Shown here: one piece after another, positions 1 to 64,000 of the stretch | How the letters are laid out: every line of letters starts with the position of its first letter | How positions within the stretch are numbered: position 1 is the stretch's first letter | Assembly: GCF_017302985.1 (NCBI RefSeq) | Contig: NZ_JAFIMU010000006.1 | Span: 1 to 64,000 of the forward strand | Direction of reading: 5' to 3' | DNA from: Corallococcus macrosporus | GTDB taxonomy: Bacteria > Myxococcota > Myxococcia > Myxococcales > Myxococcaceae | Length of the DNA stretch: 64,000 nt | Translations under genes and position numbers: made by a program | The notes under the pieces: model-generated | Database searches by the model: none | Told to the model about the DNA's origin: nothing | Seen by the model: only the letters and a program-made list of their open reading frames with translations

Positions 1-19
1 GACGCCTCAAGCGCCGGGC

Positions 20-53
20 AAAAAAAAGGGCCGCCCCCTGGTGGAGGCAGCCC
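20..53 (-). terminator. Intrinsic terminator after rplT
   Basis: Read on the minus strand, a GC-rich stem (GGGCTGCC paired with GGCGGCCC, one G-U pair) is followed directly by eight T residues. It lies about 40 bases past the rplT stop and closes the thrS-infC-rpmI-rplT operon. A second perfect hairpin without a T-run (GGCCGGCG/CGCCGGCC, about 69-88) sits between it and the stop codon. Confidence 0.85.
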
Positions 54-92
54 GTTTCAGCTTCGGGGGCCGGCGTCACCGCCGGCCGTGTC

Positions 93-440
93 TCAGGCTG
101 CCTTCGCGATGTTGGCGATGGCGGCAAAGCCCGCGGGGTCCGCGATGGCCAGGTCGGACAGGACCTTGCGGTCCAGGCCGATCTTCGCCTTCGCCAGGCC
201 GGCGATCAGCTTCGAGTAGGACAGGCCCACGGTGCGGGCGGCCGCGTTGATGCGGACGATCCACAGCGAGCGGAAGTTACGCTTGCGCACCGCGCGGTCG
301 CGGGTGGCGTAGTCCAGGGCGCGCTCGACGGCCTGGTTCGCACGGCGGTAGCAGTTCTTGCGACGGCCGCGGAAGCCCTTCGCAAGCTTGAGAATGCGAT
401 TACGACGACGACGAGCCTTGAATCCCTTTTTGACGCGCAT
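93..440 (-). CDS. rplT: 50S ribosomal protein L20
   Basis: This is ribosomal protein L20, a 23S rRNA-binding protein needed early in large-subunit assembly. The 115-residue length is usual for the family. The very basic N-terminus ([27 protein letters not shown]) and the segment [21 protein letters not shown] are the conserved rRNA-binding and core regions. The ATG at 440 is preceded by AGGAG eight bases upstream. It is the last gene of the operon thrS-infC-rpmI-rplT, 91 bases after rpmI. In other bacteria L20 represses this operon by binding its mRNA; I did not find a convincing L20 operator here. Confidence 0.98.
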
Positions 441-531
441 GACACACTCCTGACTTCTGGAAGGTGGCCCCGGGGCGCTGGCTTCACGCCGCTCCGCCAG
501 GACTCACGGTTGGTTCAAACCCGAGGACGAC

Positions 532-738
532 TCAGGCGCCGTAGGGGAACAGCTCCTTGATGACCTTCTTGGCGTCCATGTCGCGCAGGTGGCCCGTGCC
601 ACGGTTGCCGCGCTTCTGCTTGGGCGTCTTGGAGAAGGTGAACAGGTGCTTGCTGAACGCCTTGCCGAACTTCACCTGGCCGCTCTTCTTCACGTGGAAG
701 CGCTTCTTCGCGGCGCTGCGGGTCTTCAACTTGGGCAT
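532..738 (-). CDS. rpmI: 50S ribosomal protein L35
   Basis: Ribosomal protein L35, 68 residues, the usual size. The start MPKLKTRSAAKKRFHVKKSG and the end KKVIKELFPYGA are typical. The start is placed at the ATG at 738, because an in-frame extension upstream (to 807) is not L35-like and GGAAGG sits about ten bases before this ATG. It follows infC by 100 bases in the conserved infC-rpmI-rplT order, so co-transcription is expected. Confidence 0.97.
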   Translation of the reverse strand: MPKLKTRSAAKKRFHVKKSGQVKFGKAFSKHLFTFSKTPKQKRGNRGTGHLRDMDAKKVIKELFPYGA

Positions 739-838
739 GATCCCAAACCTTCCTTCTGCTTCCTGTCGGCCGGCAGTCTTCGTGACTGACGGCGGACCGG
801 GGCGCACGGTCCCCGGACGCTTTGGGCGGAAGCCTCTA

Positions 839-1481
<643 letters not shown>

Positions 1482-1489
<8 letters not shown>

Positions 1490-1509
1490 GGGAGGACCCT
1501 CCGACGGCT
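1482..1509 (-). promoter_or_regulatory. Shine-Dalgarno and AUC start of infC
   Basis: The minus strand reads CGGAGGGTCCTCCCATC: a strong GGAGG eight bases before ATC, with no ATG, GTG or TTG in frame near the conserved IF-3 N-terminus. AUC or AUU starts at infC are discriminated by IF-3 itself, giving autogenous control; that role is known for E. coli and inferred here. GGAGGgtCCTCC is also a short inverted repeat that could partly hide the ribosome site. Confidence 0.85.
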
Positions 1510-1594
1510 CGGGGGATGAGGGCGTGCCTCAATCCCCGGAAGTCGCGCACGTAGTCCAGCCCGGACGGGGAGTCAAGTCTCCCCGCACTGCGGC

Positions 1595-3523
1595 TCAGGG
1601 CAGCGTGGCTTCCTTGGTCAGGAGGGCCTCGAAGTCGGCGTACTTCATGGTCTTCAGGTCCTCGCCGCCGTAGCGGCGGGGGGCCACGGCGCCGGACTCC
1701 ACCTCGTTGTCGCCCACCACCAGGGTGAACGGCACCTTCTGCATCTGGGCCTCGCGGATCTTCGCGTTGAGCGTCATGCCACGCTCGTCCAGTTCCACCC
1801 GGAAGCCCTTGGCGCGCAAGTCGTCACGCACCTTGCGGGCGTAGTCCAGCTGACGGTCCGCCACGGTGACGAGGGTGGCCTGCACCGGGGCCAGCCAGGC
1901 CGGGAAGGCGCCGGCGAAGTGCTCGATGAGGATGGCGGTGAAGCGCTCGAAGGAGCCGAAGATGGCGCGGTGGAGGACGACCGGGCGGTGCTCGGCGTTG
2001 TCCTCGCCCACGTAGGTGAGGTCGAAGCGCTCCGGGGCCAGGTAGTCCAGCTGCATGGTGCCCAGTTGCCACTTGCGGCCGATGCTGTCGGACACGGCGA
2101 AGTCGATCTTCGGGCCGTAGAAGGCGCCGTCACCGGGAGCCAGCTCGTACGGGAGCCCCAGCGACTCCAGCGCCGCCTTGAGACCGCCCTCCGCGCGGTC
2201 CCAGAGCGAGTCGTCGCCCAGGCGCTGCTCGGGGCGCGTGGACAGCTTCACCGCGTAGGTGAGGCCCACCGCCTTGTAGACGCGGTCCAGGAGCTGCACG
2301 AAGCGCCGCACCTCGTCGGTGATCTGGCTCTCCATGCAGTAGATGTGCGCGTCGTCCTGCGCGAACTGGCGCACGCGGGTGAGGCCGCCCAGGGAGCCCG
2401 CGGCCTCGTTGCGGTGGAGCACGTCCTGGGTGTGCAGGCGCAGGGGCAGGTCGCGGTAGCTGTGCTTCTTGAAGCCGAAGTACAGGTGGTGCGACGGGCA
2501 GTTCATCGGCTTGAGGGAGAAGTCGTGCTCGCCGGACTCGCTGTCGAGCACCAGGAACATGTTCTCCTTGTACTTGCCCCAGTGGCCGCTCGTCTCCCAG
2601 AGGCCCTTGTTGAACATCAGGGGCGTCTTGATCTCCACGTAGCCGTCACCGGCCGTCAGCGCGCGCATCCAGTTGGACAGCGTCTGGTAGAGCGCGGTGC
2701 CCTTGGGCGTCCAGAAGGCCGCGCCCGGCGAGTACGGGTGGAAGTGGAAGAGGTCCAGCTCCTTGCCCAGCTTGCGGTGGTCGCGCTTGCGCGCCTCTTC
2801 AATGCGCGTGAGGTACGCGTCCAGGGCCTTCTTGTCGAAGAAGGCCGTGCCGTAGACGCGCTGGAGCATCGGGTTGCGGTGGTCACCGCGCCAGTACGCG
2901 CCGCTGGAGGAGAGGATCTTGATGACGCCGATCTTCCCGGTGCTGGGCGCGTGGGGCCCCAGGCAGAAGTCCACCCAGTCGCCGTGGGTGTAGAGCGTCA
3001 GCGTCTTGGCGCCCTTGGCGGCGATGTCCTTGACGATCTCCACCTTGAACTTCTCGCCCTTCTCCTCGAAGAGCTTGATGGCGTCCTCCATGGAGATCTC
3101 GGTGCGGACGAACGGCATGTCCTGCTTGAGCTCCGCGTTGGCGGCCGCTTCGATCTTCTCCAGCTCCTCCGGCGTGAAGGGCTTCTCGCGGAAGAAGTCG
3201 TAGTAGAATCCTTCTTCCGTCGCGGGACCGATGGTCACCTGCGTGCCGGGGAACAGCTTCTGCACGGCGCTGGCCACCACGTGCGCGGCGTCGTGGCGGA
3301 TGAGGTCCAGGCCTTCCGGGCTCTTGGACGTGAAGATCTGCAGCTTCGCGTCCTCGTCGAGCGTGCGGGCCAGGTCCATGTCCTGGCCGTTGACCCGGGC
3401 GAACAGGGCCGCCTTCGCGAGCCCCACGCCGATGCTCCCCTTCACGAAGTCCGCGATGGTCGTGCCCCGGGCGGTCTGCTTCTGGCTGCCGTCGGGGAGC
3501 GTCACCGTGATGGATTCGGACAT
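1595..3523 (-). CDS. thrS: Threonyl-tRNA synthetase
   Basis: Class II synthetase that charges tRNA-Thr, 642 residues, the usual size. An N-terminal TGS domain (about 1-65) is followed by the editing domain with H77/H81 (HDAAH) and C187 (DFCLGPH). The catalytic core has zinc ligands C342 (MNCPSHH) and H393 (DDAHIYC), and motif 2 around R371 (LHRNEAAG). A C-terminal anticodon-binding domain ends the protein. The start is the ATG at 3523, which gives the normal [13 protein letters not shown]-terminus; in-frame sequence up to 3601 crosses a terminator hairpin and is not coding. It is the first protein gene of the operon with infC, rpmI and rplT. A hairpin plus T-run ends only about 22 bases upstream, which suggests attenuation. 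Confidence 0.97.
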
Positions 3524-3545
3524 GGCGGATAAACCCCTGCGCTGG

Positions 3546-3590
3546 AAAAAACCGCGGGCGGCAGGCTTTTGAGAAAGCCGGCCGCCCGCG
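3546..3590 (-). terminator. Terminator or attenuator before thrS
   Basis: On the minus strand a 10-bp perfect stem (CGCGGGCGGC with GCCGCCCGCG), extended inside by GGCTTT/AAAGCC, is followed by GTTTTTT. It lies between tRNA-Val and thrS, with the T-run ending about 22 bases before the thrS ATG. No room remains for an ordinary promoter after it, so thrS is probably reached by read-through. I found no T-box elements. Confidence 0.8.
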
Positions 3591-3611
3591 AGATGGATCA
3601 CTTACTGATGA

Positions 3612-3683
<72 letters not shown>

Positions 3684-3703
3684 GTCGTGCGGATGGGCGC
3701 GGG

Positions 3704-3732
3704 GAATAACAGCGGGCTCCCGCACCTGTCAA
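3704..3732 (-). promoter_or_regulatory. Sigma-70-type promoter for tRNA-Val (and thrS)
   Basis: The minus strand has TTGACA (3732-3727), a 17-base spacer and TTATTC (3709-3704). The -10 ends 20 bases before the tRNA 5' end, so a short leader would be trimmed by RNase P. This is the best promoter visible for the thrS operon too. Confidence 0.75.
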
Positions 3733-3766
3733 GGAACATGAGCGCGGGGCCTGATCTTCCCCACGT

Positions 3767-4447
3767 TCACGTCTCCAACAACGCGCGGACGCGTTTCAAC
3801 ACCGCGTCGAACATGGCGGGGGTGAGCCTCCCCGTCTGGGTGTTCTGCTGGCTGACGTGGTAGCTGCCCACGAGCCACAGGCCGTCCGGCAGCCGGAACT
3901 CGGCGCCGTGGCCGAAGGCGGGCCGGGGCGTGGGGAGGGCCCCACCCGTCCGGGCCACCGAGGCCAGCGCGGCGTTCCACCCGATGGCCCCCAGGGCGAG
4001 CAGCACCCGGCCGGGCAACAGCGCCATCTCCCGGTCCAGGAACGGGGCGCAGCGGGCGATCTCCTCCGGCAGGGGCTTGTTGTCCGGCGGCGCGCACCGG
4101 CCGGCGGCGACGATGAAGGCGTCCGTCAGCTTCAGCCCGTCGTCCCGGCGCTCGCTCCGGGCCTGGTTCGCGAAGCCCGCCCGGTGCAGGCCCGCGAAGA
4201 GGAAGTCGCCGGAGCGGTCCCCGGTGAACATCCGCCCCGTCCGGTTGGCCCCGTGCGCGGCGGGCGCCAGACCCACGATGATCAGCCGGGCCCTGGGGTC
4301 TCCAAAGCCGGGGACGGGCTTCCCCCAGTAGTCCCAGTCGCGGTAGGCGCGCCGCTTCACGCGGGCCACCTCCTCGCGCCAGGCCACCAGCCGGGGGCAG
4401 GCCCTGCAGGCGATGATCTCCTGGTGCAGCTTCTCCAGCTTCGTCAC
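3767..4447 (-). CDS. Uracil-DNA glycosylase, family 5 (UDGb-like)
   Basis: Predicted DNA-repair glycosylase that removes uracil and related deaminated bases. The 226-residue protein has the motif GLAPAAHGANRTGR (59-72), typical of family 5 where family 4 has GEAPG, and the second motif GSYHVSQQN (194-202). Four cysteines (C14, C17, C118, C133) fit the 4Fe-4S cluster of families 4 and 5. Its ATG overlaps the stop of the upstream permease gene by four bases, so the two are probably translationally coupled, although no functional link is obvious. Family 4 is the main alternative, but the catalytic motif favours family 5. Confidence 0.88.
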   Translation of the reverse strand: MTKLEKLHQEIIACRACPRLVAWREEVARVKRRAYRDWDYWGKPVPGFGDPRARLIIVGLAPAAHGANRTGRMFTGDRSGDFLFAGLHRAGFANQARSERRDDGLKLTDAFIVAAGRCAPPDNKPLPEEIARCAPFLDREMALLPGRVLLALGAIGWNAALASVARTGGALPTPRPAFGHGAEFRLPDGLWLVGSYHVSQQNTQTGRLTPAMFDAVLKRVRALLET

Positions 4448-5628
4448 GGCGCGCGTGCGCTCCCCTTGTAGAGCTCCGTGCGGCGGTAGCGCTGGAGGAC
4501 GACGCTCAGGACGACCTTGAGGATGGCGCTGGCCGGGACCGCGAGGAGGATGCCCACGAACCCGAACAGCTCACCGAAGGCGAGCACGGCGATGATGACC
4601 GCCACGGGGGCCAGGCCCACCTTCTCCCCTACGACGCGCGGGGTGATGACGAAGCCCTCGGCCAGTTGCCCGATGATGAAGGTCGCGGCCACCACGGCCA
4701 GCTGCCACGGCCCCTGCCACGACAGGAGCACGCCCAGCAGCGCCAGCACCACGCCGATGCCCGTGCCCAGGTAGGGCACCATGTTGCCGAAGCCCGCGAT
4801 GAGGCCAATGGCGATGGCCAGGTCGATGCGCGCCACGGACAGCCCCACCGCGTAGAGCACCGACAGGATGGCGCCCACGGTGAGCTGGCCCTGCACGAAG
4901 GCGGACAGCACCTCGTCCACCTCGCGGAAGCGCTGGCTCACCAGCGCCACGGAGCGGCGCGGCAGCAGGTCCTGGATGCGGCCCATGAGGCGCGGGTAGT
5001 CCTGGAGGAAGAAGAACGCCAGCACCGGCACCACCGACAGGCCCAGCAGCGTGGCCGCGAAGCGCGCGGTGTTGCCAGCGAAGCTCGCGACGAGCCGCGC
5101 CGCCGTGGGGCCCGCGCTCTGGAGCAGCTCGGAGGCCTTCTCTCCCAGCTCCGCGGTGCGCTGGCTCACCAGGTCCGGCAGCGACACGCCCAAGAGCGAC
5201 TCCACCTGCGGCACCACCTGGGTGCTGGCGCGCTGGAAGAAGCCGGGCAGCTTCGCCGCCTCGTCGCGGAACACCGGCACCAGGTACAGGCCCGCGCCCA
5301 CCATCAGCAGCGTGCCCGCGAAGAAGAGGATGGACGTGCCCCAGGTGCGGTCCACGCCGCGCTTCTCCAGCAGGGTGACGAGCGGGTTGAACGCGTACGC
5401 GCCCGTCAGGGCCAGCAGCACCGGCACCGCCACCCCGCCGAACACGGACAGGAGCGCGAACACCAGCGCCAGTGAGCCCACCATCACGCCGGACCAGACG
5501 AAGTCGACCCGGCGGGCCTCCGCCTCATCCAGGGCCGAGGGGTCACCGGCCGGGGGCACGGGCTCCGGGTGCACGACGTGCAGCACCGGGGAGACTTCCG
5601 GGGGCTCGGCGGGCTGGGGAACCTTCAC
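4444..5628 (-). CDS. AI-2E family (PerM/TqsA-like) membrane transporter
   Basis: An integral inner-membrane protein of 394 residues with paired hydrophobic segments near the N-terminus, a central soluble stretch rich in amphipathic helices, and several C-terminal membrane helices. The C-terminal region (LIAGFGNMVPYLGTGIG and GQLAEGFVITPRVVGEKVGL) is characteristic of the family. Members are described as autoinducer-2 exporters or ion antiporters; the substrate cannot be told from sequence. The N-terminal 40 residues are proline-rich and probably cytosolic. The start is GTG at 5628. It overlaps the glycosylase gene by four bases. The 150 bases upstream hold no gene. Confidence 0.9.
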   Translation of the reverse strand: MKVPQPAEPPEVSPVLHVVHPEPVPPAGDPSALDEAEARRVDFVWSGVMVGSLALVFALLSVFGGVAVPVLLALTGAYAFNPLVTLLEKRGVDRTWGTSILFFAGTLLMVGAGLYLVPVFRDEAAKLPGFFQRASTQVVPQVESLLGVSLPDLVSQRTAELGEKASELLQSAGPTAARLVASFAGNTARFAATLLGLSVVPVLAFFFLQDYPRLMGRIQDLLPRRSVALVSQRFREVDEVLSAFVQGQLTVGAILSVLYAVGLSVARIDLAIAIGLIAGFGNMVPYLGTGIGVVLALLGVLLSWQGPWQLAVVAATFIIGQLAEGFVITPRVVGEKVGLAPVAVIIAVLAFGELFGFVGILLAVPASAILKVVLSVVLQRYRRTELYKGSARAP

Positions 5629-5781
5629 CGCGCGCTCACTGCCTCTCTTGCGACGTCCGATGACCGCCTCCTGTCCCCGCCCATCCTACGGCGTCTTCGG
5701 CCCCTGATTGCGGTCCATGAATGGGCCCGGGGCGTCGCCTGCCACCTCGTGGTCCAGGGCGCCAGCCGTGACGCGGTTCCC

Positions 5782-6165
5782 TCAGGGAGACGCGCTGCCG
5801 CCTTCGGGGGCCAGGGGCCGGAGCTTGACCTTCAACGTCACCCGCGCCTTCCCGGGCTCGTAGTAGGTCGTGTACGGGTAGAACCCGCGCTTCTTGACCT
5901 CCACCTGGTGGAAGCCCGAGTCGGCCAGCCGCAGGCTCCGGGACACGCCGGCGAAGTCGGTGCACGTCCCCTGCTCCACGCCATCCAGCAGCACCTGGGC
6001 GTCCGAGGGTTCGCACCGGAGCACCAGGTCGCCGCGCTTGGCCGAGCTGGACGCCATCAGCGATTCCGCGCGGGCGACCGAAGCGGGCTGCTCCTGCTTC
6101 GCCGCGCAGCCGCCCATCAGCATGACCGCCACCGCGAGCACCGCGTTGTTCCGCACGCGAGCCAT
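5782..6165 (-). CDS. Small lipoprotein with PEGA-like domain
   Basis: A 127-residue predicted lipoprotein. The signal peptide ends in the lipobox LMGGC (C20). The remaining 90 residues contain RCEPSDAQVLLDGVEQGTC and GFHQVEVKKRGFYPYTTYYE, the pattern of the PEGA beta-sandwich domain common in surface-associated myxobacterial proteins. It starts five bases after the stop of the LPP20-like gene and is probably in the same transcript. Function unknown; an envelope structural or binding role is inferred. Confidence 0.75.
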   Translation of the reverse strand: MARVRNNAVLAVAVMLMGGCAAKQEQPASVARAESLMASSSAKRGDLVLRCEPSDAQVLLDGVEQGTCTDFAGVSRSLRLADSGFHQVEVKKRGFYPYTTYYEPGKARVTLKVKLRPLAPEGGSASP

Positions 6166-6170
6166 GGGCG

Positions 6171-6974
6171 CTACTGCGTGACGATGGCGACCCGGCCCTC
6201 GGCCAGGAAGCGCGTGTTCGCCTCGGTGAGCGCGCGGGCGCCTTCCGCGCTCAGCACCAGGTCCGAGCCTTGAAGCTGCGCGGCCTTCACCACCAGCGGC
6301 TTGTCGCCCACGCGCGCGGCCTTCCTCGCGGCGTCCAGGCTGTCGAACCAGGCCGCGACGCCCGCCGTGCCGCGCGCCTCTTCCGTGAGGACCGTCGCGC
6401 CGTAGAGCGCCTTGCCCGACGCGTCCACCAGCCGGGGCGCGAGCACCGGCGTCACGCCCAGTCCGCGCGCGTCCACCACGAGGCCCGTGTACTTCGCGGC
6501 GCCATCGTTGAGCACGATGGCCGGCTCCTGCGCGGACGTCAGCGCCGCGGTGAGCACCGCGAGCGGCACCTCCACGTCCATCTCCACGCCGCTGTCGGAG
6601 AAGTAGCGCGTGGCCACGACCTTGTAGCCGCGGAGGGCGCCTTCGACGCGGCCCTTCACCTCGTCGCGCGCCAGCTCGTCGCCCACGGTGCGGCCCGCGC
6701 TGACGTGGATGCCCTTGGCCTGCTCCAGCAGGTTGCGGAACGCGTCCAGCTTCGCGGCGCGCTCGGCGCCCAGCCGGGCCTGCCCGGGGTTGGCGGCCTT
6801 GAAGTCCGGGGCCCCGGCGCCCGTGGCGCGCAGGACCTGGCCCTCCCAGTTGATGCCCGGAGCGCCCACGCCGCGCACGGCTTCAGCGGCGGGTGCGGCG
6901 GCCTTCGCGTCCTTGCCCTGGCCCAGCGCCGTCAGCGGCACGACCAGCAACAATCCCCACAGCGAACGCGTCAC
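6171..6974 (-). CDS. LPP20-like secreted protein
   Basis: A 267-residue exported protein. The start is taken as GTG at 6974, preceded by GGGAGGAG about seven bases upstream and giving an immediate signal peptide (VTRSLWGLLLVVPLTALGQG). The upstream in-frame ATG at 7037 has no such support. The middle part (ERAAKLDAFRNLLEQAKGIHV, then ARDEVKGRVEGALRGYKVV and VEMDVEVPLAVL) matches the layout of LPP20/FlgT-N type domains. No lipobox Cys is visible, so it is probably periplasmic. It precedes the PEGA-like lipoprotein by five bases. Function unknown. Confidence 0.7.
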   Translation of the reverse strand: MTRSLWGLLLVVPLTALGQGKDAKAAAPAAEAVRGVGAPGINWEGQVLRATGAGAPDFKAANPGQARLGAERAAKLDAFRNLLEQAKGIHVSAGRTVGDELARDEVKGRVEGALRGYKVVATRYFSDSGVEMDVEVPLAVLTAALTSAQEPAIVLNDGAAKYTGLVVDARGLGVTPVLAPRLVDASGKALYGATVLTEEARGTAGVAAWFDSLDAARKAARVGDKPLVVKAAQLQGSDLVLSAEGARALTEANTRFLAEGRVAIVTQ

Positions 6975-7174
6975 GGAGCACTCCTCCCGTTGTCGCCGCG
7001 AAAGGTCGGCGAGCGCACAGGGAACCTCTCCGGTCATTCAACGGGGTCACTTCGCGCGAAGTCAAGGCGACCCGGGAGACGCACGGATCCGCCAGACGAC
7101 CTCGGTGCTGCTACCGCGAACCGCCGGTGGCACCGCGCAATCGCGGTGGCACACCTGGAGGGTAATGCTCCGCG

Positions 7175-7507
7175 TCAGTTGCCGTTGCTGTGGCGGTCCA
7201 CGTAGGCGTCGATCATCTTGCGGTGCCGCTCGGTGAGCAGCGTGAAGCGCACGCCGGACTGCTCCTTGCGGCCCAGTTCCTTCCACTCGCGTACGACTTC
7301 ACCCTCGGCGTAGATGATCTCCTCGGAGCCGGGGAGCTGGAACTGGAGGCCCACGCGGCGCGCGTCGTGCTGGGGCTCGATGAGGCGCGAGAGGCTGACG
7401 CCTTCCTGGCTGATGTCCGCGGCGCGGGTCATGTACGGCACGCCGCCCATGTACTTGTTGAGGTAGATGTCCAGGGGCGCCCGATTGGCCTTCCGCTTCT
7501 CGCTCAT
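7175..7507 (-). CDS. PilZ domain protein
   Basis: A 110-residue single-domain PilZ protein. It carries the basic N-terminal motif (EKRKANRAPLDIYLNKY) and the DxSxxG motif (ADISQEGVSL), which together form a c-di-GMP site in this family. Here the first motif is KRKANR rather than a clean RxxxR, so nucleotide binding is plausible but not certain. The start is the ATG at 7507 with GGAGG about ten bases upstream; the frame extends to 7570 without a good site. It stands alone, divergent from a plus-strand gene. In myxobacteria such proteins often affect motility or polysaccharide secretion, which is inference here. Confidence 0.8.
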   Translation of the reverse strand: MSEKRKANRAPLDIYLNKYMGGVPYMTRAADISQEGVSLSRLIEPQHDARRVGLQFQLPGSEEIIYAEGEVVREWKELGRKEQSGVRFTLLTERHRKMIDAYVDRHSNGN

Positions 7508-7631
7508 TGGCTCATGACCTCCGGCTGCTGCAACAGGCTGCTGCGGGGGTGCAGCGACCTGAAGGCACACTACGTTCAGACGTCATGCGCGCAAGAAAAC
7601 GGCGCCCTTCAAGCGCGCTAGGCTGGCCTGC

Positions 7632-8270
7632 ATGCGCCGTGTTTTTCCGCTCGCTGGATTCTTCGCGTTGGCCTGTGCCTGCGGACTGCCGGCGCACGTG
7701 CGGCCGGTGCCCGCGGGCTCGCTCGCGCTGGAGGCGGGCGTGGGAGGACCGGCCGTCCGGCTGGAGGGCACGCCCGTTCCCCTGCCCCTGTCCACATTGG
7801 GCGCGAGCTACGGGTTGAACGACCGGTGGGACGTGAGCGCCCATGCGCACCTCACGCCGCTGCTCCTGGGTGTCGCGGGGATGGATGTAGGGACGACGTG
7901 GCTCGCGCTGGAGCAGGACGGCGCGAGGCCAGCGGTGGCGCTCACGGGGCGGGGCTACGTGTTCAGCGACCTGGACACGGGAGCGCTCTTCCACGGCGAA
8001 GCGACGGCCGCGGCGAGCTGGCTCCTGCGCGAGCGCTTCCTCACGTACGTCTCCGGATCCGCGCTGTACGACGTGGTGGAGTCGGACGTGCTGTGGTCCC
8101 TGGCCGCCGGGACACGGGTGCCCTTCGGTCGCTTCGCGCTCCAGCTCGAGCTGGGCTGGTATGGGCCTGACTACGACGCGTCGGTCGCGGGCGCGGAATG
8201 GCTCACGCCGGGAGGCCACGGGGCGTTGGGATTGGTGCTGGGAGGCAGCTATCGCTTCGGCGGTCCGTGA
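7632..8270 (+). CDS. Putative envelope beta-barrel or lipoprotein
   Basis: A 212-residue exported protein with a signal peptide (MRRVFPLAGFFALACACG) that may end in a lipobox near C15/C17. The rest alternates short hydrophobic strands with turns (ALEAGVGGPAVRLEG, WDVSAHAHLTPLLLG, FALQLELGWYGPDYDA) and ends LGLVLGGSYRFGGP, the look of an outer-membrane barrel repeat. I recognise no named family. Its stop is nine bases from the convergent stop of the next gene, with no terminator hairpin visible between them. Confidence 0.6.
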   Translation: MRRVFPLAGFFALACACGLPAHVRPVPAGSLALEAGVGGPAVRLEGTPVPLPLSTLGASYGLNDRWDVSAHAHLTPLLLGVAGMDVGTTWLALEQDGARPAVALTGRGYVFSDLDTGALFHGEATAAASWLLRERFLTYVSGSALYDVVESDVLWSLAAGTRVPFGRFALQLELGWYGPDYDASVAGAEWLTPGGHGALGLVLGGSYRFGGP

Positions 8271-8279
8271 GGGCGCGCA

Positions 8280-10739
8280 TCACAGCGGCGCTGTCACTCG
8301 CACGCGGCTGAAGCCCTCCCGGTCGTCCTCGAAGAGCACGACGCCCGCGCTGCCATCCGGACGCGCGACCACACGGGGCCGCGTGAGCTGGTTGGGGGAT
8401 GCGCCCGTGTCATCGAGCCGCGCCGCTTCGACGATGGCCGTGCTGGAGACCGGTGACATGCGCGCGGCGCCGAGCCCGCTCTTGCCCGGTGACAGGTCCT
8501 GGAACACGACGCGCCATTCTCCGTGAACCCAGGCCGCGGAGGGACGGAAGCGGCTGAGGAAGGCACCGGTGTCCGCGCCTCCGGCCACGAGCGGCAGTGG
8601 CTCCCAGCCGCCCTGCACCCGCCGCGCACCGCGCACGTCGTGGTGGCCGCGCCGTTCGCGAAGGTCGTCCCAGACGAGCACCGCGCTTCCATCCGGCGCG
8701 GAGGTGAGGCGGGGATCGCTCGCCAGGGTTTCCGCTTCGCAGGGCGGTGACACCTGCGTCGCGGCCGGGAACCCCTCCCCTGCCGACACCGCCGCGTACA
8801 CCTCCCAGTCCCGCTCGCGGTAGTCGATCCACGCCACCGCCCAGCCTTCCGCGGTCCACGTCACCGAGGGTTGAAGCTGCGAACCTTCGTGCCGGTCGGT
8901 CACGGTGTTGCCCGAATCCACGCGCGTTGACGCGGTCCACGTGCGGCCACCGTCCTCCGAGCGGGCAAGACGCACCTTGGGCGCGAGCCCTTCACGGAAG
9001 TCCGTCCAGGCCAGTGCCACGCGCGCGGTCCCTGGCTGCCATGCGAGCGCCGCCTCCCACTGGGACGCGCTCGTCGCCTCTACCCGTGAGGCCGTGCCGA
9101 AGCTCACGGCGCCGTCCGTGGAGGCCGCCGTCCACAGCACTTCCCTCTCCCCTTCACGCGCCTCCTGCCACGCGACGACCACGCTGCCCGAGGGCCCGGC
9201 GGCGATCGCCGGACGCAGCTGCCTGCCCGGGCCCGGTGACACCGGATGCGCGGGCGTGAACGTGCGACCATCGTCATCACTGGTCGCGACGTACACCTGG
9301 GGCCTTCCCTCCCGCGCATCGCTGAAGACCACGTAGAGCCGTCCCGCGGCGTCGTACGCACCCTCGGGATTCGTCTGCGCGCCCACGTCCACGGGAGCCA
9401 CCTCCTGCGACGGCAGCCCTTCACCCGCGGGCGTCACCGTCAGCTTCGGCCCGGGCCCCTCCCCCGCGAGCGACAGGTCCGCCGCGATGACGCTTCGCGC
9501 ATACTTTCCTTCGCGCTTGTCCCCTGAACCCGGCGCCAGCGCATCGCCTGCTTCGCGCAGCCGAGCCTGCCGTGCCTCCAGGGACAGCGACGCGTCCGAC
9601 TCCGCTGGATCCGCGAACGTCCACGGCCCCACGTCCACCCAGCCCGTCAATGGCCGGCTGCCCACGAAGGCACGCGGCTCCTGATCCGGCGTGCCCTTGC
9701 GCGTCACCCAGACCTGACCGTCGAACACGAGGTCGAAGAGGTTTCCGCTCAGCATCGGCGCCGCGCTGTACCGGAAGCCCCGGTACTTCTGCGTGTGGCT
9801 CCACCCCGACGAAAGGATGGTGTCCGGCAACCAGCCGCCCTGCGAGTCCTCGATGGTCCAGCCGCTCCAGGCCTCCGGCTGCGTCACCAGCTCCGTGCCC
9901 ACGTCCTCCAGCCGCTGCAGGAACGGCGCATAGAACGCATCGCGCGAGATGGCCGCGCCCACCTTTCCGAACGGCAGCGTGAACGTCCCTAGCCGCTCCA
10001 GCGACGCGGGGCTCAGGTCCAGGTCCTCCTCCTCCGTCTCCGTGAGGTAGACCTTGTCGCTCCGGCCCGCGAGCGTCCCGTCCGGCGCGTACAGCAGCGC
10101 CGCGTTGAAGCACTCCGGCCCGGTGGCCACGTACGCGGGCTCGTCCCCGTCCGCGTCCACGTCGCGGAACAGGTCCACCGAGTCCGAGTCGCGGCGCGCA
10201 TCCACGTACGGCACGTTCGCGGACGTCATCACCCACACGCCGTAGCGCTTCGCGATGCCGCCGAACGTGCGCTCCATGGCCCGCCACGCCGGGTCCCCCA
10301 GCGCGAGCGTCAGCGACCGGGCCGCGGAGATGCCCGGGAAGCGCCGCCGGTATTCGTCCGCCGCTCGGAACCACCCCGAGTACATCGCGTTGAACGCCAG
10401 CTCCGTGTCGCCCGCCCCCCGCGCCAGCATCGCGCGGCGCCCGGTGAACCAGGCGAGGAGCCCCGCGTCCTCCGGGAACAGCAGGAGATTCGGCCGCGTC
10501 GCGGACAGGCACGGCGCGATGCGCACCACGTCCTCGCGGAAGGACGCGTCGAAGTGCTCCAGCGAGGCCGCGTCGTCCAGCGTGAAGGCGTGCCCCACCA
10601 CGAAGACGCGCACGTTGCCCGTGTCCGTGAAGGACAGGCCGCACACCGTGTCGTCCTCCGGCACGGTCGGCCCGCCACAGGCCAGGGTGGCGAGGGTTCC
10701 CAGCAGCACCGCGAACGCGAAGGATGACCGGCAGCGCAT
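8280..10739 (-). CDS. Lipoprotein: nitrilase-like domain fused to BNR/sialidase-like propeller
   Basis: An 819-residue lipoprotein (lipobox LATLAC, C21). Residues about 40-390 resemble the carbon-nitrogen hydrolase fold: LLLFPEDAG gives Glu90, SDKVYLTETEEE gives Lys229, and KVGAAISRDAFY aligns with the family's nucleophile motif ICYD. The third triad member, normally Cys, is therefore Ser265. From about 450 onward, repeats such as SDARE, TSDDDGRTF, RSEDGGRTW and WIDYRERDW match bacterial neuraminidase (BNR/Asp-box) propellers. I know no standard protein with this pairing. The start is ATG at 10739; the frame continues to 11258 but there overlaps the FKBP gene and is a shadow. It is divergent from that gene by 42 bases. 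Confidence 0.75.
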   Translation of the reverse strand: MRCRSSFAFAVLLGTLATLACGGPTVPEDDTVCGLSFTDTGNVRVFVVGHAFTLDDAASLEHFDASFREDVVRIAPCLSATRPNLLLFPEDAGLLAWFTGRRAMLARGAGDTELAFNAMYSGWFRAADEYRRRFPGISAARSLTLALGDPAWRAMERTFGGIAKRYGVWVMTSANVPYVDARRDSDSVDLFRDVDADGDEPAYVATGPECFNAALLYAPDGTLAGRSDKVYLTETEEEDLDLSPASLERLGTFTLPFGKVGAAISRDAFYAPFLQRLEDVGTELVTQPEAWSGWTIEDSQGGWLPDTILSSGWSHTQKYRGFRYSAAPMLSGNLFDLVFDGQVWVTRKGTPDQEPRAFVGSRPLTGWVDVGPWTFADPAESDASLSLEARQARLREAGDALAPGSGDKREGKYARSVIAADLSLAGEGPGPKLTVTPAGEGLPSQEVAPVDVGAQTNPEGAYDAAGRLYVVFSDAREGRPQVYVATSDDDGRTFTPAHPVSPGPGRQLRPAIAAGPSGSVVVAWQEAREGEREVLWTAASTDGAVSFGTASRVEATSASQWEAALAWQPGTARVALAWTDFREGLAPKVRLARSEDGGRTWTASTRVDSGNTVTDRHEGSQLQPSVTWTAEGWAVAWIDYRERDWEVYAAVSAGEGFPAATQVSPPCEAETLASDPRLTSAPDGSAVLVWDDLRERRGHHDVRGARRVQGGWEPLPLVAGGADTGAFLSRFRPSAAWVHGEWRVVFQDLSPGKSGLGAARMSPVSSTAIVEAARLDDTGASPNQLTRPRVVARPDGSAGVVLFEDDREGFSRVRVTAPL

Positions 10740-10748
10740 GAGCGGCCC

Positions 10749-10754
10749 TATAGT
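10749..10754 (+). promoter_or_regulatory. Candidate -10 box for the FKBP gene
   Basis: TATAGT lies 27 bases before the FKBP ATG, inside the 42-base divergent gap. No convincing -35 lies 17 bases upstream, where the sequence is already coding for the opposite gene, so this is tentative. Confidence 0.35.
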
Positions 10755-10781
10755 CCCCCCATTCTCGTGAAAGGCGGAAGC

Positions 10782-11525
10782 ATGCGTATGCAGTGGAAGG
10801 CGGCCCTGGTCCTGATGCTCGGTGCTCCGGGTCTGGCCCTGGCCCAGGCCCCGACGAAGCCCTCCAAGCCGGCCGCCGCGCCGGAGGCCCCCGCGAAGGC
10901 CGCCCCTGCCCAGGCGCCCCTGGAGCTCAAGACGGATGAGCAGAAGGCCATCTATTCGGTCGGCATCTCGCTGGGCCAAAGCGTGACGGCGCTCGCGCTC
11001 ACCCTGGAAGAGGTGCAGCTGCTCCAGCGCGGCCTCCAGGACTCGCTCAGCGGCACCGCGCCCGCGGTGGATCCGAAGGAGTACGGCCCGAAGATTCAAG
11101 CGCTCGCCAAGGAGCGCATGGCCAAGGTCAACGTCGCCACGCTGGACCGCGCCTCCAAGGAGCCCGGCGCCACGCGGCTGCCTTCCGGCGTCATCTACCG
11201 GGAGCTCAAGGCCGGCACCGGCAAGTCCCCCCGCGCCATCGACACCGTGAAGGTGCACTACCAGGGCACGCTGGTGGACGGCACGGAGTTCGACAGCTCC
11301 TACAAGCGCGGCATGGCGGTGGAGTTCCCGCTCAACGGCGTCATCCCCTGCTGGACCCAGGGCGTGCAGAAGATGAAGGTCGGCGGCAAGGCGAAGCTCA
11401 CCTGCCCCGGGAGCACCGCCTACGGCGAGCGTCCGCCCACGGGCTCGCGCATCCCGCCCAACGCCGTGCTCACCTTCGAGGTGGAGCTGGTGGACATCCC
11501 CGGCAACACCGCCGTCACGCCGTAG
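10782..11525 (+). CDS. FKBP-type peptidyl-prolyl cis-trans isomerase, exported
   Basis: A 247-residue periplasmic or outer-membrane proline isomerase of the FkpA/Mip type. A signal peptide (MRMQWKAALVLMLGAPGLALAQ) is followed by an Ala/Pro-rich linker and an FKBP-N dimerisation-like domain (about 45-130, starting TDEQKAIYSVGISLGQSV). The FKBP catalytic domain follows (about 140-240) with YRELKAGTG, VKVHYQGTLVDGTEFDSSY, VIPCWTQGVQKMKVGGKAKL and GSRIPPNAVLTFEVEL. The ATG at 10782 was preferred to GTG at 10767; ATG at 10788 is also possible. FkpA is usually longer in its FKBP-N coil. It stands alone and probably helps outer-membrane protein folding. Confidence 0.92.
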   Translation: MRMQWKAALVLMLGAPGLALAQAPTKPSKPAAAPEAPAKAAPAQAPLELKTDEQKAIYSVGISLGQSVTALALTLEEVQLLQRGLQDSLSGTAPAVDPKEYGPKIQALAKERMAKVNVATLDRASKEPGATRLPSGVIYRELKAGTGKSPRAIDTVKVHYQGTLVDGTEFDSSYKRGMAVEFPLNGVIPCWTQGVQKMKVGGKAKLTCPGSTAYGERPPTGSRIPPNAVLTFEVELVDIPGNTAVTP

Positions 11526-11535
11526 TCCGCTTCCA

Positions 11536-11562
11536 CGGGGGCCCGCATGCGGCGGGCCCCCG
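11536..11562 (+). terminator. Hairpin between convergent genes
   Basis: CGGGGGCCCGC pairs perfectly with GCGGGCCCCCG across a five-base loop, ten bases after the FKBP stop. There is no T-run on either strand, so it may be a weak bidirectional terminator or an RNA-stabilising 3' hairpin. Confidence 0.5.
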
Positions 11563-11578
11563 CGAAGGCGTCACGGCC

Positions 11579-11818
11579 CTACGATGGCCGCACGGACCGG
11601 CCGCCGAAGGGCGGGTCGGCCAGGATGGCCTGGGCCAGCCGGTCCGCGAAGGCGCGGCCCTCCCGGTGGAAGGACCCGGTCTCCTCCGCGTTCAGGCGCA
11701 CGCGCACCTCGAACTGGACGATGCCTCCCACCACGACCTCGATGGACAGCGCTCCGCCCTTCTCGCGCAGCACGCGGTACAGGAGCGGACTCTGGAGGAG
11801 CACCTCCTCGTCGCTCAC
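11579..11818 (-). CDS. Small hypothetical protein
   Basis: A 79-residue soluble protein (MSDEEVLLQSPLLYRVLREKG...) with a beta-rich middle (GALSIEVVVGGIVQFEVRVRL) and no signal peptide. I do not recognise the family. Its ATG overlaps the stop of the upstream lipoprotein gene by four bases, so the two are probably translationally coupled. Confidence 0.6.
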   Translation of the reverse strand: MSDEEVLLQSPLLYRVLREKGGALSIEVVVGGIVQFEVRVRLNAEETGSFHREGRAFADRLAQAILADPPFGGRSVRPS

Positions 11819-12465
11819 GGGATCTCCGCCACCTGCGTGTCCGCCACCGGCGCGTTGATGACCATGACCTCCGGCACGCCGCCGGACGTGTAGCCGCCGA
11901 ACTTGAAGCAGTCCTTCTCGTCAGGCGTGGTGCACTTCCACACGCCCGGATCCGCGTCCACCGGCAGGCGCGTGCAGACCTTCTGCGCCGCCAGGTCCAG
12001 CGTCATCATCCGCAGCGGACCCTCGAAGTTCGCCGCCGGCAGGCCCAGCGCCTGGCCCAGCATCGCGGGGTCATGCTTGCCGTCCGCCGTCTTCGCCTTC
12101 TCCACCGCGCCCTGGATGGTGCCGGACGGCGCCGCGAACAGGTAGCAGGCCACGTCGTTGCAGCGGCCGAAGTTCTTCGCGCCCGTCTGCACCACGAACT
12201 TCTGGTACGCGCTGTCCGTCATCAGCCACGACACCTTGCGGTCCGGGAAGTTCTTGTCGATGTGCTGATCAATCCCGTAGGGGGCGGCCATCCCGTCCGC
12301 CTCCTTGGAGATGGCCTTCTGCGTGTCGTCACAGTTGTCCACCAGCGACGCGGTCGCGGGCGGAGGCGTCGTCGTGTCCGAGGGCTTCGCGCCGCCCTTC
12401 GTCGTCGCACAGCCCACCACGGTCGACAGGGAGCCGAGCACCAGCACACGAGAGATGAAATTCAC
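11815..12465 (-). CDS. Hypothetical lipoprotein
   Basis: A 216-residue predicted lipoprotein with no recognised domain. The start is GTG at 12465, with GGAGG seven bases upstream, giving a signal peptide that ends in VVGC (C19). The mature part has four or more cysteines (CDDTQKA, CNDVACYLF, KVCTRLP, KCTTPDEKDCFKFGG) that could form disulphides. It starts 41 bases after the stop of the metallopeptidase gene and overlaps the next small gene by four bases, so the three probably form an operon. Confidence 0.7.
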   Translation of the reverse strand: MNFISRVLVLGSLSTVVGCATTKGGAKPSDTTTPPPATASLVDNCDDTQKAISKEADGMAAPYGIDQHIDKNFPDRKVSWLMTDSAYQKFVVQTGAKNFGRCNDVACYLFAAPSGTIQGAVEKAKTADGKHDPAMLGQALGLPAANFEGPLRMMTLDLAAQKVCTRLPVDADPGVWKCTTPDEKDCFKFGGYTSGGVPEVMVINAPVADTQVAEIP

Positions 12466-12506
12466 GGTCAATCCTCCAGATAAGCGAAATGGGGAATGGC
12501 CGGATA

Positions 12507-14618
12507 TCACAGTGAGGCTTCGGTGGCCCGCAACAAAGCCTCCGCGCTGACGGGGGCGCCGGTGGCGTGCCGCATCCATTCATCCGGGGTGACGGAGCCG
12601 AAGGTGGCCATGCGCTCGAACTCCGCGCCCAGCGGGCCGTGCTGCTTCAGGTGCTCTTCAATCTGGAACGCGATGAGGTGCCCCAGCGGGTAGTCCGGCA
12701 GGTAGAGCGGGTAGCTGATCATGTGGCTGTAGATGCCCAGCAGCGGGCTGTCCTTCCGGCCCAGCACCGGCGCGTAGTAGCGGTTCCACACGTCGCGGGA
12801 CACCTGGGCCACGGCGTCGCGCAGCTGGGCGGGCGTGGCGTCCGGGTGTTCGTACATCCAGTGCCACGTGGCCATGTCCACCAGCGCCACGCCGGCGATC
12901 TCCCACGCCTGCCAGAAGTCGTTGAGCACGCGCTCGCGCTCGCTGGCCGCGTCCGGCTTGCCCAGGCCCAGCAGCTCCAGGTCACGCGCCTGGAAGACGA
13001 AGGCCAGGGCCTCCGTGAAGGCGTTGTTGGGGACGCCGGACAGGAGCGTGTGGTCCACCTGGTACAGGCTGAAGACCTGCTCCACGTTGTGCCCCAGCTC
13101 GTGCACCGCGATGTTGTAGCCCTTGTAGTCCATGCCCCCCTTCTCCACGCGCGTGCGCAGGCGGGGGAAGTCCCCCCGGCGCAGCGCCTGCTGGGCATGG
13201 CCCGCGCCGCGCGACGCGTCCACGCGGATGTGCGACGCGAGCACGGCCGCCTTCTCCCGCGTGAAGCCCAGGCCCTGGAGGATGCGCGGGATGTCGCGCG
13301 CGAAGGCATCCGCCGTGGGGTAGCGCTGGCGCGTCATCGCGTCCAGCTGCGCCTCCGGCACCTTGGAGCCCGGACGGAAGCCAGGATACCAGAGGTCCTG
13401 CGGCTCCAGCGGGCGGCCCAGGCGCGTCTGGATCAGCTTCGCCACGCGCGGCACCAGCGGGGACTCCAAAAGCTGCGTGAGCAGCGCGCGCACGCGCTCC
13501 TCCGGCAGGCCTCGGTCCAGCTCGAAGGCGCGAGCGATGCGCGTGGGCGCCACCGGCGAGTAGGGATCCACCTTACGAGAGGCCTGGAACGTGGCCAGCA
13601 GCCGCGCGTAGCGCGTGTCCGGCTCCGGCGCGGTGTCCGCCTTCGCGGCCCGCTGGGGCGCGTTCGCCTCCACCGACTCCGGCGGCGCGACGGTGACCTT
13701 GTTGGTGAAGGGATCCCAGTCCACGCGCGGGTTGTCGATGACGGCGGTGGGGATCGTCTGGGTGACGATGCGCTCCATCACCTGGACGATGGTCCGCTGC
13801 TTCGCCAGGCCCTTCGGGTCCGTGTAGTCGCCCTTCAGTTCGTCGCGCAGGTTCCAGTGGCTGATGAGCCGCAGGCCCTGGGGGAACAGGCGCTGGCCCT
13901 TCGCGTCCACCAGGTGGTGCATCCAGATGTTGTACTCGGCGATGTAGAGGTTCGCGTCCGCGATGGCCTGCGACACCTTCTGCTCCACCGCCGCGGGCAC
14001 GCGCCGGTTGAAGCGCGACGCCAGCTTCGCCTCCGCCCACTGCCGGCGCGTCCAGGTGGGCCCCTCCTTCACGCGCTCGGCCAGGGTGGTGAGCGGGAAG
14101 TTGAGCAGCACGGCGAAGCCGGGCTTCGCCTGGAACAGGTCCGACGTGACGTTGGAGGACGGGTCATACGCCGCGAGCAGCGGCTCCACCGGCAACAGCG
14201 GCCCCAGGTCCAGGTCCGTGAACCACTGGAGCTCGCGCCCCAGCTCGTTCATGTGCCCGTCGAACTGCTCGAACAGGCCTTCAAGGCGCGTGAACGTCGC
14301 GTCCAGCCGCGGGCCCGTGGGCAGGAACTGCTCGCGCGCGAAGGCCGCCAGGTCCCCGTCCTCCGGCCGCCACAGCGCGGCCACCTGGTCCACGCCACGC
14401 TCGATGCGCGCGCGCTGGGACTCGCCGTGCTGCTTCACCAGCTCCTGCTTGAGCGCGGCCAGGGCCTCCTTCGACACCGGGGCGGCCGGTGTGGACGCGG
14501 CGGTGGAGGCGATGGCCGGAGGCGTGGGGGCCGTGGAGGTGGAGGACGTGGCACAACCGGCGCAGCCCAGGGCGGCGACGAGGGGGAGGAAGCGCAGGCG
14601 GAAGGTGGGGGCGGACAT
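12507..14618 (-). CDS. Large lipoprotein zinc metallopeptidase
   Basis: A 703-residue exported protein with lipobox cysteines near residues 19-22 (ALGCAGCATSS). It has a gluzincin-type active site: H506-E507-L508-G509-H510 within YNIAVHELGHNVEQVF, followed about 30 residues later by NNAFTEALAF, where E536 would be the third zinc ligand. The long N-terminal region (to about 480) is mostly helical. The arrangement resembles M3/M2-type helical peptidases, but I cannot assign a named family. It begins just after a terminator that follows the cold-shock gene, and is followed by the Cys-rich lipoprotein. Substrate unknown; a role in degrading extracellular or envelope peptides is inferred. Confidence 0.78.
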   Translation of the reverse strand: MSAPTFRLRFLPLVAALGCAGCATSSTSTAPTPPAIASTAASTPAAPVSKEALAALKQELVKQHGESQRARIERGVDQVAALWRPEDGDLAAFAREQFLPTGPRLDATFTRLEGLFEQFDGHMNELGRELQWFTDLDLGPLLPVEPLLAAYDPSSNVTSDLFQAKPGFAVLLNFPLTTLAERVKEGPTWTRRQWAEAKLASRFNRRVPAAVEQKVSQAIADANLYIAEYNIWMHHLVDAKGQRLFPQGLRLISHWNLRDELKGDYTDPKGLAKQRTIVQVMERIVTQTIPTAVIDNPRVDWDPFTNKVTVAPPESVEANAPQRAAKADTAPEPDTRYARLLATFQASRKVDPYSPVAPTRIARAFELDRGLPEERVRALLTQLLESPLVPRVAKLIQTRLGRPLEPQDLWYPGFRPGSKVPEAQLDAMTRQRYPTADAFARDIPRILQGLGFTREKAAVLASHIRVDASRGAGHAQQALRRGDFPRLRTRVEKGGMDYKGYNIAVHELGHNVEQVFSLYQVDHTLLSGVPNNAFTEALAFVFQARDLELLGLGKPDAASERERVLNDFWQAWEIAGVALVDMATWHWMYEHPDATPAQLRDAVAQVSRDVWNRYYAPVLGRKDSPLLGIYSHMISYPLYLPDYPLGHLIAFQIEEHLKQHGPLGAEFERMATFGSVTPDEWMRHATGAPVSAEALLRATEASL

Positions 14619-14627
14619 GCGGGCTCC

Positions 14628-14668
14628 GGAAAATACAGAAGGCCCGACCCGTGAGAGTCGGACCTTCT
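14628..14668 (-). terminator. Intrinsic terminator after the cold-shock gene
   Basis: On the minus strand AGAAGGTCCGA pairs with TCGGGCCTTCT (one G-U), followed by GTATTTTCC. It lies 25 bases past the cold-shock stop and 10 bases before the start of the metallopeptidase gene, so the latter must start within or read through this region. Confidence 0.75.
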
Positions 14669-14693
14669 TGGGTGAATCAGGAAACGGTCAGGC

Positions 14694-14897
14694 TCAGGCG
14701 GCGCGAACGTTCTGCGCCTGCAGGCCCTTGGGGCCCTTGGTGACTTCGAACTCCACCTTCTGGCCCTCGGCCAGGGTGCGGAAGCCGTCCATGTTGATGG
14801 CGGTGTGGTGGCAGAACACGTCCTCGCCGCCGCCGTCCTGCGTGATGAAGCCGAAGCCCTTCGCGTCGTTGAACCACTTCACGGTACCAGTCGCCAT
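14694..14897 (-). CDS. Cold-shock domain protein (CspA family)
   Basis: A 67-residue single-stranded nucleic-acid-binding protein acting as an RNA chaperone. RNP1 is KGFGFITQ and RNP2 is DVFCHHTAI (usually VFVHF/VHYS, so the second motif is slightly divergent). The start [18 protein letters not shown] is canonical; longer in-frame ORF sequence to 15005 is not Csp-like. AAGAAGA lies about seven bases before the ATG. It is monocistronic, ended by its own terminator. Myxobacteria carry several such genes and this one cannot be matched to a named paralogue. Confidence 0.96.
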
Positions 14898-15031
14898 TTG
14901 CTGTTCTTCTTTCATCGCGGACAGGAAGAGTCGCCGTCCGGTCCTACAGAGGTCAACCCTACAAGACGGGCGCCAGCCTAAGCGCCCGTCCCGGGCGAAG
15001 TCCACTCCCTGGATACGTCAGGCGTGAAACG

Positions 15032-16882
15032 TCACCATCCGCACTTCTGGCCCTTGTTCTGCTCCTGGAGCCAACGACGCAGCGGGGCGAAGTACTCCAG
15101 CATGGGCGTGGCATCCATCTGGCGGGTGCCCGTCATCGCCGCCAGGGCGTCCGGCCACGGCTTGCTCGCGCCCATCTCCAGCATGGCCTGCAGGCGCTGG
15201 CCGGCGGCCTTGTTGCCGTAGATGGAGCACTCGTTGAGCGCGCCCTTGTGGCCCGCGGCCTCGCACAGCGCCTTGTGGAACTGGAACTGGAGGATCCGCG
15301 CGAGGAAGTAGCGCGTGTACGGCACGTTGGCGGGGACGTGGTACTTGGCGCCCGCGTCGAAGTCCTGCTCCGTGCGCGCCACCGGGGCGGCCACGCCCTG
15401 GTACTTCGTGCGCAGCGCCCACCAGCTCTTGTTGTAGTCCGCCGGCTTCACCTTCCCGCTGAACACGTCCCAGCGCCACTGGTCCACCAGCAGGCCGAAG
15501 GGCAGGAAGGCCACCTTCTCCAGCGCGTCCTTCAACTGGAGGTTGATGACGTTCTTGTCGTTCTTCTCCACCGCGTTGAGCAGGCCCGCCTGCTGGAGGT
15601 AGGCCGGGGTGATGGAGAGCGTGAGCGCGTCGCCAATGGCCTCGTGGAAGCCGTCGTTGGCGCCCGCCTGAAAGAGGACGGGGAGCTTGTAGTAGTACGT
15701 GTAGTAGTAGTTGTGGCCCAGCTCGTGGTGGATGGTGACCAGGTCCTCCTCGGTGGGCTTGATGCACATCTTGATGCGCAGGTCGTTGTCGTACGTCACG
15801 TCCCAGGCGGACGCGTGGCAGACGACGTCGCGGTCGCGGGGCTTGGTGAACTGCGAGCGCTCCCAGAAGGTCTGCGGCAGCGGCTTGAGGCCCAGCGAGG
15901 TGAAGAACTTCTCACCCAGCTTCACCATCTTCTGCGCGTCGTAGCCCTGCTTCACCAGGGTGCTGTTCACGTCCAGGCTGGCCTGGCCGGGGAACGGCTC
16001 CACCAGCGGGTAGATGTTGTTCCACTCCTGCGCCCACATGTTGCCCAGCAGGTGCGCGGGGATGGGCTTGCCGGCGGGCACCTTCGCCTCGCCGTACTGC
16101 TTCGCCAGCCGGCCGCGCACGTAGCAGTGCAGCTCGTCGTACATGGGCTTCACCTGGCCCCAGAGCCGCTGCGCCTCCTGCTCGAACTCCGCGGGCGTCA
16201 TGTCGTAGGACGACCGCCAGAGCGTGCCCAGGTCGTTGAAGCCGATGTCCTTCGCGCCCGCGTTGGAGAGGTCCACCAGCTGCGTGTAGAGCGGGCGCAT
16301 GGGGCGGCTGACGGCGTGCCAGCCCGTCCACGCGTCCAGCAGCTCGTCCGCGTTGCGGCTCTCCGCCATCACGTCGGACAGCTCCTCCAGGTCGCGGCAC
16401 TTCCCCTTGCCGTCCTTGCCGCAGTACTTGCCCTTGCCGTAGAGGCCCTCCAGCTTCGCGGCGGTGGCGGCCAGCTCCGCGCGCTGCTTGGCGTTCGCCG
16501 GCGCGGGCAGCGTCTGGGACACGCGCAGCAGGTGCAGCATGCGCGCGGTGTCCGCGTCCAGCTTCAGCCCGTCGAAGCGGCGCGAGTCCTTGATGGCGTT
16601 GTTGACGTAGGCCATCACCTCTTCGTTGACGGTGGCGGCGTTCCGTTCCGTATCGTCGGTGATGTACGTGCTCTTGATCCAATCGGCGGTGGCCTGACGG
16701 GTCCAGAGCTGCTTGAGGTCCGCGTTGAGCTTGTCGACGAACTGCTTCGCCTCCGCGGGCGTGGCCTTCGCGGCAGGAGCGGGCGTTGCCTTCGCGGCCG
16801 GCGTCTGCGCGCTGGCGGCGGGCGCCGCGAGCGACAGGGCGGCCAGGGCCGCGCGCATCAGGGACTGGGGTGAGCGGGTCAT
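15032..16882 (-). CDS. M2 family (ACE-like) peptidyl-dipeptidase
   Basis: An exported zinc peptidase of 616 residues related to angiotensin-converting enzyme, which removes C-terminal dipeptides. A signal peptide (MTRSPQSLMRAALAALSLAAPAASA) precedes an Ala/Pro-rich linker. The active site is H386-E387-L388-G389-H390 with E414 (DGFHEAIGDALTLS) as third ligand, exactly the 28-residue spacing of ACE. The substrate-side motif VCHASAWDV and the C-terminal PYTRYFLARILQFQFH are also conserved. The ATG at 16882 is preferred over GTG at 16894. It follows the UV endonuclease gene by 45 bases on the same strand, though no functional tie is evident. Confidence 0.93.
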   Translation of the reverse strand: MTRSPQSLMRAALAALSLAAPAASAQTPAAKATPAPAAKATPAEAKQFVDKLNADLKQLWTRQATADWIKSTYITDDTERNAATVNEEVMAYVNNAIKDSRRFDGLKLDADTARMLHLLRVSQTLPAPANAKQRAELAATAAKLEGLYGKGKYCGKDGKGKCRDLEELSDVMAESRNADELLDAWTGWHAVSRPMRPLYTQLVDLSNAGAKDIGFNDLGTLWRSSYDMTPAEFEQEAQRLWGQVKPMYDELHCYVRGRLAKQYGEAKVPAGKPIPAHLLGNMWAQEWNNIYPLVEPFPGQASLDVNSTLVKQGYDAQKMVKLGEKFFTSLGLKPLPQTFWERSQFTKPRDRDVVCHASAWDVTYDNDLRIKMCIKPTEEDLVTIHHELGHNYYYTYYYKLPVLFQAGANDGFHEAIGDALTLSITPAYLQQAGLLNAVEKNDKNVINLQLKDALEKVAFLPFGLLVDQWRWDVFSGKVKPADYNKSWWALRTKYQGVAAPVARTEQDFDAGAKYHVPANVPYTRYFLARILQFQFHKALCEAAGHKGALNECSIYGNKAAGQRLQAMLEMGASKPWPDALAAMTGTRQMDATPMLEYFAPLRRWLQEQNKGQKCGW

Positions 16883-16927
16883 GGGCGCGGACACTATGGG
16901 AAGTGCCCTGCCCTCGCACCCGCGAAG

Positions 16928-17863
16928 TCAAGGCGCCCGCGCGCCCTGTCCTCGGGGTGAACGTCGCGCCCCCGCTTCGCGACGCAGTGCGAAAACCGCG
17001 CGGTCCTTCTCCTTCGCCTCCAGCATGAAGTCCGCGGGCCCGTCGAGCGCTGCCACCATGGCCTGGAAGTCCGCCGGGACGATGAAGTCCGAGTGCGCAC
17101 CCGGCCGCCCGTCCACCTTCTGTGACGCCAGGTGGAATTTGGGCCGCAGGTCCAGTGCGCGCCAGGTCGCGGAGGCCTCGCGCACCAGCTCCTCCACGGA
17201 CAGGGGCGGATCCGACGGAAGCACCGCGTTGTGCAGGTTGTCGCCCACCATGGGCACGCCGTGCTCGCGGGCCAGCGGGAGCACCTCGCGTGCGGTCCAG
17301 ACCTTGTCGTCGTGCTCGATGGTGATGCGCTGCCGCAGATCCTCCGGCATCGTGTCCAGCATCCGGTGCGCGGCCTCCAGCGCCTCCGGGCGGCTGGGCG
17401 CGGCGCCGCCCACGTGGATGACGACGCGGCACTCGGGGCCTGCCTCCAGCAGGTCCAGCACGCGCGCGCTGTAGCGCAGCTCCGCGATGGCGGCGTCACG
17501 CACGCGTTCGTGGCGCGAGGACAGCGACGCGCCGGCCGGGGACGGATGCAGGGACAGCCGCTGCTGGGACTGGCGCGCGATGCGGGCTAGCGCGGCGAAC
17601 TCGCGCGCGAAGGTCTTCCACCACGGCAGCGTGTTCACCGGGTGCGAGCCGAACGGGATGAGCGACGAGCCGATGCGGAACACCTGGATGCCGTGCGCCT
17701 CGTTGAAGCGCAGCAGTTGCTCCATCTCCTCCAGGTTCTGCGCGATGAGTTCCTCCAGGCGCTGCGGCGTCGCGGTGGCGAGCCGGCACGTGTGGCTGGC
17801 GCTCACGCCCAGCGTTAGGGATTGGGCCACGTAGCCCAGCCGATAGGTCGAGAGGCCTTCCAT
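16928..17863 (-). CDS. uvsE: UV damage endonuclease UvsE/UvdE
   Basis: A TIM-barrel repair endonuclease that nicks 5' to UV photoproducts, opening an excision route separate from UvrABC. Family sequence includes RLGYVAQSLTLGVSASHTC at the N-terminus, FRIGSSLIPFGSHP, VIHVGGA, ITIEHDDKVWT and VPMVGDNLHN, which supply the metal-binding His, Glu and Asp residues, then HSDFIVPADF and DFMLEAKEKDRAV. It is about 311 residues, the usual length. The start is set at the ATG at 17863 (MEGLSTYRLGY); GTG at 17881 in the same frame is possible. It is divergent from a DHH phosphoesterase gene. Confidence 0.92.
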   Translation of the reverse strand: MEGLSTYRLGYVAQSLTLGVSASHTCRLATATPQRLEELIAQNLEEMEQLLRFNEAHGIQVFRIGSSLIPFGSHPVNTLPWWKTFAREFAALARIARQSQQRLSLHPSPAGASLSSRHERVRDAAIAELRYSARVLDLLEAGPECRVVIHVGGAAPSRPEALEAAHRMLDTMPEDLRQRITIEHDDKVWTAREVLPLAREHGVPMVGDNLHNAVLPSDPPLSVEELVREASATWRALDLRPKFHLASQKVDGRPGAHSDFIVPADFQAMVAALDGPADFMLEAKEKDRAVFALRREAGARRSPRGQGARAP

Positions 17864-17981
17864 GCCTGGAAAGGTCAGCACGCTCGCGCCGGGTGACTGG
17901 ACCCGGGGGGTCGTCCGGAGGGCAACCAGCCACGACGGGCGCGCCCTGCCGTGCCGCTACAGGCAGTGACAGCTTTGCTTC

Positions 17982-19079
17982 ATGCTTCTAGGACACACCA
18001 AGGATGCGCACTGGCCCGCGCCAGAGGCGGCGATGGACCAGGCGCGTGAGTTCCTGGAAGCCTGCCGGGACAAGCACGTGCTCGTCGTGCCGCACACGGA
18101 CGCGGACGGGCTCAGCTCCGGGGTGCTGATGGTCCGGGCGCTCCAATCCCTGGGCGCGCGGCCGACAGCGCGCCTGCCCGGCAAGGGAGAGGACGTCCAC
18201 CAACAGGGGTTCCTGGAGCGGCTGGCGGCCTCCTCTCCTGAGGCGCTGGTGGTGCTGGACCAGGGCAGCCGCGCGGAGCCGCTGCTTCCCGGGGTGCCCA
18301 CGCTGGTGGTGGACCACCATGCGTCGGAGTCCTTTCCACCCGGGGCGCAGGTGCTCACCGCCTACGGCCATGAGCCCGTGGCGAACACGAGCCTGCTCAC
18401 GTACGTGCTGACGTCGTCGTTCGTCGTCCCCGGTCCGCTGGAGTGGCTGGCGGTGCTGGGGACGGTGGCGGACCTGGGCGTGGACGCGCCCATGCCGTTC
18501 CTCAAGGACGCGCTGCGGCGGGCGAAGCGTTCGTCCGTCACGGAGGCGGTGGCGCTGCTCAACGCGGCCCGCCGTTCCAGCCGCTTCGCGGCGCCGCTGG
18601 CGATGCAGGTGCTGCTGCGCGCGGGCAGCGCAGCGGACATCGCGGAGGGGCGCGTGCCCGGCGTGGACGCGCTGCGCGACTGCCGCCTGGAGGTGCAGCG
18701 CGAGGTGGCCCGGTGCGCGAAGACGCCGCCGCGCTTCGCGGGGAACCTGGCACTCCTGATGTTCAGCTCCGAGGCGCAGGTGCATCCGCTGGTGGCGATG
18801 CGCTGGGTGCAGCGGCTGCCGGACCACATCGTCGTCGCCGCCAACACGGGCTACCTGCCCGGCCGCGTGAACTTCGTGCTGCGAAGCCGCGCGCCGGTGG
18901 ATCTGCTCGCGCTGCTGCGGGGGTTGGACCTGCCGCCGATGGGAGGCTCATACGCGCACGGCCATTCGCGGGCCACGGGTGGCAGCCTGCCGCCCGCGGA
19001 CTTCCTGCGCCTGATGGAGGCCCTGGGCTTCCGGGGGCTGAGTGACCGGGATGTGGAGCGGCGCGGCGTCGTGCCCTGA
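17982..19079 (+). CDS. DHH family phosphoesterase
   Basis: A 365-residue soluble protein of the DHH/DHHA1 superfamily (RecJ- and oligoribonuclease-like). Metal-binding motifs appear in order: VVPHTDADGLSSG (motif I), VVLDQGS (motif II) and VVDHHASE (the DHH motif). A C-terminal DHHA1-like part ends in MGGSYAHGHSRATGGSLPPADF, the glycine-rich substrate-binding loop. The start may instead be ATG at 18033 (MDQAREFLEACRDKH), which has AGAGG just upstream and removes an unlikely N-terminal segment. Family members hydrolyse nanoRNA, cyclic dinucleotides or single-stranded DNA; the substrate here is open. The DUF3105-like gene follows. Confidence 0.85.
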   Translation: MLLGHTKDAHWPAPEAAMDQAREFLEACRDKHVLVVPHTDADGLSSGVLMVRALQSLGARPTARLPGKGEDVHQQGFLERLAASSPEALVVLDQGSRAEPLLPGVPTLVVDHHASESFPPGAQVLTAYGHEPVANTSLLTYVLTSSFVVPGPLEWLAVLGTVADLGVDAPMPFLKDALRRAKRSSVTEAVALLNAARRSSRFAAPLAMQVLLRAGSAADIAEGRVPGVDALRDCRLEVQREVARCAKTPPRFAGNLALLMFSSEAQVHPLVAMRWVQRLPDHIVVAANTGYLPGRVNFVLRSRAPVDLLALLRGLDLPPMGGSYAHGHSRATGGSLPPADFLRLMEALGFRGLSDRDVERRGVVP

Positions 19080-19127
19080 CAGGAAGGTGGGACGCGGGGG
19101 CGATGAGCGGCGCAAGCCCGTTGCGAT

Positions 19128-19682
19128 ATGACGGAGGGGATGCCTCGCGCCCTCCCTGCCCTCCTCTTCTCGCTGTGCCTCGCCTGCGGTTCGACGAACG
19201 ATGATCCGCCCACGCCCGGTGGCGAGGCCTGTGAGCGGTATTCGTTCCCGCTGTCGGAGATCTCGTCGGCCAGTCACGTGAGCTCGTGCAGCAGCACCGG
19301 GTGCGGCAACGGAGAGAACCCGCCCAACTCCGGCATGCACTGCCCCACGTGGCTGTCGTGCCGCAGCTTCGACACGGAGCAGCCTCGCTGTTCGTGGATC
19401 CACAACCTGGAGCATGGCCACGCGGTGTTCCTCTACAACTGCCCGGAGGGCTGCCCGGATGACGTCGCGAAGCTGGAGGCGGCGATGGGCAAGGCCGCGG
19501 TGGGCAGCAACGGCGTGCGCCGAGCGCTCGTCACTCCGGACTCGCAGCTTCCCAAGCGCTTCGCCGCGCTGCTGTGGCGCCGCACGTACCTGATGGACTC
19601 CGTGGACCCGGACGCGCTCACGTGTCTGCTCGCGTTGCAGGACGTGGACGCCAACGAGCCGGGTCTGGTTTGCCCTCCGTGA
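19128..19682 (+). CDS. DUF3105-like lipoprotein
   Basis: A 184-residue predicted lipoprotein (LCLAC, C20). It carries the two conserved stretches I associate with DUF3105: PPNSGMHCPTW and WIHNLEHGHAVFLYNCPEGC. The His residues suggest a metal site, and paired cysteines suggest disulphides. ATG at 19140 (GGAGGGG directly upstream) is an alternative start. It lies 48 bases after the DHH gene on the same strand. Function unknown. Confidence 0.72.
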   Translation: MTEGMPRALPALLFSLCLACGSTNDDPPTPGGEACERYSFPLSEISSASHVSSCSSTGCGNGENPPNSGMHCPTWLSCRSFDTEQPRCSWIHNLEHGHAVFLYNCPEGCPDDVAKLEAAMGKAAVGSNGVRRALVTPDSQLPKRFAALLWRRTYLMDSVDPDALTCLLALQDVDANEPGLVCPP

Positions 19683-19775
19683 AACAGCGCTCCGTGAAAC
19701 AGTGACAAGCACGCGACGGGTAGCGCTGGCGCGAGAGGAATCCACTCCACCAGGGGTGTGGCCCGCCAGCCAACC

Positions 19776-19804
19776 TTGCGCGCGTTCGGTCAACGTCTCT
19801 TAAT
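19776..19804 (+). promoter_or_regulatory. Candidate promoter of the NRPS gene
   Basis: TTGCGC (19776-19781), a 17-base spacer and CTTAAT (19799-19804) lie 89 bases before the NRPS ATG, within the 210-base gene-free interval 19683-19892. This AT-richer patch stands out in the region. No other feature is visible in the interval. Confidence 0.5.
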
Positions 19805-19892
19805 TCGACGCACGCGCCCGCCCCTGTTTCATCCGCCCTCGTGTCCCGCACGGCGGCACTGACACCCCTTTCGCCGGGGGCGGCGCGTCGCC

Positions 19893-22800
19893 ATGACCGA
19901 GACCGTCGACGCCCCCGTGTCCCCAAAGGGGCCGGCTCCTCGCAACATCGCTGATGCCTTCGAGGCCCAGGCCTCGCTCCGCCCCCACGCTGTCGCCGTC
20001 CGCTGTGATGGACAGCAGCTCACGTACGCGGAGCTGGATGCCCGCGCGAACCGGCTGGCGGGCTGGCTGAAGGCCCAGGGCGTGGGCCGTGAGCGGCCTC
20101 AGGTGGGCGTGTGCCTGCCGCGCTCCATCGACCTCATCGTCACGCTGGTCGGCATCCTCAAGGCGGGCGGCGCGTACGTCCCGCTGGATCCGGAGTACCC
20201 GTCGGAGCGGCTCGCGTTCATGGCCACGGACTCGCGCGTGCGGATCATCGTCACGCACGCCGGGCTGGAGTCGCGGCTTCCTTCAGGGGACTGGCGCACG
20301 CTCTGTCTGGACACGCAGGCGGAGGCGCTGGCGGGCTTCGGTGACGGGCCCCTCACGCGGGACGTGGTGGAGGACGACCTGGCCTACGTCGTCTTCACGT
20401 CCGGCTCCACGGGCCGGCCCAAGGGCGTGTGCGTGCCCCACCGGGGCGTGCTGCGGCTGGTGCTGGACGCGGACTACGTGCACCTGGGGCCGGACGAGGT
20501 GCTGTTGCAACTGGCGCCCGTGGCCTTCGACGCGTCCACGTTCGAGCTCTGGGGCGCGCTGCTCAACGGCGGCCGCGTGGCGGTGTTCGCTCGCGGGGCC
20601 GCCGCGCTGGACGAGCTGGGCGACTTCCTGGGCGCCGAGCAGGTGACGACGGCGTTCCTCACCACGGGCCTGTTCAACACGCTGGTGGACCGGGGCCTGC
20701 CGGGCACGCGGACGCTGCGACAGCTCTACACGGGCGGCGAGGTGATGTCCCTGCCGCACGCGCGCCGGGCGCTGGAGGCCCTGCCCCACACGCGCATCTT
20801 CAACTGCTACGGCCCCACGGAGAACACCACCTTCACGAGCTGCCAGCTCCTGCGCGCGCCGCTCGGCTCCGAGCCCGCGCCCATTGGCCACGCCATCTCC
20901 GGCACGCGCATGTACGTGCTGGACGTGGAGGGCCGTGAGCTGCCCACGGGCGCCGTGGGCGAGCTGTACACGGGAGGCACCGGCGTCGCGTGGGGTTATT
21001 GGGAGCGCCCCGACCTCACGGCCGAGAAGTTCCTGCCGGATCCCTTCAGCACCGAACCGGGCGCGCGCATGTATCGCTCGGGGGACCTCGCGCGCAGGCT
21101 CGAGGACGGCGCGGTGGACTTCGTGGGACGCGTGGACCACCAGGTCAAGGTGCGCGGCTTCCGCATCGAACCGGGAGAGGTGGAAGCAGCGCTGCGCCTG
21201 CACGCCTCCGTGCAGGAAGCCGTGGTGATGGTGCGCGAGGACGTGCCGGGGGACCGGCGGCTCGTGGCGTACGTGACGGCCTCCGAGCCCCTGACGGCCC
21301 CGGTGCTGCGGGCCCACCTGAAGGGCCACCTGCCCGCGCACATGCTGCCGTCGGCCATCGTCGTCCTGGACACGATGCCGCTCACCGCGAACGGCAAGGT
21401 GGAGCGAAAGGCGCTTCCGGATCCGCGCCACTGCCCCGGCGCCGAGGAGGACTTCGTCGCACCGGAGACCGCGCTGGAGCGCACCGTCGCGAAGGTCTGG
21501 GCGGACGTGCTGCGCGTGGAGGCTGTCAGCGCCACGGCGGACTTCTTCGAGCTGGGCGGGCAATCCCTCCTGGCCACGCAGGCCATCGGCCGGCTGTGCG
21601 ATGTGCTCGGGCGTCCCATCCCGCTCCGCTCGCTGTTCGCGTATCCCATCCTCCGCGACTTCGCCGCCGCGCTGGAGGCGGCCGCTCCCGTGGCGGAGCG
21701 TGCCGAAGCGCCCATCCCTCCGTGCGCGGACGCGGCACGGGAGCAGCTGTCGTTCGCGCAGCAGCGGCTGTGGTTCCTGGACCAGTGGATGCCGGGCTCC
21801 GCGCTGTATTCGCTGCCGTTCGCGTTCCGCCTGGAGGGCTCCCTGGATCCGGCCGTGCTGGAGCAGGCGCTCCAGACCGTGGTGGATCGGCATGAGTCCC
21901 TGCGCACCACCTTCCCCGGTGAAGGCACCGCCATCCAGCACGTCGCCGCGCACCTGCGCATGACGCTGGAGCGTGCGGAGCCCCGTTCGGAGGAGGAGAC
22001 GCTGGCGTGCATGCAGCGTGAAGCGGAGCGGCCCTTCGACCTGGCCCGGGGACCGTTGTTCCGCGCACTGCTCATCCGGGAGGCGGAGCAGCGGCACGTG
22101 CTGGTGCTCAACCTTCACCACATCGTGTCCGACGGCTGGTCCTTCGGCGTGCTGTACCACGAGCTGTCCACCGCATACCGCGCTCGCGGAGCCATCACGG
22201 ACCTGGCGCCGCTGCCCATCCAGTACCCCGACTACGCGGCATGGCAGCGACAGTGGCTCCAGGGCGACGTGCTCCAGCGGGAGCTGGGTTTCTGGGAGCG
22301 GCAGCTCGCGGACGTGCCGCATGTGCTGGAGCTGCCCACCGACCGGCCGCGTCCCGCCGTGCAGAAGTTCGCGGGCGCCGTCCATCGCTTCACCGTTCCC
22401 GCGCGGCTCCACCATGCACTGGATGAACTGGCCCGCCGTGAAGGGGCCACGCTGTTCATGGCGCTGCTCACCGGCTTCCAGGTGCTGCTGTCGCGCTACA
22501 GCGGGCAGCGGGACTTCGTGGTGGGCACGCCCATCGCGAATCGGACGCGGAAGGAGCTGGAAGGCCTCATCGGTTTCTTCGTCAACACGCTGCCCATCCG
22601 GGCACGCTTCGAGGGGGAACCGTCGTTCCTCCAGCTCCTCGGGCAGGTGCGCGACAACGCGCTGGGGGCCTACGCCCATCAGCACCTGCCGTTCGAGAAG
22701 CTGGTCGAAGCCCTCCAGGTCGAACGCGAACCGAGCCGCACGCCCCTCATCCAGGTGCTGTTCGCGCTCCAGAACGCGCCCACGTCACGGCTCCAGTTCC

Positions 22801-25800
22801 CGGACGTCACCGTCACCCCGCTGACGCTGGACACGCGCACGTCCAAGTTCGACCTGTTCCTCGCGCTGGAGGAGTCCGGTGAGGAGCTGGCGGGCACGCT
22901 CGAATACGCGACCGCGCTGTTCGATGCGGCCACCATCGAGCGCCTGATGGAGCACTACCTCCAGGTGCTGCGCTGCTTCGTGGAAGCGCCGGACCGGGCC
23001 ACGGGGGACGCGGTCTTCCTGTCGGAGCTGGAGCAGCGGCGGGTGCTCCGGGACTGGAACGTGTCGGCACGCCCCTACCCTTCGGAGCTGTCCATCGTGG
23101 ATGCCTTCGCGTCGCAGGTCGCACAGCGGCCCGATGCCATCGCGGTGAGCCACGGCGCGGTGACGCTCACCTACGCGGAGCTGGATGCACGCGCGGAGCA
23201 CCTGGCCCGGCGGCTGCGGGCGCTCGGGGTGGGCCGGCGCACGCCGCAGGTGGGCGTGTGCCTGCCGCGCTCGGTGGACCTCATCGTGTCGCTGCTGGCC
23301 ATCCTCAAGGCCGGCGGCGCGTACGTCCCGCTGGATCCGGAGCATCCCGCCGAGCGGCTCGCCTTCATGGCCACCGATGCGCGGCTGGTCGCCATCGTCA
23401 CGCATGAGGCCCTGGCCTCCGGACTGCCTCCAGGCTCGTGGACGCCCGTGTGCCTGGATTCGCGCTGGCACGACGTGCCGGCCGTGCCGGCGGCCGAGGC
23501 CGTGATGCCGGTGGATCTGGCGCACATCATCTACACGTCCGGTTCCACGGGCCGGCCAAAGGGCGTGTGCATCCCGCATCAGGGCGTGGTGCGGCTGGTG
23601 CTCAACCCCGACTACGTGCACCTGGGGCCCGGCGACCGGATGGCGCAGTCAACGACCATCGCCTTCGACCTCTCTACGCTGGAGATCTGGGGCGCGCTGC
23701 TCAACGGGGCCACGCTGGTCCTGTTCACCAAGGACGAGATCATCGACCCGGAGGTCCTGACGCGCAGGCTCCAGGACGAGCGCATCACGCACATGGTGCT
23801 GGCCACGGCGCTCTTCAACCACGTCGCCCGCACGCGGCCGGAGGCCTTCCGCCACCTGTCCTGGATGATCTTCGGCGGAGAGGCCGCGGATGTCGCCAGC
23901 GTCAACGCGGTGCTCTCGCACGGCGGGCCCAAGGAGCTGATCAACGGCTATGGCCCCACGGAGAACACTTCGTTCAGCACGTGGCACCGGGTGCCGCACG
24001 CGGGCGTGGAGTCCGTGCCCATCGGTGGCCCGCTCGCCAACAGCACGACGTACGTGCTCGATGCCCGGCTCCAGTTGGTTCCTCCCGGCGTCGTGGGCGA
24101 GCTGTTCGTCGGCGGCGACGGACTGGCGCTCGGGTACTGGGACCGGACCGGCCTCACCGCGGAGAAGTTCATCCCGCATCCGTTCAGCGACGCGCCGGGC
24201 GCGCGGCTCTATCGCACCGGAGACCTGGTCCGGCAGCGCGGGGACGGCGTCCTGGAGTACATCGGCCGCCGCGACCACCAGGTGAAGCTGCGCGGCTTCC
24301 GCATCGAGCTGGGTGAAGTGGAAGCGGCCCTGCGGCAGCACCCCGCCGCTCGGGAGGCCCTGGTCCTGCTGCGCGAGGACACGCCGGGCGACCGCAGGCT
24401 CGTGGCCTACATCGCGGCATCCGGAGTCACGGACGCGGTGTTCCGCGAGTTCCTCCAGGCCCGGCTCCCGGGCCACATGGTGCCCTCCGCGTTCGTGGTG
24501 CTGGAGTCGCTGCCCCTCACGCCCAACGGGAAGATCGACCGGCGCGCACTGCCTGTTCCCGAAGCCTCCAGCACCGACGGCTTCATCGCGCCCCGCGGCC
24601 CGCTCGAAGCACGGGTCGCGGGAATCTGGGCCTCCGTGCTGGGCGGGCGCGAGGTGGGAGCGCACTCCCACTTCTTCGACCTGGGCGGCCATTCGCTGCT
24701 GGCCACGCAGGTGGTGTCCCGCGTTCGGGAGGCCCTGGGCGTGTCCCTGCCCGTGCGAGCCCTCTTCGAAGCCCCGCGCCTGGAGGCGTTCGTCCGGGTC
24801 GTGGAAGGCCTGCTCGCGGAAGGACACCGGGAGGCCTCGCGCATCCCGGTGACGCCGCATGGTTCCGGGCCGCTTCTGCTGTCCTTCGCGCAGGAGCGGC
24901 TGTGGTTCCTGGGCCGGCTCCACGACACACCGGGCGTCTACAACATGCCCATGGCGCTGCGCCTGGACGGTCCCCTGGATGTCACGGTGCTGCGCGCCAG
25001 CCTGGAAGCGCTCGTGTCGCGGCACGAGTCCCTTCGCACCACGTTCCCCGAGGGCGACCTCCCCACGCAGCACATCACCGCGGAGCCCGTGGTCACGCTG
25101 GAGGTCCAGCGGCTCGATGCCTCGGGACCGGAGGACGTGCGGGTCCAGACGCGCTTGCGGCAGGAGGCCGAGCGGTCCTTCGACCTGGTCCGAGGCCCCC
25201 TGTTCCACGCGCTCCTGCTCCAGCTCGAAGGCACGTGCTCGGTGCTGGTGCTCAACCTGCACCACATCGTGTCCGATGGCTGGTCGCTGGGCGTGCTCTA
25301 CCGTGAGCTGTCTTCGGAATACAGCGCACGCCTCCAGGGCAACGCGCCGGAGCTGATCCCGCTGTCCTTGCAGTACGCGGACTACGCGGCGTGGCAGCGT
25401 CAGTGGCTCCAGGGCGACGTGCTCCAGCGGCAGCTCGACTTCTGGAAGCAGCAGCTCGCGGACGCACCGCATGTCCTGGAGCTGCCCACGGACCGCCCGC
25501 GCCCCGCGGTGCAGCGGTTCGAGGGCGCCACGTTCCGCTTCGCGTTGCCCTCCGCGCTCCGTCATTCGCTGGAGGCCGTGGCCCGTGAGGAAGGCGCCAC
25601 GCTGTTCATGACGTTGATGGCGGGCTTCCAGTTGCTGCTGTCGCGCTACAGCGGCCAGCGGGACTTCATCGTCGGCACGCCCATCGCCAACCGCACGCGC
25701 GAGGAGCTGGAAGGCCTCATCGGCTTCTTCGTCAACACGCTGCCGCTGCGTGCCCACCTGCGCGACGGTGCGTCCTTCCGTGAAGTGCTGCGGCAGGTGC

Positions 25801-28800
25801 GTGACCGCGCCCTGGGCGCGTACGCGCATCAGGAGCTGCCGTTCGAAAAGCTCGTGGAGGAGCTGCACGTCGAGCGGGCCCTGAGCCACGGACCGCTGGT
25901 GCAGGTGATGTTCGCCTTGCAGAACGCTCCGGGCTCGTTGCCTCGGCTTCCGGGCCTCGAAGTCAAGGCGCTGGAGCTGCCGCTCCAGACCTCCAAGTTC
26001 GACCTCAGCCTCATGCTGGAGGAGACCGGCGACGGGCTCTCGGGCGTCCTCGAATACGCGAGCGCACTGTTCGAGCCCCGCACCATCGAGCGGATGGCCG
26101 GCCACTTCCAGCGTCTGCTCGAAGGCGCGCTCCGCCAGCCGGATGCCGTCAGCCACGCCCTGCCCTGGCTCTCCGAGGCCGAGCGTCGGCAGGTCCTCTT
26201 CACCTGGAACGACACCGCGCGTCCCTACCCGCGCGAGGCCTCCCTCGTGAGTGCCTTCAACGCGCAGGTGGCCGCGCGGCCGGAGGCCACCGCCGTGCGC
26301 CACGGCGCCCAGGCACTCACCTATGCGGAGCTGGACGCCCGCGCCAATCAGCTCGCGTGGGCCCTCAAGGCCCAGGGCGTCGGACGGGAGGCGCCTCGCG
26401 TGGGCGTGTGCCTGCCGCGCTCCATCGATCTCGTCGTGTCGCTCGTCGCCATCCTCAAGGCGGGTGGTGCCTACGTGCCGCTGGATCCGGACTACCCGGC
26501 GGACCGGCTCGCCTTCATGGCCACCGATGCGCGGCTCGTCGCAGTCGTCACCGAGTCCGCGCTCGTGGACCATGTCCCCGCGGGCCCCTGGACCGTCCTG
26601 CGGCTGGATGCGCTGCCGGCGGGGCTGGCACGCCACGCGCCTCCGGATGCGGGCACGGGCGATGACCTGGCGCACATCATCTACACGTCCGGCTCCACGG
26701 GCCGGCCCAAGGGCGTCTGCATCCCGCATCGAGGTGTCGCCCGCCTGGTCCTCAATCCGGACTTCATCCAGCTTCGTCCCGAGGACCGTGTGGCCCAGGC
26801 GTCCACGGTCGCCTTCGACGCCTCGACGTTCGAGCTGTGGAGCGCCCTGCTCAATGGCGCGACCCTGGTCATGCTGTCCAAGGAAGAGGTCATTGAGCCC
26901 ACGGTGCTCGCGCGGCGGGTCCGCGAAGAAGGCATCACGGTCCTGTTCCTCACCACGGCGCTCCTCAACCACGTGGCGCGCACCGACCCGGCGCTCCTCA
27001 AGGGCCTGCGCTGGCTCCTGTTCGGTGGCGAGGCCGCGGACCCGACCTGCATCCGCGCACTCCTCTCCCACAGCAAGCCCGACCACCTCGTTCACGCGTA
27101 CGGGCCCACTGAGAACTCGGCGTACAGCACGTGGTTCTCTCCGACACGGGTCGAACCCGATGCGGTGACGGTGCCCATTGGCCACCCGATCTCCAACAGC
27201 ACGGCCTACGTGCTGGACGCGCACCTGCACCCGGTGGCGTCGGGAATCATCGGTGAGCTGTTCGTCGGCGGTGACGGCCTCGCATGGGGTTACTGGGAGC
27301 GGCCCGAGCTCACCGCGGCGGCCTTCATCCCCCACCCCTTCGCCTCCGTCCCGGGCGCTCGCCTCTACCGCACCGGAGACCTCGTCCGGCAGCGCCATGA
27401 CGGAGCCTTCGACTTCGTGGGCCGCCGCGACCATCAGGTGAAGGTGCGTGGCTTCCGCATCGAGCCGGGCGAAATCGAAGCCGTGATCCGCCAGCACGCG
27501 TCCGTGCGCGAGGCCCTGGTCCTCGTGCGTGAGGACTCGCCAGGCGACAAGCGGCTGGTCGCCTACGTCACCTTCCATGACGCGGTGACCTCCAGCGACC
27601 TGCGCATCCATGTGCAGGGTTCGCTGCCTGGCCACATGGTGCCCTCCGCGTTCGTGTTGCTCGACGCGCTGCCCATGACTCCCAATGGGAAGGTGGACCG
27701 CCGCGCCCTGCCGGTCCCCGAGGGAGAAGATGCGCCGACGACGGGCACCCGGACGCTGACCGCGCTGGAGCAGACGTTGAGCGCCATCTGGTGCGCGGTG
27801 TTGCAGCGGGCCCACATCCCCGTCGATGCGAACTTCTTCGATCTGGGCGGCCACTCGCTGCTGGCCACGCAGATCGTCTCGCGGACCTCGCAGGTGCTGG
27901 GCGTGCCCGTCCCCGTGCGCACCCTCTTCGAGTACCCCACCATCGAATTGCTCGCGGGCGCACTGGAGGCACGGACGCAGGATCCGTCCCACGCGGTTCC
28001 CGTGCTCAAGGCTCACCACCGCGAAGAAGCGCCGCCGCTGTCCTTCGCGCAGGAGCGGCTCTGGTTCCTCAACCAGTTCCACTCGGACCGGGCCGCGTAC
28101 AACATGCCCATGGCGCTGCGGTTGGAAGGCACGCTGGACGCGGACGTGATGGAGCATGCGCTCCAGGCGCTCGTGGACCGGCACGAATCCCTGCGCACGG
28201 TGTTCCCGGGCGAAGGCGTTCCCGTGCAGCGCATCCTGCCCCGGCTGCCGGTGTCCCTCCGCCGGGTCGACGCTTCCTCCCGGGACGAAGCCGAAGCCTT
28301 GCTGCGCGAGAACGCGGAGAAGCCCTTCGACCTCTCGGAGGGTCCGCTGTTCCGAGCCCTCCTGGTGCGCGAGGACGCGCGGCACCACGTGCTGCTGCTC
28401 AACCTGCACCACATCGTCTCCGACGGCTGGTCCCTGGGCGTGCTGTACCGGGAGCTGTCCGTCGAATACCAGGCGCGTCACGCGGGCCGGACCTCCGACC
28501 TGGCGGCGCTGCCCGTGCAGTACGCGGACTACGCGGCGTGGCAGCGACAGTGGCTCCAGGGCGACGTGCTCCAGCGGCAGCTCGACTTCTGGAAGCAGCA
28601 GCTCGCGGACGCGCCGCATGTCCTGGAGCTGCCGACCGACCATCCCCGTCCTTCCGTGCAGCAGTTCGCGGGGGCCACGCATGTGTTCACCCTCCCGCGC
28701 AGCGTGCTCGAAGCGCTGGAGGGACTGGGCCGCCAGGAAGGGGCCACGCTGTTCATGACGTTGATGGCGGGCTTCCAGTTGCTGCTGTCGCGCTACAGCG

Positions 28801-31800
28801 GCCAGCGGGACTTCATCGTCGGCACGCCCATCGCCAACCGCACGCGCGAGGAACTGGAAGGCCTCATCGGTTTCTTCGTCAACACGCTGCCGTTGCGCGC
28901 CCACCTGCGCGACGGTGCGTCCTTCCGCGAAGTGCTGCGGCAGGTGCGTGACCGCGCCCTGGGCGCGTACGCGCATCAGGAGCTGCCGTTCGAAAAGCTC
29001 GTGGAGGAGCTGCACGTCGAACGAGCCCTGAGCCATGGCCCGCTGGTCCAGGTGATGTTCGCCTTGCAGAACACGCCCGGCACTCCGCCCCAGTTGCCGG
29101 GCCTCCAGGTGCAGGCGCTGGAGTTGCAGACCCCGACCTCCAAGTTCGACCTCACACTGGCCCTGACCGAAGTCCCGGAAGGTCTCAGCGGCACGTTCGA
29201 GTACGCAACCTCGCTGTTCGAGCCCCACACCATCGAGCGGATGGCTGACCACTTCCGCCGCCTGCTCGAAGGCGCGCTCCGTCAACCCGATGCGGACATC
29301 CACGCCCTGCCGTGGCTCTCCGAAGCGGAGCGGCAGCAGGTCCTCACGGCGTGGAACGACACTGGCCGGCCCTATCCACAGGACCGCTCGATCACGCAGG
29401 CCTTCGAAGCCCAGGTGGCCACGCGCCCGGAGGCCATCGCCGTGCGCCTCGGCGCCCAAGCGCTCAGCTACGCGGAGCTGGATGCCCGCGCCAACCAGCT
29501 CGCGTGGGAGCTCAAGTCCCAGGGCGTTGGACCGGAGGCGCCTCGCGTGGGCGTGTGCCTGCCGCGCTCCATCGACCTCGTCGTGTCGCTCGTCGCCATC
29601 CTCAAGGCGGGCGGTGCCTACGTGCCGCTGGATCCGGACTACCCGGCGGACCGCCTGGCCCTCATGATCTCCGATGCGAAGGTGCATCGGATCATCACGG
29701 GAACGGCGACCGCGAGCCGCTTCTCTTCCGACAGCGTTGGATGCATCCGCATCGATGCGCTGGAGGCGGCCTCCCGTACCGGCTCGCCGTATGACGCGAC
29801 CCGGTTCCATCCGCAGGAGCCCGCGTACCTCATCTACACGTCAGGCTCCACGGGCCGGCCCAAGGGCGTCTGCGTTCCCCATCAGGCCGTGATGCGGCTG
29901 GTGATGGATCCGGACTACATCCCCTTCGGCCCGGAGGACCGCGTGGCCCAGGCGGCGACGGTGTCCTTCGACGCCTCGACCTTCGAGGTGTGGGGTGCGC
30001 TGCTCAACGGCGCCACGCTCGTCCTGTTCTCCAAGGAGGAGATCATCGACCCCACCACGCTGGCCCGGGGTCTGCGCGACGAGCGCATCACCGCGCTGTT
30101 CCTCACCACGGCCCTGTTCAACCACGTCACGCGGATGGAGCCCACGGCCTTCAACGGCCTGTCCACGCTCCTCTTCGGTGGCGAGGCCGTGGACCCGGCC
30201 TGCGTGAACCGGCTGCTGGCCCACGGTGGGCCCCGCAGGCTGCTGCACGTCTACGGCCCCACGGAGAACACCACGTTCAGCACGTGGCACCTCGTCTCGG
30301 AGCCTGTCACGGACACGGTGCCCATCGGCCAGCCCCTCTCCAACAGCACGGCCTACGTGCTGGACGCGCACCTGCACCCGGTGGCGCCGGGAATCGTCGG
30401 TGAGCTGTTCGTCGGCGGCGACGGCCTCGCGTGGGGCTACTGGGAGCGGCCCGAGCTCACCGCGACGGCCTTCATCCCCCACCCCTTCGCCTCCGTCCCT
30501 GGCGCACGCCTCTACCGCACTGGCGACCTCGTCCGGCAGCGCCACGACGGCGCCGTCGTCTTCGTGGGCCGCCGCGACCATCAGGTGAAGGTGCGTGGCT
30601 TCCGCATCGAGCCGGGTGAAATCGAAGCCGTGATCCGCCAGCACGCGTCCGTGCGCGAGGTCCTGGTCCTCGTGCGTGAGGACTCACCGGGCGACAAGCG
30701 GCTGGTTGCCTACGTCACCTCCCGCGATGCCGTGACCGCCAGCGACCTGCGCGCCCACGTCCATGCTGCGCTCCCCAGCCACATGGTCCCCTCCGCATTC
30801 GTGCTGATGGACGCGCTGCCGCTCAACGCGAACGGCAAGGTGGACCGCCGCGCCCTGCCGCGTCCTTCGGACTCCACGGATGCGCAGGAGGACGGCGTGA
30901 TGCCTCGCACGCCGCTGGAGCAGCGCATCGCGGACCTGTGGGCTGAGGTCCTGGGACGGACGGCCATCAGCGTCACCGCGAGCTTCTTCGACCTGGGCGG
31001 CCACTCCCTGCTCGCGGCGCAGCTCGTGTCCAAGCTGTCGGAGCACTTCCCGTTCAAGGTCCCGCTCCAGGTCCTCTTCCAGAGTCCGACGGTCGCGGCG
31101 CTCGCGCAGTGGATCCAGGCGAAGCTCACGCCGGATGCACCAGTGGCCGCGCAGGGGCCCACGCTCCCCGAGGGCATCGTGCAGCTCCAGCAGGGCCGAT
31201 TGGACCTTCCGCCGCTGTGGTGCATGCACCCGGTGGGCGGCACGGTGTTCTGCTACCAGGACCTGGTGCGGGCGCTCGGCCCTGACCGCACGGTGTATGG
31301 CTTCCAGGCCCCGGGCGTGAACGGCGAGTGCCCTCCGCTCACGAGCATCGAACTGCTCGCGTCGCACCACCTGAGCGCCATGCTCCAGTGGCAGCCGCAA
31401 GGGCCCTACTACCTCGTCGGCCTCTCCATGGGCGGCACCATCGTCTACGAGATGGCCCAGCGCCTGCTCAAGCTGGGCGTCCCTCCCGCGCTGCTCGTCT
31501 TCCTCGACACGCCCGGCCCCGGCCAGATGCCCACGCGGTTCGAGGACGACGCCGCGCTGCTCGCGGCGATGTTCGGGGATGACACGCCCACGCTCGCCCA
31601 GCGCCTGCGTGCGCTGCCTCCGCACGAGCAGATGAAGGAGGTACTGCGTCAGGCCCGCGAAGGCGCGACCGTGCCGGACTCGTACTCGCTGCGCGACCTG
31701 GAGATCTTCCTGGACGTCTGGAAGGCCCACATGCGCGCCCTGTTCAGCTACGCGCCCGTGCCCTACGAGGGACCGGCCACGTATCTCAAGGCCCAGGTCC

Positions 31801-31991
31801 ACGTGCCGCCCCATCCGCTGCATCCGGAACAGCCGTGGCGCGAGCTCGTGCGGCCAGGGCTGGAGGTGCTGCCGGTGCCCGGCAATCACCAGACGATGAT
31901 CGAACCGCCGAACGTGGAGACCATGGCGCGGCACCTCACCGCGTGCCTGCGGCGCATCGAGGACGCAGCGCTCCAGAGCTCGGTCGCATAG
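19893..31991 (+). CDS. Four-module nonribosomal peptide synthetase
   Basis: A 4032-residue multienzyme. Domain order (approximate residues): A1 20-520, T1 525-600, C2 610-1050, A2 1060-1550, T2 1570-1640, C3 1650-2095, A3 2110-2600, T3 2615-2690, C4 2705-3145, A4 3160-3655, T4 3670-3740, thioesterase 3765-4032. Each A domain has TSGSTGRPKGV, each T domain a GG(H/Q)SLL serine, and each C domain an intact HHIVSDG. The thioesterase has GLSMGG with Ser3845. It starts at an A domain, so no N-acyl starter is expected, and there is no epimerase, methyltransferase or reductase. Hand-aligned pocket codes are DAFFYGCTFK, DLLVIGGSFK, DAFFLGAAYK and DAFFLGVTFK, closest to Ile/Val-type pockets. I infer a hydrophobic tetrapeptide released as acid or macrocycle. 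No MbtH-like, transporter or tailoring gene adjoins it. SD is weak. Confidence 0.96.
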   Translation: MTETVDAPVSPKGPAPRNIADAFEAQASLRPHAVAVRCDGQQLTYAELDARANRLAGWLKAQGVGRERPQVGVCLPRSIDLIVTLVGILKAGGAYVPLDPEYPSERLAFMATDSRVRIIVTHAGLESRLPSGDWRTLCLDTQAEALAGFGDGPLTRDVVEDDLAYVVFTSGSTGRPKGVCVPHRGVLRLVLDADYVHLGPDEVLLQLAPVAFDASTFELWGALLNGGRVAVFARGAAALDELGDFLGAEQVTTAFLTTGLFNTLVDRGLPGTRTLRQLYTGGEVMSLPHARRALEALPHTRIFNCYGPTENTTFTSCQLLRAPLGSEPAPIGHAISGTRMYVLDVEGRELPTGAVGELYTGGTGVAWGYWERPDLTAEKFLPDPFSTEPGARMYRSGDLARRLEDGAVDFVGRVDHQVKVRGFRIEPGEVEAALRLHASVQEAVVMVREDVPGDRRLVAYVTASEPLTAPVLRAHLKGHLPAHMLPSAIVVLDTMPLTANGKVERKALPDPRHCPGAEEDFVAPETALERTVAKVWADVLRVEAVSATADFFELGGQSLLATQAIGRLCDVLGRPIPLRSLFAYPILRDFAAALEAAAPVAERAEAPIPPCADAAREQLSFAQQRLWFLDQWMPGSALYSLPFAFRLEGSLDPAVLEQALQTVVDRHESLRTTFPGEGTAIQHVAAHLRMTLERAEPRSEEETLACMQREAERPFDLARGPLFRALLIREAEQRHVLVLNLHHIVSDGWSFGVLYHELSTAYRARGAITDLAPLPIQYPDYAAWQRQWLQGDVLQRELGFWERQLADVPHVLELPTDRPRPAVQKFAGAVHRFTVPARLHHALDELARREGATLFMALLTGFQVLLSRYSGQRDFVVGTPIANRTRKELEGLIGFFVNTLPIRARFEGEPSFLQLLGQVRDNALGAYAHQHLPFEKLVEALQVEREPSRTPLIQVLFALQNAPTSRLQFPDVTVTPLTLDTRTSKFDLFLALEESGEELAGTLEYATALFDAATIERLMEHYLQVLRCFVEAPDRATGDAVFLSELEQRRVLRDWNVSARPYPSELSIVDAFASQVAQRPDAIAVSHGAVTLTYAELDARAEHLARRLRALGVGRRTPQVGVCLPRSVDLIVSLLAILKAGGAYVPLDPEHPAERLAFMATDARLVAIVTHEALASGLPPGSWTPVCLDSRWHDVPAVPAAEAVMPVDLAHIIYTSGSTGRPKGVCIPHQGVVRLVLNPDYVHLGPGDRMAQSTTIAFDLSTLEIWGALLNGATLVLFTKDEIIDPEVLTRRLQDERITHMVLATALFNHVARTRPEAFRHLSWMIFGGEAADVASVNAVLSHGGPKELINGYGPTENTSFSTWHRVPHAGVESVPIGGPLANSTTYVLDARLQLVPPGVVGELFVGGDGLALGYWDRTGLTAEKFIPHPFSDAPGARLYRTGDLVRQRGDGVLEYIGRRDHQVKLRGFRIELGEVEAALRQHPAAREALVLLREDTPGDRRLVAYIAASGVTDAVFREFLQARLPGHMVPSAFVVLESLPLTPNGKIDRRALPVPEASSTDGFIAPRGPLEARVAGIWASVLGGREVGAHSHFFDLGGHSLLATQVVSRVREALGVSLPVRALFEAPRLEAFVRVVEGLLAEGHREASRIPVTPHGSGPLLLSFAQERLWFLGRLHDTPGVYNMPMALRLDGPLDVTVLRASLEALVSRHESLRTTFPEGDLPTQHITAEPVVTLEVQRLDASGPEDVRVQTRLRQEAERSFDLVRGPLFHALLLQLEGTCSVLVLNLHHIVSDGWSLGVLYRELSSEYSARLQGNAPELIPLSLQYADYAAWQRQWLQGDVLQRQLDFWKQQLADAPHVLELPTDRPRPAVQRFEGATFRFALPSALRHSLEAVAREEGATLFMTLMAGFQLLLSRYSGQRDFIVGTPIANRTREELEGLIGFFVNTLPLRAHLRDGASFREVLRQVRDRALGAYAHQELPFEKLVEELHVERALSHGPLVQVMFALQNAPGSLPRLPGLEVKALELPLQTSKFDLSLMLEETGDGLSGVLEYASALFEPRTIERMAGHFQRLLEGALRQPDAVSHALPWLSEAERRQVLFTWNDTARPYPREASLVSAFNAQVAARPEATAVRHGAQALTYAELDARANQLAWALKAQGVGREAPRVGVCLPRSIDLVVSLVAILKAGGAYVPLDPDYPADRLAFMATDARLVAVVTESALVDHVPAGPWTVLRLDALPAGLARHAPPDAGTGDDLAHIIYTSGSTGRPKGVCIPHRGVARLVLNPDFIQLRPEDRVAQASTVAFDASTFELWSALLNGATLVMLSKEEVIEPTVLARRVREEGITVLFLTTALLNHVARTDPALLKGLRWLLFGGEAADPTCIRALLSHSKPDHLVHAYGPTENSAYSTWFSPTRVEPDAVTVPIGHPISNSTAYVLDAHLHPVASGIIGELFVGGDGLAWGYWERPELTAAAFIPHPFASVPGARLYRTGDLVRQRHDGAFDFVGRRDHQVKVRGFRIEPGEIEAVIRQHASVREALVLVREDSPGDKRLVAYVTFHDAVTSSDLRIHVQGSLPGHMVPSAFVLLDALPMTPNGKVDRRALPVPEGEDAPTTGTRTLTALEQTLSAIWCAVLQRAHIPVDANFFDLGGHSLLATQIVSRTSQVLGVPVPVRTLFEYPTIELLAGALEARTQDPSHAVPVLKAHHREEAPPLSFAQERLWFLNQFHSDRAAYNMPMALRLEGTLDADVMEHALQALVDRHESLRTVFPGEGVPVQRILPRLPVSLRRVDASSRDEAEALLRENAEKPFDLSEGPLFRALLVREDARHHVLLLNLHHIVSDGWSLGVLYRELSVEYQARHAGRTSDLAALPVQYADYAAWQRQWLQGDVLQRQLDFWKQQLADAPHVLELPTDHPRPSVQQFAGATHVFTLPRSVLEALEGLGRQEGATLFMTLMAGFQLLLSRYSGQRDFIVGTPIANRTREELEGLIGFFVNTLPLRAHLRDGASFREVLRQVRDRALGAYAHQELPFEKLVEELHVERALSHGPLVQVMFALQNTPGTPPQLPGLQVQALELQTPTSKFDLTLALTEVPEGLSGTFEYATSLFEPHTIERMADHFRRLLEGALRQPDADIHALPWLSEAERQQVLTAWNDTGRPYPQDRSITQAFEAQVATRPEAIAVRLGAQALSYAELDARANQLAWELKSQGVGPEAPRVGVCLPRSIDLVVSLVAILKAGGAYVPLDPDYPADRLALMISDAKVHRIITGTATASRFSSDSVGCIRIDALEAASRTGSPYDATRFHPQEPAYLIYTSGSTGRPKGVCVPHQAVMRLVMDPDYIPFGPEDRVAQAATVSFDASTFEVWGALLNGATLVLFSKEEIIDPTTLARGLRDERITALFLTTALFNHVTRMEPTAFNGLSTLLFGGEAVDPACVNRLLAHGGPRRLLHVYGPTENTTFSTWHLVSEPVTDTVPIGQPLSNSTAYVLDAHLHPVAPGIVGELFVGGDGLAWGYWERPELTATAFIPHPFASVPGARLYRTGDLVRQRHDGAVVFVGRRDHQVKVRGFRIEPGEIEAVIRQHASVREVLVLVREDSPGDKRLVAYVTSRDAVTASDLRAHVHAALPSHMVPSAFVLMDALPLNANGKVDRRALPRPSDSTDAQEDGVMPRTPLEQRIADLWAEVLGRTAISVTASFFDLGGHSLLAAQLVSKLSEHFPFKVPLQVLFQSPTVAALAQWIQAKLTPDAPVAAQGPTLPEGIVQLQQGRLDLPPLWCMHPVGGTVFCYQDLVRALGPDRTVYGFQAPGVNGECPPLTSIELLASHHLSAMLQWQPQGPYYLVGLSMGGTIVYEMAQRLLKLGVPPALLVFLDTPGPGQMPTRFEDDAALLAAMFGDDTPTLAQRLRALPPHEQMKEVLRQAREGATVPDSYSLRDLEIFLDVWKAHMRALFSYAPVPYEGPATYLKAQVHVPPHPLHPEQPWRELVRPGLEVLPVPGNHQTMIEPPNVETMARHLTACLRRIEDAALQSSVA
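25580..25935 (+). repeat. NRPS segment almost identical to 28736-29091
   Basis: The end of C3 (from GATLFMTLMAGFQLLLSRYSG to VQVMFALQN) is repeated in C4 at about 28736-29091. The protein is the same except at the edges, and the DNA differs at only a handful of silent positions by eye. A3 and A4 also share long near-identical stretches. This indicates recent module duplication or gene conversion. Confidence 0.85.
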
Positions 31992-32094
31992 CGGGCCGGA
32001 GAGCCCCCGGCGGTGTGTCCGGGGAGCGGACGGCCGGGGGGCGTTGCACTCCGAACCGGAAGGACTGGGGGCGCTGGAGCGTACTAGCGCCTCC

Positions 32095-33990
32095 ATGACC
32101 AACACCATTCGACGCGCCTTCGCGGCGCTGCTGACGCTGACGTGTCTCGGGGCGCTGACCGCCCAGGCCGCCACGGGTGTGCAGGGGCCCGTGCCCCCGG
32201 CCTTCCAGAATCGCTTGATGGTGGGCCTCTTCGAAGAGGCCGGCCAGAACTGGATGCGAGACAGCGACGTTCCGTGGGACGCGCGCTACCGCTACTTCAC
32301 CAAGGGCTGGGTGGACAACTGGGGCTACGGCGCCCGCGACGGCAGCTGGGCGGCCAGCTTCTTCACGGAGACGAAGTCGCAGGGCTTCGTCCCCGTCGTC
32401 ACCTACTACCAGCTCTTCGCGGAGCCGGGCGGCGGCGAGGGAGAGACGCTGGCGAAGCTGAAGAACGCCAGCACCATGCGCAGCTACTTCGAGGACGTGA
32501 AGCTGCTCCTCCAGCGCGCGAAGACCTTCGGCAGCCCGGTCATCGTGCACGTGGAGCCGGACGCGGTCGGCCTCCTCCAGTTCCAGACGGCCTCCAACCC
32601 CAACGCGTACGCCGCCATCGCCGCGTCGGGCATGCCGGAGCTCGCGGGCCTGCCCAACACCGTCGCCGGGTGGAGCCTGGCGTTCCTCCAACTGCGCAAG
32701 GCCGTGGGCGCGAACAACGTCGTGCTGGGCCTGCACATCTCCGCGTGGGCCAGCGGCAAGGACATCGCGTTCAACTCGCTGACGGATCCGCTCCAGCCGG
32801 AGGTGGACAAGGTCGTCAACTTCCTCAAGCCGCTGGGGCTGGGCACCAACGTCACCGGCGCCACCTACGACGTCATCGTGGGCGACCCGCTGGACCGCGA
32901 CGCGGACTTCTACCGGCTCACGCAGGGCGCGGATCACACCTGGGACATGAGCGATTCCGCGTCCCTCACGTCGCGCTCGTACAACCGCTATGCGGAGTGG
33001 CTGCGCCTGTGGAACCAGACGTCCGGCAAGCGCTGGGTGCTGTGGCAGATCCCGCTGGGCAACTCCAACCACCTCAACATCAACAACGGTGGCGGTGCGC
33101 GCCAGGGCTACAAGGACAACCGCACCGAGTACTTCTTCGGCACCAGCGGTGACGCGCACCGGCGCAAGTTCGCCAACGTGGGCGTCGTCGCCCTGATGTT
33201 CGGCGCGGGCGCGGGCGGTCAGAGTTCCTACCAGAACGACCAGGCCACCGACGGCCAGCCGTACCTGAAGAAGCGCGCGGGGGTGTTCCTCAACGCGGGC
33301 GGCCTCTTCCTGCCCGCGGAGGGCACCACGCTTCCGCCCCCGGGTGGCGGCTCCACCGATGGTGGCACCGTGGACGCCGGCACCCCGCCGGTGGACGGTG
33401 GCACCGACGGCGGCACCCGCCCTGACGGTGGCACTGACGGCGGCACCCGTCCGGATGGGGGCGTCGACGGCGGCGTGGACGGCGGGACGCGTCCGGATGC
33501 CGGCACCGACGCGGGCACCGGCTCCTCCGACGCGGGCACCCCGGGCGACACGTCGAAGTACGGCTTCGAGTCCAGCACGCAGGGCTGGAGCGCGGGCGGC
33601 CCCGCCCTGTCGTCCGTGAGCACGACGACGGCGAAGGCCTACGCGGGCACCCGCTCGCTGGCCGTGCCCTTCAACGGCGCGTCCGGCCAGGGCACGGTGG
33701 CCGTGGCCAACGCGGCCGTGTCGTCCGGCAAGACGGTGACGTTCCGGTTCTGGCTGCCCACGAGCAGCAAGATCACCGGCGTCCAGCCCTATGCCGTGGA
33801 AGGCGCGGCCGCGAACTGGCGCTGGACGGGCAACTGGATCGCTGTCGGCAGCCTCAAGGCCGGCGCCTGGAACACCCTCACCTTGAAGCTGCCCTCCGGC
33901 TCCACCACCCCGCTGTACCAGCTGGGCGTGGAGTTCCAGACGACGGGCACGTGGAAGGGGACGGCGTACCTCGACGCCGTCAGCTGGTAG
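32095..33990 (+). CDS. Secreted glycoside-hydrolase-like protein with C-terminal carbohydrate-binding-like domain
   Basis: A 631-residue exported protein. A signal peptide (MTNTIRRAFAALLTLTCLGALTAQA) precedes a catalytic-like domain (about 35-410), then a low-complexity Gly/Asp/Thr/Pro linker (about 415-490) and a beta-sandwich-like domain (490-631) beginning KYGFESSTQGWSAGG. That last domain resembles CBM4/9- or CBM11-type modules. The first domain looks like a TIM barrel: VTYYQLF, VIVHVEPDAVGLLQ, VVLGLHISAWASG, ATYDVIVGDPLDRDADFY and KRWVLWQIPLG mark successive strands, and E or D in these strands could be catalytic. I cannot assign a GH family. The start is the ATG at 32095; a TTG-initiated extension to 32044 is unlikely. 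It begins about 100 bases after the NRPS. Confidence 0.72.
   Translation: MTNTIRRAFAALLTLTCLGALTAQAATGVQGPVPPAFQNRLMVGLFEEAGQNWMRDSDVPWDARYRYFTKGWVDNWGYGARDGSWAASFFTETKSQGFVPVVTYYQLFAEPGGGEGETLAKLKNASTMRSYFEDVKLLLQRAKTFGSPVIVHVEPDAVGLLQFQTASNPNAYAAIAASGMPELAGLPNTVAGWSLAFLQLRKAVGANNVVLGLHISAWASGKDIAFNSLTDPLQPEVDKVVNFLKPLGLGTNVTGATYDVIVGDPLDRDADFYRLTQGADHTWDMSDSASLTSRSYNRYAEWLRLWNQTSGKRWVLWQIPLGNSNHLNINNGGGARQGYKDNRTEYFFGTSGDAHRRKFANVGVVALMFGAGAGGQSSYQNDQATDGQPYLKKRAGVFLNAGGLFLPAEGTTLPPPGGGSTDGGTVDAGTPPVDGGTDGGTRPDGGTDGGTRPDGGVDGGVDGGTRPDAGTDAGTGSSDAGTPGDTSKYGFESSTQGWSAGGPALSSVSTTTAKAYAGTRSLAVPFNGASGQGTVAVANAAVSSGKTVTFRFWLPTSSKITGVQPYAVEGAAANWRWTGNWIAVGSLKAGAWNTLTLKLPSGSTTPLYQLGVEFQTTGTWKGTAYLDAVSW
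33346..33540 (+). repeat. DGGT-rich coding repeat (linker)
   Basis: Degenerate tandem units encoding DGGT, RPDGG and DAGT (GGCGGCACC/GACGGTGGC-type DNA) form a flexible linker of about 70 residues. It separates the catalytic-like and binding domains of the secreted protein. It is a protein linker, not a CRISPR or mobile repeat. Confidence 0.85.
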
Positions 33991-34065
33991 TCCGAAGCCC
34001 AAGCAGTTCCCGGCCCCGCGGGCGCGTGCAACCGCCCGCGGGACCGGCGTAGGGTAGCGCCCCCC

Positions 34066-35193
34066 GTGAGCACCCTGCCCTCCGCCGCCCCCGTCTCCCG
34101 CGAGCGCGTGCGCGCCATCGACTGGCTGCGCGGCCTCTCCGTCCTCGTGATGATCCAGACCCACTCGCTCGTGCTGCTCACCCCCGAGCTGCGCAAGAGC
34201 GAGTGGACCGGCCGGCTGCTCAAGGTCGACGGGCTGGTGGCCCCCGCGTTCATCTTCTCCGCCGGGTTCGCGCTGGCGCTGCTGATGGTGCGCAGCGCCG
34301 CCGCGGGCGTGCTGCACGAGCGCGTGCCCCGCAACCTGCGCCGCATCGCGGAGGTGTTCGCCGTCGCCGCGCTCGTCAACGCCGTGTGGTTCCCCATCCG
34401 CACCGAGCCCGTGTGGCTGCTGCGCCTGGACATCCTCCACTGCGTGGGCCTGTGTCTGATCATCACCCTGCCCCTGGCCGCGCTGCTCGCCTCGCGCCCG
34501 CGCGTGCTCGCGGGCACCGCGTTCGCGCTGGCCATGGTGGCGTTCGCGCTGGCGCCCTTCAGCGACTCCGCGGGCGAGCCCTGGGCGTCCTTCCTGCGCA
34601 AGTCCTCCTGGGCGCCCTTCCCGCTGGTGCCGTGGATTGGCTTCGCGTGGCTGGGCGCCTTCGCGGGCAGCATCGCGGGCGCGTGGGGCCGCAAGGGGCT
34701 GGCGCGGGCCCTGGGCTTCCTCATCGCGCTGGGCCTGCTGGGGACGCTGCTGCCCGGCGTGCTCAACAACCTCTACCCGCCGCACCGCTTCTTCGTCACC
34801 AACCCGTCCAACTCCGCCACCCGCTTCATGTGGGTCTGCGCGGTGCTGCTGGTGATGCTCTGGGTGGAGGGACGGCTGGCACCGGACGCGAAGCCCTCAC
34901 GGGCCCGCCGCTTCTTCGAGGTCTTCGGCACCTCGTCGCTGTCCGCGTACTTCTTCCACGAGATGCTGCTGTACTACCGCCTCTTCGGCGTCTTCTCGTT
35001 CCAGAAGGTGTGGGGCGACTCCAGCGGGTGGCTGAAGTACGCCGGTCTGCTCGCGCTGCTCATCGCGTGCACGTTCGTGCTGTGCGTCGCGTGGGATCCG
35101 CTGGAGCGCGCGGTGAAGAAGGGCTTCACGCGCGCGGGCCAGTGGCTGCTCAGTGCGTCGCGCTGGCAGCGGCCTGTTCGAAGGCGCGGATGA
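34066..35193 (+). CDS. HGSNAT/DUF1624-like membrane acyltransferase
   Basis: A 375-residue polytopic membrane protein with about ten hydrophobic segments. The N-terminal motif [21 protein letters not shown] and the following [17 protein letters not shown] match the heparan-alpha-glucosaminide acetyltransferase/DUF1624 group; [15 protein letters not shown] is another conserved stretch. Such proteins are thought to transfer acetyl groups across the membrane to sugars. The C-terminal [21 protein letters not shown] also suits acyltransferase-3-like folds, the main alternative. The start is GTG at 34066. The last 44 bases overlap the convergent VOC gene. Confidence 0.7.
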
Positions 35194-35641
35194 TCTCCGG
35201 CGGGGCCTGCACGAGTTCAATCAGCACGCCCTCGCCGCTCAGCGGGAACTGATCACTCGCCTTGGGGTGGATGAAGCAGACGTCGAAGCCCGCCGCGCCC
35301 TTGCGGATGCCGCCGGGCGTGAAGCGCATGCCCTGCCCCTCCAGCCACTTGACGGCCACCGCCAGGTCGTCCACCCACAGGCCCACGTGGTTGAGCGCCG
35401 GGTCGTGCACCTTGGGACGGCCGTCGGGGTTGACGGGCTGCATCAAGTCCACCTCCACCTTGAAGGGGCCCGCGCCCGCCACGACGATGTCCTCGTCCAC
35501 GTTCTCCTTGTCGCTGCGGTAGGTGCCATGGGCCTGGAGGCCCAGGGTGTCCACCCACAGCTTGCGCAGGGCGCCCTTGTCGAGCCCGCCAATCGCGATC
35601 TGCTGGATGCCCAGAATCCGGAACGGTCGTGTCGTCTCCAT
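35150..35641 (-). CDS. VOC family (glyoxalase-like) protein
   Basis: A 163-residue vicinal-oxygen-chelate protein. It begins [22 protein letters not shown], has a first metal-like half, then [25 protein letters not shown] and [13 protein letters not shown], giving His and Glu ligands in the pattern of methylmalonyl-CoA epimerase and glyoxalase I. The substrate is not determined. The start is the ATG at 35641; the frame reaches 37699 but that part is antisense to the VWA gene. Its 3' end overlaps the convergent acyltransferase gene by 44 bases. Confidence 0.82.
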
Positions 35642-35785
35642 GGGCGGGGACCGTCGCAAAAGGGGTCCCCCCACGCAAGCGCGGCCCACGTAAGGACCCG
35701 GGAAAAATTCACCGGATAAACCCATTCCGGAGGTCGGTCGTTTCCAGGGGCACGCTGACTTCCTCCCGTCGTCCCGGAGCCGCCC

Positions 35786-37642
35786 ATGTCCCCGTTCTTC
35801 TCGAAGCGCCGCGTGTCCTTCGTCAGTGGTGCCCTCCTCTGCGCCAGCCTCGTGAGCGCGTGCTCCTCCATGGAGCCGGCGCAGCAGAGCGCGACGCGCG
35901 GGGAACTGCGCCCCCAGGCCGTCGCGACCACCGAGACCGCTCCCGCTGACGAGCCCCGTGCGCTGATGGCGCCCCCGCCGCCGCCCTCCACCCCGGCCCC
36001 GGCCCCGGTCGCGGCCAAGAAGCGCCGTGACGCCAACGTCGCGTCGGCGCCCTCCCCTGAGTACGAGATGGCCGCCGAAGCCCCGGCTGCTTCCGACAGC
36101 CTCATGGCCGCGGAGCCGGCGCAGCGCCGCGCGTCGCCCGGGAAGCAGTCCATGGCCGCCATGAGCGCGGCCTCCGGCGCCCTCACCCTGGGCGGAGCCG
36201 CCGCCCCGATGACGGTCGCGCAGCCGAAGGAGAAGTCCAAGATGGAGCTGGGCGACGACAAGAGCGTCGCCGAGGGCGGCAACACCTTCGAGGCCTACAA
36301 GCCCAACGCCTTCACGGAGACGGCGAAGGACAACCTGTCCACCTTCGCGGCGGACGTGGACACGGCCTCCTATTCCATGGCGCGGCGCTACCTGCAGCAG
36401 GGCCAGCTGCCCCCCACCCAGGCGGTGCGCGTGGAGGAGTTCGTCAACTACTTCAAGTACCGCTACACGCCGCCCGAGGAAGGCGCCTTCACGGTGCACC
36501 TGGAGGGCGCGCCGTCGCCCTTCAACGCGCGCCGCCAGTTCGTGCGTGTGGGCGTGCAGGGCAAGGTCGTCTCCCGCTCGCAGCGCAAGCCCGCGCACCT
36601 GGTGTTCCTGGTGGACACCAGCGGCTCCATGGCGTCCTCGGACAAGCTGCCCCTGGCCATCGAGTCCATCAAGGTCGCGGTGAAGAACCTCAACGAGAAC
36701 GACACCGTGGCGCTCGTCACCTACGCGGGCTCCACGCGGGACGTGCTGTCCCCCACGCCCGCCACGGACGTGAAGAAGATCCACGCGGCGCTGGACACGT
36801 TGGTCGCGGGCGGCGGCACGGCCATGGGCTCCGGCATGGAGACGGCCTACAAGCACGCGGTGAAGAAGGCCGCGGCCGGCGTGGTGTCCCGCGTGGTGGT
36901 GCTCACCGACGGTGACGCCAACATCGGCCCCAACCTCAGCCCCAAGGCCATGCTGGCCAGCGTGCAGAAGTACGTGTCCGAGGGCGTCACCCTCACCACG
37001 GTGGGCTTCGGCATGGGCAACTACCACGACTCGCTGATGGAGCAGCTGGCCGACAAGGGAAACGGCAACAGCTTCTACGTGGACAGCATGAAGGAAGCGC
37101 GCAAGGTCTTCGAGACGCAGCTCACCGGCACGCTGGAGGTCATCGCGAAGGACGTGAAGTTCCAGGTGGAGTTCAACCCGAAGGCCGTCAGCCGCTACCG
37201 CCTGATGGGCTACGAGAACCGGGACATCGCGGACAAGGACTTCCGCGACGACAAGGTGGACGCGGGCGAGATTGGCGCGGGCCACACCGTGACGGCGCTC
37301 TACGAGGTGGAGCTCACGGGCGACGCGCCGCAGGAGCTGGCCACGGTGCGCATCCGCGCCAAGGCGCCCAACGGCACGGAGGCGAAGGAGCAGGCCTTCC
37401 CGCTCACCCGCGCCAACCTCAAGCCGTCCATGGAGGCCGCGTCCCAGGACTTCCGCTTCGCCGTCGCCGTGGCCGCCACCGCGGACATCCTCCGCGCCGC
37501 GCCCGCCGCGGAGGGCTGGAGCCTGGCCACCACGCAGAAGCTGGCGGAGGGCGCCGTGGGCGGTGATTCCGACCGCACCGAGTTCGTCCGCCTCATCGGC
37601 CAGGCCCGCGCGCTGACCACCGCGTCCGCCAGCGGCCGCTAG
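35786..37642 (+). CDS. YfbK-like VWA-domain lipoprotein
   Basis: A 618-residue predicted lipoprotein (LVSAC, C26). A low-complexity Ala/Pro region to about 150 is followed by the conserved N-terminal domain ([44 protein letters not shown]). A von Willebrand factor A domain follows, with a complete MIDAS (D277-T-S-G-S281, later TDGDANIG). The C-terminal DUF3520-type region starts around [23 protein letters not shown]. Such proteins probably bind partners through Mg2+ at the MIDAS; the partner is unknown. The next gene is convergent and an intrinsic terminator separates them. Confidence 0.9.
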
Positions 37643-37688
37643 GAAGTACCTGGCACGAATCACCGGGGAACGCGCAGCAAGGGGGGCT

Positions 37689-37730
37689 CTGCCCGCCACC
37701 GGAATCAGCCGGTGGCGGGCAGGGCTTTTT
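37689..37730 (+). terminator. Intrinsic terminator of the VWA gene
   Basis: A perfect 14-bp stem, CTGCCCGCCACCGG with CCGGTGGCGGGCAG, six-base loop, followed by GGCTTTTTC. It lies 47 bases after the VWA stop and only 12 bases before the convergent lipoprotein stop, and it could end transcripts from both sides. Confidence 0.85.
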
Positions 37731-37741
37731 CAGGGGGTGCG

Positions 37742-38338
37742 TCAGATGACGGTGATGTTGGGGGGCGTGGTGCTGGTGAAGAAGTTCACGAAGCTCGCGT
37801 ACCAGTAGGTCCCCGACTGGTTGTTGATCTTGCACGCCTTGGTGCCGGACGAGGCCAGGGTGGTCCCGTTGATGCTCAGGCTGCCCGTGCTGATGTTGCC
37901 CGTCCTGTAGTCGCAGTAGATGTCCGCGCTGCGGGTGGTGGAGAGCGCGGTGGGGTCCACGGCGCGCACGGCCATGACGTAGGCGGACGAGCCGCTCCAC
38001 CCGTTGCGCATCACGAAGCCCACCGCGAGCCCCTCGCTGGAGCCCGCGAGCGACACCGGGCCCGGCGGATCCAGCGGCACGGTCTGGACGATATACGAAG
38101 CGCCCGTCGGCAGCGTGCAGCTGGTGCCGCCCGTGCGGGTGATGACGATGTTGTACTGAGGCGGGGACGTGGTGATCTGCACCGTGCTCGCCGAGTAGTC
38201 ACAGCCCTGCGAGGACGCGGTCGTCAGCGCCGCGCTCTGCCGCGCGAGCTCCGCGCCGTCCTCCTGCTCCGGACCGCCACACGCGGAGAGTACGAGGGCA
38301 GAACCCAGACACACCACGGACGTCAGCTTGTTCATCAT
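37742..38338 (-). CDS. Hypothetical lipoprotein
   Basis: A 198-residue predicted lipoprotein (MMNKLTSVVCLGSALVLSAC, C20). The mature part is Ser/Thr-rich and beta-like with a few cysteines (GCDYSAS, TSCTLPTG, DIYCDYRTG, KACKINNQ), suggesting a disulphide-stabilised surface domain. AAGGA lies about seven bases before the first of two adjacent ATGs. No family is recognised. It is divergent from the expansin gene. Confidence 0.7.
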   Translation of the reverse strand: MMNKLTSVVCLGSALVLSACGGPEQEDGAELARQSAALTTASSQGCDYSASTVQITTSPPQYNIVITRTGGTSCTLPTGASYIVQTVPLDPPGPVSLAGSSEGLAVGFVMRNGWSGSSAYVMAVRAVDPTALSTTRSADIYCDYRTGNISTGSLSINGTTLASSGTKACKINNQSGTYWYASFVNFFTSTTPPNITVI

Positions 38339-38406
38339 GGGAATTCCTTTCCGATTTTCGGGAGGGGGAAGGCCCGGACGCTAACAAGCCCATCTGACGG
38401 AACCAA

Positions 38407-38453
38407 GACAGGGAGTCCTGTCTGTCCTTGACGCGGAGCGACGCGTGTATAGT
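38407..38453 (+). promoter_or_regulatory. Candidate promoter and inverted repeat before the expansin gene
   Basis: TATAGT (38448-38453) lies seven bases before the expansin ATG, with TTGACG (38428-38433) 14 bases upstream, a short spacer. The predicted transcription start falls at or next to the ATG. An inverted repeat GACAGG-GAGT-CCTGTC (38407-38422) sits just upstream and could be an operator. No Shine-Dalgarno sequence is visible, so the mRNA may be leaderless. Confidence 0.5.
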
Positions 38454-38460
38454 GCGCGGT

Positions 38461-39153
38461 ATGAACCGACCCGCTTCCTGGAAGTCCTCGCTGGTTTTGA
38501 CCCTGGCCGCGCTTGCCTGTGGGGCGTGCGGAGACTCGGCCACCGGAGGTGGCGTGAGCCTGGGCTCCGAGCAGAAAGGGATTGCGACCTTCTACGACGC
38601 GAACGGGGGCGGCAACTGCTCCTTCGAGCCCGGCGGCGACATGATGGTGGCCGCGATGAACCAGGCCCAGTACGACAACAGCGCCGTCTGCGGCGAGTGC
38701 GTGGACATCGTCGGGCCCAAGGGCACCGTGCGCGTGCGCATCGTCGACCAGTGCCCTGACTGCGACAAGGGCCACCTGGACCTGTCGCGCCAGGCCTTCG
38801 ACAAGGTGGCGGAGGCGAAGGACGGCCGCGTGGACATCACCTGGACGCCCGTGTCCTGCGACGTGGCCGGCCCGGTGGAGTACCACTTCAAGAACGGCAG
38901 CAACCCGTGGTGGACGGCCATCCAGGTGCGCAACCACCGGCTGCCCATCAAGAAGCTGGAGTGGAAGCGCGACGGCGACTGGAAGGCGCTGGAGCGCCAG
39001 AGCTACAACTACTTCGTCTTCGAGGGCATCGGCGAGGGCCGATTCCAGCTGCGCGTCACCGCCAGCGACGGGCAGCAGCTGGTGGACACCGTGGAGAAGG
39101 TGCTCGACGACGACAGCGTGGACGGGGCGGAGCAGTTCGCGCCCCAGAAGTGA
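38461..39153 (+). CDS. Bacterial expansin (EXLX-like) lipoprotein
   Basis: A 230-residue exported expansin, a family that loosens cellulose or plant/bacterial wall networks without hydrolysis. The signal sequence may end at C20 or C23 (ALACGAC), indicating a lipid anchor. Domain 1 (about 38-135) is a double-psi barrel starting GIATFYDANGGGNCSF, with CGECVDIVGPKG, VRIVDQCPDCDKGHLDLS (Asp107, the key acid of BsEXLX1) and VDITWTPVSC. Domain 2 (136-230) is the CBM63-like sandwich with surface aromatics (NPWWTAIQV, LEWKRDGDW, YNYFVFEG). Start by canonical N-terminus at ATG 38461. Confidence 0.88.
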   Translation: MNRPASWKSSLVLTLAALACGACGDSATGGGVSLGSEQKGIATFYDANGGGNCSFEPGGDMMVAAMNQAQYDNSAVCGECVDIVGPKGTVRVRIVDQCPDCDKGHLDLSRQAFDKVAEAKDGRVDITWTPVSCDVAGPVEYHFKNGSNPWWTAIQVRNHRLPIKKLEWKRDGDWKALERQSYNYFVFEGIGEGRFQLRVTASDGQQLVDTVEKVLDDDSVDGAEQFAPQK

Positions 39154-39177
39154 GAGGGATTCCGCAATCCCTCTCAC
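39150..39177 (+). terminator. Hairpin between convergent expansin and ATPase genes
   Basis: GTGAGAGGGATT pairs perfectly with AATCCCTCTCAC around a CCGC loop, overlapping the expansin stop codon. It lacks a T-run on either strand, so termination is likely but of unknown strength. Confidence 0.55.
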
Positions 39178-39184
39178 CGGGCGC

Positions 39185-42100
39185 CTAGCGGCGCAGCATG
39201 CCGCGCAAGAGCTCCAGGGCCTCGGTGACGCCCTGCCAGACCTGGAGCGCCTTGATGCCCTCGCCCTCGCCCTGCACGTTGCGGCGGGCGGCGCGCTCCA
39301 GGGGCAGCAGCGCCCCCTCCACCAGTTCAATCTGCCGGCTGAGCTCCGCCGGTGACGGGCCGTTCGCGGCGCGCTGGAGCGACTCCGCGGGGGTGGGCAG
39401 AGACACCGACACCGGCCGGTCCGCCAGCGCCGTGATGGCCTTGGAGAGCTGCGCCATGTATGGGCCGAAGTCCGGCGCGGGCGCCTGGGGCATGGGCGCG
39501 TTGCGCAGCGTGGGCGCCTCCTCCGCCTGGGCGGCCACTCGCTCCGTGAGGGCCTTGAGCAGCTGCGCCAGGTGCTTGAGGTACGGGGCCAGGTCCGTGG
39601 CAGGAGCCTGGGGCAGCGCCGGGGGGACGACCTGCGGCGCCGGGACGGAGACCTGCACCGGCGGCTTCTGGGCGGCCTCGCGGCCCACGCGGGCCACCTC
39701 CAGGACGGCCTCGCGCAGGGCCTCCAGGTGCGGGGCCACGGGCGTCTCGTCGCTGGGGGCGTTCACCTGCGCGGCGGCCTGCACCACCGCGTCGCGCACG
39801 GAGCCCAGCTGCTCCTCGATGGCGCCCAGCTGTCCGGTGACACGCGCCACGGGGTCGTCCTCCTTGCCCCCCATGCGCTTCACGCGGGCGAAGCCCTGCT
39901 TGATCTCCTCCCAGCGCTTCGCCTTCTCCGGCGTCAGGCGCCCGCGCATCTCCTGGAGCTTGAGCAGGTTCTGCTCGGCGGCGGTGGTGAGCGTCTGGGA
40001 TTCGCCCTGGTAGTGGTCATCGATGCGGCGCTCCAGCTCGTCGTCCGTCATCGCGGAGACGACCTTCTCCGCCAGCTTGCCCATGTTGCGGTAGCTGCCC
40101 TGCAGCTTGAACGGCGGCTCCGTGCGGAAGCGCTCGTCCTGCGCGGCGGACGCGATGTACTGGAGGTTGACCTTGAGCAGCACCTGCTGCACGCGGAACA
40201 GCCGCTGGAAGACGGCGATGATCTCCTGGAGCTCCGCCGCCGCGTAGCCGTGCTTCAGCTCGCCCGAGGGGACCTCCTCGCCCTTCGCCATGCGGATGAG
40301 GCGGTGCACGTCCTGCGGGTCGCGCGTGGCCAGCGGCGCGAGCACCGGGTTGGAGGTGAGCGCGTTCTCCAGGTAGCTGAGGGCGAACAGCTCCTCCTTG
40401 CCGTCCAGGATGTCACCCAGGTTGTACGTGTCCGCGCGGTTCGCGAGCATGTCCGGGATGCGGAAGCGCTCGCCCGTCTCCGTGTACGGGTTGCCCGCCA
40501 TCACCACGCAGAACTTCTTGCCGCGCAGGTCATACGTGCGCGTCTGGCCATTCCAGACGCCCTCCACGCGGCGCTGGCCGTCGCACAGGGAGATGAACTT
40601 CTGGAGCAGCTCCGGGTCCGTGTGCTGGATGTCGTCGAGGTAGAGCATCACGTTGTTGCCCATCTCGAAGGACAGGTTGATGCGCTCCACCTCCTGCCGC
40701 GCGGTGGCGTTGGGCGCCTCCGACGGATCCAACGATTTCACGGAGTGGCCCAGCGCCGGCCCGTTCACCTTCACGAAGGTGAGGCCCAGGCGGCTGGCCA
40801 CGTACTCCATCAGCGTCGTCTTGCCGTAGCCCGGCGGCGACATGAGCAGCAGCATGCCCATGCGGTCCGTGCGCTTGCCCTCGCCCGCCGCGCCCAGCTG
40901 CTTCGCCAGGTTCGCGCCGATGAGCGGCAGGTACACCTCGTCGATGAGCCGGTTGCGCACGAAGCTCGTGAGCACCTTGGGCGTCAGCTCCTCCAGCCGC
41001 AGCTTGCGCCGCTCGCGGTCCAGCAGGTCGCGCAGGTACGCCCGGTAGGTCACGTACATGGGCACGCGCACCTGGCGGAACTCGCCCAGCCGCGCCAGGA
41101 ACTCGTCCAGGCGCAGGGACAGCTTGCGATCCTGGATGCGCGGGTGGCTGCCCAGCAGGCCCGTGGCCTCCGTGGCGGTGATGGCGCCCGCCGTCTCGCG
41201 GTCCAGCTTGCGCTCCGTGACGAGCACCACCGCCGTCTCCAGCGCGACGTGGGCCGCCTCACCCGGGCCGCCCTCGCGCTTCGCGAGGAACGCGTCCACC
41301 CAGGCGCGGGCGATGCGCAGGCGCTCCGGCAGGTTCTTCTCCAGGCCGCGCAGGTCGTCGTCGAACGCGGCGCGCGAACCGTGGCGGTCCAGGTGCGCGA
41401 GGAACGCGTCCTTCAGCGCCAGCGCCTCGCGGCTGGTGGTGAAGCGCGGGCGGTCCACCGCCAGCTCCTCCACGAGGTAGCGGCCCGCCTGCCGGCCCTC
41501 CGCGGCCGAAGCCGTGAGGCCATGCCCCTGGAGGAACGCGAGCACGCGCTCTCCCAGCTCATCCCCCAGCGCCACCAGCTCCGCGCCGGTGTCGAACGCC
41601 TGCCGCAGCCGGGCCAGGCTCCGCGCGCGCCGGTGGAACACGCCCCGGAGCGCGTCGTCCCCGTCGAAGGCCCAGTAGAGCGCGGCCCAGGCGCGAGGCA
41701 CCGGGGCGAAGCGCAGCAGGCCCGCGCCCTGGTGCAGCGCGAGCAGCTTCTCCAGGATGGCCGCCGCGTCCGCGTCGTGGACGCCGCGCTCATAGCCCTC
41801 GTCGAAGCGGTCCGCCGCGTACGCTCGCACGCGCTCCAGGAGCTGCCCCTGCGCGCCAGCCTCGTATAGCGCCGCGGGCGTGAGGCCGCCCCTGCCCTCC
41901 TCCGCGTCCATCAGCAGCCCGGCGGCCAGGTACTCCGCGCGGTACACGTCGCGCGTCTCGGACACCAGGTGCTGGTCCCAGAGGTCGCGGTACTTCAGCA
42001 GCTCCGGGTCCTCCACCTTCTGGGTGTAGTCGGAGCCGGTGAGCTGGAGGTACAGCGCGCCGTCGCGCGGCACCAGCGTCAGCTCCAGCGGCTGGGTGTT

Positions 42101-44728
42101 GACGTGGAAGCGGTAGGGCCCCAGCTTGATGAGGCCTTCGCCGCCCTCGAACAGGTCCTGCTTGTCGCGCAGCGCGCGCAGGGCGTCCTGCTTCGCGGCC
42201 TTCACGCGCGACAGGACTTCATCCGCGCGGACGCTGTCCTGGAGCGCCAGCAGCTGTTCCGCCAGCTGCCGCAGCTTGAGGATCATCGCGTCGGACGCGA
42301 AGTAGGCGTTCAGCTCGTCGTCCGCCTTGAACGACTTCGCCCGGCGCTGCACGCCCTGGAGGATGCGCTCCGCCGCGCCGAACAGGCCCGACGCCCGGCG
42401 CTGCCGCTCGTCCACCAGCGCCTGCTTGCGCGCGCCGAAGGCCTCCAGCAGCTCCTCGCGCTTCTGGGTGATCTGCCCCAGGAACTCGTCGAACTCGCCG
42501 AAGCGGCCCTCCAGCTCCTCCAGCAGCACGGTGAGCTTGGAGAGCGCCTCGTCGCACTTCTCCGGCGAGTCCGCCTGTGACAGCGCGTTCTCGATGCTCT
42601 GGCCCAGCAGCTTGAACTGCGCGCCGAACTCCGCGCGCTTCTCCTTGCCGGACAGCTCCTTGCGCTTCGCCTGGAGCCCCGCGCGCACGCGGTTGAGGCG
42701 GCTGAACAGCTCGGAGATGCCCTCGAGGATGCGGGCGCGCGCCAGCGGGTCGCCCACCTGGAGCCCACCCACGACCTCGCCCAGCACCTCCAGGCCCTGG
42801 CCGGTGCGCTCCACGTCCTCGGCCAGCGGGGCCAGCTCCGCGGTGGTCGCCAGCGGCTCCAGCCGCTCCATCAGTCCGTCCAGCCGCGAGGCCAGGGGCT
42901 GGAGCGCTTCACCCTTCTGGAGGAAGTCCACGCACGCGGTGCTCACCGCGTCGGACGCGGCCACCACCGCCTGCTCCAGGGCGTCCACGCGCCCCAGGTC
43001 CATGTAGCGCACGTCCTTCAACGTGATCAGGTGCCCGCGGTGCCGGCGCAGGTCCGCCAGCGCGCGCATGAAGCCTTCCGCGTCGGTGAGGCCCTCCGGC
43101 TGCGCGTTGAGCAGCAGCGTCTCCTGCGCCTGCGTGGCCTGCGCGAGCGACTCCTCCGCGCGCTTGCGCAGCGCGAGGACCTTCTCGAACTCGTCGATGA
43201 TGAGCTCGGAGGTGCGGCGCAGCTGCTCGATGGGCTCCTGGAGGCCGACCTCCGCGTGGGACAGCCAGTAGTAGGCGTCCAGCGCGCGCGTGGCCGCGTT
43301 GACCAGGTCCTCGTAGGTGCGGCGCGTGGGCTTGTCCGTCTTCGCCACGCGCGGCAGCGTGAGGGCGTCGCTGATGCCGCGCACCAGCTCCGCGTTGCCC
43401 ACCTTGCCCAGGTAGCCCGGCGCCGGAGGCAGCTTCGCCGCGTGCTCGTCGGAGACGAACGGCGTCTGCCACACCTGCATGGGGTGCACGCGCGTGGGCT
43501 CCTGCGACGTGGCGCGGAACACCACCAGCCCGCCGTCCGCGAAGAGGCTCATGCCGTTGGACAAGAGCGGCGTCTGCACCTCCTTGCGCACCAGGTTGTA
43601 CGGGAAGAGCACGTAGCTGCCCTCGTCCCGGCGGTGGAAGACGTAGAGCACGTCCTCCCCGTTGGGCGAGCGCACCGCCTGGTGGAACTCCATCCCCTCC
43701 GCCGCGCCGTCGAAGACCTTGAAGTCGCCCGTCTGGAGGTAATAGCCGCCCGGGAAGACGATGCCCTGGTCCTCGGGCAGCCGCACGCAGGACTGGCCAA
43801 TGGCGTCGATGCGCACCACGTGCTGGGTGCGCGAGTTGAAGACGAGGTAGCGGTACGCCTTCTCCCGGAACGGCAGGATGCGCAGCAGGATGAGCCCGCC
43901 CACCTGCGTCCAGGCGAACTCCGCGTCATCCAGCGACTGATCCGGATCATCCACCGGCTCGCTGTAGATGCCCCGCCCGGTGGCGGTGTTGTTCTCCACC
44001 TTGACGGTGAGGTCGCCCTTCACCGTCTCCACGAAGACCTGATCCAGCACGTTGACGTGCGGGTGCTGGCCCAGCACGTACTGCTCGCGCGTGGCCACCG
44101 TCCACTCGAAGTCGTGCGACGGCGGGTAGACGTGGTCGCGCTCACCCTGGTTGTCCACGTAGGTGGCGCGGCCCTCCACGTCCACGCTGAAGCGGAAGAC
44201 CTTGAGGTCGCGCGCGGACTGGCCCGTCTGGAACACCGCGAGCAGGCGCGAGTCCCGCCGCCGCAGCTGCAGCAGCTTCGCGTCCTTGTAGTACTTGTAC
44301 AGCTCGCCGAAGTCCTTCACGAACCGGGGGTCCGCGAGGAAGCCGCCGGCCTCCGTGGGAGGCACGGCGGACAAGTCGAACCCCTCGGCCGTCTTCTCGA
44401 AGCGGTGCAGCGAGAAGACGTCCGAGACGTTCGTCTCCTTCTTCAGGCCGATGAAGACGTTGTAGCCGAAGAGGAGGTACTTCCCGACGCTGACGATGTC
44501 GCGGGGGACGCAGTTGTTCTCCGTGCGCACCCGCTCGTTGCCGATGACGGTGAGTTCCGTGCCGCCGAACAGCGCCTTGCGCCGGGCGTTGAGGTCGTTC
44601 GCCTGGGTCGCCAGCGCGTCCGCCTGGGAGTGGAGGCGCGCACGGATGACCTCGTAGCTGCCGCCCTCCAGCGTCGCCTCGCCCCCGGGCACCTGGGTAC
44701 CCGGGGTCTTGGAGCTGTCAGTTGCCAT
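39185..44728 (-). CDS. Giant AAA ATPase (DUF3686-type, often annotated DNA repair ATPase)
   Basis: An 1847-residue soluble ATPase. The first 450 residues form a beta-rich, propeller-like region (GKYLLFGYNVFIGLKKE, RLLAVFQTGQSARDLKVF, DVLYVFHRRDEGSYVLFPYNL). Helical and coiled-coil segments follow to about 1250. The AAA module has Walker A PPGYGKTT (K1303), Walker B MLYLDDIQ (D1365/D1366) and the sensor stretch MAGNPYTETGERFRIPD. A C-terminal region after about 1560 is coiled coil with Pro-rich linkers. From memory, relatives carry the name DNA repair ATPase/DUF3686, but nothing here shows DNA repair. It starts 40 bases after the flotillin gene in the same operon, so a membrane-linked role is inferred. 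Confidence 0.85.
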   Translation of the reverse strand: MATDSSKTPGTQVPGGEATLEGGSYEVIRARLHSQADALATQANDLNARRKALFGGTELTVIGNERVRTENNCVPRDIVSVGKYLLFGYNVFIGLKKETNVSDVFSLHRFEKTAEGFDLSAVPPTEAGGFLADPRFVKDFGELYKYYKDAKLLQLRRRDSRLLAVFQTGQSARDLKVFRFSVDVEGRATYVDNQGERDHVYPPSHDFEWTVATREQYVLGQHPHVNVLDQVFVETVKGDLTVKVENNTATGRGIYSEPVDDPDQSLDDAEFAWTQVGGLILLRILPFREKAYRYLVFNSRTQHVVRIDAIGQSCVRLPEDQGIVFPGGYYLQTGDFKVFDGAAEGMEFHQAVRSPNGEDVLYVFHRRDEGSYVLFPYNLVRKEVQTPLLSNGMSLFADGGLVVFRATSQEPTRVHPMQVWQTPFVSDEHAAKLPPAPGYLGKVGNAELVRGISDALTLPRVAKTDKPTRRTYEDLVNAATRALDAYYWLSHAEVGLQEPIEQLRRTSELIIDEFEKVLALRKRAEESLAQATQAQETLLLNAQPEGLTDAEGFMRALADLRRHRGHLITLKDVRYMDLGRVDALEQAVVAASDAVSTACVDFLQKGEALQPLASRLDGLMERLEPLATTAELAPLAEDVERTGQGLEVLGEVVGGLQVGDPLARARILEGISELFSRLNRVRAGLQAKRKELSGKEKRAEFGAQFKLLGQSIENALSQADSPEKCDEALSKLTVLLEELEGRFGEFDEFLGQITQKREELLEAFGARKQALVDERQRRASGLFGAAERILQGVQRRAKSFKADDELNAYFASDAMILKLRQLAEQLLALQDSVRADEVLSRVKAAKQDALRALRDKQDLFEGGEGLIKLGPYRFHVNTQPLELTLVPRDGALYLQLTGSDYTQKVEDPELLKYRDLWDQHLVSETRDVYRAEYLAAGLLMDAEEGRGGLTPAALYEAGAQGQLLERVRAYAADRFDEGYERGVHDADAAAILEKLLALHQGAGLLRFAPVPRAWAALYWAFDGDDALRGVFHRRARSLARLRQAFDTGAELVALGDELGERVLAFLQGHGLTASAAEGRQAGRYLVEELAVDRPRFTTSREALALKDAFLAHLDRHGSRAAFDDDLRGLEKNLPERLRIARAWVDAFLAKREGGPGEAAHVALETAVVLVTERKLDRETAGAITATEATGLLGSHPRIQDRKLSLRLDEFLARLGEFRQVRVPMYVTYRAYLRDLLDRERRKLRLEELTPKVLTSFVRNRLIDEVYLPLIGANLAKQLGAAGEGKRTDRMGMLLLMSPPGYGKTTLMEYVASRLGLTFVKVNGPALGHSVKSLDPSEAPNATARQEVERINLSFEMGNNVMLYLDDIQHTDPELLQKFISLCDGQRRVEGVWNGQTRTYDLRGKKFCVVMAGNPYTETGERFRIPDMLANRADTYNLGDILDGKEELFALSYLENALTSNPVLAPLATRDPQDVHRLIRMAKGEEVPSGELKHGYAAAELQEIIAVFQRLFRVQQVLLKVNLQYIASAAQDERFRTEPPFKLQGSYRNMGKLAEKVVSAMTDDELERRIDDHYQGESQTLTTAAEQNLLKLQEMRGRLTPEKAKRWEEIKQGFARVKRMGGKEDDPVARVTGQLGAIEEQLGSVRDAVVQAAAQVNAPSDETPVAPHLEALREAVLEVARVGREAAQKPPVQVSVPAPQVVPPALPQAPATDLAPYLKHLAQLLKALTERVAAQAEEAPTLRNAPMPQAPAPDFGPYMAQLSKAITALADRPVSVSLPTPAESLQRAANGPSPAELSRQIELVEGALLPLERAARRNVQGEGEGIKALQVWQGVTEALELLRGMLRR

Positions 44729-44768
44729 GGATGTTCACCGAGAAGGGATTGCGATTGGCGGGAGGCTT

Positions 44769-46931
44769 TCAGCCCTGCTGCTTCTGCGCGAGGGCCGCGG
44801 CTTCCGACTGCACCAGCGCCTTGATGCCGGCGGCGGTGGCCTCCGTGGGGCTCACCGACATGCGGTTGAGCAGCGCCGCGACGGCCAGGTTCTGCGCGTC
44901 GTTGCTGAGGCCCGGCTTGGAGAGGATCTCCTTCAGGTCCGCCGGCAGGTCCTTCTCACCGTTGAGGTAGCCGCCGAGCGCCTTCTTCAGGGACTCGCCG
45001 TGGTCCAGCGCGCCGTCCACCGAGCTGCCGAAGGACACGGCCTTGACGAAGTTCTCGAAGAACTTGCCGTCGCCGCCGACGATCTGGAACTTCGCGTTCC
45101 CGAAGGCCTGGGCCAGGACGGTGGCCTGGGCCTGCGCGATCTCCTTGCGCACGTTGATGGCGGCCAGCTCCACGTCGCGCTCCTTGTTGAGGCGCAGGCG
45201 GTACTCCTCGTGCTCGCGGCCCACGCCGTCCAGGGCCTTCATCGCGGTGGCCTTCTCCGACAGGCCCCGCGCCTCGGCCATCAGCTTCTCCTGGATGGCG
45301 GCGGCCTCGGCGAGCAGCTTCTCGCGCGTGGCGAACGCCTCCGCCTCGCCGCGCTTGTGGATGGCGCTGGCTTCCGCCTCCTGCACGCGGGCGTGGGCCA
45401 TGCCCTTCTGCTCCGCGCCGGCGGCCTCGGCGAGCAGCTTCTCGCGCACCGCGGAGGCCTGCGCCTGGCCCTGCTTCTCGATGACGGAGGCCTCGGCCTC
45501 CTTCACGCGGACCTGCGCCATGCCCAGCTTCTCCGTGGCGACCGCGTCCGCCTCACGCACGCGCACGCTGGCGAGGCCCGCCGCGGCGGACTCGGCCTGG
45601 ATGCCCTCGGCCAGCCGCATCTTCGCCTTGGCCTGCTTGTCCGCGGCCTCCAGGTCTGCCTCGGCCAGGGTCAGCTTCTCCTTGGCGAGGAACACGGCGA
45701 TCTTCGCGCTCGCGTCCGCGGCCTGGATGTCCTTCACGGACGCCTCTTCCGCGTGCGCCTGGGCGGTGATGATGATGGCGTCCTTGGTGCGCTTCGCGTC
45801 CGCCGTCACGCGCAGGTCCTTGATGTTCTCCTCTTCCTGGGCGACGGTCTTCTCCACCGCGATGCGGGCGCGGACGACGTCGGCGATGGCCTTCTTCTCC
45901 GACTCCAGCGCCTTCTCCTTCGCGATGCGCTGCAGCTCCGTCTCACGCTCGCGGTTGATGGCCTCCAGAGCGCGGTCCTTCTCCACGCGCTCGGTCTCCA
46001 CGCCCACCACGCGCTCGCGGTTCTTCTGGGCCACCTGCACCTGGCGCTGCTTGTTCTCCTCGTTGATGGCGATCTCTTCTTCCGCCTTGATGCGCGCCAG
46101 CTGCGCCTTGGCGAACTCCTCGCTCTTCACGCGGTCGGCCTCGGCCGTCTCACGCGCCTGGATGCTGTCGATCTCACGGCGCTGCTTGGCGGCCGCCTCC
46201 TCGCGCTGACGCTCGAGGGCGAAGATGGCCTCGTCGGCCTCGACGTTGCGCTTGGTCACCGCCATGCGCTCGGACTGCTTCAGCTCGTTGGTGAAGACGT
46301 TCTGCTCGGTGGTGAGCTGGGTGATCTTCCGGATGCCCTGGGCGTCCAGGATGTTGTCCTTGTCGAGCATCTCCACCGGGGTCTGCTCGAGGAAGTCGAT
46401 GGCGCAGTCCTCCAGCATGTAGCCGTTCAGGTCCCGGCCAATGGTCTCGACGACCTTGTCCTTGATCTCGTCGCGCTTGGTGTAGAGCTGCTCGAAGTTG
46501 AAGGACTTGCCCACCGTCTTGAGGGCCTCGGAGAACTTGGCCTCGAAGAGGTTCTCCAGCGTCTCCTGATCCGAGGCGCGCGCGCAGCCGATGGACTGGG
46601 CCACCTTGAGCACGTCTTCACGCGTCTTGTTCACGCGCACGAAGAAGGTGACCTTGATGTCCGCGCGGATGTTGTCCTGGCAGATGAGGCCTTCCTTGCC
46701 GCGACGGTCGATCTCCACCGTCTTCAGCGAGATGTCCATGACCTCCGCGCGGTGGACGATGGGCAGCACCACGGCGCCGGTGAAGGTGACCGTGGGCTCG
46801 ACCTTCATCGTGTTGACGATGAGCACCTTGCCCTGATCAACCTGGCGGTAGAACTTGGCCACGCTGACGAAGATGCCGAAGAGGATGATGACGCCGCCGC
46901 CGATGATTGCTGCAAGGCTGATGGGATCCAT
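44769..46931 (-). CDS. YqiK-like flotillin (SPFH protein)
   Basis: A 720-residue flotillin. One N-terminal membrane helix (SLAAIIGGGVIILFGIFVSVA) is followed by KFYRQVDQGKVLIVNT and an SPFH/band-7 domain (to about 235) including VEIDRRGKEGLICQDN and DLNGYMLEDCAIDFLEQTP. A long charged Ala/Glu/Lys coiled coil (about 240-590) follows, with repeats like VREKLLAEAAGAEQKG, then a globular C-terminus (FGNAKFQIVGGDGKFFENF). Such proteins oligomerise into membrane microdomain scaffolds. It lies between the YqiJ-like gene and the giant ATPase, all minus strand, and is the probable membrane anchor of the operon. Confidence 0.92.
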   Translation of the reverse strand: MDPISLAAIIGGGVIILFGIFVSVAKFYRQVDQGKVLIVNTMKVEPTVTFTGAVVLPIVHRAEVMDISLKTVEIDRRGKEGLICQDNIRADIKVTFFVRVNKTREDVLKVAQSIGCARASDQETLENLFEAKFSEALKTVGKSFNFEQLYTKRDEIKDKVVETIGRDLNGYMLEDCAIDFLEQTPVEMLDKDNILDAQGIRKITQLTTEQNVFTNELKQSERMAVTKRNVEADEAIFALERQREEAAAKQRREIDSIQARETAEADRVKSEEFAKAQLARIKAEEEIAINEENKQRQVQVAQKNRERVVGVETERVEKDRALEAINRERETELQRIAKEKALESEKKAIADVVRARIAVEKTVAQEEENIKDLRVTADAKRTKDAIIITAQAHAEEASVKDIQAADASAKIAVFLAKEKLTLAEADLEAADKQAKAKMRLAEGIQAESAAAGLASVRVREADAVATEKLGMAQVRVKEAEASVIEKQGQAQASAVREKLLAEAAGAEQKGMAHARVQEAEASAIHKRGEAEAFATREKLLAEAAAIQEKLMAEARGLSEKATAMKALDGVGREHEEYRLRLNKERDVELAAINVRKEIAQAQATVLAQAFGNAKFQIVGGDGKFFENFVKAVSFGSSVDGALDHGESLKKALGGYLNGEKDLPADLKEILSKPGLSNDAQNLAVAALLNRMSVSPTEATAAGIKALVQSEAAALAQKQQG

Positions 46932-47048
46932 GGCCTATCCTGAGAAGTCCGTTGGGCGGGCCTTGTTCCAAGCACTCGGGGTCCCCCGCGAAAGCCACCC
47001 GGTGCCGATTGTCGCGCCCGTCCGGAGGAGCCCGGCGGACGCCAATGT

Positions 47049-47861
47049 TCATCGCTGGGAGCGTGCGCGCGCGATGGCCGCTGCCTTCAGCGGATCCCGC
47101 AGCTGCTCCATTTCCTGGGGGAGGAGCCAGTCCACCGGCTCCACCTCATACACGCCCCGCTCCGCGTCGTAGCCAAGGATGAGCGCCGGCTGGCCACGCT
47201 TGAGCTGGTTGGGCTTGTCACAGAAGACGTTGAGGATGAGGCCCGCGGCCCCGTCGTCGAAAGTCGCGTGACCGTCCTTCGCCGTCACGCTGCCGCTGGA
47301 GATGGTGCACACGCGGCCCATCAAGGCCTCGCGGCCCGGCGCGCGCCGGGCGATGAAGACGGGGCGCAGGGGCCGCACCGCGAGCCCACCCACCACCGTG
47401 CCCACCGTCGCGCAGACGAGGCCCAGGCCCGTGCTCACGAGCCACGAAGGCAGCGCGGAGAGCGCCGCGTGCGTGGCCTGTCCGCTCAGCAGCGACAGCG
47501 ACCAGGAGAGGAACACCACCAGGCTCACCGACACCGTGACGGGGATGCCGCCGAAGCCCAGCATCGCGAACAGGCCGGTGGCGGCCTCCGCGTCGTGCAG
47601 GTGCGAGTGCCCCGCGTGCCCGCCGGTGTGGCCGGAGACGGCCTTGGCGCCGCCCTCCAGCAGCCCCGACGTCGCCTTCGCGCCGCCCTCGAAGGCGCCG
47701 GAGACGGCCTTGGCGCCGCCCTCCAGGTCCACGTCGCCATCCAGCATGTCGATGCCCGCCGCGCCGGCGATCACGCAAAGCCAGTACGCCAGCACCACGC
47801 CGAGCAGGATGGTGAAGATCGCGGTCGGGAAGGCCAGCAGGGCGGCGAGGAAGGTCGTCAT
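47049..47861 (-). CDS. YqiJ/NfeD-like membrane protein
   Basis: A 270-residue membrane protein: an N-terminal helix pair (about 1-38), a Gly/Ala-rich loop with three 11-residue repeats (47-79) and a His-rich patch (HTGGHAGHSHLHD), two further helices (about 98-165), and a C-terminal OB-fold-like domain (about 180-270, GREALMGRVCTISSGSV ... LKRGQPALILGYD). NfeD/YqiJ proteins pair with SPFH proteins in many bacteria, as in E. coli yqiJ-yqiK. The start is the ATG at 47861 with GAGG close by; the frame runs to 47978 without support. It is the first gene of the operon with the flotillin and the ATPase. Confidence 0.82.
   Translation of the reverse strand: MTTFLAALLAFPTAIFTILLGVVLAYWLCVIAGAAGIDMLDGDVDLEGGAKAVSGAFEGGAKATSGLLEGGAKAVSGHTGGHAGHSHLHDAEAATGLFAMLGFGGIPVTVSVSLVVFLSWSLSLLSGQATHAALSALPSWLVSTGLGLVCATVGTVVGGLAVRPLRPVFIARRAPGREALMGRVCTISSGSVTAKDGHATFDDGAAGLILNVFCDKPNQLKRGQPALILGYDAERGVYEVEPVDWLLPQEMEQLRDPLKAAAIARARSQR
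47632..47730 (-). repeat. Three 33-bp coding repeats in the YqiJ-like gene
   Basis: Three in-frame 33-bp units encode LEGGAKAVSGA, FEGGAKATSGL and LEGGAKAVSGH. The outer two are nearly identical in DNA. They lie in the loop between the first and second membrane regions, next to a His-rich stretch. Confidence 0.85.
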
Positions 47862-48021
47862 GCCTCGGGAATAAAATTGGAGGTGGGAGTCGCAACGAAC
47901 TCTAAACGACTGCACCCCCATCCGAAAATGCCACCCGGGCTTTTCCGCCCGCCTGCCCTCCATGCCGCCAGGGGGCAACCGGATTGCCGCCCCGGCGTGG
48001 ACTGCGCACTACAGGGAGGCA

Positions 48022-49140
48022 ATGCCCTCCCATGCCGCTGTCTCAGAATCCGAGCGCCCCCGGCCCGCGAGCCGCCAGGGGATGACGCAGTTGGAGCGAC
48101 TGCGGCAGGAGGGCCACCGCCGTCTGGGGACGATGAAGCGCGGCTTCCGCTACGTGGACGCGAAGGGCCGGCCGGTGTCTCACGCGGAGCGGGAGCGCAT
48201 CGACGCCCTGCGGCTGCCGCCCGCCTGGACGGACGTGGCCATCTCGCCCAAGGCCTCCGCGCGCCTCCAGGCGGTGGGCAGGGACGGCGCGGGCCGCTGG
48301 CAGTACCGCTACAGCGAGGCGCACACGCAGAAGCAGCGCGATGCGAAGTACCAGCGCATCGTGGGCTTCGCGCAGGCGCTGCCCAAGATGCGCCGTCAGG
48401 TGAGCAAGGACCTGCGCAAGCGAGGCCTGGGCCGTGAGCGGGTGCTGGCGGGGATGCTGCGCATCCTGGGCACCTGCTTCATCCGTCCGGGGAGCGAGCG
48501 CTACGCGGAGGAGCACGGCAGCTTCGGGCTGGCCACGCTGCGGGCGCGGCACGTGAAGGTGCATGGCGACACGGTGGTGTTCGACTACCCGGGCAAGTCC
48601 GGCGTGCGGCAGCACCGCGAGCTCAAGGACCGGCGCGTGGCGACGCTCGTGCGGCAGCTGTTGAAGGTGCCCGGGCGTGACGTCTTCAAGTTCGTGATCG
48701 ACGACGGCGCGGTGGTGGACGTGCGGCGCCGGCACATCAACGAGTACATCCAGCAGGTGATGGGCCCGGGCTACAGCGCGAAGGACTTCCGCACCTGGGC
48801 CGGCACGCTCATCTGCGCGTGCGCGCTGGCGCGGGCCCGCGAGCGCGTGAAGGAGGATGGCAAGGGCGGCCCGGTGAAGAAGACCGTGCTCAAGAAGAGC
48901 ATGGTGGCCGCGGTGCGAGAGGCCTCCGAGCAGTTGGGCAACACGCCCGCGGTCGCGAAGGCGTCGTATATCTACCCGTCCGTGCTCGTCCTCTTCGAGA
49001 GGGGCCAGGTGGTGGACCGCTACTTCCACTCCGTGGACGAGCTGGCGGCGGGCGCGGGTGAAGGCATGCACTGCTCGGAGAAGGCGCTGCTGCACATGCT
49101 GGGCAAGTCGAAGGGCGGCGTGAAGCAGGCGGCTGTGTAA
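48022..49140 (+). CDS. DNA topoisomerase IB (poxvirus type)
   Basis: A 372-residue type IB topoisomerase that relaxes supercoils through a 3'-phosphotyrosine intermediate. The N-terminal domain contains VSHAERERIDALRLPPAWTDVAISP. The catalytic domain has KYQRIVGFAQALPKMRR, KDFRTWAGTLICACAL (Arg and Trp of the active site), the Lys in the hairpin region FDYPGKSGVRQH, and the nucleophile Tyr316 in KASYIYPSVL. GGGAGG lies only two bases from the ATG at 48022; ATG 48082 (MTQLERL) is an alternative start. It is divergent from the flotillin operon. Confidence 0.92.
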   Translation: MPSHAAVSESERPRPASRQGMTQLERLRQEGHRRLGTMKRGFRYVDAKGRPVSHAERERIDALRLPPAWTDVAISPKASARLQAVGRDGAGRWQYRYSEAHTQKQRDAKYQRIVGFAQALPKMRRQVSKDLRKRGLGRERVLAGMLRILGTCFIRPGSERYAEEHGSFGLATLRARHVKVHGDTVVFDYPGKSGVRQHRELKDRRVATLVRQLLKVPGRDVFKFVIDDGAVVDVRRRHINEYIQQVMGPGYSAKDFRTWAGTLICACALARARERVKEDGKGGPVKKTVLKKSMVAAVREASEQLGNTPAVAKASYIYPSVLVLFERGQVVDRYFHSVDELAAGAGEGMHCSEKALLHMLGKSKGGVKQAAV

Positions 49141-49193
49141 GAGTCACGCCCAGGAGGCATCCCCTGGCACCTTTCCTCGGCCCCACCCGCGCG

Positions 49194-49496
49194 ATGGTCC
49201 TTCAATGGCTGAGCGCACCCGGCGCGGAGCAGCGCCTGCCCTTGACCCTGGGCAGCGGCAGCCCGACCGCCGTCATCTCCGTGAAGGAGGGACAGTGGCG
49301 GTTGGAGCCGTTGGTCCTCGACGCGGAGGCCAACGCGCGCCGGTATCAGGAATCCATGAAGGACACGGGGATGTGGATGCCCGAGATGGGGTGGCCCAGC
49401 CTGATGCCGGGGGAGCCGGTCATCGCCGCGGACTCGCGCGAGGCGTTCGTCGCGAAGCTGGAAGCGCTGCCCTGGACGTACGGCCCACTCAAGTAG
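49194..49496 (+). CDS. Small hypothetical protein
   Basis: A 100-residue soluble protein (MVLQWLSAPGAEQRLPLTLG...). No signal peptide, membrane segment or known motif. The C-terminal half contains PEMGWPSLMPGEPVIAADS and WTYGPLK. It lies 53 bases after the topoisomerase gene and 12 bases before the oxygenase gene, on the same strand. Function unknown. Confidence 0.6.
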   Translation: MVLQWLSAPGAEQRLPLTLGSGSPTAVISVKEGQWRLEPLVLDAEANARRYQESMKDTGMWMPEMGWPSLMPGEPVIAADSREAFVAKLEALPWTYGPLK

Positions 49497-49508
49497 GAAC
49501 GTCGGCCC

Positions 49509-50240
49509 GTGCCCGAGTACGTCACCCACCGCGACGCCCTGCCCCGCACCGAGCTGGAGTCCCTCGCGGACGCCCTGCTCGGTTCGCGCTTCGTCGCGCG
49601 CAGTCCGCTGATGGGGACGTTCCGCGCCAGCCGGGGCTTCGCGTTCATCTTCACGCGCGAGGGCCGCGCGACGCTGGAGGCCCGCTTCCCGTTCCTGTCC
49701 GTCTACCTGCGCCGCATCCTCGACGACGACACCGCGCGCGGGCTGCTGCCCTGGACGCAGCGCTGGTTCGGTGGACGCGACCCCCGTCCGCGGCCCAATG
49801 CGTTCTATCTGAACCTGTTGCTGCTGGACGCGGGCACGCCGGTGGGACGCCACATCGACGCGACCTTGCAGGAGCCGAGCGGCGTGCCGGACGCGACGCC
49901 TGAACACGTGAGCGTCCTCTACCTGCGAGTGCCGCAGGGCGCGCAAGGGGGCGCGCTGCGGCTGCTGCGCGACAACCAGCTCCAGGGTGAAGTGCGGCCC
50001 CGGCCGGGCCTGCTGGTCCACTTCCGGGGCAACCTCCAGCACGAGGTCCAGCCCTTCACCGGCGGCCCGGAAGGCGCCCTGCGCGCGAGCCTCGTCTGCG
50101 AGCAGTACGCCTTCGCGGAGGACGTACTCGCGCGCCTCCCGGTCTTCCGCATCCAGTCCAAGGCGGGCTTCTCCGCCTACCTGGAGGCCCAGCGCGAGCG
50201 CGATGGCGCGGTCCCTTCCGTGGGAACGCTGGAGGAGTGA
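49509..50240 (+). CDS. 2-oxoglutarate/Fe(II) oxygenase-like protein
   Basis: A 243-residue jelly-roll oxygenase. The Fe(II) triad is H115-I-D117 (GRHIDATL) and H178 (GNLQHEVQPF), with R192 in the position for 2-oxoglutarate binding. The region around these residues (NLLLLDAGTPV, VSVLYLRVPQGAQGGALRLL, PGLLVHF) gives the expected strands. The start is GTG at 49509. Substrate unknown; it follows a small orphan gene by 12 bases and may be co-transcribed with it. Confidence 0.8.
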   Translation: MPEYVTHRDALPRTELESLADALLGSRFVARSPLMGTFRASRGFAFIFTREGRATLEARFPFLSVYLRRILDDDTARGLLPWTQRWFGGRDPRPRPNAFYLNLLLLDAGTPVGRHIDATLQEPSGVPDATPEHVSVLYLRVPQGAQGGALRLLRDNQLQGEVRPRPGLLVHFRGNLQHEVQPFTGGPEGALRASLVCEQYAFAEDVLARLPVFRIQSKAGFSAYLEAQRERDGAVPSVGTLEE

Positions 50241-50353
50241 GTGCCGCGCGGAGCCCCGCTCCAGGAGCGTGCGGGCATCCGGGCAGACCACCGCTTGCGC
50301 CCATCGGCCATGGTCACAACCCTTGGTGTTCACCTTCACGAGGGAGCACGACC

Positions 50354-50551
50354 ATGGCCGGCAAGAAGTTGGAGGGTTACGGCTCGACCAGCGAGCAGCG
50401 CCAGCGCCACCTCGAGAACGACGCCTTTTCCGAGCGGGCGCCGACGACGCCGGAGGAATTGGAAGAGGCGCGCAGTGATCCGGAGCACGATGGACATCAA
50501 GTGGTGACCATCCACCCGTTGGAATCGGAACCTCGGGACGACAACCGCTGA
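50354..50551 (+). CDS. Small acidic hypothetical protein
   Basis: A 65-residue charged, Glu/Asp-rich and probably disordered protein (MAGKKLEGYGSTSEQRQRH..., ending EPRDDNR). The start is the ATG at 50354 with GGGAG about eight bases upstream; in-frame sequence back to 50237 has no good signal. No cysteine or motif is seen. It lies between the oxygenase and patatin genes. Confidence 0.5.
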   Translation: MAGKKLEGYGSTSEQRQRHLENDAFSERAPTTPEELEEARSDPEHDGHQVVTIHPLESEPRDDNR

Positions 50552-50590
50552 GCATCCGCTTGCGCCGGGCTGCTAGGGTCCGCGCCCGCG

Positions 50591-51655
50591 ATGAGCCAGA
50601 GCCTGACCTTGCTTGCGGGCCCCGACGCCCTGCGCATCCTCCGGGAGCGCGGGCTGCGTGCGGAGGACGTGGACATCCTTCCGGGCGCTTCGGGAGGACC
50701 GAAGTGGCTGGGGCTGGAGGGAATCGACCGGGTCCTGTTCGGCGAGTTCCTCCAGCAGCCGCGCACCCGGCCCCTGCACCTGATTGGCAGCTCCATCGGG
50801 AGCTGGCGGCTGGCGTGCCTGGCGCAGAAGGATCCCGTGGCCGCGCTCAAGCGCTTCGCGACCGCGTACCTGGATCAGCGCTATCCGCCCAAGCCTCCGC
50901 CCAAGCTGGTCAGCGAAGTCAGCGCCACCGTTCTTGAATCGCTCCTGGGCCCGGATGGCGCGGAGCAGATCCTGACGCATCCGTGGGCGCGACTGCACGT
51001 GGTGACGACAAGGTGCAAGGGCCTGCTCGCGTCGGAGCAGTCCACCGTGCAGCTCGCGGGCTTCGTGCTGGGCGCGCTGGCGAACGCGCTGAGCCGGGGG
51101 ACGCTCCGCTTCCAGATGGAGCGAGTGATCTTCCACACCGCCGGGGACGCAAGTCCCTTCGCGGGACTCAAGGACCTGCCGTCGGTCCACCGTCCCCTCA
51201 CCCGCGACAACCTGCGGCCAGCGCTCATCGCGTCCGGTTCCATTCCGATGGTGCTCGCGGGCGTCCATGACATCCCGGGTGCGCCTGCCGGCACGTACCG
51301 GGATGGCGGCGTCGTCGACTACCACCTGGACGTCGACTACGGCACGGGCGACGGGCTGGTGCTCTATCCGCACTTCTACCCGTACGTCGTGCCCGGCTGG
51401 TTCGACAAGTCGCTCAAGTGGCGCCGCGCGGGGCCGCTCAACTTCCGCCGAGCGCTGATCATCACGCCGTCACCCTCGCACCTGGCGCGGCTGCCCGGCG
51501 GACGCATCCCGGACCGGTCGGACTTCACGGGCATGAAGGACGAGGACCGCATCCGCGCATGGAAGCAGGTGCTGACCGAGGGCGACCGTATGGCCGACGA
51601 GCTGCGCGAACTGCTCGCCAGCGGCCGCATCGCGGATCACGTCCAGCCGCTGTAG
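50591..51655 (+). CDS. Patatin-like phospholipase
   Basis: A 354-residue serine lipid acyl hydrolase. It has the patatin oxyanion-hole loop GASGGPK (32-38), the nucleophile elbow GSSIG with Ser68, and the catalytic Asp238 in YRDGGVVDYH, giving the Ser-Asp dyad. There is no signal peptide, so it acts in the cytosol or at the inner membrane unless exported by another route. It faces an alpha/beta hydrolase gene on the other strand with only 12 bases between their stops. Substrate unknown. Confidence 0.88.
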   Translation: MSQSLTLLAGPDALRILRERGLRAEDVDILPGASGGPKWLGLEGIDRVLFGEFLQQPRTRPLHLIGSSIGSWRLACLAQKDPVAALKRFATAYLDQRYPPKPPPKLVSEVSATVLESLLGPDGAEQILTHPWARLHVVTTRCKGLLASEQSTVQLAGFVLGALANALSRGTLRFQMERVIFHTAGDASPFAGLKDLPSVHRPLTRDNLRPALIASGSIPMVLAGVHDIPGAPAGTYRDGGVVDYHLDVDYGTGDGLVLYPHFYPYVVPGWFDKSLKWRRAGPLNFRRALIITPSPSHLARLPGGRIPDRSDFTGMKDEDRIRAWKQVLTEGDRMADELRELLASGRIADHVQPL

Positions 51656-51667
51656 CGCGCGGGCCGC

Positions 51668-52879
51668 TCAGGAAGCGAGCCACGTGCGAAGCGTGGCGTA
51701 GACCTCCGGGTGGTCGAGCAGGTCCAGGTGGTTCGCGCCCAGGACGATGCGCTGGTTCGCTTCCGGGAACCGCAGCGTCAGCTCTGGCTGCGCATGTCGC
51801 CCGAGCGCACTGTCCACCGGGACCAGCCCGTCACCGGGCAGCCGCTGCGCCATCGTCTTCGCGGTGGTCGCCGCGACCGCGTAGCAATCCACGCCCCCCG
51901 GCAGCGTGAGGCCGCGACGGACATCCCCACCCCACCCGAAGCGCTCCCGCCCTTCCCAGTGCGCGTCGAGCACGTTGCCGAAGCGCAGGTCCGTGACTCC
52001 GGCTCCGCGGATCCGACCCAGTCGCGCGAACGGCGCGCTGTAGGGACTGACCTCCAGCAGCACTTCCACCCAGCTCCCTCCGCGCTCCAGCGGCGAACCG
52101 TGATGGGGTGAGCCAAGACAGACGAGCCGGCGCAACAAGGAACGCCAGCCATGGCCCGCCGCCTCCGCCGCGAGGCACGCACTCCGGACCACGAGCCCAC
52201 CCATGCTGTGCCCCAGGAGCGTCAGCGATTCGACCGGCATGGGCCAGCAGGACACGAGCTGTTCCAGCAGCTCCGAGAACGCGCGGCCGTTCCGGGAGAT
52301 GTGCAGGCCGCTGTTGTAGTGGAGGTACACCGGCGTGTAGCCGAGATCGCGCGCCAGCGCCGCGCCATGGTCGTGCCCCCGCCGGCTCCACTGCAAGTCG
52401 TTCATCGACGAGCCATGGACCAGCAGGAGCAGCCGGCCTCCGGCCTGAGGAACGGCGGCGCGCAGGGCCTCGGGCTCCAGGCGCAGCGGCTGTCCATGCA
52501 CCCGCAGAGCCATCGGGATGGCGAGCGGGTTGCCCTCCGCCTCCAGCGCATCCCCCAGCACGCCGTTCAGCGCGGAGAGCAATGCCTCCCGCTGCGGACC
52601 GGGAGCGCTGTCGCCCAGCCACGGTGAGAGCTGCGCGAGCACGGCATCCAGCCCCTCCCCGACGTGCCGGGTGACACCCTGGAGCGTTCCGTAGAGCAAC
52701 CCCGTCATGGCTCGCGCCGGACGCGCCAGCGGCCTGCCCAGGACGGAAGGCCCGCTGGCGATGGTGCGGTGCATCTCCTCCACGAGCCCCATCACGCCCC
52801 GGGTGGCCTGCACCGCCAGGCGGCTGGCTCCACGCAAGGCGTCGGCGTTCTTCCGCGTTCCCGGCGACCGGTTGTTCAT
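51668..52879 (-). CDS. Alpha/beta hydrolase (lipase or esterase)
   Basis: A 403-residue alpha/beta hydrolase. The oxyanion region is LLLVHGSSMNDLQW, the nucleophile elbow LLGHSMGGLVVRSAC, and a later VCLGSPHHGSPLERGG is typical of lipase-like and PGAP1-type enzymes. The catalytic Asp and His are likely in GDGLVPVDSALG and ANHLDLLDHPEV near the C-terminus. The N-terminal 100 residues are helical and Ala-rich with no clear signal peptide. It stands alone on its strand. Confidence 0.82.
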   Translation of the reverse strand: MNNRSPGTRKNADALRGASRLAVQATRGVMGLVEEMHRTIASGPSVLGRPLARPARAMTGLLYGTLQGVTRHVGEGLDAVLAQLSPWLGDSAPGPQREALLSALNGVLGDALEAEGNPLAIPMALRVHGQPLRLEPEALRAAVPQAGGRLLLLVHGSSMNDLQWSRRGHDHGAALARDLGYTPVYLHYNSGLHISRNGRAFSELLEQLVSCWPMPVESLTLLGHSMGGLVVRSACLAAEAAGHGWRSLLRRLVCLGSPHHGSPLERGGSWVEVLLEVSPYSAPFARLGRIRGAGVTDLRFGNVLDAHWEGRERFGWGGDVRRGLTLPGGVDCYAVAATTAKTMAQRLPGDGLVPVDSALGRHAQPELTLRFPEANQRIVLGANHLDLLDHPEVYATLRTWLAS

Positions 52880-52940
52880 GGCGCGTGCCTCCCGTGGCCA
52901 TACCTACCGGACCGTAACCTACCCATCCGTAACCAGGGGG

Positions 52941-53576
52941 TCAAACCGGGGTCCGCTTCAAGCGCTCCAGCTCTTCGCGCAGGGCGCGGTTGTCGGCGCG
53001 GAGCGTTTGGAGTTCGGTCGACACCGGACGCAGCATCTGGTCCAGCTCCGCTTCGGTGAACCTGGGCGTGATGTGCTGGGGACAGTTCCAGTCAAAGGCT
53101 TCGACCTTGAGCACGAAGCCGCGCTCCACCTTCGCGTCATACCCGGGGACCTCCAGGCGCTTGAGCGTGGCGGCGTCCGTTTCGCGGGTGATGACGGACG
53201 CGCGCGCCAGGACCTTCAGTCGCGCCTGGTGCGGGTAGTCCACGAAGATGAGCGCGACCCGGTCGTTCTCGCTGACGTTGCCCGTGGAGATGTACTGCTT
53301 GTTCCCCCGGTAGTCCGCGAAGCCAAGCGTGTGCGAGTCCAGCACCCGGACGAAGCCCTGGGGCCCGCCCCGGTGCTGGATGTAGGGCCAGCCGTTGGAG
53401 CCGATGCTGGCCATGTAGAAGCTGTCGCGCTGGGAGAGGAACTCCGCCTCGTCGTCCGTGAGCACATCCGGCGCGTCTCCCGTTCGCTCGACGCGGGCAT
53501 AGGCCGCGCGGCTGCCGAACTGCTCCTGGAGCGCCTTGACCGCGGGGGTGAAGGCAAGTCTTGCGAATCGTCCCAT
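52941..53576 (-). CDS. PNPOx-like FMN-binding protein
   Basis: A 211-residue protein with a split-barrel pyridoxamine-5'-phosphate-oxidase-like fold: FLSQRDSFYMASIGSNGWPYIQHRGG, GFADYRGNKQYISTGNV and NDRVALIFVDYPHQARLKVLARAS. FMN binding is predicted. A C-terminal segment (about 180-211) is a short coiled coil (ADNRALREELERLKR). The start is the ATG at 53576; the frame extends to 54629 as antisense sequence to the LysR gene. It is divergent from that LysR gene, a common layout for a regulator and its target. Confidence 0.85.
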   Translation of the reverse strand: MGRFARLAFTPAVKALQEQFGSRAAYARVERTGDAPDVLTDDEAEFLSQRDSFYMASIGSNGWPYIQHRGGPQGFVRVLDSHTLGFADYRGNKQYISTGNVSENDRVALIFVDYPHQARLKVLARASVITRETDAATLKRLEVPGYDAKVERGFVLKVEAFDWNCPQHITPRFTEAELDQMLRPVSTELQTLRADNRALREELERLKRTPV

Positions 53577-53624
53577 GGCCCTGTTTCTAGCCACCCAGGG
53601 CGGTGAAATAATCAGCGGGTTCAG

Positions 53625-53637
53625 CAATGCTTTATTG
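53625..53637 (+). promoter_or_regulatory. Possible LysR operator
   Basis: An AT-rich patch in the 78-base divergent gap contains the inverted repeat CAAT-GCTTT-ATTG. LysR proteins often bind T-N11-A dyads between divergent genes; this one is short and only a candidate. Confidence 0.35.
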
Positions 53638-53654
53638 TCAGCTTCGCAAGAATC

Positions 53655-54596
53655 ATGGACCAGCTCTTCACGCTCCGGACGTTCGTCGCCGTGGCCAGGC
53701 AGGGAAGCTTCACGGCCGCCTCGCGCAGGCTCCACATCTCCCCTTCCGTGGCGACGCGGGCCGTGGCCCAGCTCGAGGAGCGCCTGGGCCTGGCGCTCCT
53801 CACCCGCACGACCCGCTCCGTGCGCCTCACCGAACGCGGTCAGGTCTACCTGGAGAGCTGTCAGCGGCTGCTCGAGGACCTGGATGAAGCCGACCGCCGC
53901 GTGCGGGGAGAGAACGCCGAACCGCGAGGAGAGCTCAGCGTCTCCGCGCCCATCGTCTTCGGGCGGCTCCACGTCCTGCCCGTGGTCCAGAAGCTGCTCG
54001 CCGCGCATCCGTCGCTGTCCGTCCGGCTGCACCTGTCGGACCGGAACCAGCACCTCGTGGACGAGGGCATCGACGCGGCCGTGCGCCTGGGGGAGTTGAA
54101 GGACAGCGGACTGATTGCCCTCAAGGTCGGCACCGTCCGCCGCGTGCTGGTGGCCAGCCCCCAGTACGTGAAGCGGCGAGGGACGCCCCGGTCGCCCGCC
54201 GAGCTGGGCCGCCACGAGCTGATCGCCTTCGAGAACCTCGACGCGACGAACGAGTGGCGCTTCGGCGAAAAGGAGAAGCCGGTCCGCGTCCAGCCGCGCC
54301 TCATCCTCAACAGCGCCGACACGGCCATCGCGGCCGCGGAGCGGGGCATGGGCATCGCGCGCACGCTCTCGTATCAGGTGGCGGACGCGGTGCTCGCGGG
54401 ACGGCTGGTCCTGCTCCTCGGGACGTTCGCGCCACCGCCGGTCCCCGTGAGCGTCATCTACCCCGGACGCCGGAGCGCCTCCGCGAACGTGGGCGCGTTC
54501 GTCCGCACGGCGCGCAGCCACTTCGAGCAGCACCCGCTGCTGCCCGTCGAAGCGTGGCGCGCGCCCAAGCGCGAACCGCCGGTGAAGCAAGGCTGA
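53655..54596 (+). CDS. LysR family transcriptional regulator
   Basis: A 313-residue LysR-type regulator. An N-terminal winged helix-turn-helix (about 1-60: TLRTFVAVARQGSFTAASRRLHISPSVATRAVAQLEERLG) is followed by a dimerising linker and a periplasmic-binding-like effector domain (about 90-295, GELSVSAPIVFGRLHVLP). The ATG at 53655 gives the canonical MDQLFTLRTFVAV start. It is divergent from the PNPOx-like gene, which it may control, and itself. The effector is unknown. Confidence 0.93.
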   Translation: MDQLFTLRTFVAVARQGSFTAASRRLHISPSVATRAVAQLEERLGLALLTRTTRSVRLTERGQVYLESCQRLLEDLDEADRRVRGENAEPRGELSVSAPIVFGRLHVLPVVQKLLAAHPSLSVRLHLSDRNQHLVDEGIDAAVRLGELKDSGLIALKVGTVRRVLVASPQYVKRRGTPRSPAELGRHELIAFENLDATNEWRFGEKEKPVRVQPRLILNSADTAIAAAERGMGIARTLSYQVADAVLAGRLVLLLGTFAPPPVPVSVIYPGRRSASANVGAFVRTARSHFEQHPLLPVEAWRAPKREPPVKQG

Positions 54597-54601
54597 CGCG
54601 G

Positions 54602-54638
54602 AAAAGAAAAAGGGCCCCAGTGTTTCCACCGGGGCCCT
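54602..54638 (-). terminator. Terminator after the second initiator tRNA
   Basis: On the minus strand AGGGCCCC pairs with GGGGCCCT, continued after one mismatch by GTG/CAC around a GAAA loop, then TTTTCTTTTC. It lies about eight bases past the tRNA 3' end. The T-run orientation shows it serves the minus strand, although the convergent LysR stop is only six bases away. Confidence 0.88.
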
Positions 54639-54644
54639 CTTGAA

Positions 54645-54719
<75 letters not shown>

Positions 54720-54756
54720 TCACCGTGACGCGGTACTGCTGTTCTCACTTTGAACA

Positions 54757-54788
54757 CCCGGAGTCGAAACTTTCATTTCGACTCCGGG
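54757..54788. other. Hairpin between the two initiator tRNAs
   Basis: A perfect 13-bp stem (CCCGGAGTCGAAA with TTTCGACTCCGGG) and six-base loop. On the minus strand it is followed by TGTTC rather than a T-run, so it is more likely a processing signal or weak terminator. On the plus strand CTTTTC follows, where no gene needs it. Confidence 0.6.
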
Positions 54789-54796
54789 CTTTTCAA

Positions 54797-54871
<75 letters not shown>

Positions 54872-54886
54872 GCGGGAACGAGAGGC

Positions 54887-54915
54887 TAAGTACCGAAGCC
54901 TCTCGTCAGCGTCAA
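54887..54915 (-). promoter_or_regulatory. Promoter of the initiator tRNA pair
   Basis: The minus strand has TTGACG (54915-54910), a 17-base spacer and TACTTA (54892-54887), about 15 bases before the first tRNA. An 8-bp hairpin (CGAGAGGC/GCCTCTCG, 54879-54905) overlaps the -10 region and may also end the S1-protein transcript. Confidence 0.7.
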
Positions 54916-54918
54916 CAA

Positions 54919-56931
54919 CTACTTGCCCAACTTGCTGAGCAGATCCGCGAAGGTGCCGAAGCCCTTCTTGCCAGCACCCTGCGGCTGCTGCGTCTTCTGC
55001 CACGCCTCGACCTCGGCGCGCTCCTCCGCGCGGATCGCGGCGGGGATGGACAGGCGGATCTTCCCGGAGGCGTCGATGTCGATGATCGCCACCTTCAGCT
55101 CCTGCCCGATGCTGAAGTGCTTGCGCATGTCCGTGCCGCGGTCCGTGCCCGTCTCGCTGGCCGGGATGAGGCCCTTGCCGCCCGGGAACGCGAGGAACAC
55201 GCCGTAGGGCTCCAGCCGGTCCACCTTGCCGACGACGACCGCGCCCACCTTGGGACGGGGCGCCGCGGGCTCCTTGGGAGCCGCCGCTGCCTGGGCCTGC
55301 TGCGCGGCACGCTCCTCGGGAGGACGCTGGGCCTCCTCCTCGGAGATGCGGCGCAGGCCGATGCGCTTGTCATTAGGGTCGATCTTCTCGACGGAGACCC
55401 AGATGACCTCGCCTTCCTTCACCGCGTCGCGCGGGTGCGCGATGCGCCGGTCGCTCAGCGCGGAGATGTGCACCAGGCCGTCCACGCCGGGGCGCAGCTC
55501 CACGAACGCGCCGAAGGGCTGGAGCCGGACGACCTTGCCCTGCATGCGGTCGCCCTCCTTGATCTCCTCCAGCGCCTTCTTGAACGGATCCTCCTGACGC
55601 GAACGCAGCGACAGGGTGATGCGCTCCTTCTGCTTGGCCTTGTCCGGGGAGTTGGGCTGGCCCTCCTCCATGCGGAGGATCTCCACCTCGACCTCGTCAC
55701 CCTGCTTCACCACGTCGCTGGGGTGAGCGACGCGCGTGTAGCTGAGCTCGGAGACGGGGACCATGCCCTCCACGCCGCCCAGGTCCACGAACACGCCGAA
55801 GTCGCGCACGCCGGAGACCTTGCCCTTGACCGTCTTGCCCACGGCCAGGTTCTTGCGCGTCTCCGTGGCCAGCCGGCGCTGCTCGTCCTCCAGCAGGGAG
55901 CGGCGCGACAGCACCACGTTGCGGTCGCGAACCTCGGTCACGCGGAACTGGAGCTTCTCGCCGATGAACTGATCCGGCTTCTCCACGAAGCGGATGTCCA
56001 GCTGGCTGATGGGGCAGAAGGCGCGCGTCTCACCGATGGCGACTTCCACGCCGCCCTTGTTCACGCTGAGGACCAGGCCCTCCACCGGCATGCCGGAGGC
56101 GCGGGCCTCCGCGAGCATGGCGAAGGACGCGTTGCCCTTGGCCAGCGCGCGGCTGAGCATGATGCCCCGGGCGCCCATCTCCACGACGTGCGCCTCCAGG
56201 CGGTCACCCACGCCGAAGCGCAGGATGCCCTCGTCGTCCTTGAGCTCGCGCAGCTCGATCATCGCCTCGGACTTGGCCGAGCCGTCCAGCGACACGAACG
56301 CGGTATCCGCGCCCAGCTGGAAGATGGTGCCGGCGACCTTCTCGCCAATGCGCACGCCACGGCGGCCCGGAGCGCCACCGTCCTTGACCTGCGCCTCGAA
56401 CATGTCCGCGAAGGACTCCGTCTCCGGGACCTCCTCGTACAGCGGGCTGGAGGGCGCGGGGGCCGGCGTCACCGGACGCGGCGCGGGAGCCGGCGTGGAG
56501 GCCGCGGAGGCCTGCGCGTCAGCGCCCGTCTGCTCCGCGGTCGCGGTCGCCTCGGCGGGCTTCTCACCCTCCAGGGCGCGCGTCTCGATGGAGCCCGAGG
56601 CGCGCTTCACGACCACCATGGGGCCGGCGGAACGGCGCTCGCCGCCTCCGCTGCCGCCACCCCGGCGCTCGCCGCCACGGCCACCGCCGCGCTCGCCGCC
56701 GCCACGGGGCGCGTCGCCCTGGGGACGGGGCTGCGACTGGGCGTCGCGCGGACCGCGCTCACCGCGGCCCGGGCCGCTCTTCTCGTCGCGGCCGCCACGG
56801 CCACCGCCGCGCTCGTTGCCCTGGCCCCCTGAAGGGATGCCCAGCATCACGTCGCCAAACGTGGCCTTCGGCTTCTTGGGACCGAAACCGCCAGGACCGC
56901 CCGAATTACCGCCGCTCTTCTCGTCGCTCAC
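54919..56931 (-). CDS. Five-S1-repeat RNA-binding protein with RG-rich N-terminus
   Basis: A 670-residue cytosolic protein. The first 190 residues are low complexity, dominated by Arg-Gly-rich stretches (GGGRGGRDEKSGPGRGERG) and Ala/Pro segments, probably disordered. Then come five OB-fold S1 repeats, starting near RIGEKVAGTIFQLG, VEGLVLSVNKGG, VKGKVSGVRDFGVFVDL, MQGKVVRLQPFGAFVEL and VVGKVDRLEPYGVFLAF. The third and fourth are the most canonical. It is not a classical six-repeat ribosomal S1, though it may replace or resemble it in translation or RNA turnover. The start is GTG at 56931 with GGAAGG about eight bases upstream. The 227 bases between it and murJ hold no gene. Confidence 0.85.
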   Translation of the reverse strand: MSDEKSGGNSGGPGGFGPKKPKATFGDVMLGIPSGGQGNERGGGRGGRDEKSGPGRGERGPRDAQSQPRPQGDAPRGGGERGGGRGGERRGGGSGGGERRSAGPMVVVKRASGSIETRALEGEKPAEATATAEQTGADAQASAASTPAPAPRPVTPAPAPSSPLYEEVPETESFADMFEAQVKDGGAPGRRGVRIGEKVAGTIFQLGADTAFVSLDGSAKSEAMIELRELKDDEGILRFGVGDRLEAHVVEMGARGIMLSRALAKGNASFAMLAEARASGMPVEGLVLSVNKGGVEVAIGETRAFCPISQLDIRFVEKPDQFIGEKLQFRVTEVRDRNVVLSRRSLLEDEQRRLATETRKNLAVGKTVKGKVSGVRDFGVFVDLGGVEGMVPVSELSYTRVAHPSDVVKQGDEVEVEILRMEEGQPNSPDKAKQKERITLSLRSRQEDPFKKALEEIKEGDRMQGKVVRLQPFGAFVELRPGVDGLVHISALSDRRIAHPRDAVKEGEVIWVSVEKIDPNDKRIGLRRISEEEAQRPPEERAAQQAQAAAAPKEPAAPRPKVGAVVVGKVDRLEPYGVFLAFPGGKGLIPASETGTDRGTDMRKHFSIGQELKVAIIDIDASGKIRLSIPAAIRAEERAEVEAWQKTQQPQGAGKKGFGTFADLLSKLGK

Positions 56932-57158
56932 TGCCGAGACCTTCCGTTGACGATTTCGACCCGGGACTTCCGTGAAGTCAGGGCCTCTTGAAAAAGGCGG
57001 CGCACTCTACACGCGCGCCATGCCCGGAGGAAGCCGCATACGGCCATCCCCCTAAAATTCGGCCTCCTATCGCAACGCAAAGGGGCCTGTCCTGCATTCC
57101 GTTTGGGCTTCCAACCAACGCCTGGAGGGCAGCCACCCCACCGGGCGCCGCGTCGCGT

Positions 57159-58928
57159 CTACCGGGCGAGCCCCAGCTTCCGGCCCACCTTGCGGAAGAC
57201 GGCCCCCGCCTCCGGGACACCCAGGGCGGCCGATACCGCGAAGTAGACGACCCCGAAGGGCACCGCCGTTGCCAACAGGCCCAGCACCGGGTGCAGCCGG
57301 GGCGGCACGAGCAGCGCCCCGCCCCACTCCATGCCCACCCCGGGCATGGGGCCCAGGAGGCCGGTGAGGCCCTGTTTGACGGCCAACGCCACGAGCCCGC
57401 CCACCAGCGCCGCGCCGTACAGCCGGGGCAAGAGCCCCGCCGGCAGGCCCACGGGGCCCACCATGGAGCGCAGCTTGCGGCGCAGGAGCGTGGTCTCCAC
57501 CCAGGCCACGATGCCGCTGGACAGGGTGAGGAAGGCCGCGCCCAGCTCCCGGGGCAGCCCCAGCCGCTCCGGCAGCCACAGGGCCAGGAACCACGCCTTC
57601 ACGGTGCCCAGCGACACGCGCACGATGGCGTAGCGCAGGGGCGTCTTCGGATCCTTCAGCGCATAGAAGGCGGACGCGTAGAGCCGGCCCACGGTGGAGG
57701 CCACCAGGCCCACCGCCGCGCCCATCAGCAGGTACCAGAGGTAGCGCGAGTCCGCCGCGCCGAAGCGGCCCGTCTGCAGCAGCGCGCCGCTCACCAGGTC
57801 CCCCAGGAACAGCAGCGCGGCGGCGGACGGCACCACCCAGAAGGCGATGCGCCGCGAGCCCGCGTCGATGCGGCTTCGCAGCTTCTCGTGCGCCTGGGCC
57901 TCCCCTTCCGCCGTGGCGCGGGCCATCTCCGGCAGCTCCGCGGCGGACACCGCCATGCCGAAGAGGCTCACCGGGATGAGGTAGATGGTCTGCGCGTAGA
58001 GCAGCGAGGACAGCGCGCGGTTGGAGATGAGCGACGCGAAGGCCGTATCCACCCACGCGCTGAACTGCACCACGCCGCGCCCCAGCACCACCGGGCCGAA
58101 GTTCTTCAGCACCTGGCGCACCGACGCGCTCGCCAGCGACACCACCGGGCGGAAGTGGCCCAGCAGGCGCATCACCGTGGGCACCTGCACCGCGAACTGG
58201 AGGAAGCTGCCCAGCACGACGCCGTAGGCCAGCCACTCCGTCAGGGCCTCCTCCGCGGCGCGGCCACCGGACGTGCCCTGCCAGCTACCCACGACCAGCA
58301 GCGTGGCGATGATCACCACGTTCCAGACGACGGGCGCCAGGTACGACAGCAGGAAGCGCCGGTGGCTGTTGAGGATGCCCAGGCACCACGCGCTCAGCAC
58401 CAGGAAGCCCGTGCCGGGGAAGAGGATGCGCACCAGGCGCACGGCCAGGTCGCGCTCGCCGCCCTCGAAGCCCGGCGCGATGAGGTCCACGAACAGGGGC
58501 GTGGCCAGCATGCCCAGCGCCACCATCACGCCCGTGGCCAGGGCCAGCAGCCCGAACACCGCGCCCGCGACCCGATCCGCCTCGTCCGCGTCCTTCTTGC
58601 CCAAAAGCTGGGCGTAGACGGGGATGAAGGAGCCGGACAGCACGCCCTCGCCGAAGAGGTTCTGGAGGAAGTTGGGGATGCGCAGCGCGGCCTTGAAGAC
58701 GGCGGCGGCCTCCGCGTTGCCCAGGTAGTGCGCGAAGACGCGCTCGCGCACCAGGCCCATCAGCCGCGATGCCAGGATGCCGATGCCCACCAGCATCGCG
58801 CCCCGCCCTCCCGCGCTGCGTTCAGGGGCGGACGGTGGAGTGGCTGCCGGGGAGGTGGGCGGAGGAGGCGTCGCGGGAGCGGGGGCGGTCACGAAGGGGC
58901 GGACTCTACGTCCGGCGTTCTTCGGCAT
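57159..58928 (-). CDS. murJ: Lipid II flippase MurJ
   Basis: A polytopic MOP-superfamily protein of 589 residues that flips lipid II across the inner membrane for peptidoglycan synthesis. About 14 membrane helices follow a 35-residue Pro-rich cytosolic start. Typical stretches are MGLVRERVFAHYLGNAEAAAVF, NLFGEGVLSGSFIPVYAQLL, FPGTGFLVLSAWCLGILNSHRRF and GRGVVQFSAWVDTAFASLI. The start ATG at 58928 is divergent from the encapsulin genes, 69 bases away. Confidence 0.95.
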   Translation of the reverse strand: MPKNAGRRVRPFVTAPAPATPPPPTSPAATPPSAPERSAGGRGAMLVGIGILASRLMGLVRERVFAHYLGNAEAAAVFKAALRIPNFLQNLFGEGVLSGSFIPVYAQLLGKKDADEADRVAGAVFGLLALATGVMVALGMLATPLFVDLIAPGFEGGERDLAVRLVRILFPGTGFLVLSAWCLGILNSHRRFLLSYLAPVVWNVVIIATLLVVGSWQGTSGGRAAEEALTEWLAYGVVLGSFLQFAVQVPTVMRLLGHFRPVVSLASASVRQVLKNFGPVVLGRGVVQFSAWVDTAFASLISNRALSSLLYAQTIYLIPVSLFGMAVSAAELPEMARATAEGEAQAHEKLRSRIDAGSRRIAFWVVPSAAALLFLGDLVSGALLQTGRFGAADSRYLWYLLMGAAVGLVASTVGRLYASAFYALKDPKTPLRYAIVRVSLGTVKAWFLALWLPERLGLPRELGAAFLTLSSGIVAWVETTLLRRKLRSMVGPVGLPAGLLPRLYGAALVGGLVALAVKQGLTGLLGPMPGVGMEWGGALLVPPRLHPVLGLLATAVPFGVVYFAVSAALGVPEAGAVFRKVGRKLGLAR

Positions 58929-58997
58929 GCAGCAGGAAACCCTTCGACCGCTGTTTCACTTGACGGTCACTCCCCAGGTTGCGAGGGTCCGCCCCCA

Positions 58998-59492
58998 ATG
59001 GCCGGAAAGTCCGACACCGAGCGGTCCGACGTCGCGCGCATCCGCGCCGTGCTGGCACGCGAGCTCGAGACCATCAACGAGTACGAGGCCTACGCCGAGG
59101 ACTCCTCCAATCCGGAGGTCCGCGCCTTCTTCCTCCACCTGGCGGCCGAGGAGAAGGAGCACGTCTCCGAGGCCACCCACATGCTGCGGATGCTCGACAA
59201 GGGCCAGGACGCGCACTTCGCCAAGCCCTTCGTCCCCGGCCACTTCCAGGCCGCCGCGGCGGGCGCTCCCTCTGAGCCCGCCCTGCCTCCCGCCGCCTCG
59301 CCTCCGCCCGTCGTCACCCAGGCGCCGCCCTCGGTGGGCCGCCTGCCGGTCGAGCCCCTGACGAACCTGCCGCCCCAGCGCCTCATCTACGGCGTCCCCG
59401 CGCCGCCGCCTTCCGCCAACAGCCACCCCCTCACCATCGGCAGCCTGCGCCGCGGTGGTGGCGGTGGCAGCGGCTCTGGTGGTGGTCGTTAA
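58998..59492 (+). CDS. encB: Encapsulated ferritin-like cargo protein EncB
   Basis: A 164-residue iron-handling cargo of the myxobacterial encapsulin compartment. A two-helix ferritin-like half (about 10-70) carries RELETINEYEAYAED and EEKEHVSEATHML, whose Glu residues and E52-x-x-H55 form the iron site when two copies dimerise. A Pro/Ala-rich linker leads to the targeting peptide LTIGSLRR (145-152), very close to the motif reported for M. xanthus cargo, and a Gly/Ser tail. The start is the ATG at 58998; a long upstream frame is spurious. EncA follows after 60 bases. Confidence 0.93.
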   Translation: MAGKSDTERSDVARIRAVLARELETINEYEAYAEDSSNPEVRAFFLHLAAEEKEHVSEATHMLRMLDKGQDAHFAKPFVPGHFQAAAAGAPSEPALPPAASPPPVVTQAPPSVGRLPVEPLTNLPPQRLIYGVPAPPPSANSHPLTIGSLRRGGGGGSGSGGGR

Positions 59493-59552
59493 AAACCTTT
59501 CGCAGTCGCCCTTCCCTCCCCTCCTCTGCCGCCGCTCGTGACGGAGACACCG

Positions 59553-60425
59553 ATGCCTGACTTCCTTGGACATGCCGAGAACCCGCTGCGCGAAGAGGAG
59601 TGGGCGCGCCTCAACGAGACGGTGATCCAGGTCGCGCGCCGTTCGCTGGTGGGCCGCCGCATCCTGGACATCTACGGGCCGCTGGGTGCTGGCGTGCAGA
59701 CCGTGGCCTACGACGAGTTCCAGGGCGTGTCCCCGGGCGCGGTGGACATCGTCGGTGAGCAGGAGACCGCGATGGTCTTCACCGACGTGCGCAAGTTCAA
59801 GACCATCCCGATCATCTACAAGGACTTCCTGCTGCATTGGCGGGACATCGAGGCGGCGCGCACGCACAACATGCCGCTGGACGTGTCCGCCGCCGCTGGC
59901 GCCGCCGCGCTGTGCGCGCAACAGGAAGACGAGCTCATCTTCTACGGCGACCAGCGCCTGGGCTACGAAGGCCTGATGACGGCCAACGGCCGCCTCACCG
60001 CCACGCTGGGGGACTGGACCGCGCCGGGCGGCGGCTTCCAGACCATCGTGGAGGCCACGCGCAAGCTCAACGAGGCCGGCCACTTCGGGCCCTACGCCGT
60101 GGTGCTGTCGCCGCGCCTCTACTCGCAGCTGCACCGCATCTACGAGAAGACGGGCGTGCTGGAGATCGAAACCATCCGCCAGCTCGCGTCCGACGGCGTC
60201 TACCAGTCCAACCGCCTGCGCGGCGAGTCGGGCGTGGTGGTGTCCACGGGCCGGGAGAACATGGACCTGGCGGTGGCCATGGACATGGTCGCGTCCTACC
60301 TGGGCGCCAGCAAGATGAACCACCCGTTCCGCGTGCTGGAGTCGCTGCTGCTGCGCATCAAGCACCCGGACGCCATCTGCACGCTGGAAGGCGCCGTCCC
60401 CGCCGCTCCCCCGGCGCGCCGCTAG
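59553..60425 (+). CDS. encA: Encapsulin shell protein EncA
   Basis: A 290-residue HK97-fold shell protein that assembles into an iron-storage nanocompartment, matching the M. xanthus EncA sequence closely as I remember it (MPDFLGHAENPLREEEWARL and so on). Conserved stretches include RRSLVGRRILDIYGPLGAGVQ, VKFKTIPIIYKDFLLHWRDIE-type sequence and the C-terminal MNHPFRVLESLLLRIKHPDAIC. The start is the ATG at 59553 with GGAG eight bases upstream; GTG at 59538 is not needed. It follows encB and precedes the regulator gene by 27 bases. Confidence 0.96.
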   Translation: MPDFLGHAENPLREEEWARLNETVIQVARRSLVGRRILDIYGPLGAGVQTVAYDEFQGVSPGAVDIVGEQETAMVFTDVRKFKTIPIIYKDFLLHWRDIEAARTHNMPLDVSAAAGAAALCAQQEDELIFYGDQRLGYEGLMTANGRLTATLGDWTAPGGGFQTIVEATRKLNEAGHFGPYAVVLSPRLYSQLHRIYEKTGVLEIETIRQLASDGVYQSNRLRGESGVVVSTGRENMDLAVAMDMVASYLGASKMNHPFRVLESLLLRIKHPDAICTLEGAVPAAPPARR

Positions 60426-60452
60426 TCCGTCGTCTTTTCCGCGCGGAGGCTT

Positions 60453-61877
60453 ATGGCCAAGGTCCTGGTCATCGACGACGAGACGAACCTGCGCAAGGTG
60501 CTGGCCGCCCTGCTGCGCCGCGACGGGTTCGACGTCACCGTGGCGGAGAACGGCGAGCAGGGCCTGGCCGAGTTCCACAAGAACGGCGCGGACATCGTCG
60601 TCACCGACCTGGTGATGCCCAAGCTGGGCGGCATGGACGTGCTGGCCGCCGTGCGCACCGCCAACCCGGACGTGCCGGTGATCATCATCACCGCGCACGG
60701 CACCGTGGACTCCGCCGTGGAGGCCATCAAGGCGGGCGCGTTCGACTACATCACCAAGCCCTTCGAGCAGACGGAGCTGTCCTCCGTCGTGGCCAAGGCC
60801 GCCAAGACGAACGAGAGCGCCAAGCGCTCCGTGCGGGCGGACCACAAGGCGCGCTCCGCCATCATCGGCGAGTCACCGCAGATCCAAGACGTCTACAAGA
60901 TCATCGACAAGGTCGCGGACACGCCCTCCACGGTGCTGATCACCGGCGAGAGCGGCACGGGCAAGGAGCTCATCGCAACCGCGCTGCACGGCGCGTCCAG
61001 CCGCCGCGACAAGCCATTCATCAAGATCAACTGCGCCGCCATCCCCGCCACGCTCCTGGAGAGCGAGCTGTTCGGCTACGAGAAGGGCGCCTTCACCGGC
61101 GCCGTCACCTCCAAGCCGGGCCGCTTCGAGCTGGCCGACGAGGGCACCCTCTTCCTGGATGAGATCGGGGAGATTCCCGTCGAGATGCAGGTGAAGCTCC
61201 TGCGCGCGCTCCAGGAGGGCGAGTTCGAGCGCGTGGGCGGCATCAAGACGACGCGCGTGAACGTGCGCCTGGTGGCCGCCACCAACCGCGACCTCCAGGC
61301 GGAGATCGAAGCGGGCCGCTTCCGCAAGGACCTGTACTACCGGCTGGCCGTGGTGCCCATCGTGCTGCCCGCGCTGCGCGAGCGCCGCAGCGACATCCCG
61401 ATGCTCGCCCAGCACTTCGTGGACAAGTACAACCGGCGCCTCAACAAGAAGATCGAAGGCATCGCCGACGACGCGCTCGCGCTGCTCCAGGCGTACGCGT
61501 GGCCGGGCAACATCCGCGAGCTGGAGAACCTCATCGAGCGCGTGCTGCTCTTCGCGGACGGCCCCCTCATCACCGCCAAGGATTTGCCGGAGCCGGTGCG
61601 CGGGGGAGCGGGCGTGCAGGCGGGGGCACCGGTCGCAGCCTCGCTGGGCACGCTGGACGTCCCCGTGGGCGAGGTAGGCCTCAAGGACATCGTGCGCATG
61701 AAGGCCGCGGAGCTGGAGCGGGACCTCATCGTGAAGAAGCTGGAGGAGACGGGCGGCAACGTCACGCGCGCCGCGCGCCTCCTGCAAATCAGCCGCAAGT
61801 CACTCCAGACGAAGATGAAGGAGTTTGGCCTGCGAGACACCACCCCGGACGGTCAGGAAGACGGCCCGGACGAGTAG
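60453..61877 (+). CDS. NtrC-family sigma-54 response regulator
   Basis: A 474-residue response regulator: receiver domain (1-120) with phosphoacceptor Asp52 (VTDLVMPKLGG), AAA+ sigma-54 activation domain (about 135-375) with Walker A GESGTGKE (165-172) and the sigma-54 contact loop GAFTGA (212-217), and a C-terminal Fis-type HTH (about 425-465, GGNVTRAARLLQISRKSLQTKM). The partner kinase is not in the window. It is 27 bases after encA on the same strand, so it may be co-transcribed with the encapsulin genes, or simply adjacent. Confidence 0.95.
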   Translation: MAKVLVIDDETNLRKVLAALLRRDGFDVTVAENGEQGLAEFHKNGADIVVTDLVMPKLGGMDVLAAVRTANPDVPVIIITAHGTVDSAVEAIKAGAFDYITKPFEQTELSSVVAKAAKTNESAKRSVRADHKARSAIIGESPQIQDVYKIIDKVADTPSTVLITGESGTGKELIATALHGASSRRDKPFIKINCAAIPATLLESELFGYEKGAFTGAVTSKPGRFELADEGTLFLDEIGEIPVEMQVKLLRALQEGEFERVGGIKTTRVNVRLVAATNRDLQAEIEAGRFRKDLYYRLAVVPIVLPALRERRSDIPMLAQHFVDKYNRRLNKKIEGIADDALALLQAYAWPGNIRELENLIERVLLFADGPLITAKDLPEPVRGGAGVQAGAPVAASLGTLDVPVGEVGLKDIVRMKAAELERDLIVKKLEETGGNVTRAARLLQISRKSLQTKMKEFGLRDTTPDGQEDGPDE

Positions 61878-61953
61878 CCCCGGGGCGCCGAAATATCGCC
61901 TTTTCGCCAGCGGTTTCGGCCCCCGCGTACCTTCTTACCCTCAGGGAGCCTGA

Positions 61954-62985
61954 ATGCGGCCGAATCTTCCCACCCTCGGTGGACCACCGAAGCGCAATCC
62001 CTTCGGACCGGTGGTTGCCGTCTCCGTCATCCTCGGCGCGGCCGCGGGTGGCGTGTGGTGGTGGAAACAGCGCATGGCGGATGTCCCCATGGACGTCGCC
62101 TCGCAGACCGTGACCGCGCTGGACGCCGGCACCGTGGCCCAGGCCCCCGTGGCCCCGCCCGCGCCCACCGACCCCGTGAAGGCCGCCGGCCTGGAGCGCG
62201 CGTCCATCCGCATCGAGGGCCCGCTGGAGACGGCGCTCATCCAGGCCTCGGACGCCACCGTGGGTCCCGCCCTGGCCCAGGTGGTGACACGCACGCTGGT
62301 GTGGTGGGTGCGCGTACCCGGTGAAATCCTCCGGGGCGACACGCTGGACGTGCTCTACCAGCGCCGTCCCAACGAGGAGCCGCTGGTGTACGCGGTGCGC
62401 TTCGTGAGCGGCAAGACGGGCCAGACGCACCGGGCCTACCGCTTCACGCCCGCGGGCGAGCCGAACGCCCACTACTACCTGCCCAACGGTGACGAGCTGG
62501 AGCTGCGGATGGAGAAGTCCCCCATCGACAGCTACGAGCAGATCACCTCCCTCCTGCGCGACGGCCGCGGCCACAAGGGCGTGGACTTCCGCGCCCCGGT
62601 GGGCACGACGGTCCGGGCGCCCTTCGCGGGCGTCGTCAAGCGCAAGAACTGGAACTTCGGCAGCAACGGCAACTGCATCGAGCTGGTGGAGTCCGGAGGC
62701 AAGGGCCGCCGCGCGCTCTTCCTGCACCTGGCGGAGCTGCCCAAGTCCGTCCAGCCCGGGATGCGCGTGTCCGCGGGCCAGGTGCTGGCCCAGAGCGGCA
62801 ACACGGGCCACTCCTTCGCCCCCCACCTGCACTACCAGCTCATGCTGGGTGAAAACCGGGTCCTGGACCCCTTCGACCAGCACAAGACCTACCGCGCCTC
62901 CCTGGCGGCGGCCCAGAAGGGCGCCTTCGACACCGAGGTCCAGCGCCTGGACGGACTGCTCGGGACGCCCGTGGCGGGCAAGTAA
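61954..62985 (+). CDS. M23 family (LytM-type) peptidase
   Basis: A 343-residue membrane-anchored peptidase that likely cleaves peptidoglycan cross-links or other peptides outside the inner membrane. A single N-terminal membrane segment (about 15-32, FGPVVAVSVILGAAAGGVWW) is followed by an Ala/Pro/Asp linker and an N-terminal domain. The M23 domain comes near 205-295 with zinc ligands H207 and D211 (GHKGVDFRAP) and H293 in PHLHYQLM. The ligand set is complete, so activity is expected. It lies 76 bases after the regulator gene. Confidence 0.92.
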   Translation: MRPNLPTLGGPPKRNPFGPVVAVSVILGAAAGGVWWWKQRMADVPMDVASQTVTALDAGTVAQAPVAPPAPTDPVKAAGLERASIRIEGPLETALIQASDATVGPALAQVVTRTLVWWVRVPGEILRGDTLDVLYQRRPNEEPLVYAVRFVSGKTGQTHRAYRFTPAGEPNAHYYLPNGDELELRMEKSPIDSYEQITSLLRDGRGHKGVDFRAPVGTTVRAPFAGVVKRKNWNFGSNGNCIELVESGGKGRRALFLHLAELPKSVQPGMRVSAGQVLAQSGNTGHSFAPHLHYQLMLGENRVLDPFDQHKTYRASLAAAQKGAFDTEVQRLDGLLGTPVAGK

Positions 62986-62999
62986 GGCCCACCCATTTC

Positions 63000-63028
63000 T
63001 TGACACTCCTCCGACGGCACGGCTAGCT
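63000..63028 (+). promoter_or_regulatory. Candidate promoter of the outer-membrane protein gene
   Basis: TTGACA (63000-63005) and CTAGCT (63023-63028) are spaced by 17 bases, 34 bases before the ATG. The -10 is weak. GGAGG lies about seven bases before the ATG. Confidence 0.4.
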
Positions 63029-63062
63029 GGCAGGCCTGGGCCGTGGTCGTCGGAGGTAGTGG

Positions 63063-64000
63063 ATGCACAGGTTTCGCGCCGTCATTGCCGCGCTGACGCT
63101 GGGCGTGCCTTTCGCCGCCAGCGCGGCGGACATCACGCGGATTGCTTCCTCGTTCGAGGACGATGATCCGTTCGACCTCTTCCTCGACGTGGGCTTCGAG
63201 CGCACGCAGACGCGCGCGAAGATCGTCCGCGAGCAGCTCGCGGGCGGTGACGCCACCGACGTCCGGGAGGTCAACGAGCTCTGGTACAAGGGCGTGGACG
63301 CGCGGCTGAACCTGGCCGTGGCCTTCGGCCTCTGGAAGGACCTGGAGTTCAGCTTCAAGCTGCCCATCGTCTTCCAGCAGAACGAGTCCTGGAACTTCGT
63401 GTCCGGCACGAACCAGGGCAACTCCACCATCACCAACAGCTGCTTCAACGCGGACGGCTCGCCCTACTCGGCCGAGGGCTGCGTGGGCCGGCTGTTTCGG
63501 ATGCCCCAGGAGAGCTACCGGGGCGGCCTGGGCAACGTGCACTTCGGGCTGGCGTACGCCTTCTTCAACCAGGAGAAGGACGACACCAAGCCCACGTGGA
63601 TCGTCGGCATCGACTACGAGGCGCCCACCGCCAAGCAGCGCGATCCGAGCCTGGACAACACGGATCCGGATGGCGACCGCGGCAACGTGGGCGACCGCGT
63701 CCACAAGTACCAGCTCTACACGTCCTTCTCGCGGCGCATGGGCGTGGCGGAGCCGTACTTCAAGGCCTCCCACACCATCCCGGTGCGCGGCCCCGGCGCG
63801 TACTCGAACTGCGACCAGTCCGGCACCAACCCGTCCAACCTGGGCGCTCCGGGCAACTGCTACAAGGAGCCGTGGACCCGCCATGAGACGGGCATCAAGG
63901 CCCCCTCGCAGACGGCGCTGACGTTCGGCATGGAGCTGGTGCCCTTCGAGAACGCGTCGAAGAACCAGAAGCTCACCCTGGACCTGCGCCTCCTGGGCAA
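63063..64000 (+). CDS. Outer-membrane beta-barrel protein, 3' truncated by window end
   Basis: An open frame of at least 312 residues that continues past the window end. The signal peptide is MHRFRAVIAALTLGVPFAASA. The mature protein has amphipathic beta strands with frequent aromatic residues (DPFDLFLDVGFERTQ, ARLNLAVAFGLWKDLEFSFKLPIVF, FGLAYAFFNQ, TWIVGIDYEAP, KYQLYTSFSRRM, QTALTFGMELVPF), as in outer-membrane barrels. Asp/Asn-rich loops include NTDPDGDRGN. I do not recognise a specific family. GGAGG lies seven bases before the ATG at 63063. Confidence 0.75.
   Translation, partial: MHRFRAVIAALTLGVPFAASAADITRIASSFEDDDPFDLFLDVGFERTQTRAKIVREQLAGGDATDVREVNELWYKGVDARLNLAVAFGLWKDLEFSFKLPIVFQQNESWNFVSGTNQGNSTITNSCFNADGSPYSAEGCVGRLFRMPQESYRGGLGNVHFGLAYAFFNQEKDDTKPTWIVGIDYEAPTAKQRDPSLDNTDPDGDRGNVGDRVHKYQLYTSFSRRMGVAEPYFKASHTIPVRGPGAYSNCDQSGTNPSNLGAPGNCYKEPWTRHETGIKAPSQTALTFGMELVPFENASKNQKLTLDLRLLG

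Follow-up and report, generated by a model that had tools for sequence, protein, structure and literature searches.

Serine at the nucleophile position of a nitrilase-type domain fused to a BNR-like propeller in myxobacteria: a possible serine hydrolase

To our knowledge nitrilases are held to depend on a cysteine. The initial annotation had described, in the stretch of 64,000 nucleotides of Corallococcus macrosporus DNA which was analyzed here as a whole (the window), a gene for a nitrilase-like domain which retains the glutamate and the lysine of the triad and reads serine in place of the cysteine. The locus therefore raises the question whether such a protein could still be a hydrolase, now using serine, or whether the pocket has been kept and the turnover lost. 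The gene, its parts and the adjoining partner gene are the following:

8280..10739, minus strand: gene of 819 aa with signal peptide, nitrilase-type domain (Ser at the nucleophile position), linker and BNR-like propeller
10677..10739, minus strand: predicted signal peptide up to the presumed lipidated Cys21, with the off-consensus lipobox TLAC, from the sequence
10641..10643, minus strand: C33, invariant; C77 lies at 10509-10511 and is a possible disulfide partner
9660..10616, minus strand: nitrilase-type domain, residues 42-360, by Pfam, profile comparison and alignment
10470..10472, minus strand: E90 (FPED), general-base position, by alignment
10053..10055, minus strand: K229 (DKVYL), lysine position, by alignment
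10029..10034, minus strand: E236-E237, an invariant pair by alignment, with a presumed role
9945..9947, minus strand: S265 (ISRDAFY), position of the catalytic Cys by alignment, codon TCG
8283..9407, minus strand: BNR-like propeller, residues 445-819, with probably about 6-7 blades
7632..8270, plus strand: lipoprotein-like partner gene of 212 aa, convergent, the two stop codons being separated by 9 bases

The open reading frame of 819 aa is real. It runs on the minus strand from an ATG at 10739 to the stop codon at 8280-8282, and in comparisons with four close relatives dN/dS lies at 0.12-0.25 in residues 22-360, at 0.16-0.20 in the remainder of the fusion protein and at 0.07-0.11 in the partner gene. 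The window genes are 87-93% identical in C. exercitus, C. llansteffanensis, C. carmarthensis and one Myxococcaceae MAG. Upstream (10740-10787) the starts of the fusion gene and of a divergent FKBP-type isomerase gene are only about 27-48 bases apart, so that the two promoters must overlap with the start regions or have them in common. At 15035-16894 there is a full-length Peptidase_M2 gene (angiotensin-converting-enzyme family), a relative of which is also found near the module of fusion and partner gene in the loci L063, L064, L067 and L070.

The N-terminal domain is indeed nitrilase-like. All eight domain sequences match the Pfam family CN_hydrolase (PF00795) with E up to 0.01; the full-length window protein, with 22.8 bits, falls just below the cut-off of 23.2 and the domain alone, with 24.4 bits, just above it. 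An hhalign comparison of the profile of the serine family with that of a lone paralogue gave a probability of 99.5 and placed S265 on the cysteine of the paralogue, and the profile match to 2w1v showed the same register. 2w1v is NIT2, which like YLR351C (1f89) is a nitrilase homologue. The part from the lysine to the nucleophile is matched in NIT2 by the serine family and in both NIT2 and YLR351C by the paralogue, with weak similarity (E 1e-4 to 1e-2); these two proteins differ from the fusion protein in having a cysteine nucleophile and no fusion.

The register was also examined in an alignment with 34 other CN-hydrolases, namely the five others present in the own genome (E up to 0.01) and 29 phylum-wide enzymes, the latter being the best-scoring loci from 58 genomes and therefore leaning to canonical members. 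E90 falls on glutamate in all 33 sequences spanning this position, K229 on lysine in 34/34 and S265 on the cysteine in 34/34, so that the triad positions proposed in the initial annotation, including the serine in ISRD, have been borne out. The residue following the nucleophile is arginine here, as against the usual tyrosine. An alternative cysteine was looked for and none aligns at the nucleophile position; C33 and C77, both near the N-terminus, are the sole invariant cysteines besides that of the lipobox, which rules out another cysteine as nucleophile. In an exported protein C33 and C77 could form a disulfide. We are less sure that E237 is the second glutamate of the tetrad: it falls on a glutamate which is invariant in 46/46 paralogues, whereas the wider set of 34 CN-hydrolases lends no support to the register of E236-E237 (glutamate in 3/34 at E236 and in 1/34 at E237, gaps in 16). 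For the alpha-beta-beta-alpha sandwich expected of the superfamily, an AlphaFold2 model of the domain was calculated from only five near-identical sequences and had a mean pLDDT of 32. In place of the catalytic cysteine expected for PF00795 all ten orthologues have serine and, judged by its sequence, the domain is a descendant of the nitrilase superfamily and no cysteine nitrilase or amidase.

These ten orthologues, which are all those covering the site, read ISRDAFY throughout, down to about 51% full-length identity. Five belong to the genus of the window, four (G120, G025, G158 and G017) to the same family and one (G037) to another family; the sequence from G027, which ends with its contig and extends to about residue 178, was excluded from the count. 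Since the codon for S265 is TCG in six cases, TCA in two and TCC in two, three synonymous codons encode one amino acid, the codon having drifted under a constant residue. A one-off mutation or a sequencing error is ruled out by the serine in 10/10 orthologues. In eight of the ten the positions of the motifs FPED, DK, EE and ISRDAFY are all invariant (15/15), compared to 106/319 (33%) of the columns of the domain (residues 42-360; hypergeometric 3e-8), where the set of 15 positions follows known nitrilase motifs and was fixed after the alignment had been viewed. No other part of the domain is conserved as well as these pocket motifs.

Within the genus of the window the fusion gene is absent in 11 of 16 genomes, together with all or most of the partner gene, while the FKBP gene is kept in 16/16. 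In the 11 genomes the FKBP gene and a PilZ gene now adjoin, and in 7/11 a 5′ remnant of the partner gene is left which reaches residue 22 to 96. A search of these 11 genomes for remnants of the fusion gene (E up to 1e-3) gave none. These seven deletion scars lie between the PilZ and FKBP genes in the loci L165, L168, L170, L173, L176, L177 and L179. The adjoining FKBP and PilZ genes and the 5′ remnants of the partner point to an ancestral module which was later deleted in the genus; the remnant lengths differ and several deletions may have occurred. The module is thus dispensable, which would fit a serine that arose by chance in a single lineage and a domain that does no more than carry the propeller as a stalk. 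Such a passive role is nevertheless hard to reconcile with 15 motif positions remaining invariant over about 50% divergence and in two families, and with the dN/dS of 0.12-0.25 for residues 22-360, and we consider it very improbable.

A plasmid or phage origin found no support: tblastn against the plasmid collection gave no match, the profile search of the viral contigs yielded no relative of the domain, and there was no match in PHROGs or PADLOC. A scan of genome contigs with peptides of the window protein reached close relatives only; within the phylum, 195 genomes were covered with the profile. Among the matches listed from titles and abstract openings of open-licence papers, neither the fusion nor a bacterial E-K-S nitrilase family was named.

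The sister clade of the serine family in the tree (support 97/99, with only four paralogue rows and a long-branch warning) is the lone CN-hydrolase of about 364 aa, which in the own genome lies at G000:C7:694760-695722 (L002). In this paralogue the Glu and Lys motifs are as far apart as in the fusion protein, separated by the same long stretch, and the two proteins are 25-31% identical, but the paralogue has no propeller in its frame of 364 aa and has serine in 0/46 cases. The nucleophile position is occupied by cysteine in 31/46 and by glycine in 15/46 paralogues; the best 26 places by score all have cysteine and the 20 further places comprise 5 with cysteine and 15 with glycine. Glutamate, lysine and the second glutamate are kept in every paralogue row covering them, including 15/15 of the glycine rows. 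The latter (GYD) all stem from one genus, g41 (L182, L185, L186 and L188-L199, except L187), and the paralogue tree needs two changes between cysteine and glycine. In the own genome and in G005 the surroundings of the cysteine paralogue (loci L072 and L073) contain gatB-, gatA- and gatC-like genes beside it, names which we assigned presumptively from the first residues.

Glycine is unable to be a nucleophile, and the glycine paralogues thus represent an apparent nitrilase pseudoenzyme beside active-looking cysteine copies. Because they keep glutamate and lysine, a retained Glu-Lys pocket is no proof of activity, and because the cysteine was lost not only in the fusion protein but also in the paralogue, it has been given up more than once in this lineage. 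The fusion protein could likewise be a pseudoenzyme, as the initial annotation had suggested, with the nitrilase pocket kept, the turnover lost and the domain acting together with the propeller as a ligand-binding sensor or adhesin. We regard this as a serious possibility, though one somewhat short of an even chance. The glycine paralogues demonstrate that conserved members without a nucleophile exist, and the arginine instead of tyrosine after the nucleophile points in the same direction. On the other hand, the residue fixed in the serine family is the only one which could stand in chemically for cysteine, and its motifs are better conserved than those of the glycine paralogues: the same 15 places are invariant in 10/15 cases in the glycine and in 9/15 in the cysteine paralogues, in sets which differ in size and depth. 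The serine clade is set apart both by its substitute, the one residue which could do the work of cysteine, and by its fully invariant motifs.

A further argument concerns the partner gene. Its product starts with a signal-like stretch ending in an invariant Cys-Gly; it gave no match in Pfam, NCBIfam, PHROGs and PADLOC at the thresholds used, its profile gave no match of note in the PDB, and the AlphaFold2 model, again from only five near-identical sequences, had a mean pLDDT of 28. G037 and G158 are distant genomes in which the partner is the only neighbor kept within the compared stretches, the other synteny with the window being gone. With a profile of the partner we found 35 places in 32 of the 195 phylum genomes, which comprise 9 of the fusion type, 25 of a hydrolase type and one remnant in G008. 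All nine genomes with a complete fusion gene have the partner tail-to-tail with it (G017, which runs into a contig end, was excluded from this count); the gap between the coding parts is 2-155 bases in seven loci, and G015 and G006 have the same layout by coordinates. Wherever a complete partner gene has no adjoining fusion gene, an alpha/beta hydrolase gene lies next to it in the same direction (25/25).

The hydrolases of these pairs have GxSxG in 25/25 cases, and among the 19 which were aligned serine and histidine are invariant and aspartate is present in 18. Six of the 25 were recognized only with the profile of the 19 aligned sequences, and GxSxG and HGxxD are found in 6/6 of them. All ten hydrolases which were given to Pfam score above the cut-off of PF12146. 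The neighboring genes were called by a codon-score script and some starts are trimmed. Like the fusion protein, most of the hydrolases have a lipoprotein-like N-terminus, and they stand beside the same partner family; they differ in their unrelated fold, in the use of GxSxG with Asp and His and in being co-directional with the partner. A start resembling C-x-LD-x-F is seen in the hydrolases paired with the partner family.

In the partner tree (28 rows, one of them short with 182 aa) a single change separates the two pairings with a support of 99/94, and under the midpoint root the fusion type is nested within the hydrolase type. As the hydrolase type is spread wider, the switch probably went from the hydrolase type to the fusion type. 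Since G025 and G037 each carry both types of pair, the replacement of one by the other does not account for everything. In addition, a tail-to-tail layout is a weaker sign of joint function than an operon. Still, a partner which otherwise travels with hydrolases keeping Ser, His and Asp speaks against a fusion protein that has lost its turnover.

As to the propeller noted in the initial annotation, the C-terminal part shows seven VxWxDxRxG-type repeats in the region 470-800, of which those at 487 and 594 have a strict Asp-box, and BNR_2 (PF13088) matches with E 1.9e-6, its score of 27.9 being below the cut-off of 31.4. The profile match to the BNR protein 7qy9 in the PDB is weak (E 0.057). Propellers are often binding folds, which is in keeping with a pseudoenzyme acting as sensor or adhesin.

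The proposed secretion as a lipoprotein was judged from the lipobox. Read by eye against the lipobox consensus, the orthologues covering this region have VAGC, LSAC, LAGC and LTGC, and IFGC and FTAC are one place off. A cysteine in AC or GC is present in every orthologue spanning the lipobox, canonical in four and off-consensus (TLAC) in the window protein, which is likely to be a lipoprotein.

Could a serine carry out the chemistry of a nitrilase? A comparable enzyme is the apolipoprotein N-acyltransferase Lnt, which according to the excerpts of PMC5500890 has an exo-membrane nitrilase domain with the triad E267-K335-C387; it differs from the fusion protein in being an integral membrane protein and in having a cysteine nucleophile. 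The Lnt variant Cys387Ser was reported, in the excerpts of PMC10313180, to make the N-acylated product when given the second substrate and to be caught also with unreacted lipid; an earlier paper, in the parts considered here, describes it as inactive and held as a stable oxygen ester (PMC5500888), a result which the reading as a pseudoenzyme can claim. For TEV protease the exchange of Cys to Ser is stated, in the excerpts of PMC4576821, to have cost about 10^4-fold and to have been restored by directed evolution. The only natural precedent which we found are symplectin-like proteins of cephalopods, some of which, in squid, have E-K-S triads, the serine being called a possible nucleophile in the excerpts of PMC5541922. 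They differ in being animal proteins of the biotinidase/pantetheinase family in which the serine is said to have arisen several times, and no propeller is named in these excerpts (PMC5541922). In principle an E-K-S triad is capable of nitrilase chemistry via an oxygen ester.

The Lnt data also suggest that the protein might be an acyltransferase or acyl carrier, i.e., an anchored, Lnt-like lipoprotein in which Ser265 accepts an acyl group from lipid and either keeps it in oxygen-ester linkage or transfers it further. The Cys387Ser variant is acylated, its ester is long-lived (PMC5500888, excerpts) and can proceed to product (PMC10313180, excerpts), and the predicted lipid anchor would keep the domain at the membrane. 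The sequence of 819 aa is, however, without a membrane domain of the Lnt type, and we consider this role improbable.

We therefore return to the serine hydrolase and propose, tentatively and at less than even confidence, that the protein is a hydrolase of the nitrilase superfamily with the triad Glu90-Lys229-Ser265, which is exported and probably anchored in the outer membrane. Glu90 would take the proton from Ser265, which would attack the carbonyl of an ester or amide, with the oxyanion held by Lys229 and main-chain NH groups. The acyl-enzyme would be an oxygen ester, from which water or another acceptor, activated by Glu90, would release the acyl group. The role of the propeller would be to bind whichever polymer or surface bears the substrate, and the 212-aa partner would contribute a second envelope protein to the module; elsewhere this partner accompanies an alpha/beta serine hydrolase. 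We infer the activity, the substrate, the location and the ligand of the propeller, and likewise that the partner has the same role in both pairings. The proposal draws on the serine fixed in 10/10 orthologues, the 15/15 motif positions, the partner pairings (9/9 and 25/25) and the single switch (99/94); the glycine paralogues with their retained pocket, the arginine after the nucleophile, convergent genes rather than an operon and the coexisting pair types stand against it. Weighing the link of the partner to serine hydrolases against the glycine paralogues, we rate the serine hydrolase and the pseudoenzyme level.

More speculative, and in our view rather doubtful, is the wider picture that a myxobacterial nitrilase branch repeatedly gave up its cysteine and that one clade switched cleanly to E-K-S, gained a surface-binding propeller and joined an envelope partner which elsewhere serves an alpha/beta serine hydrolase; one module would then make use of serine nucleophiles in two unrelated folds. 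One bacterial lineage has cysteine, serine and glycine on a kept Glu-Lys pocket, which makes a natural switch of the nucleophile comparable with its loss in close relatives. The partner gene, moving between the alpha/beta serine hydrolase and the fusion protein, provides an independent handle on function. Even if the serine form were dead, it would still be a well-bounded and conserved family of nitrilase pseudoenzymes.
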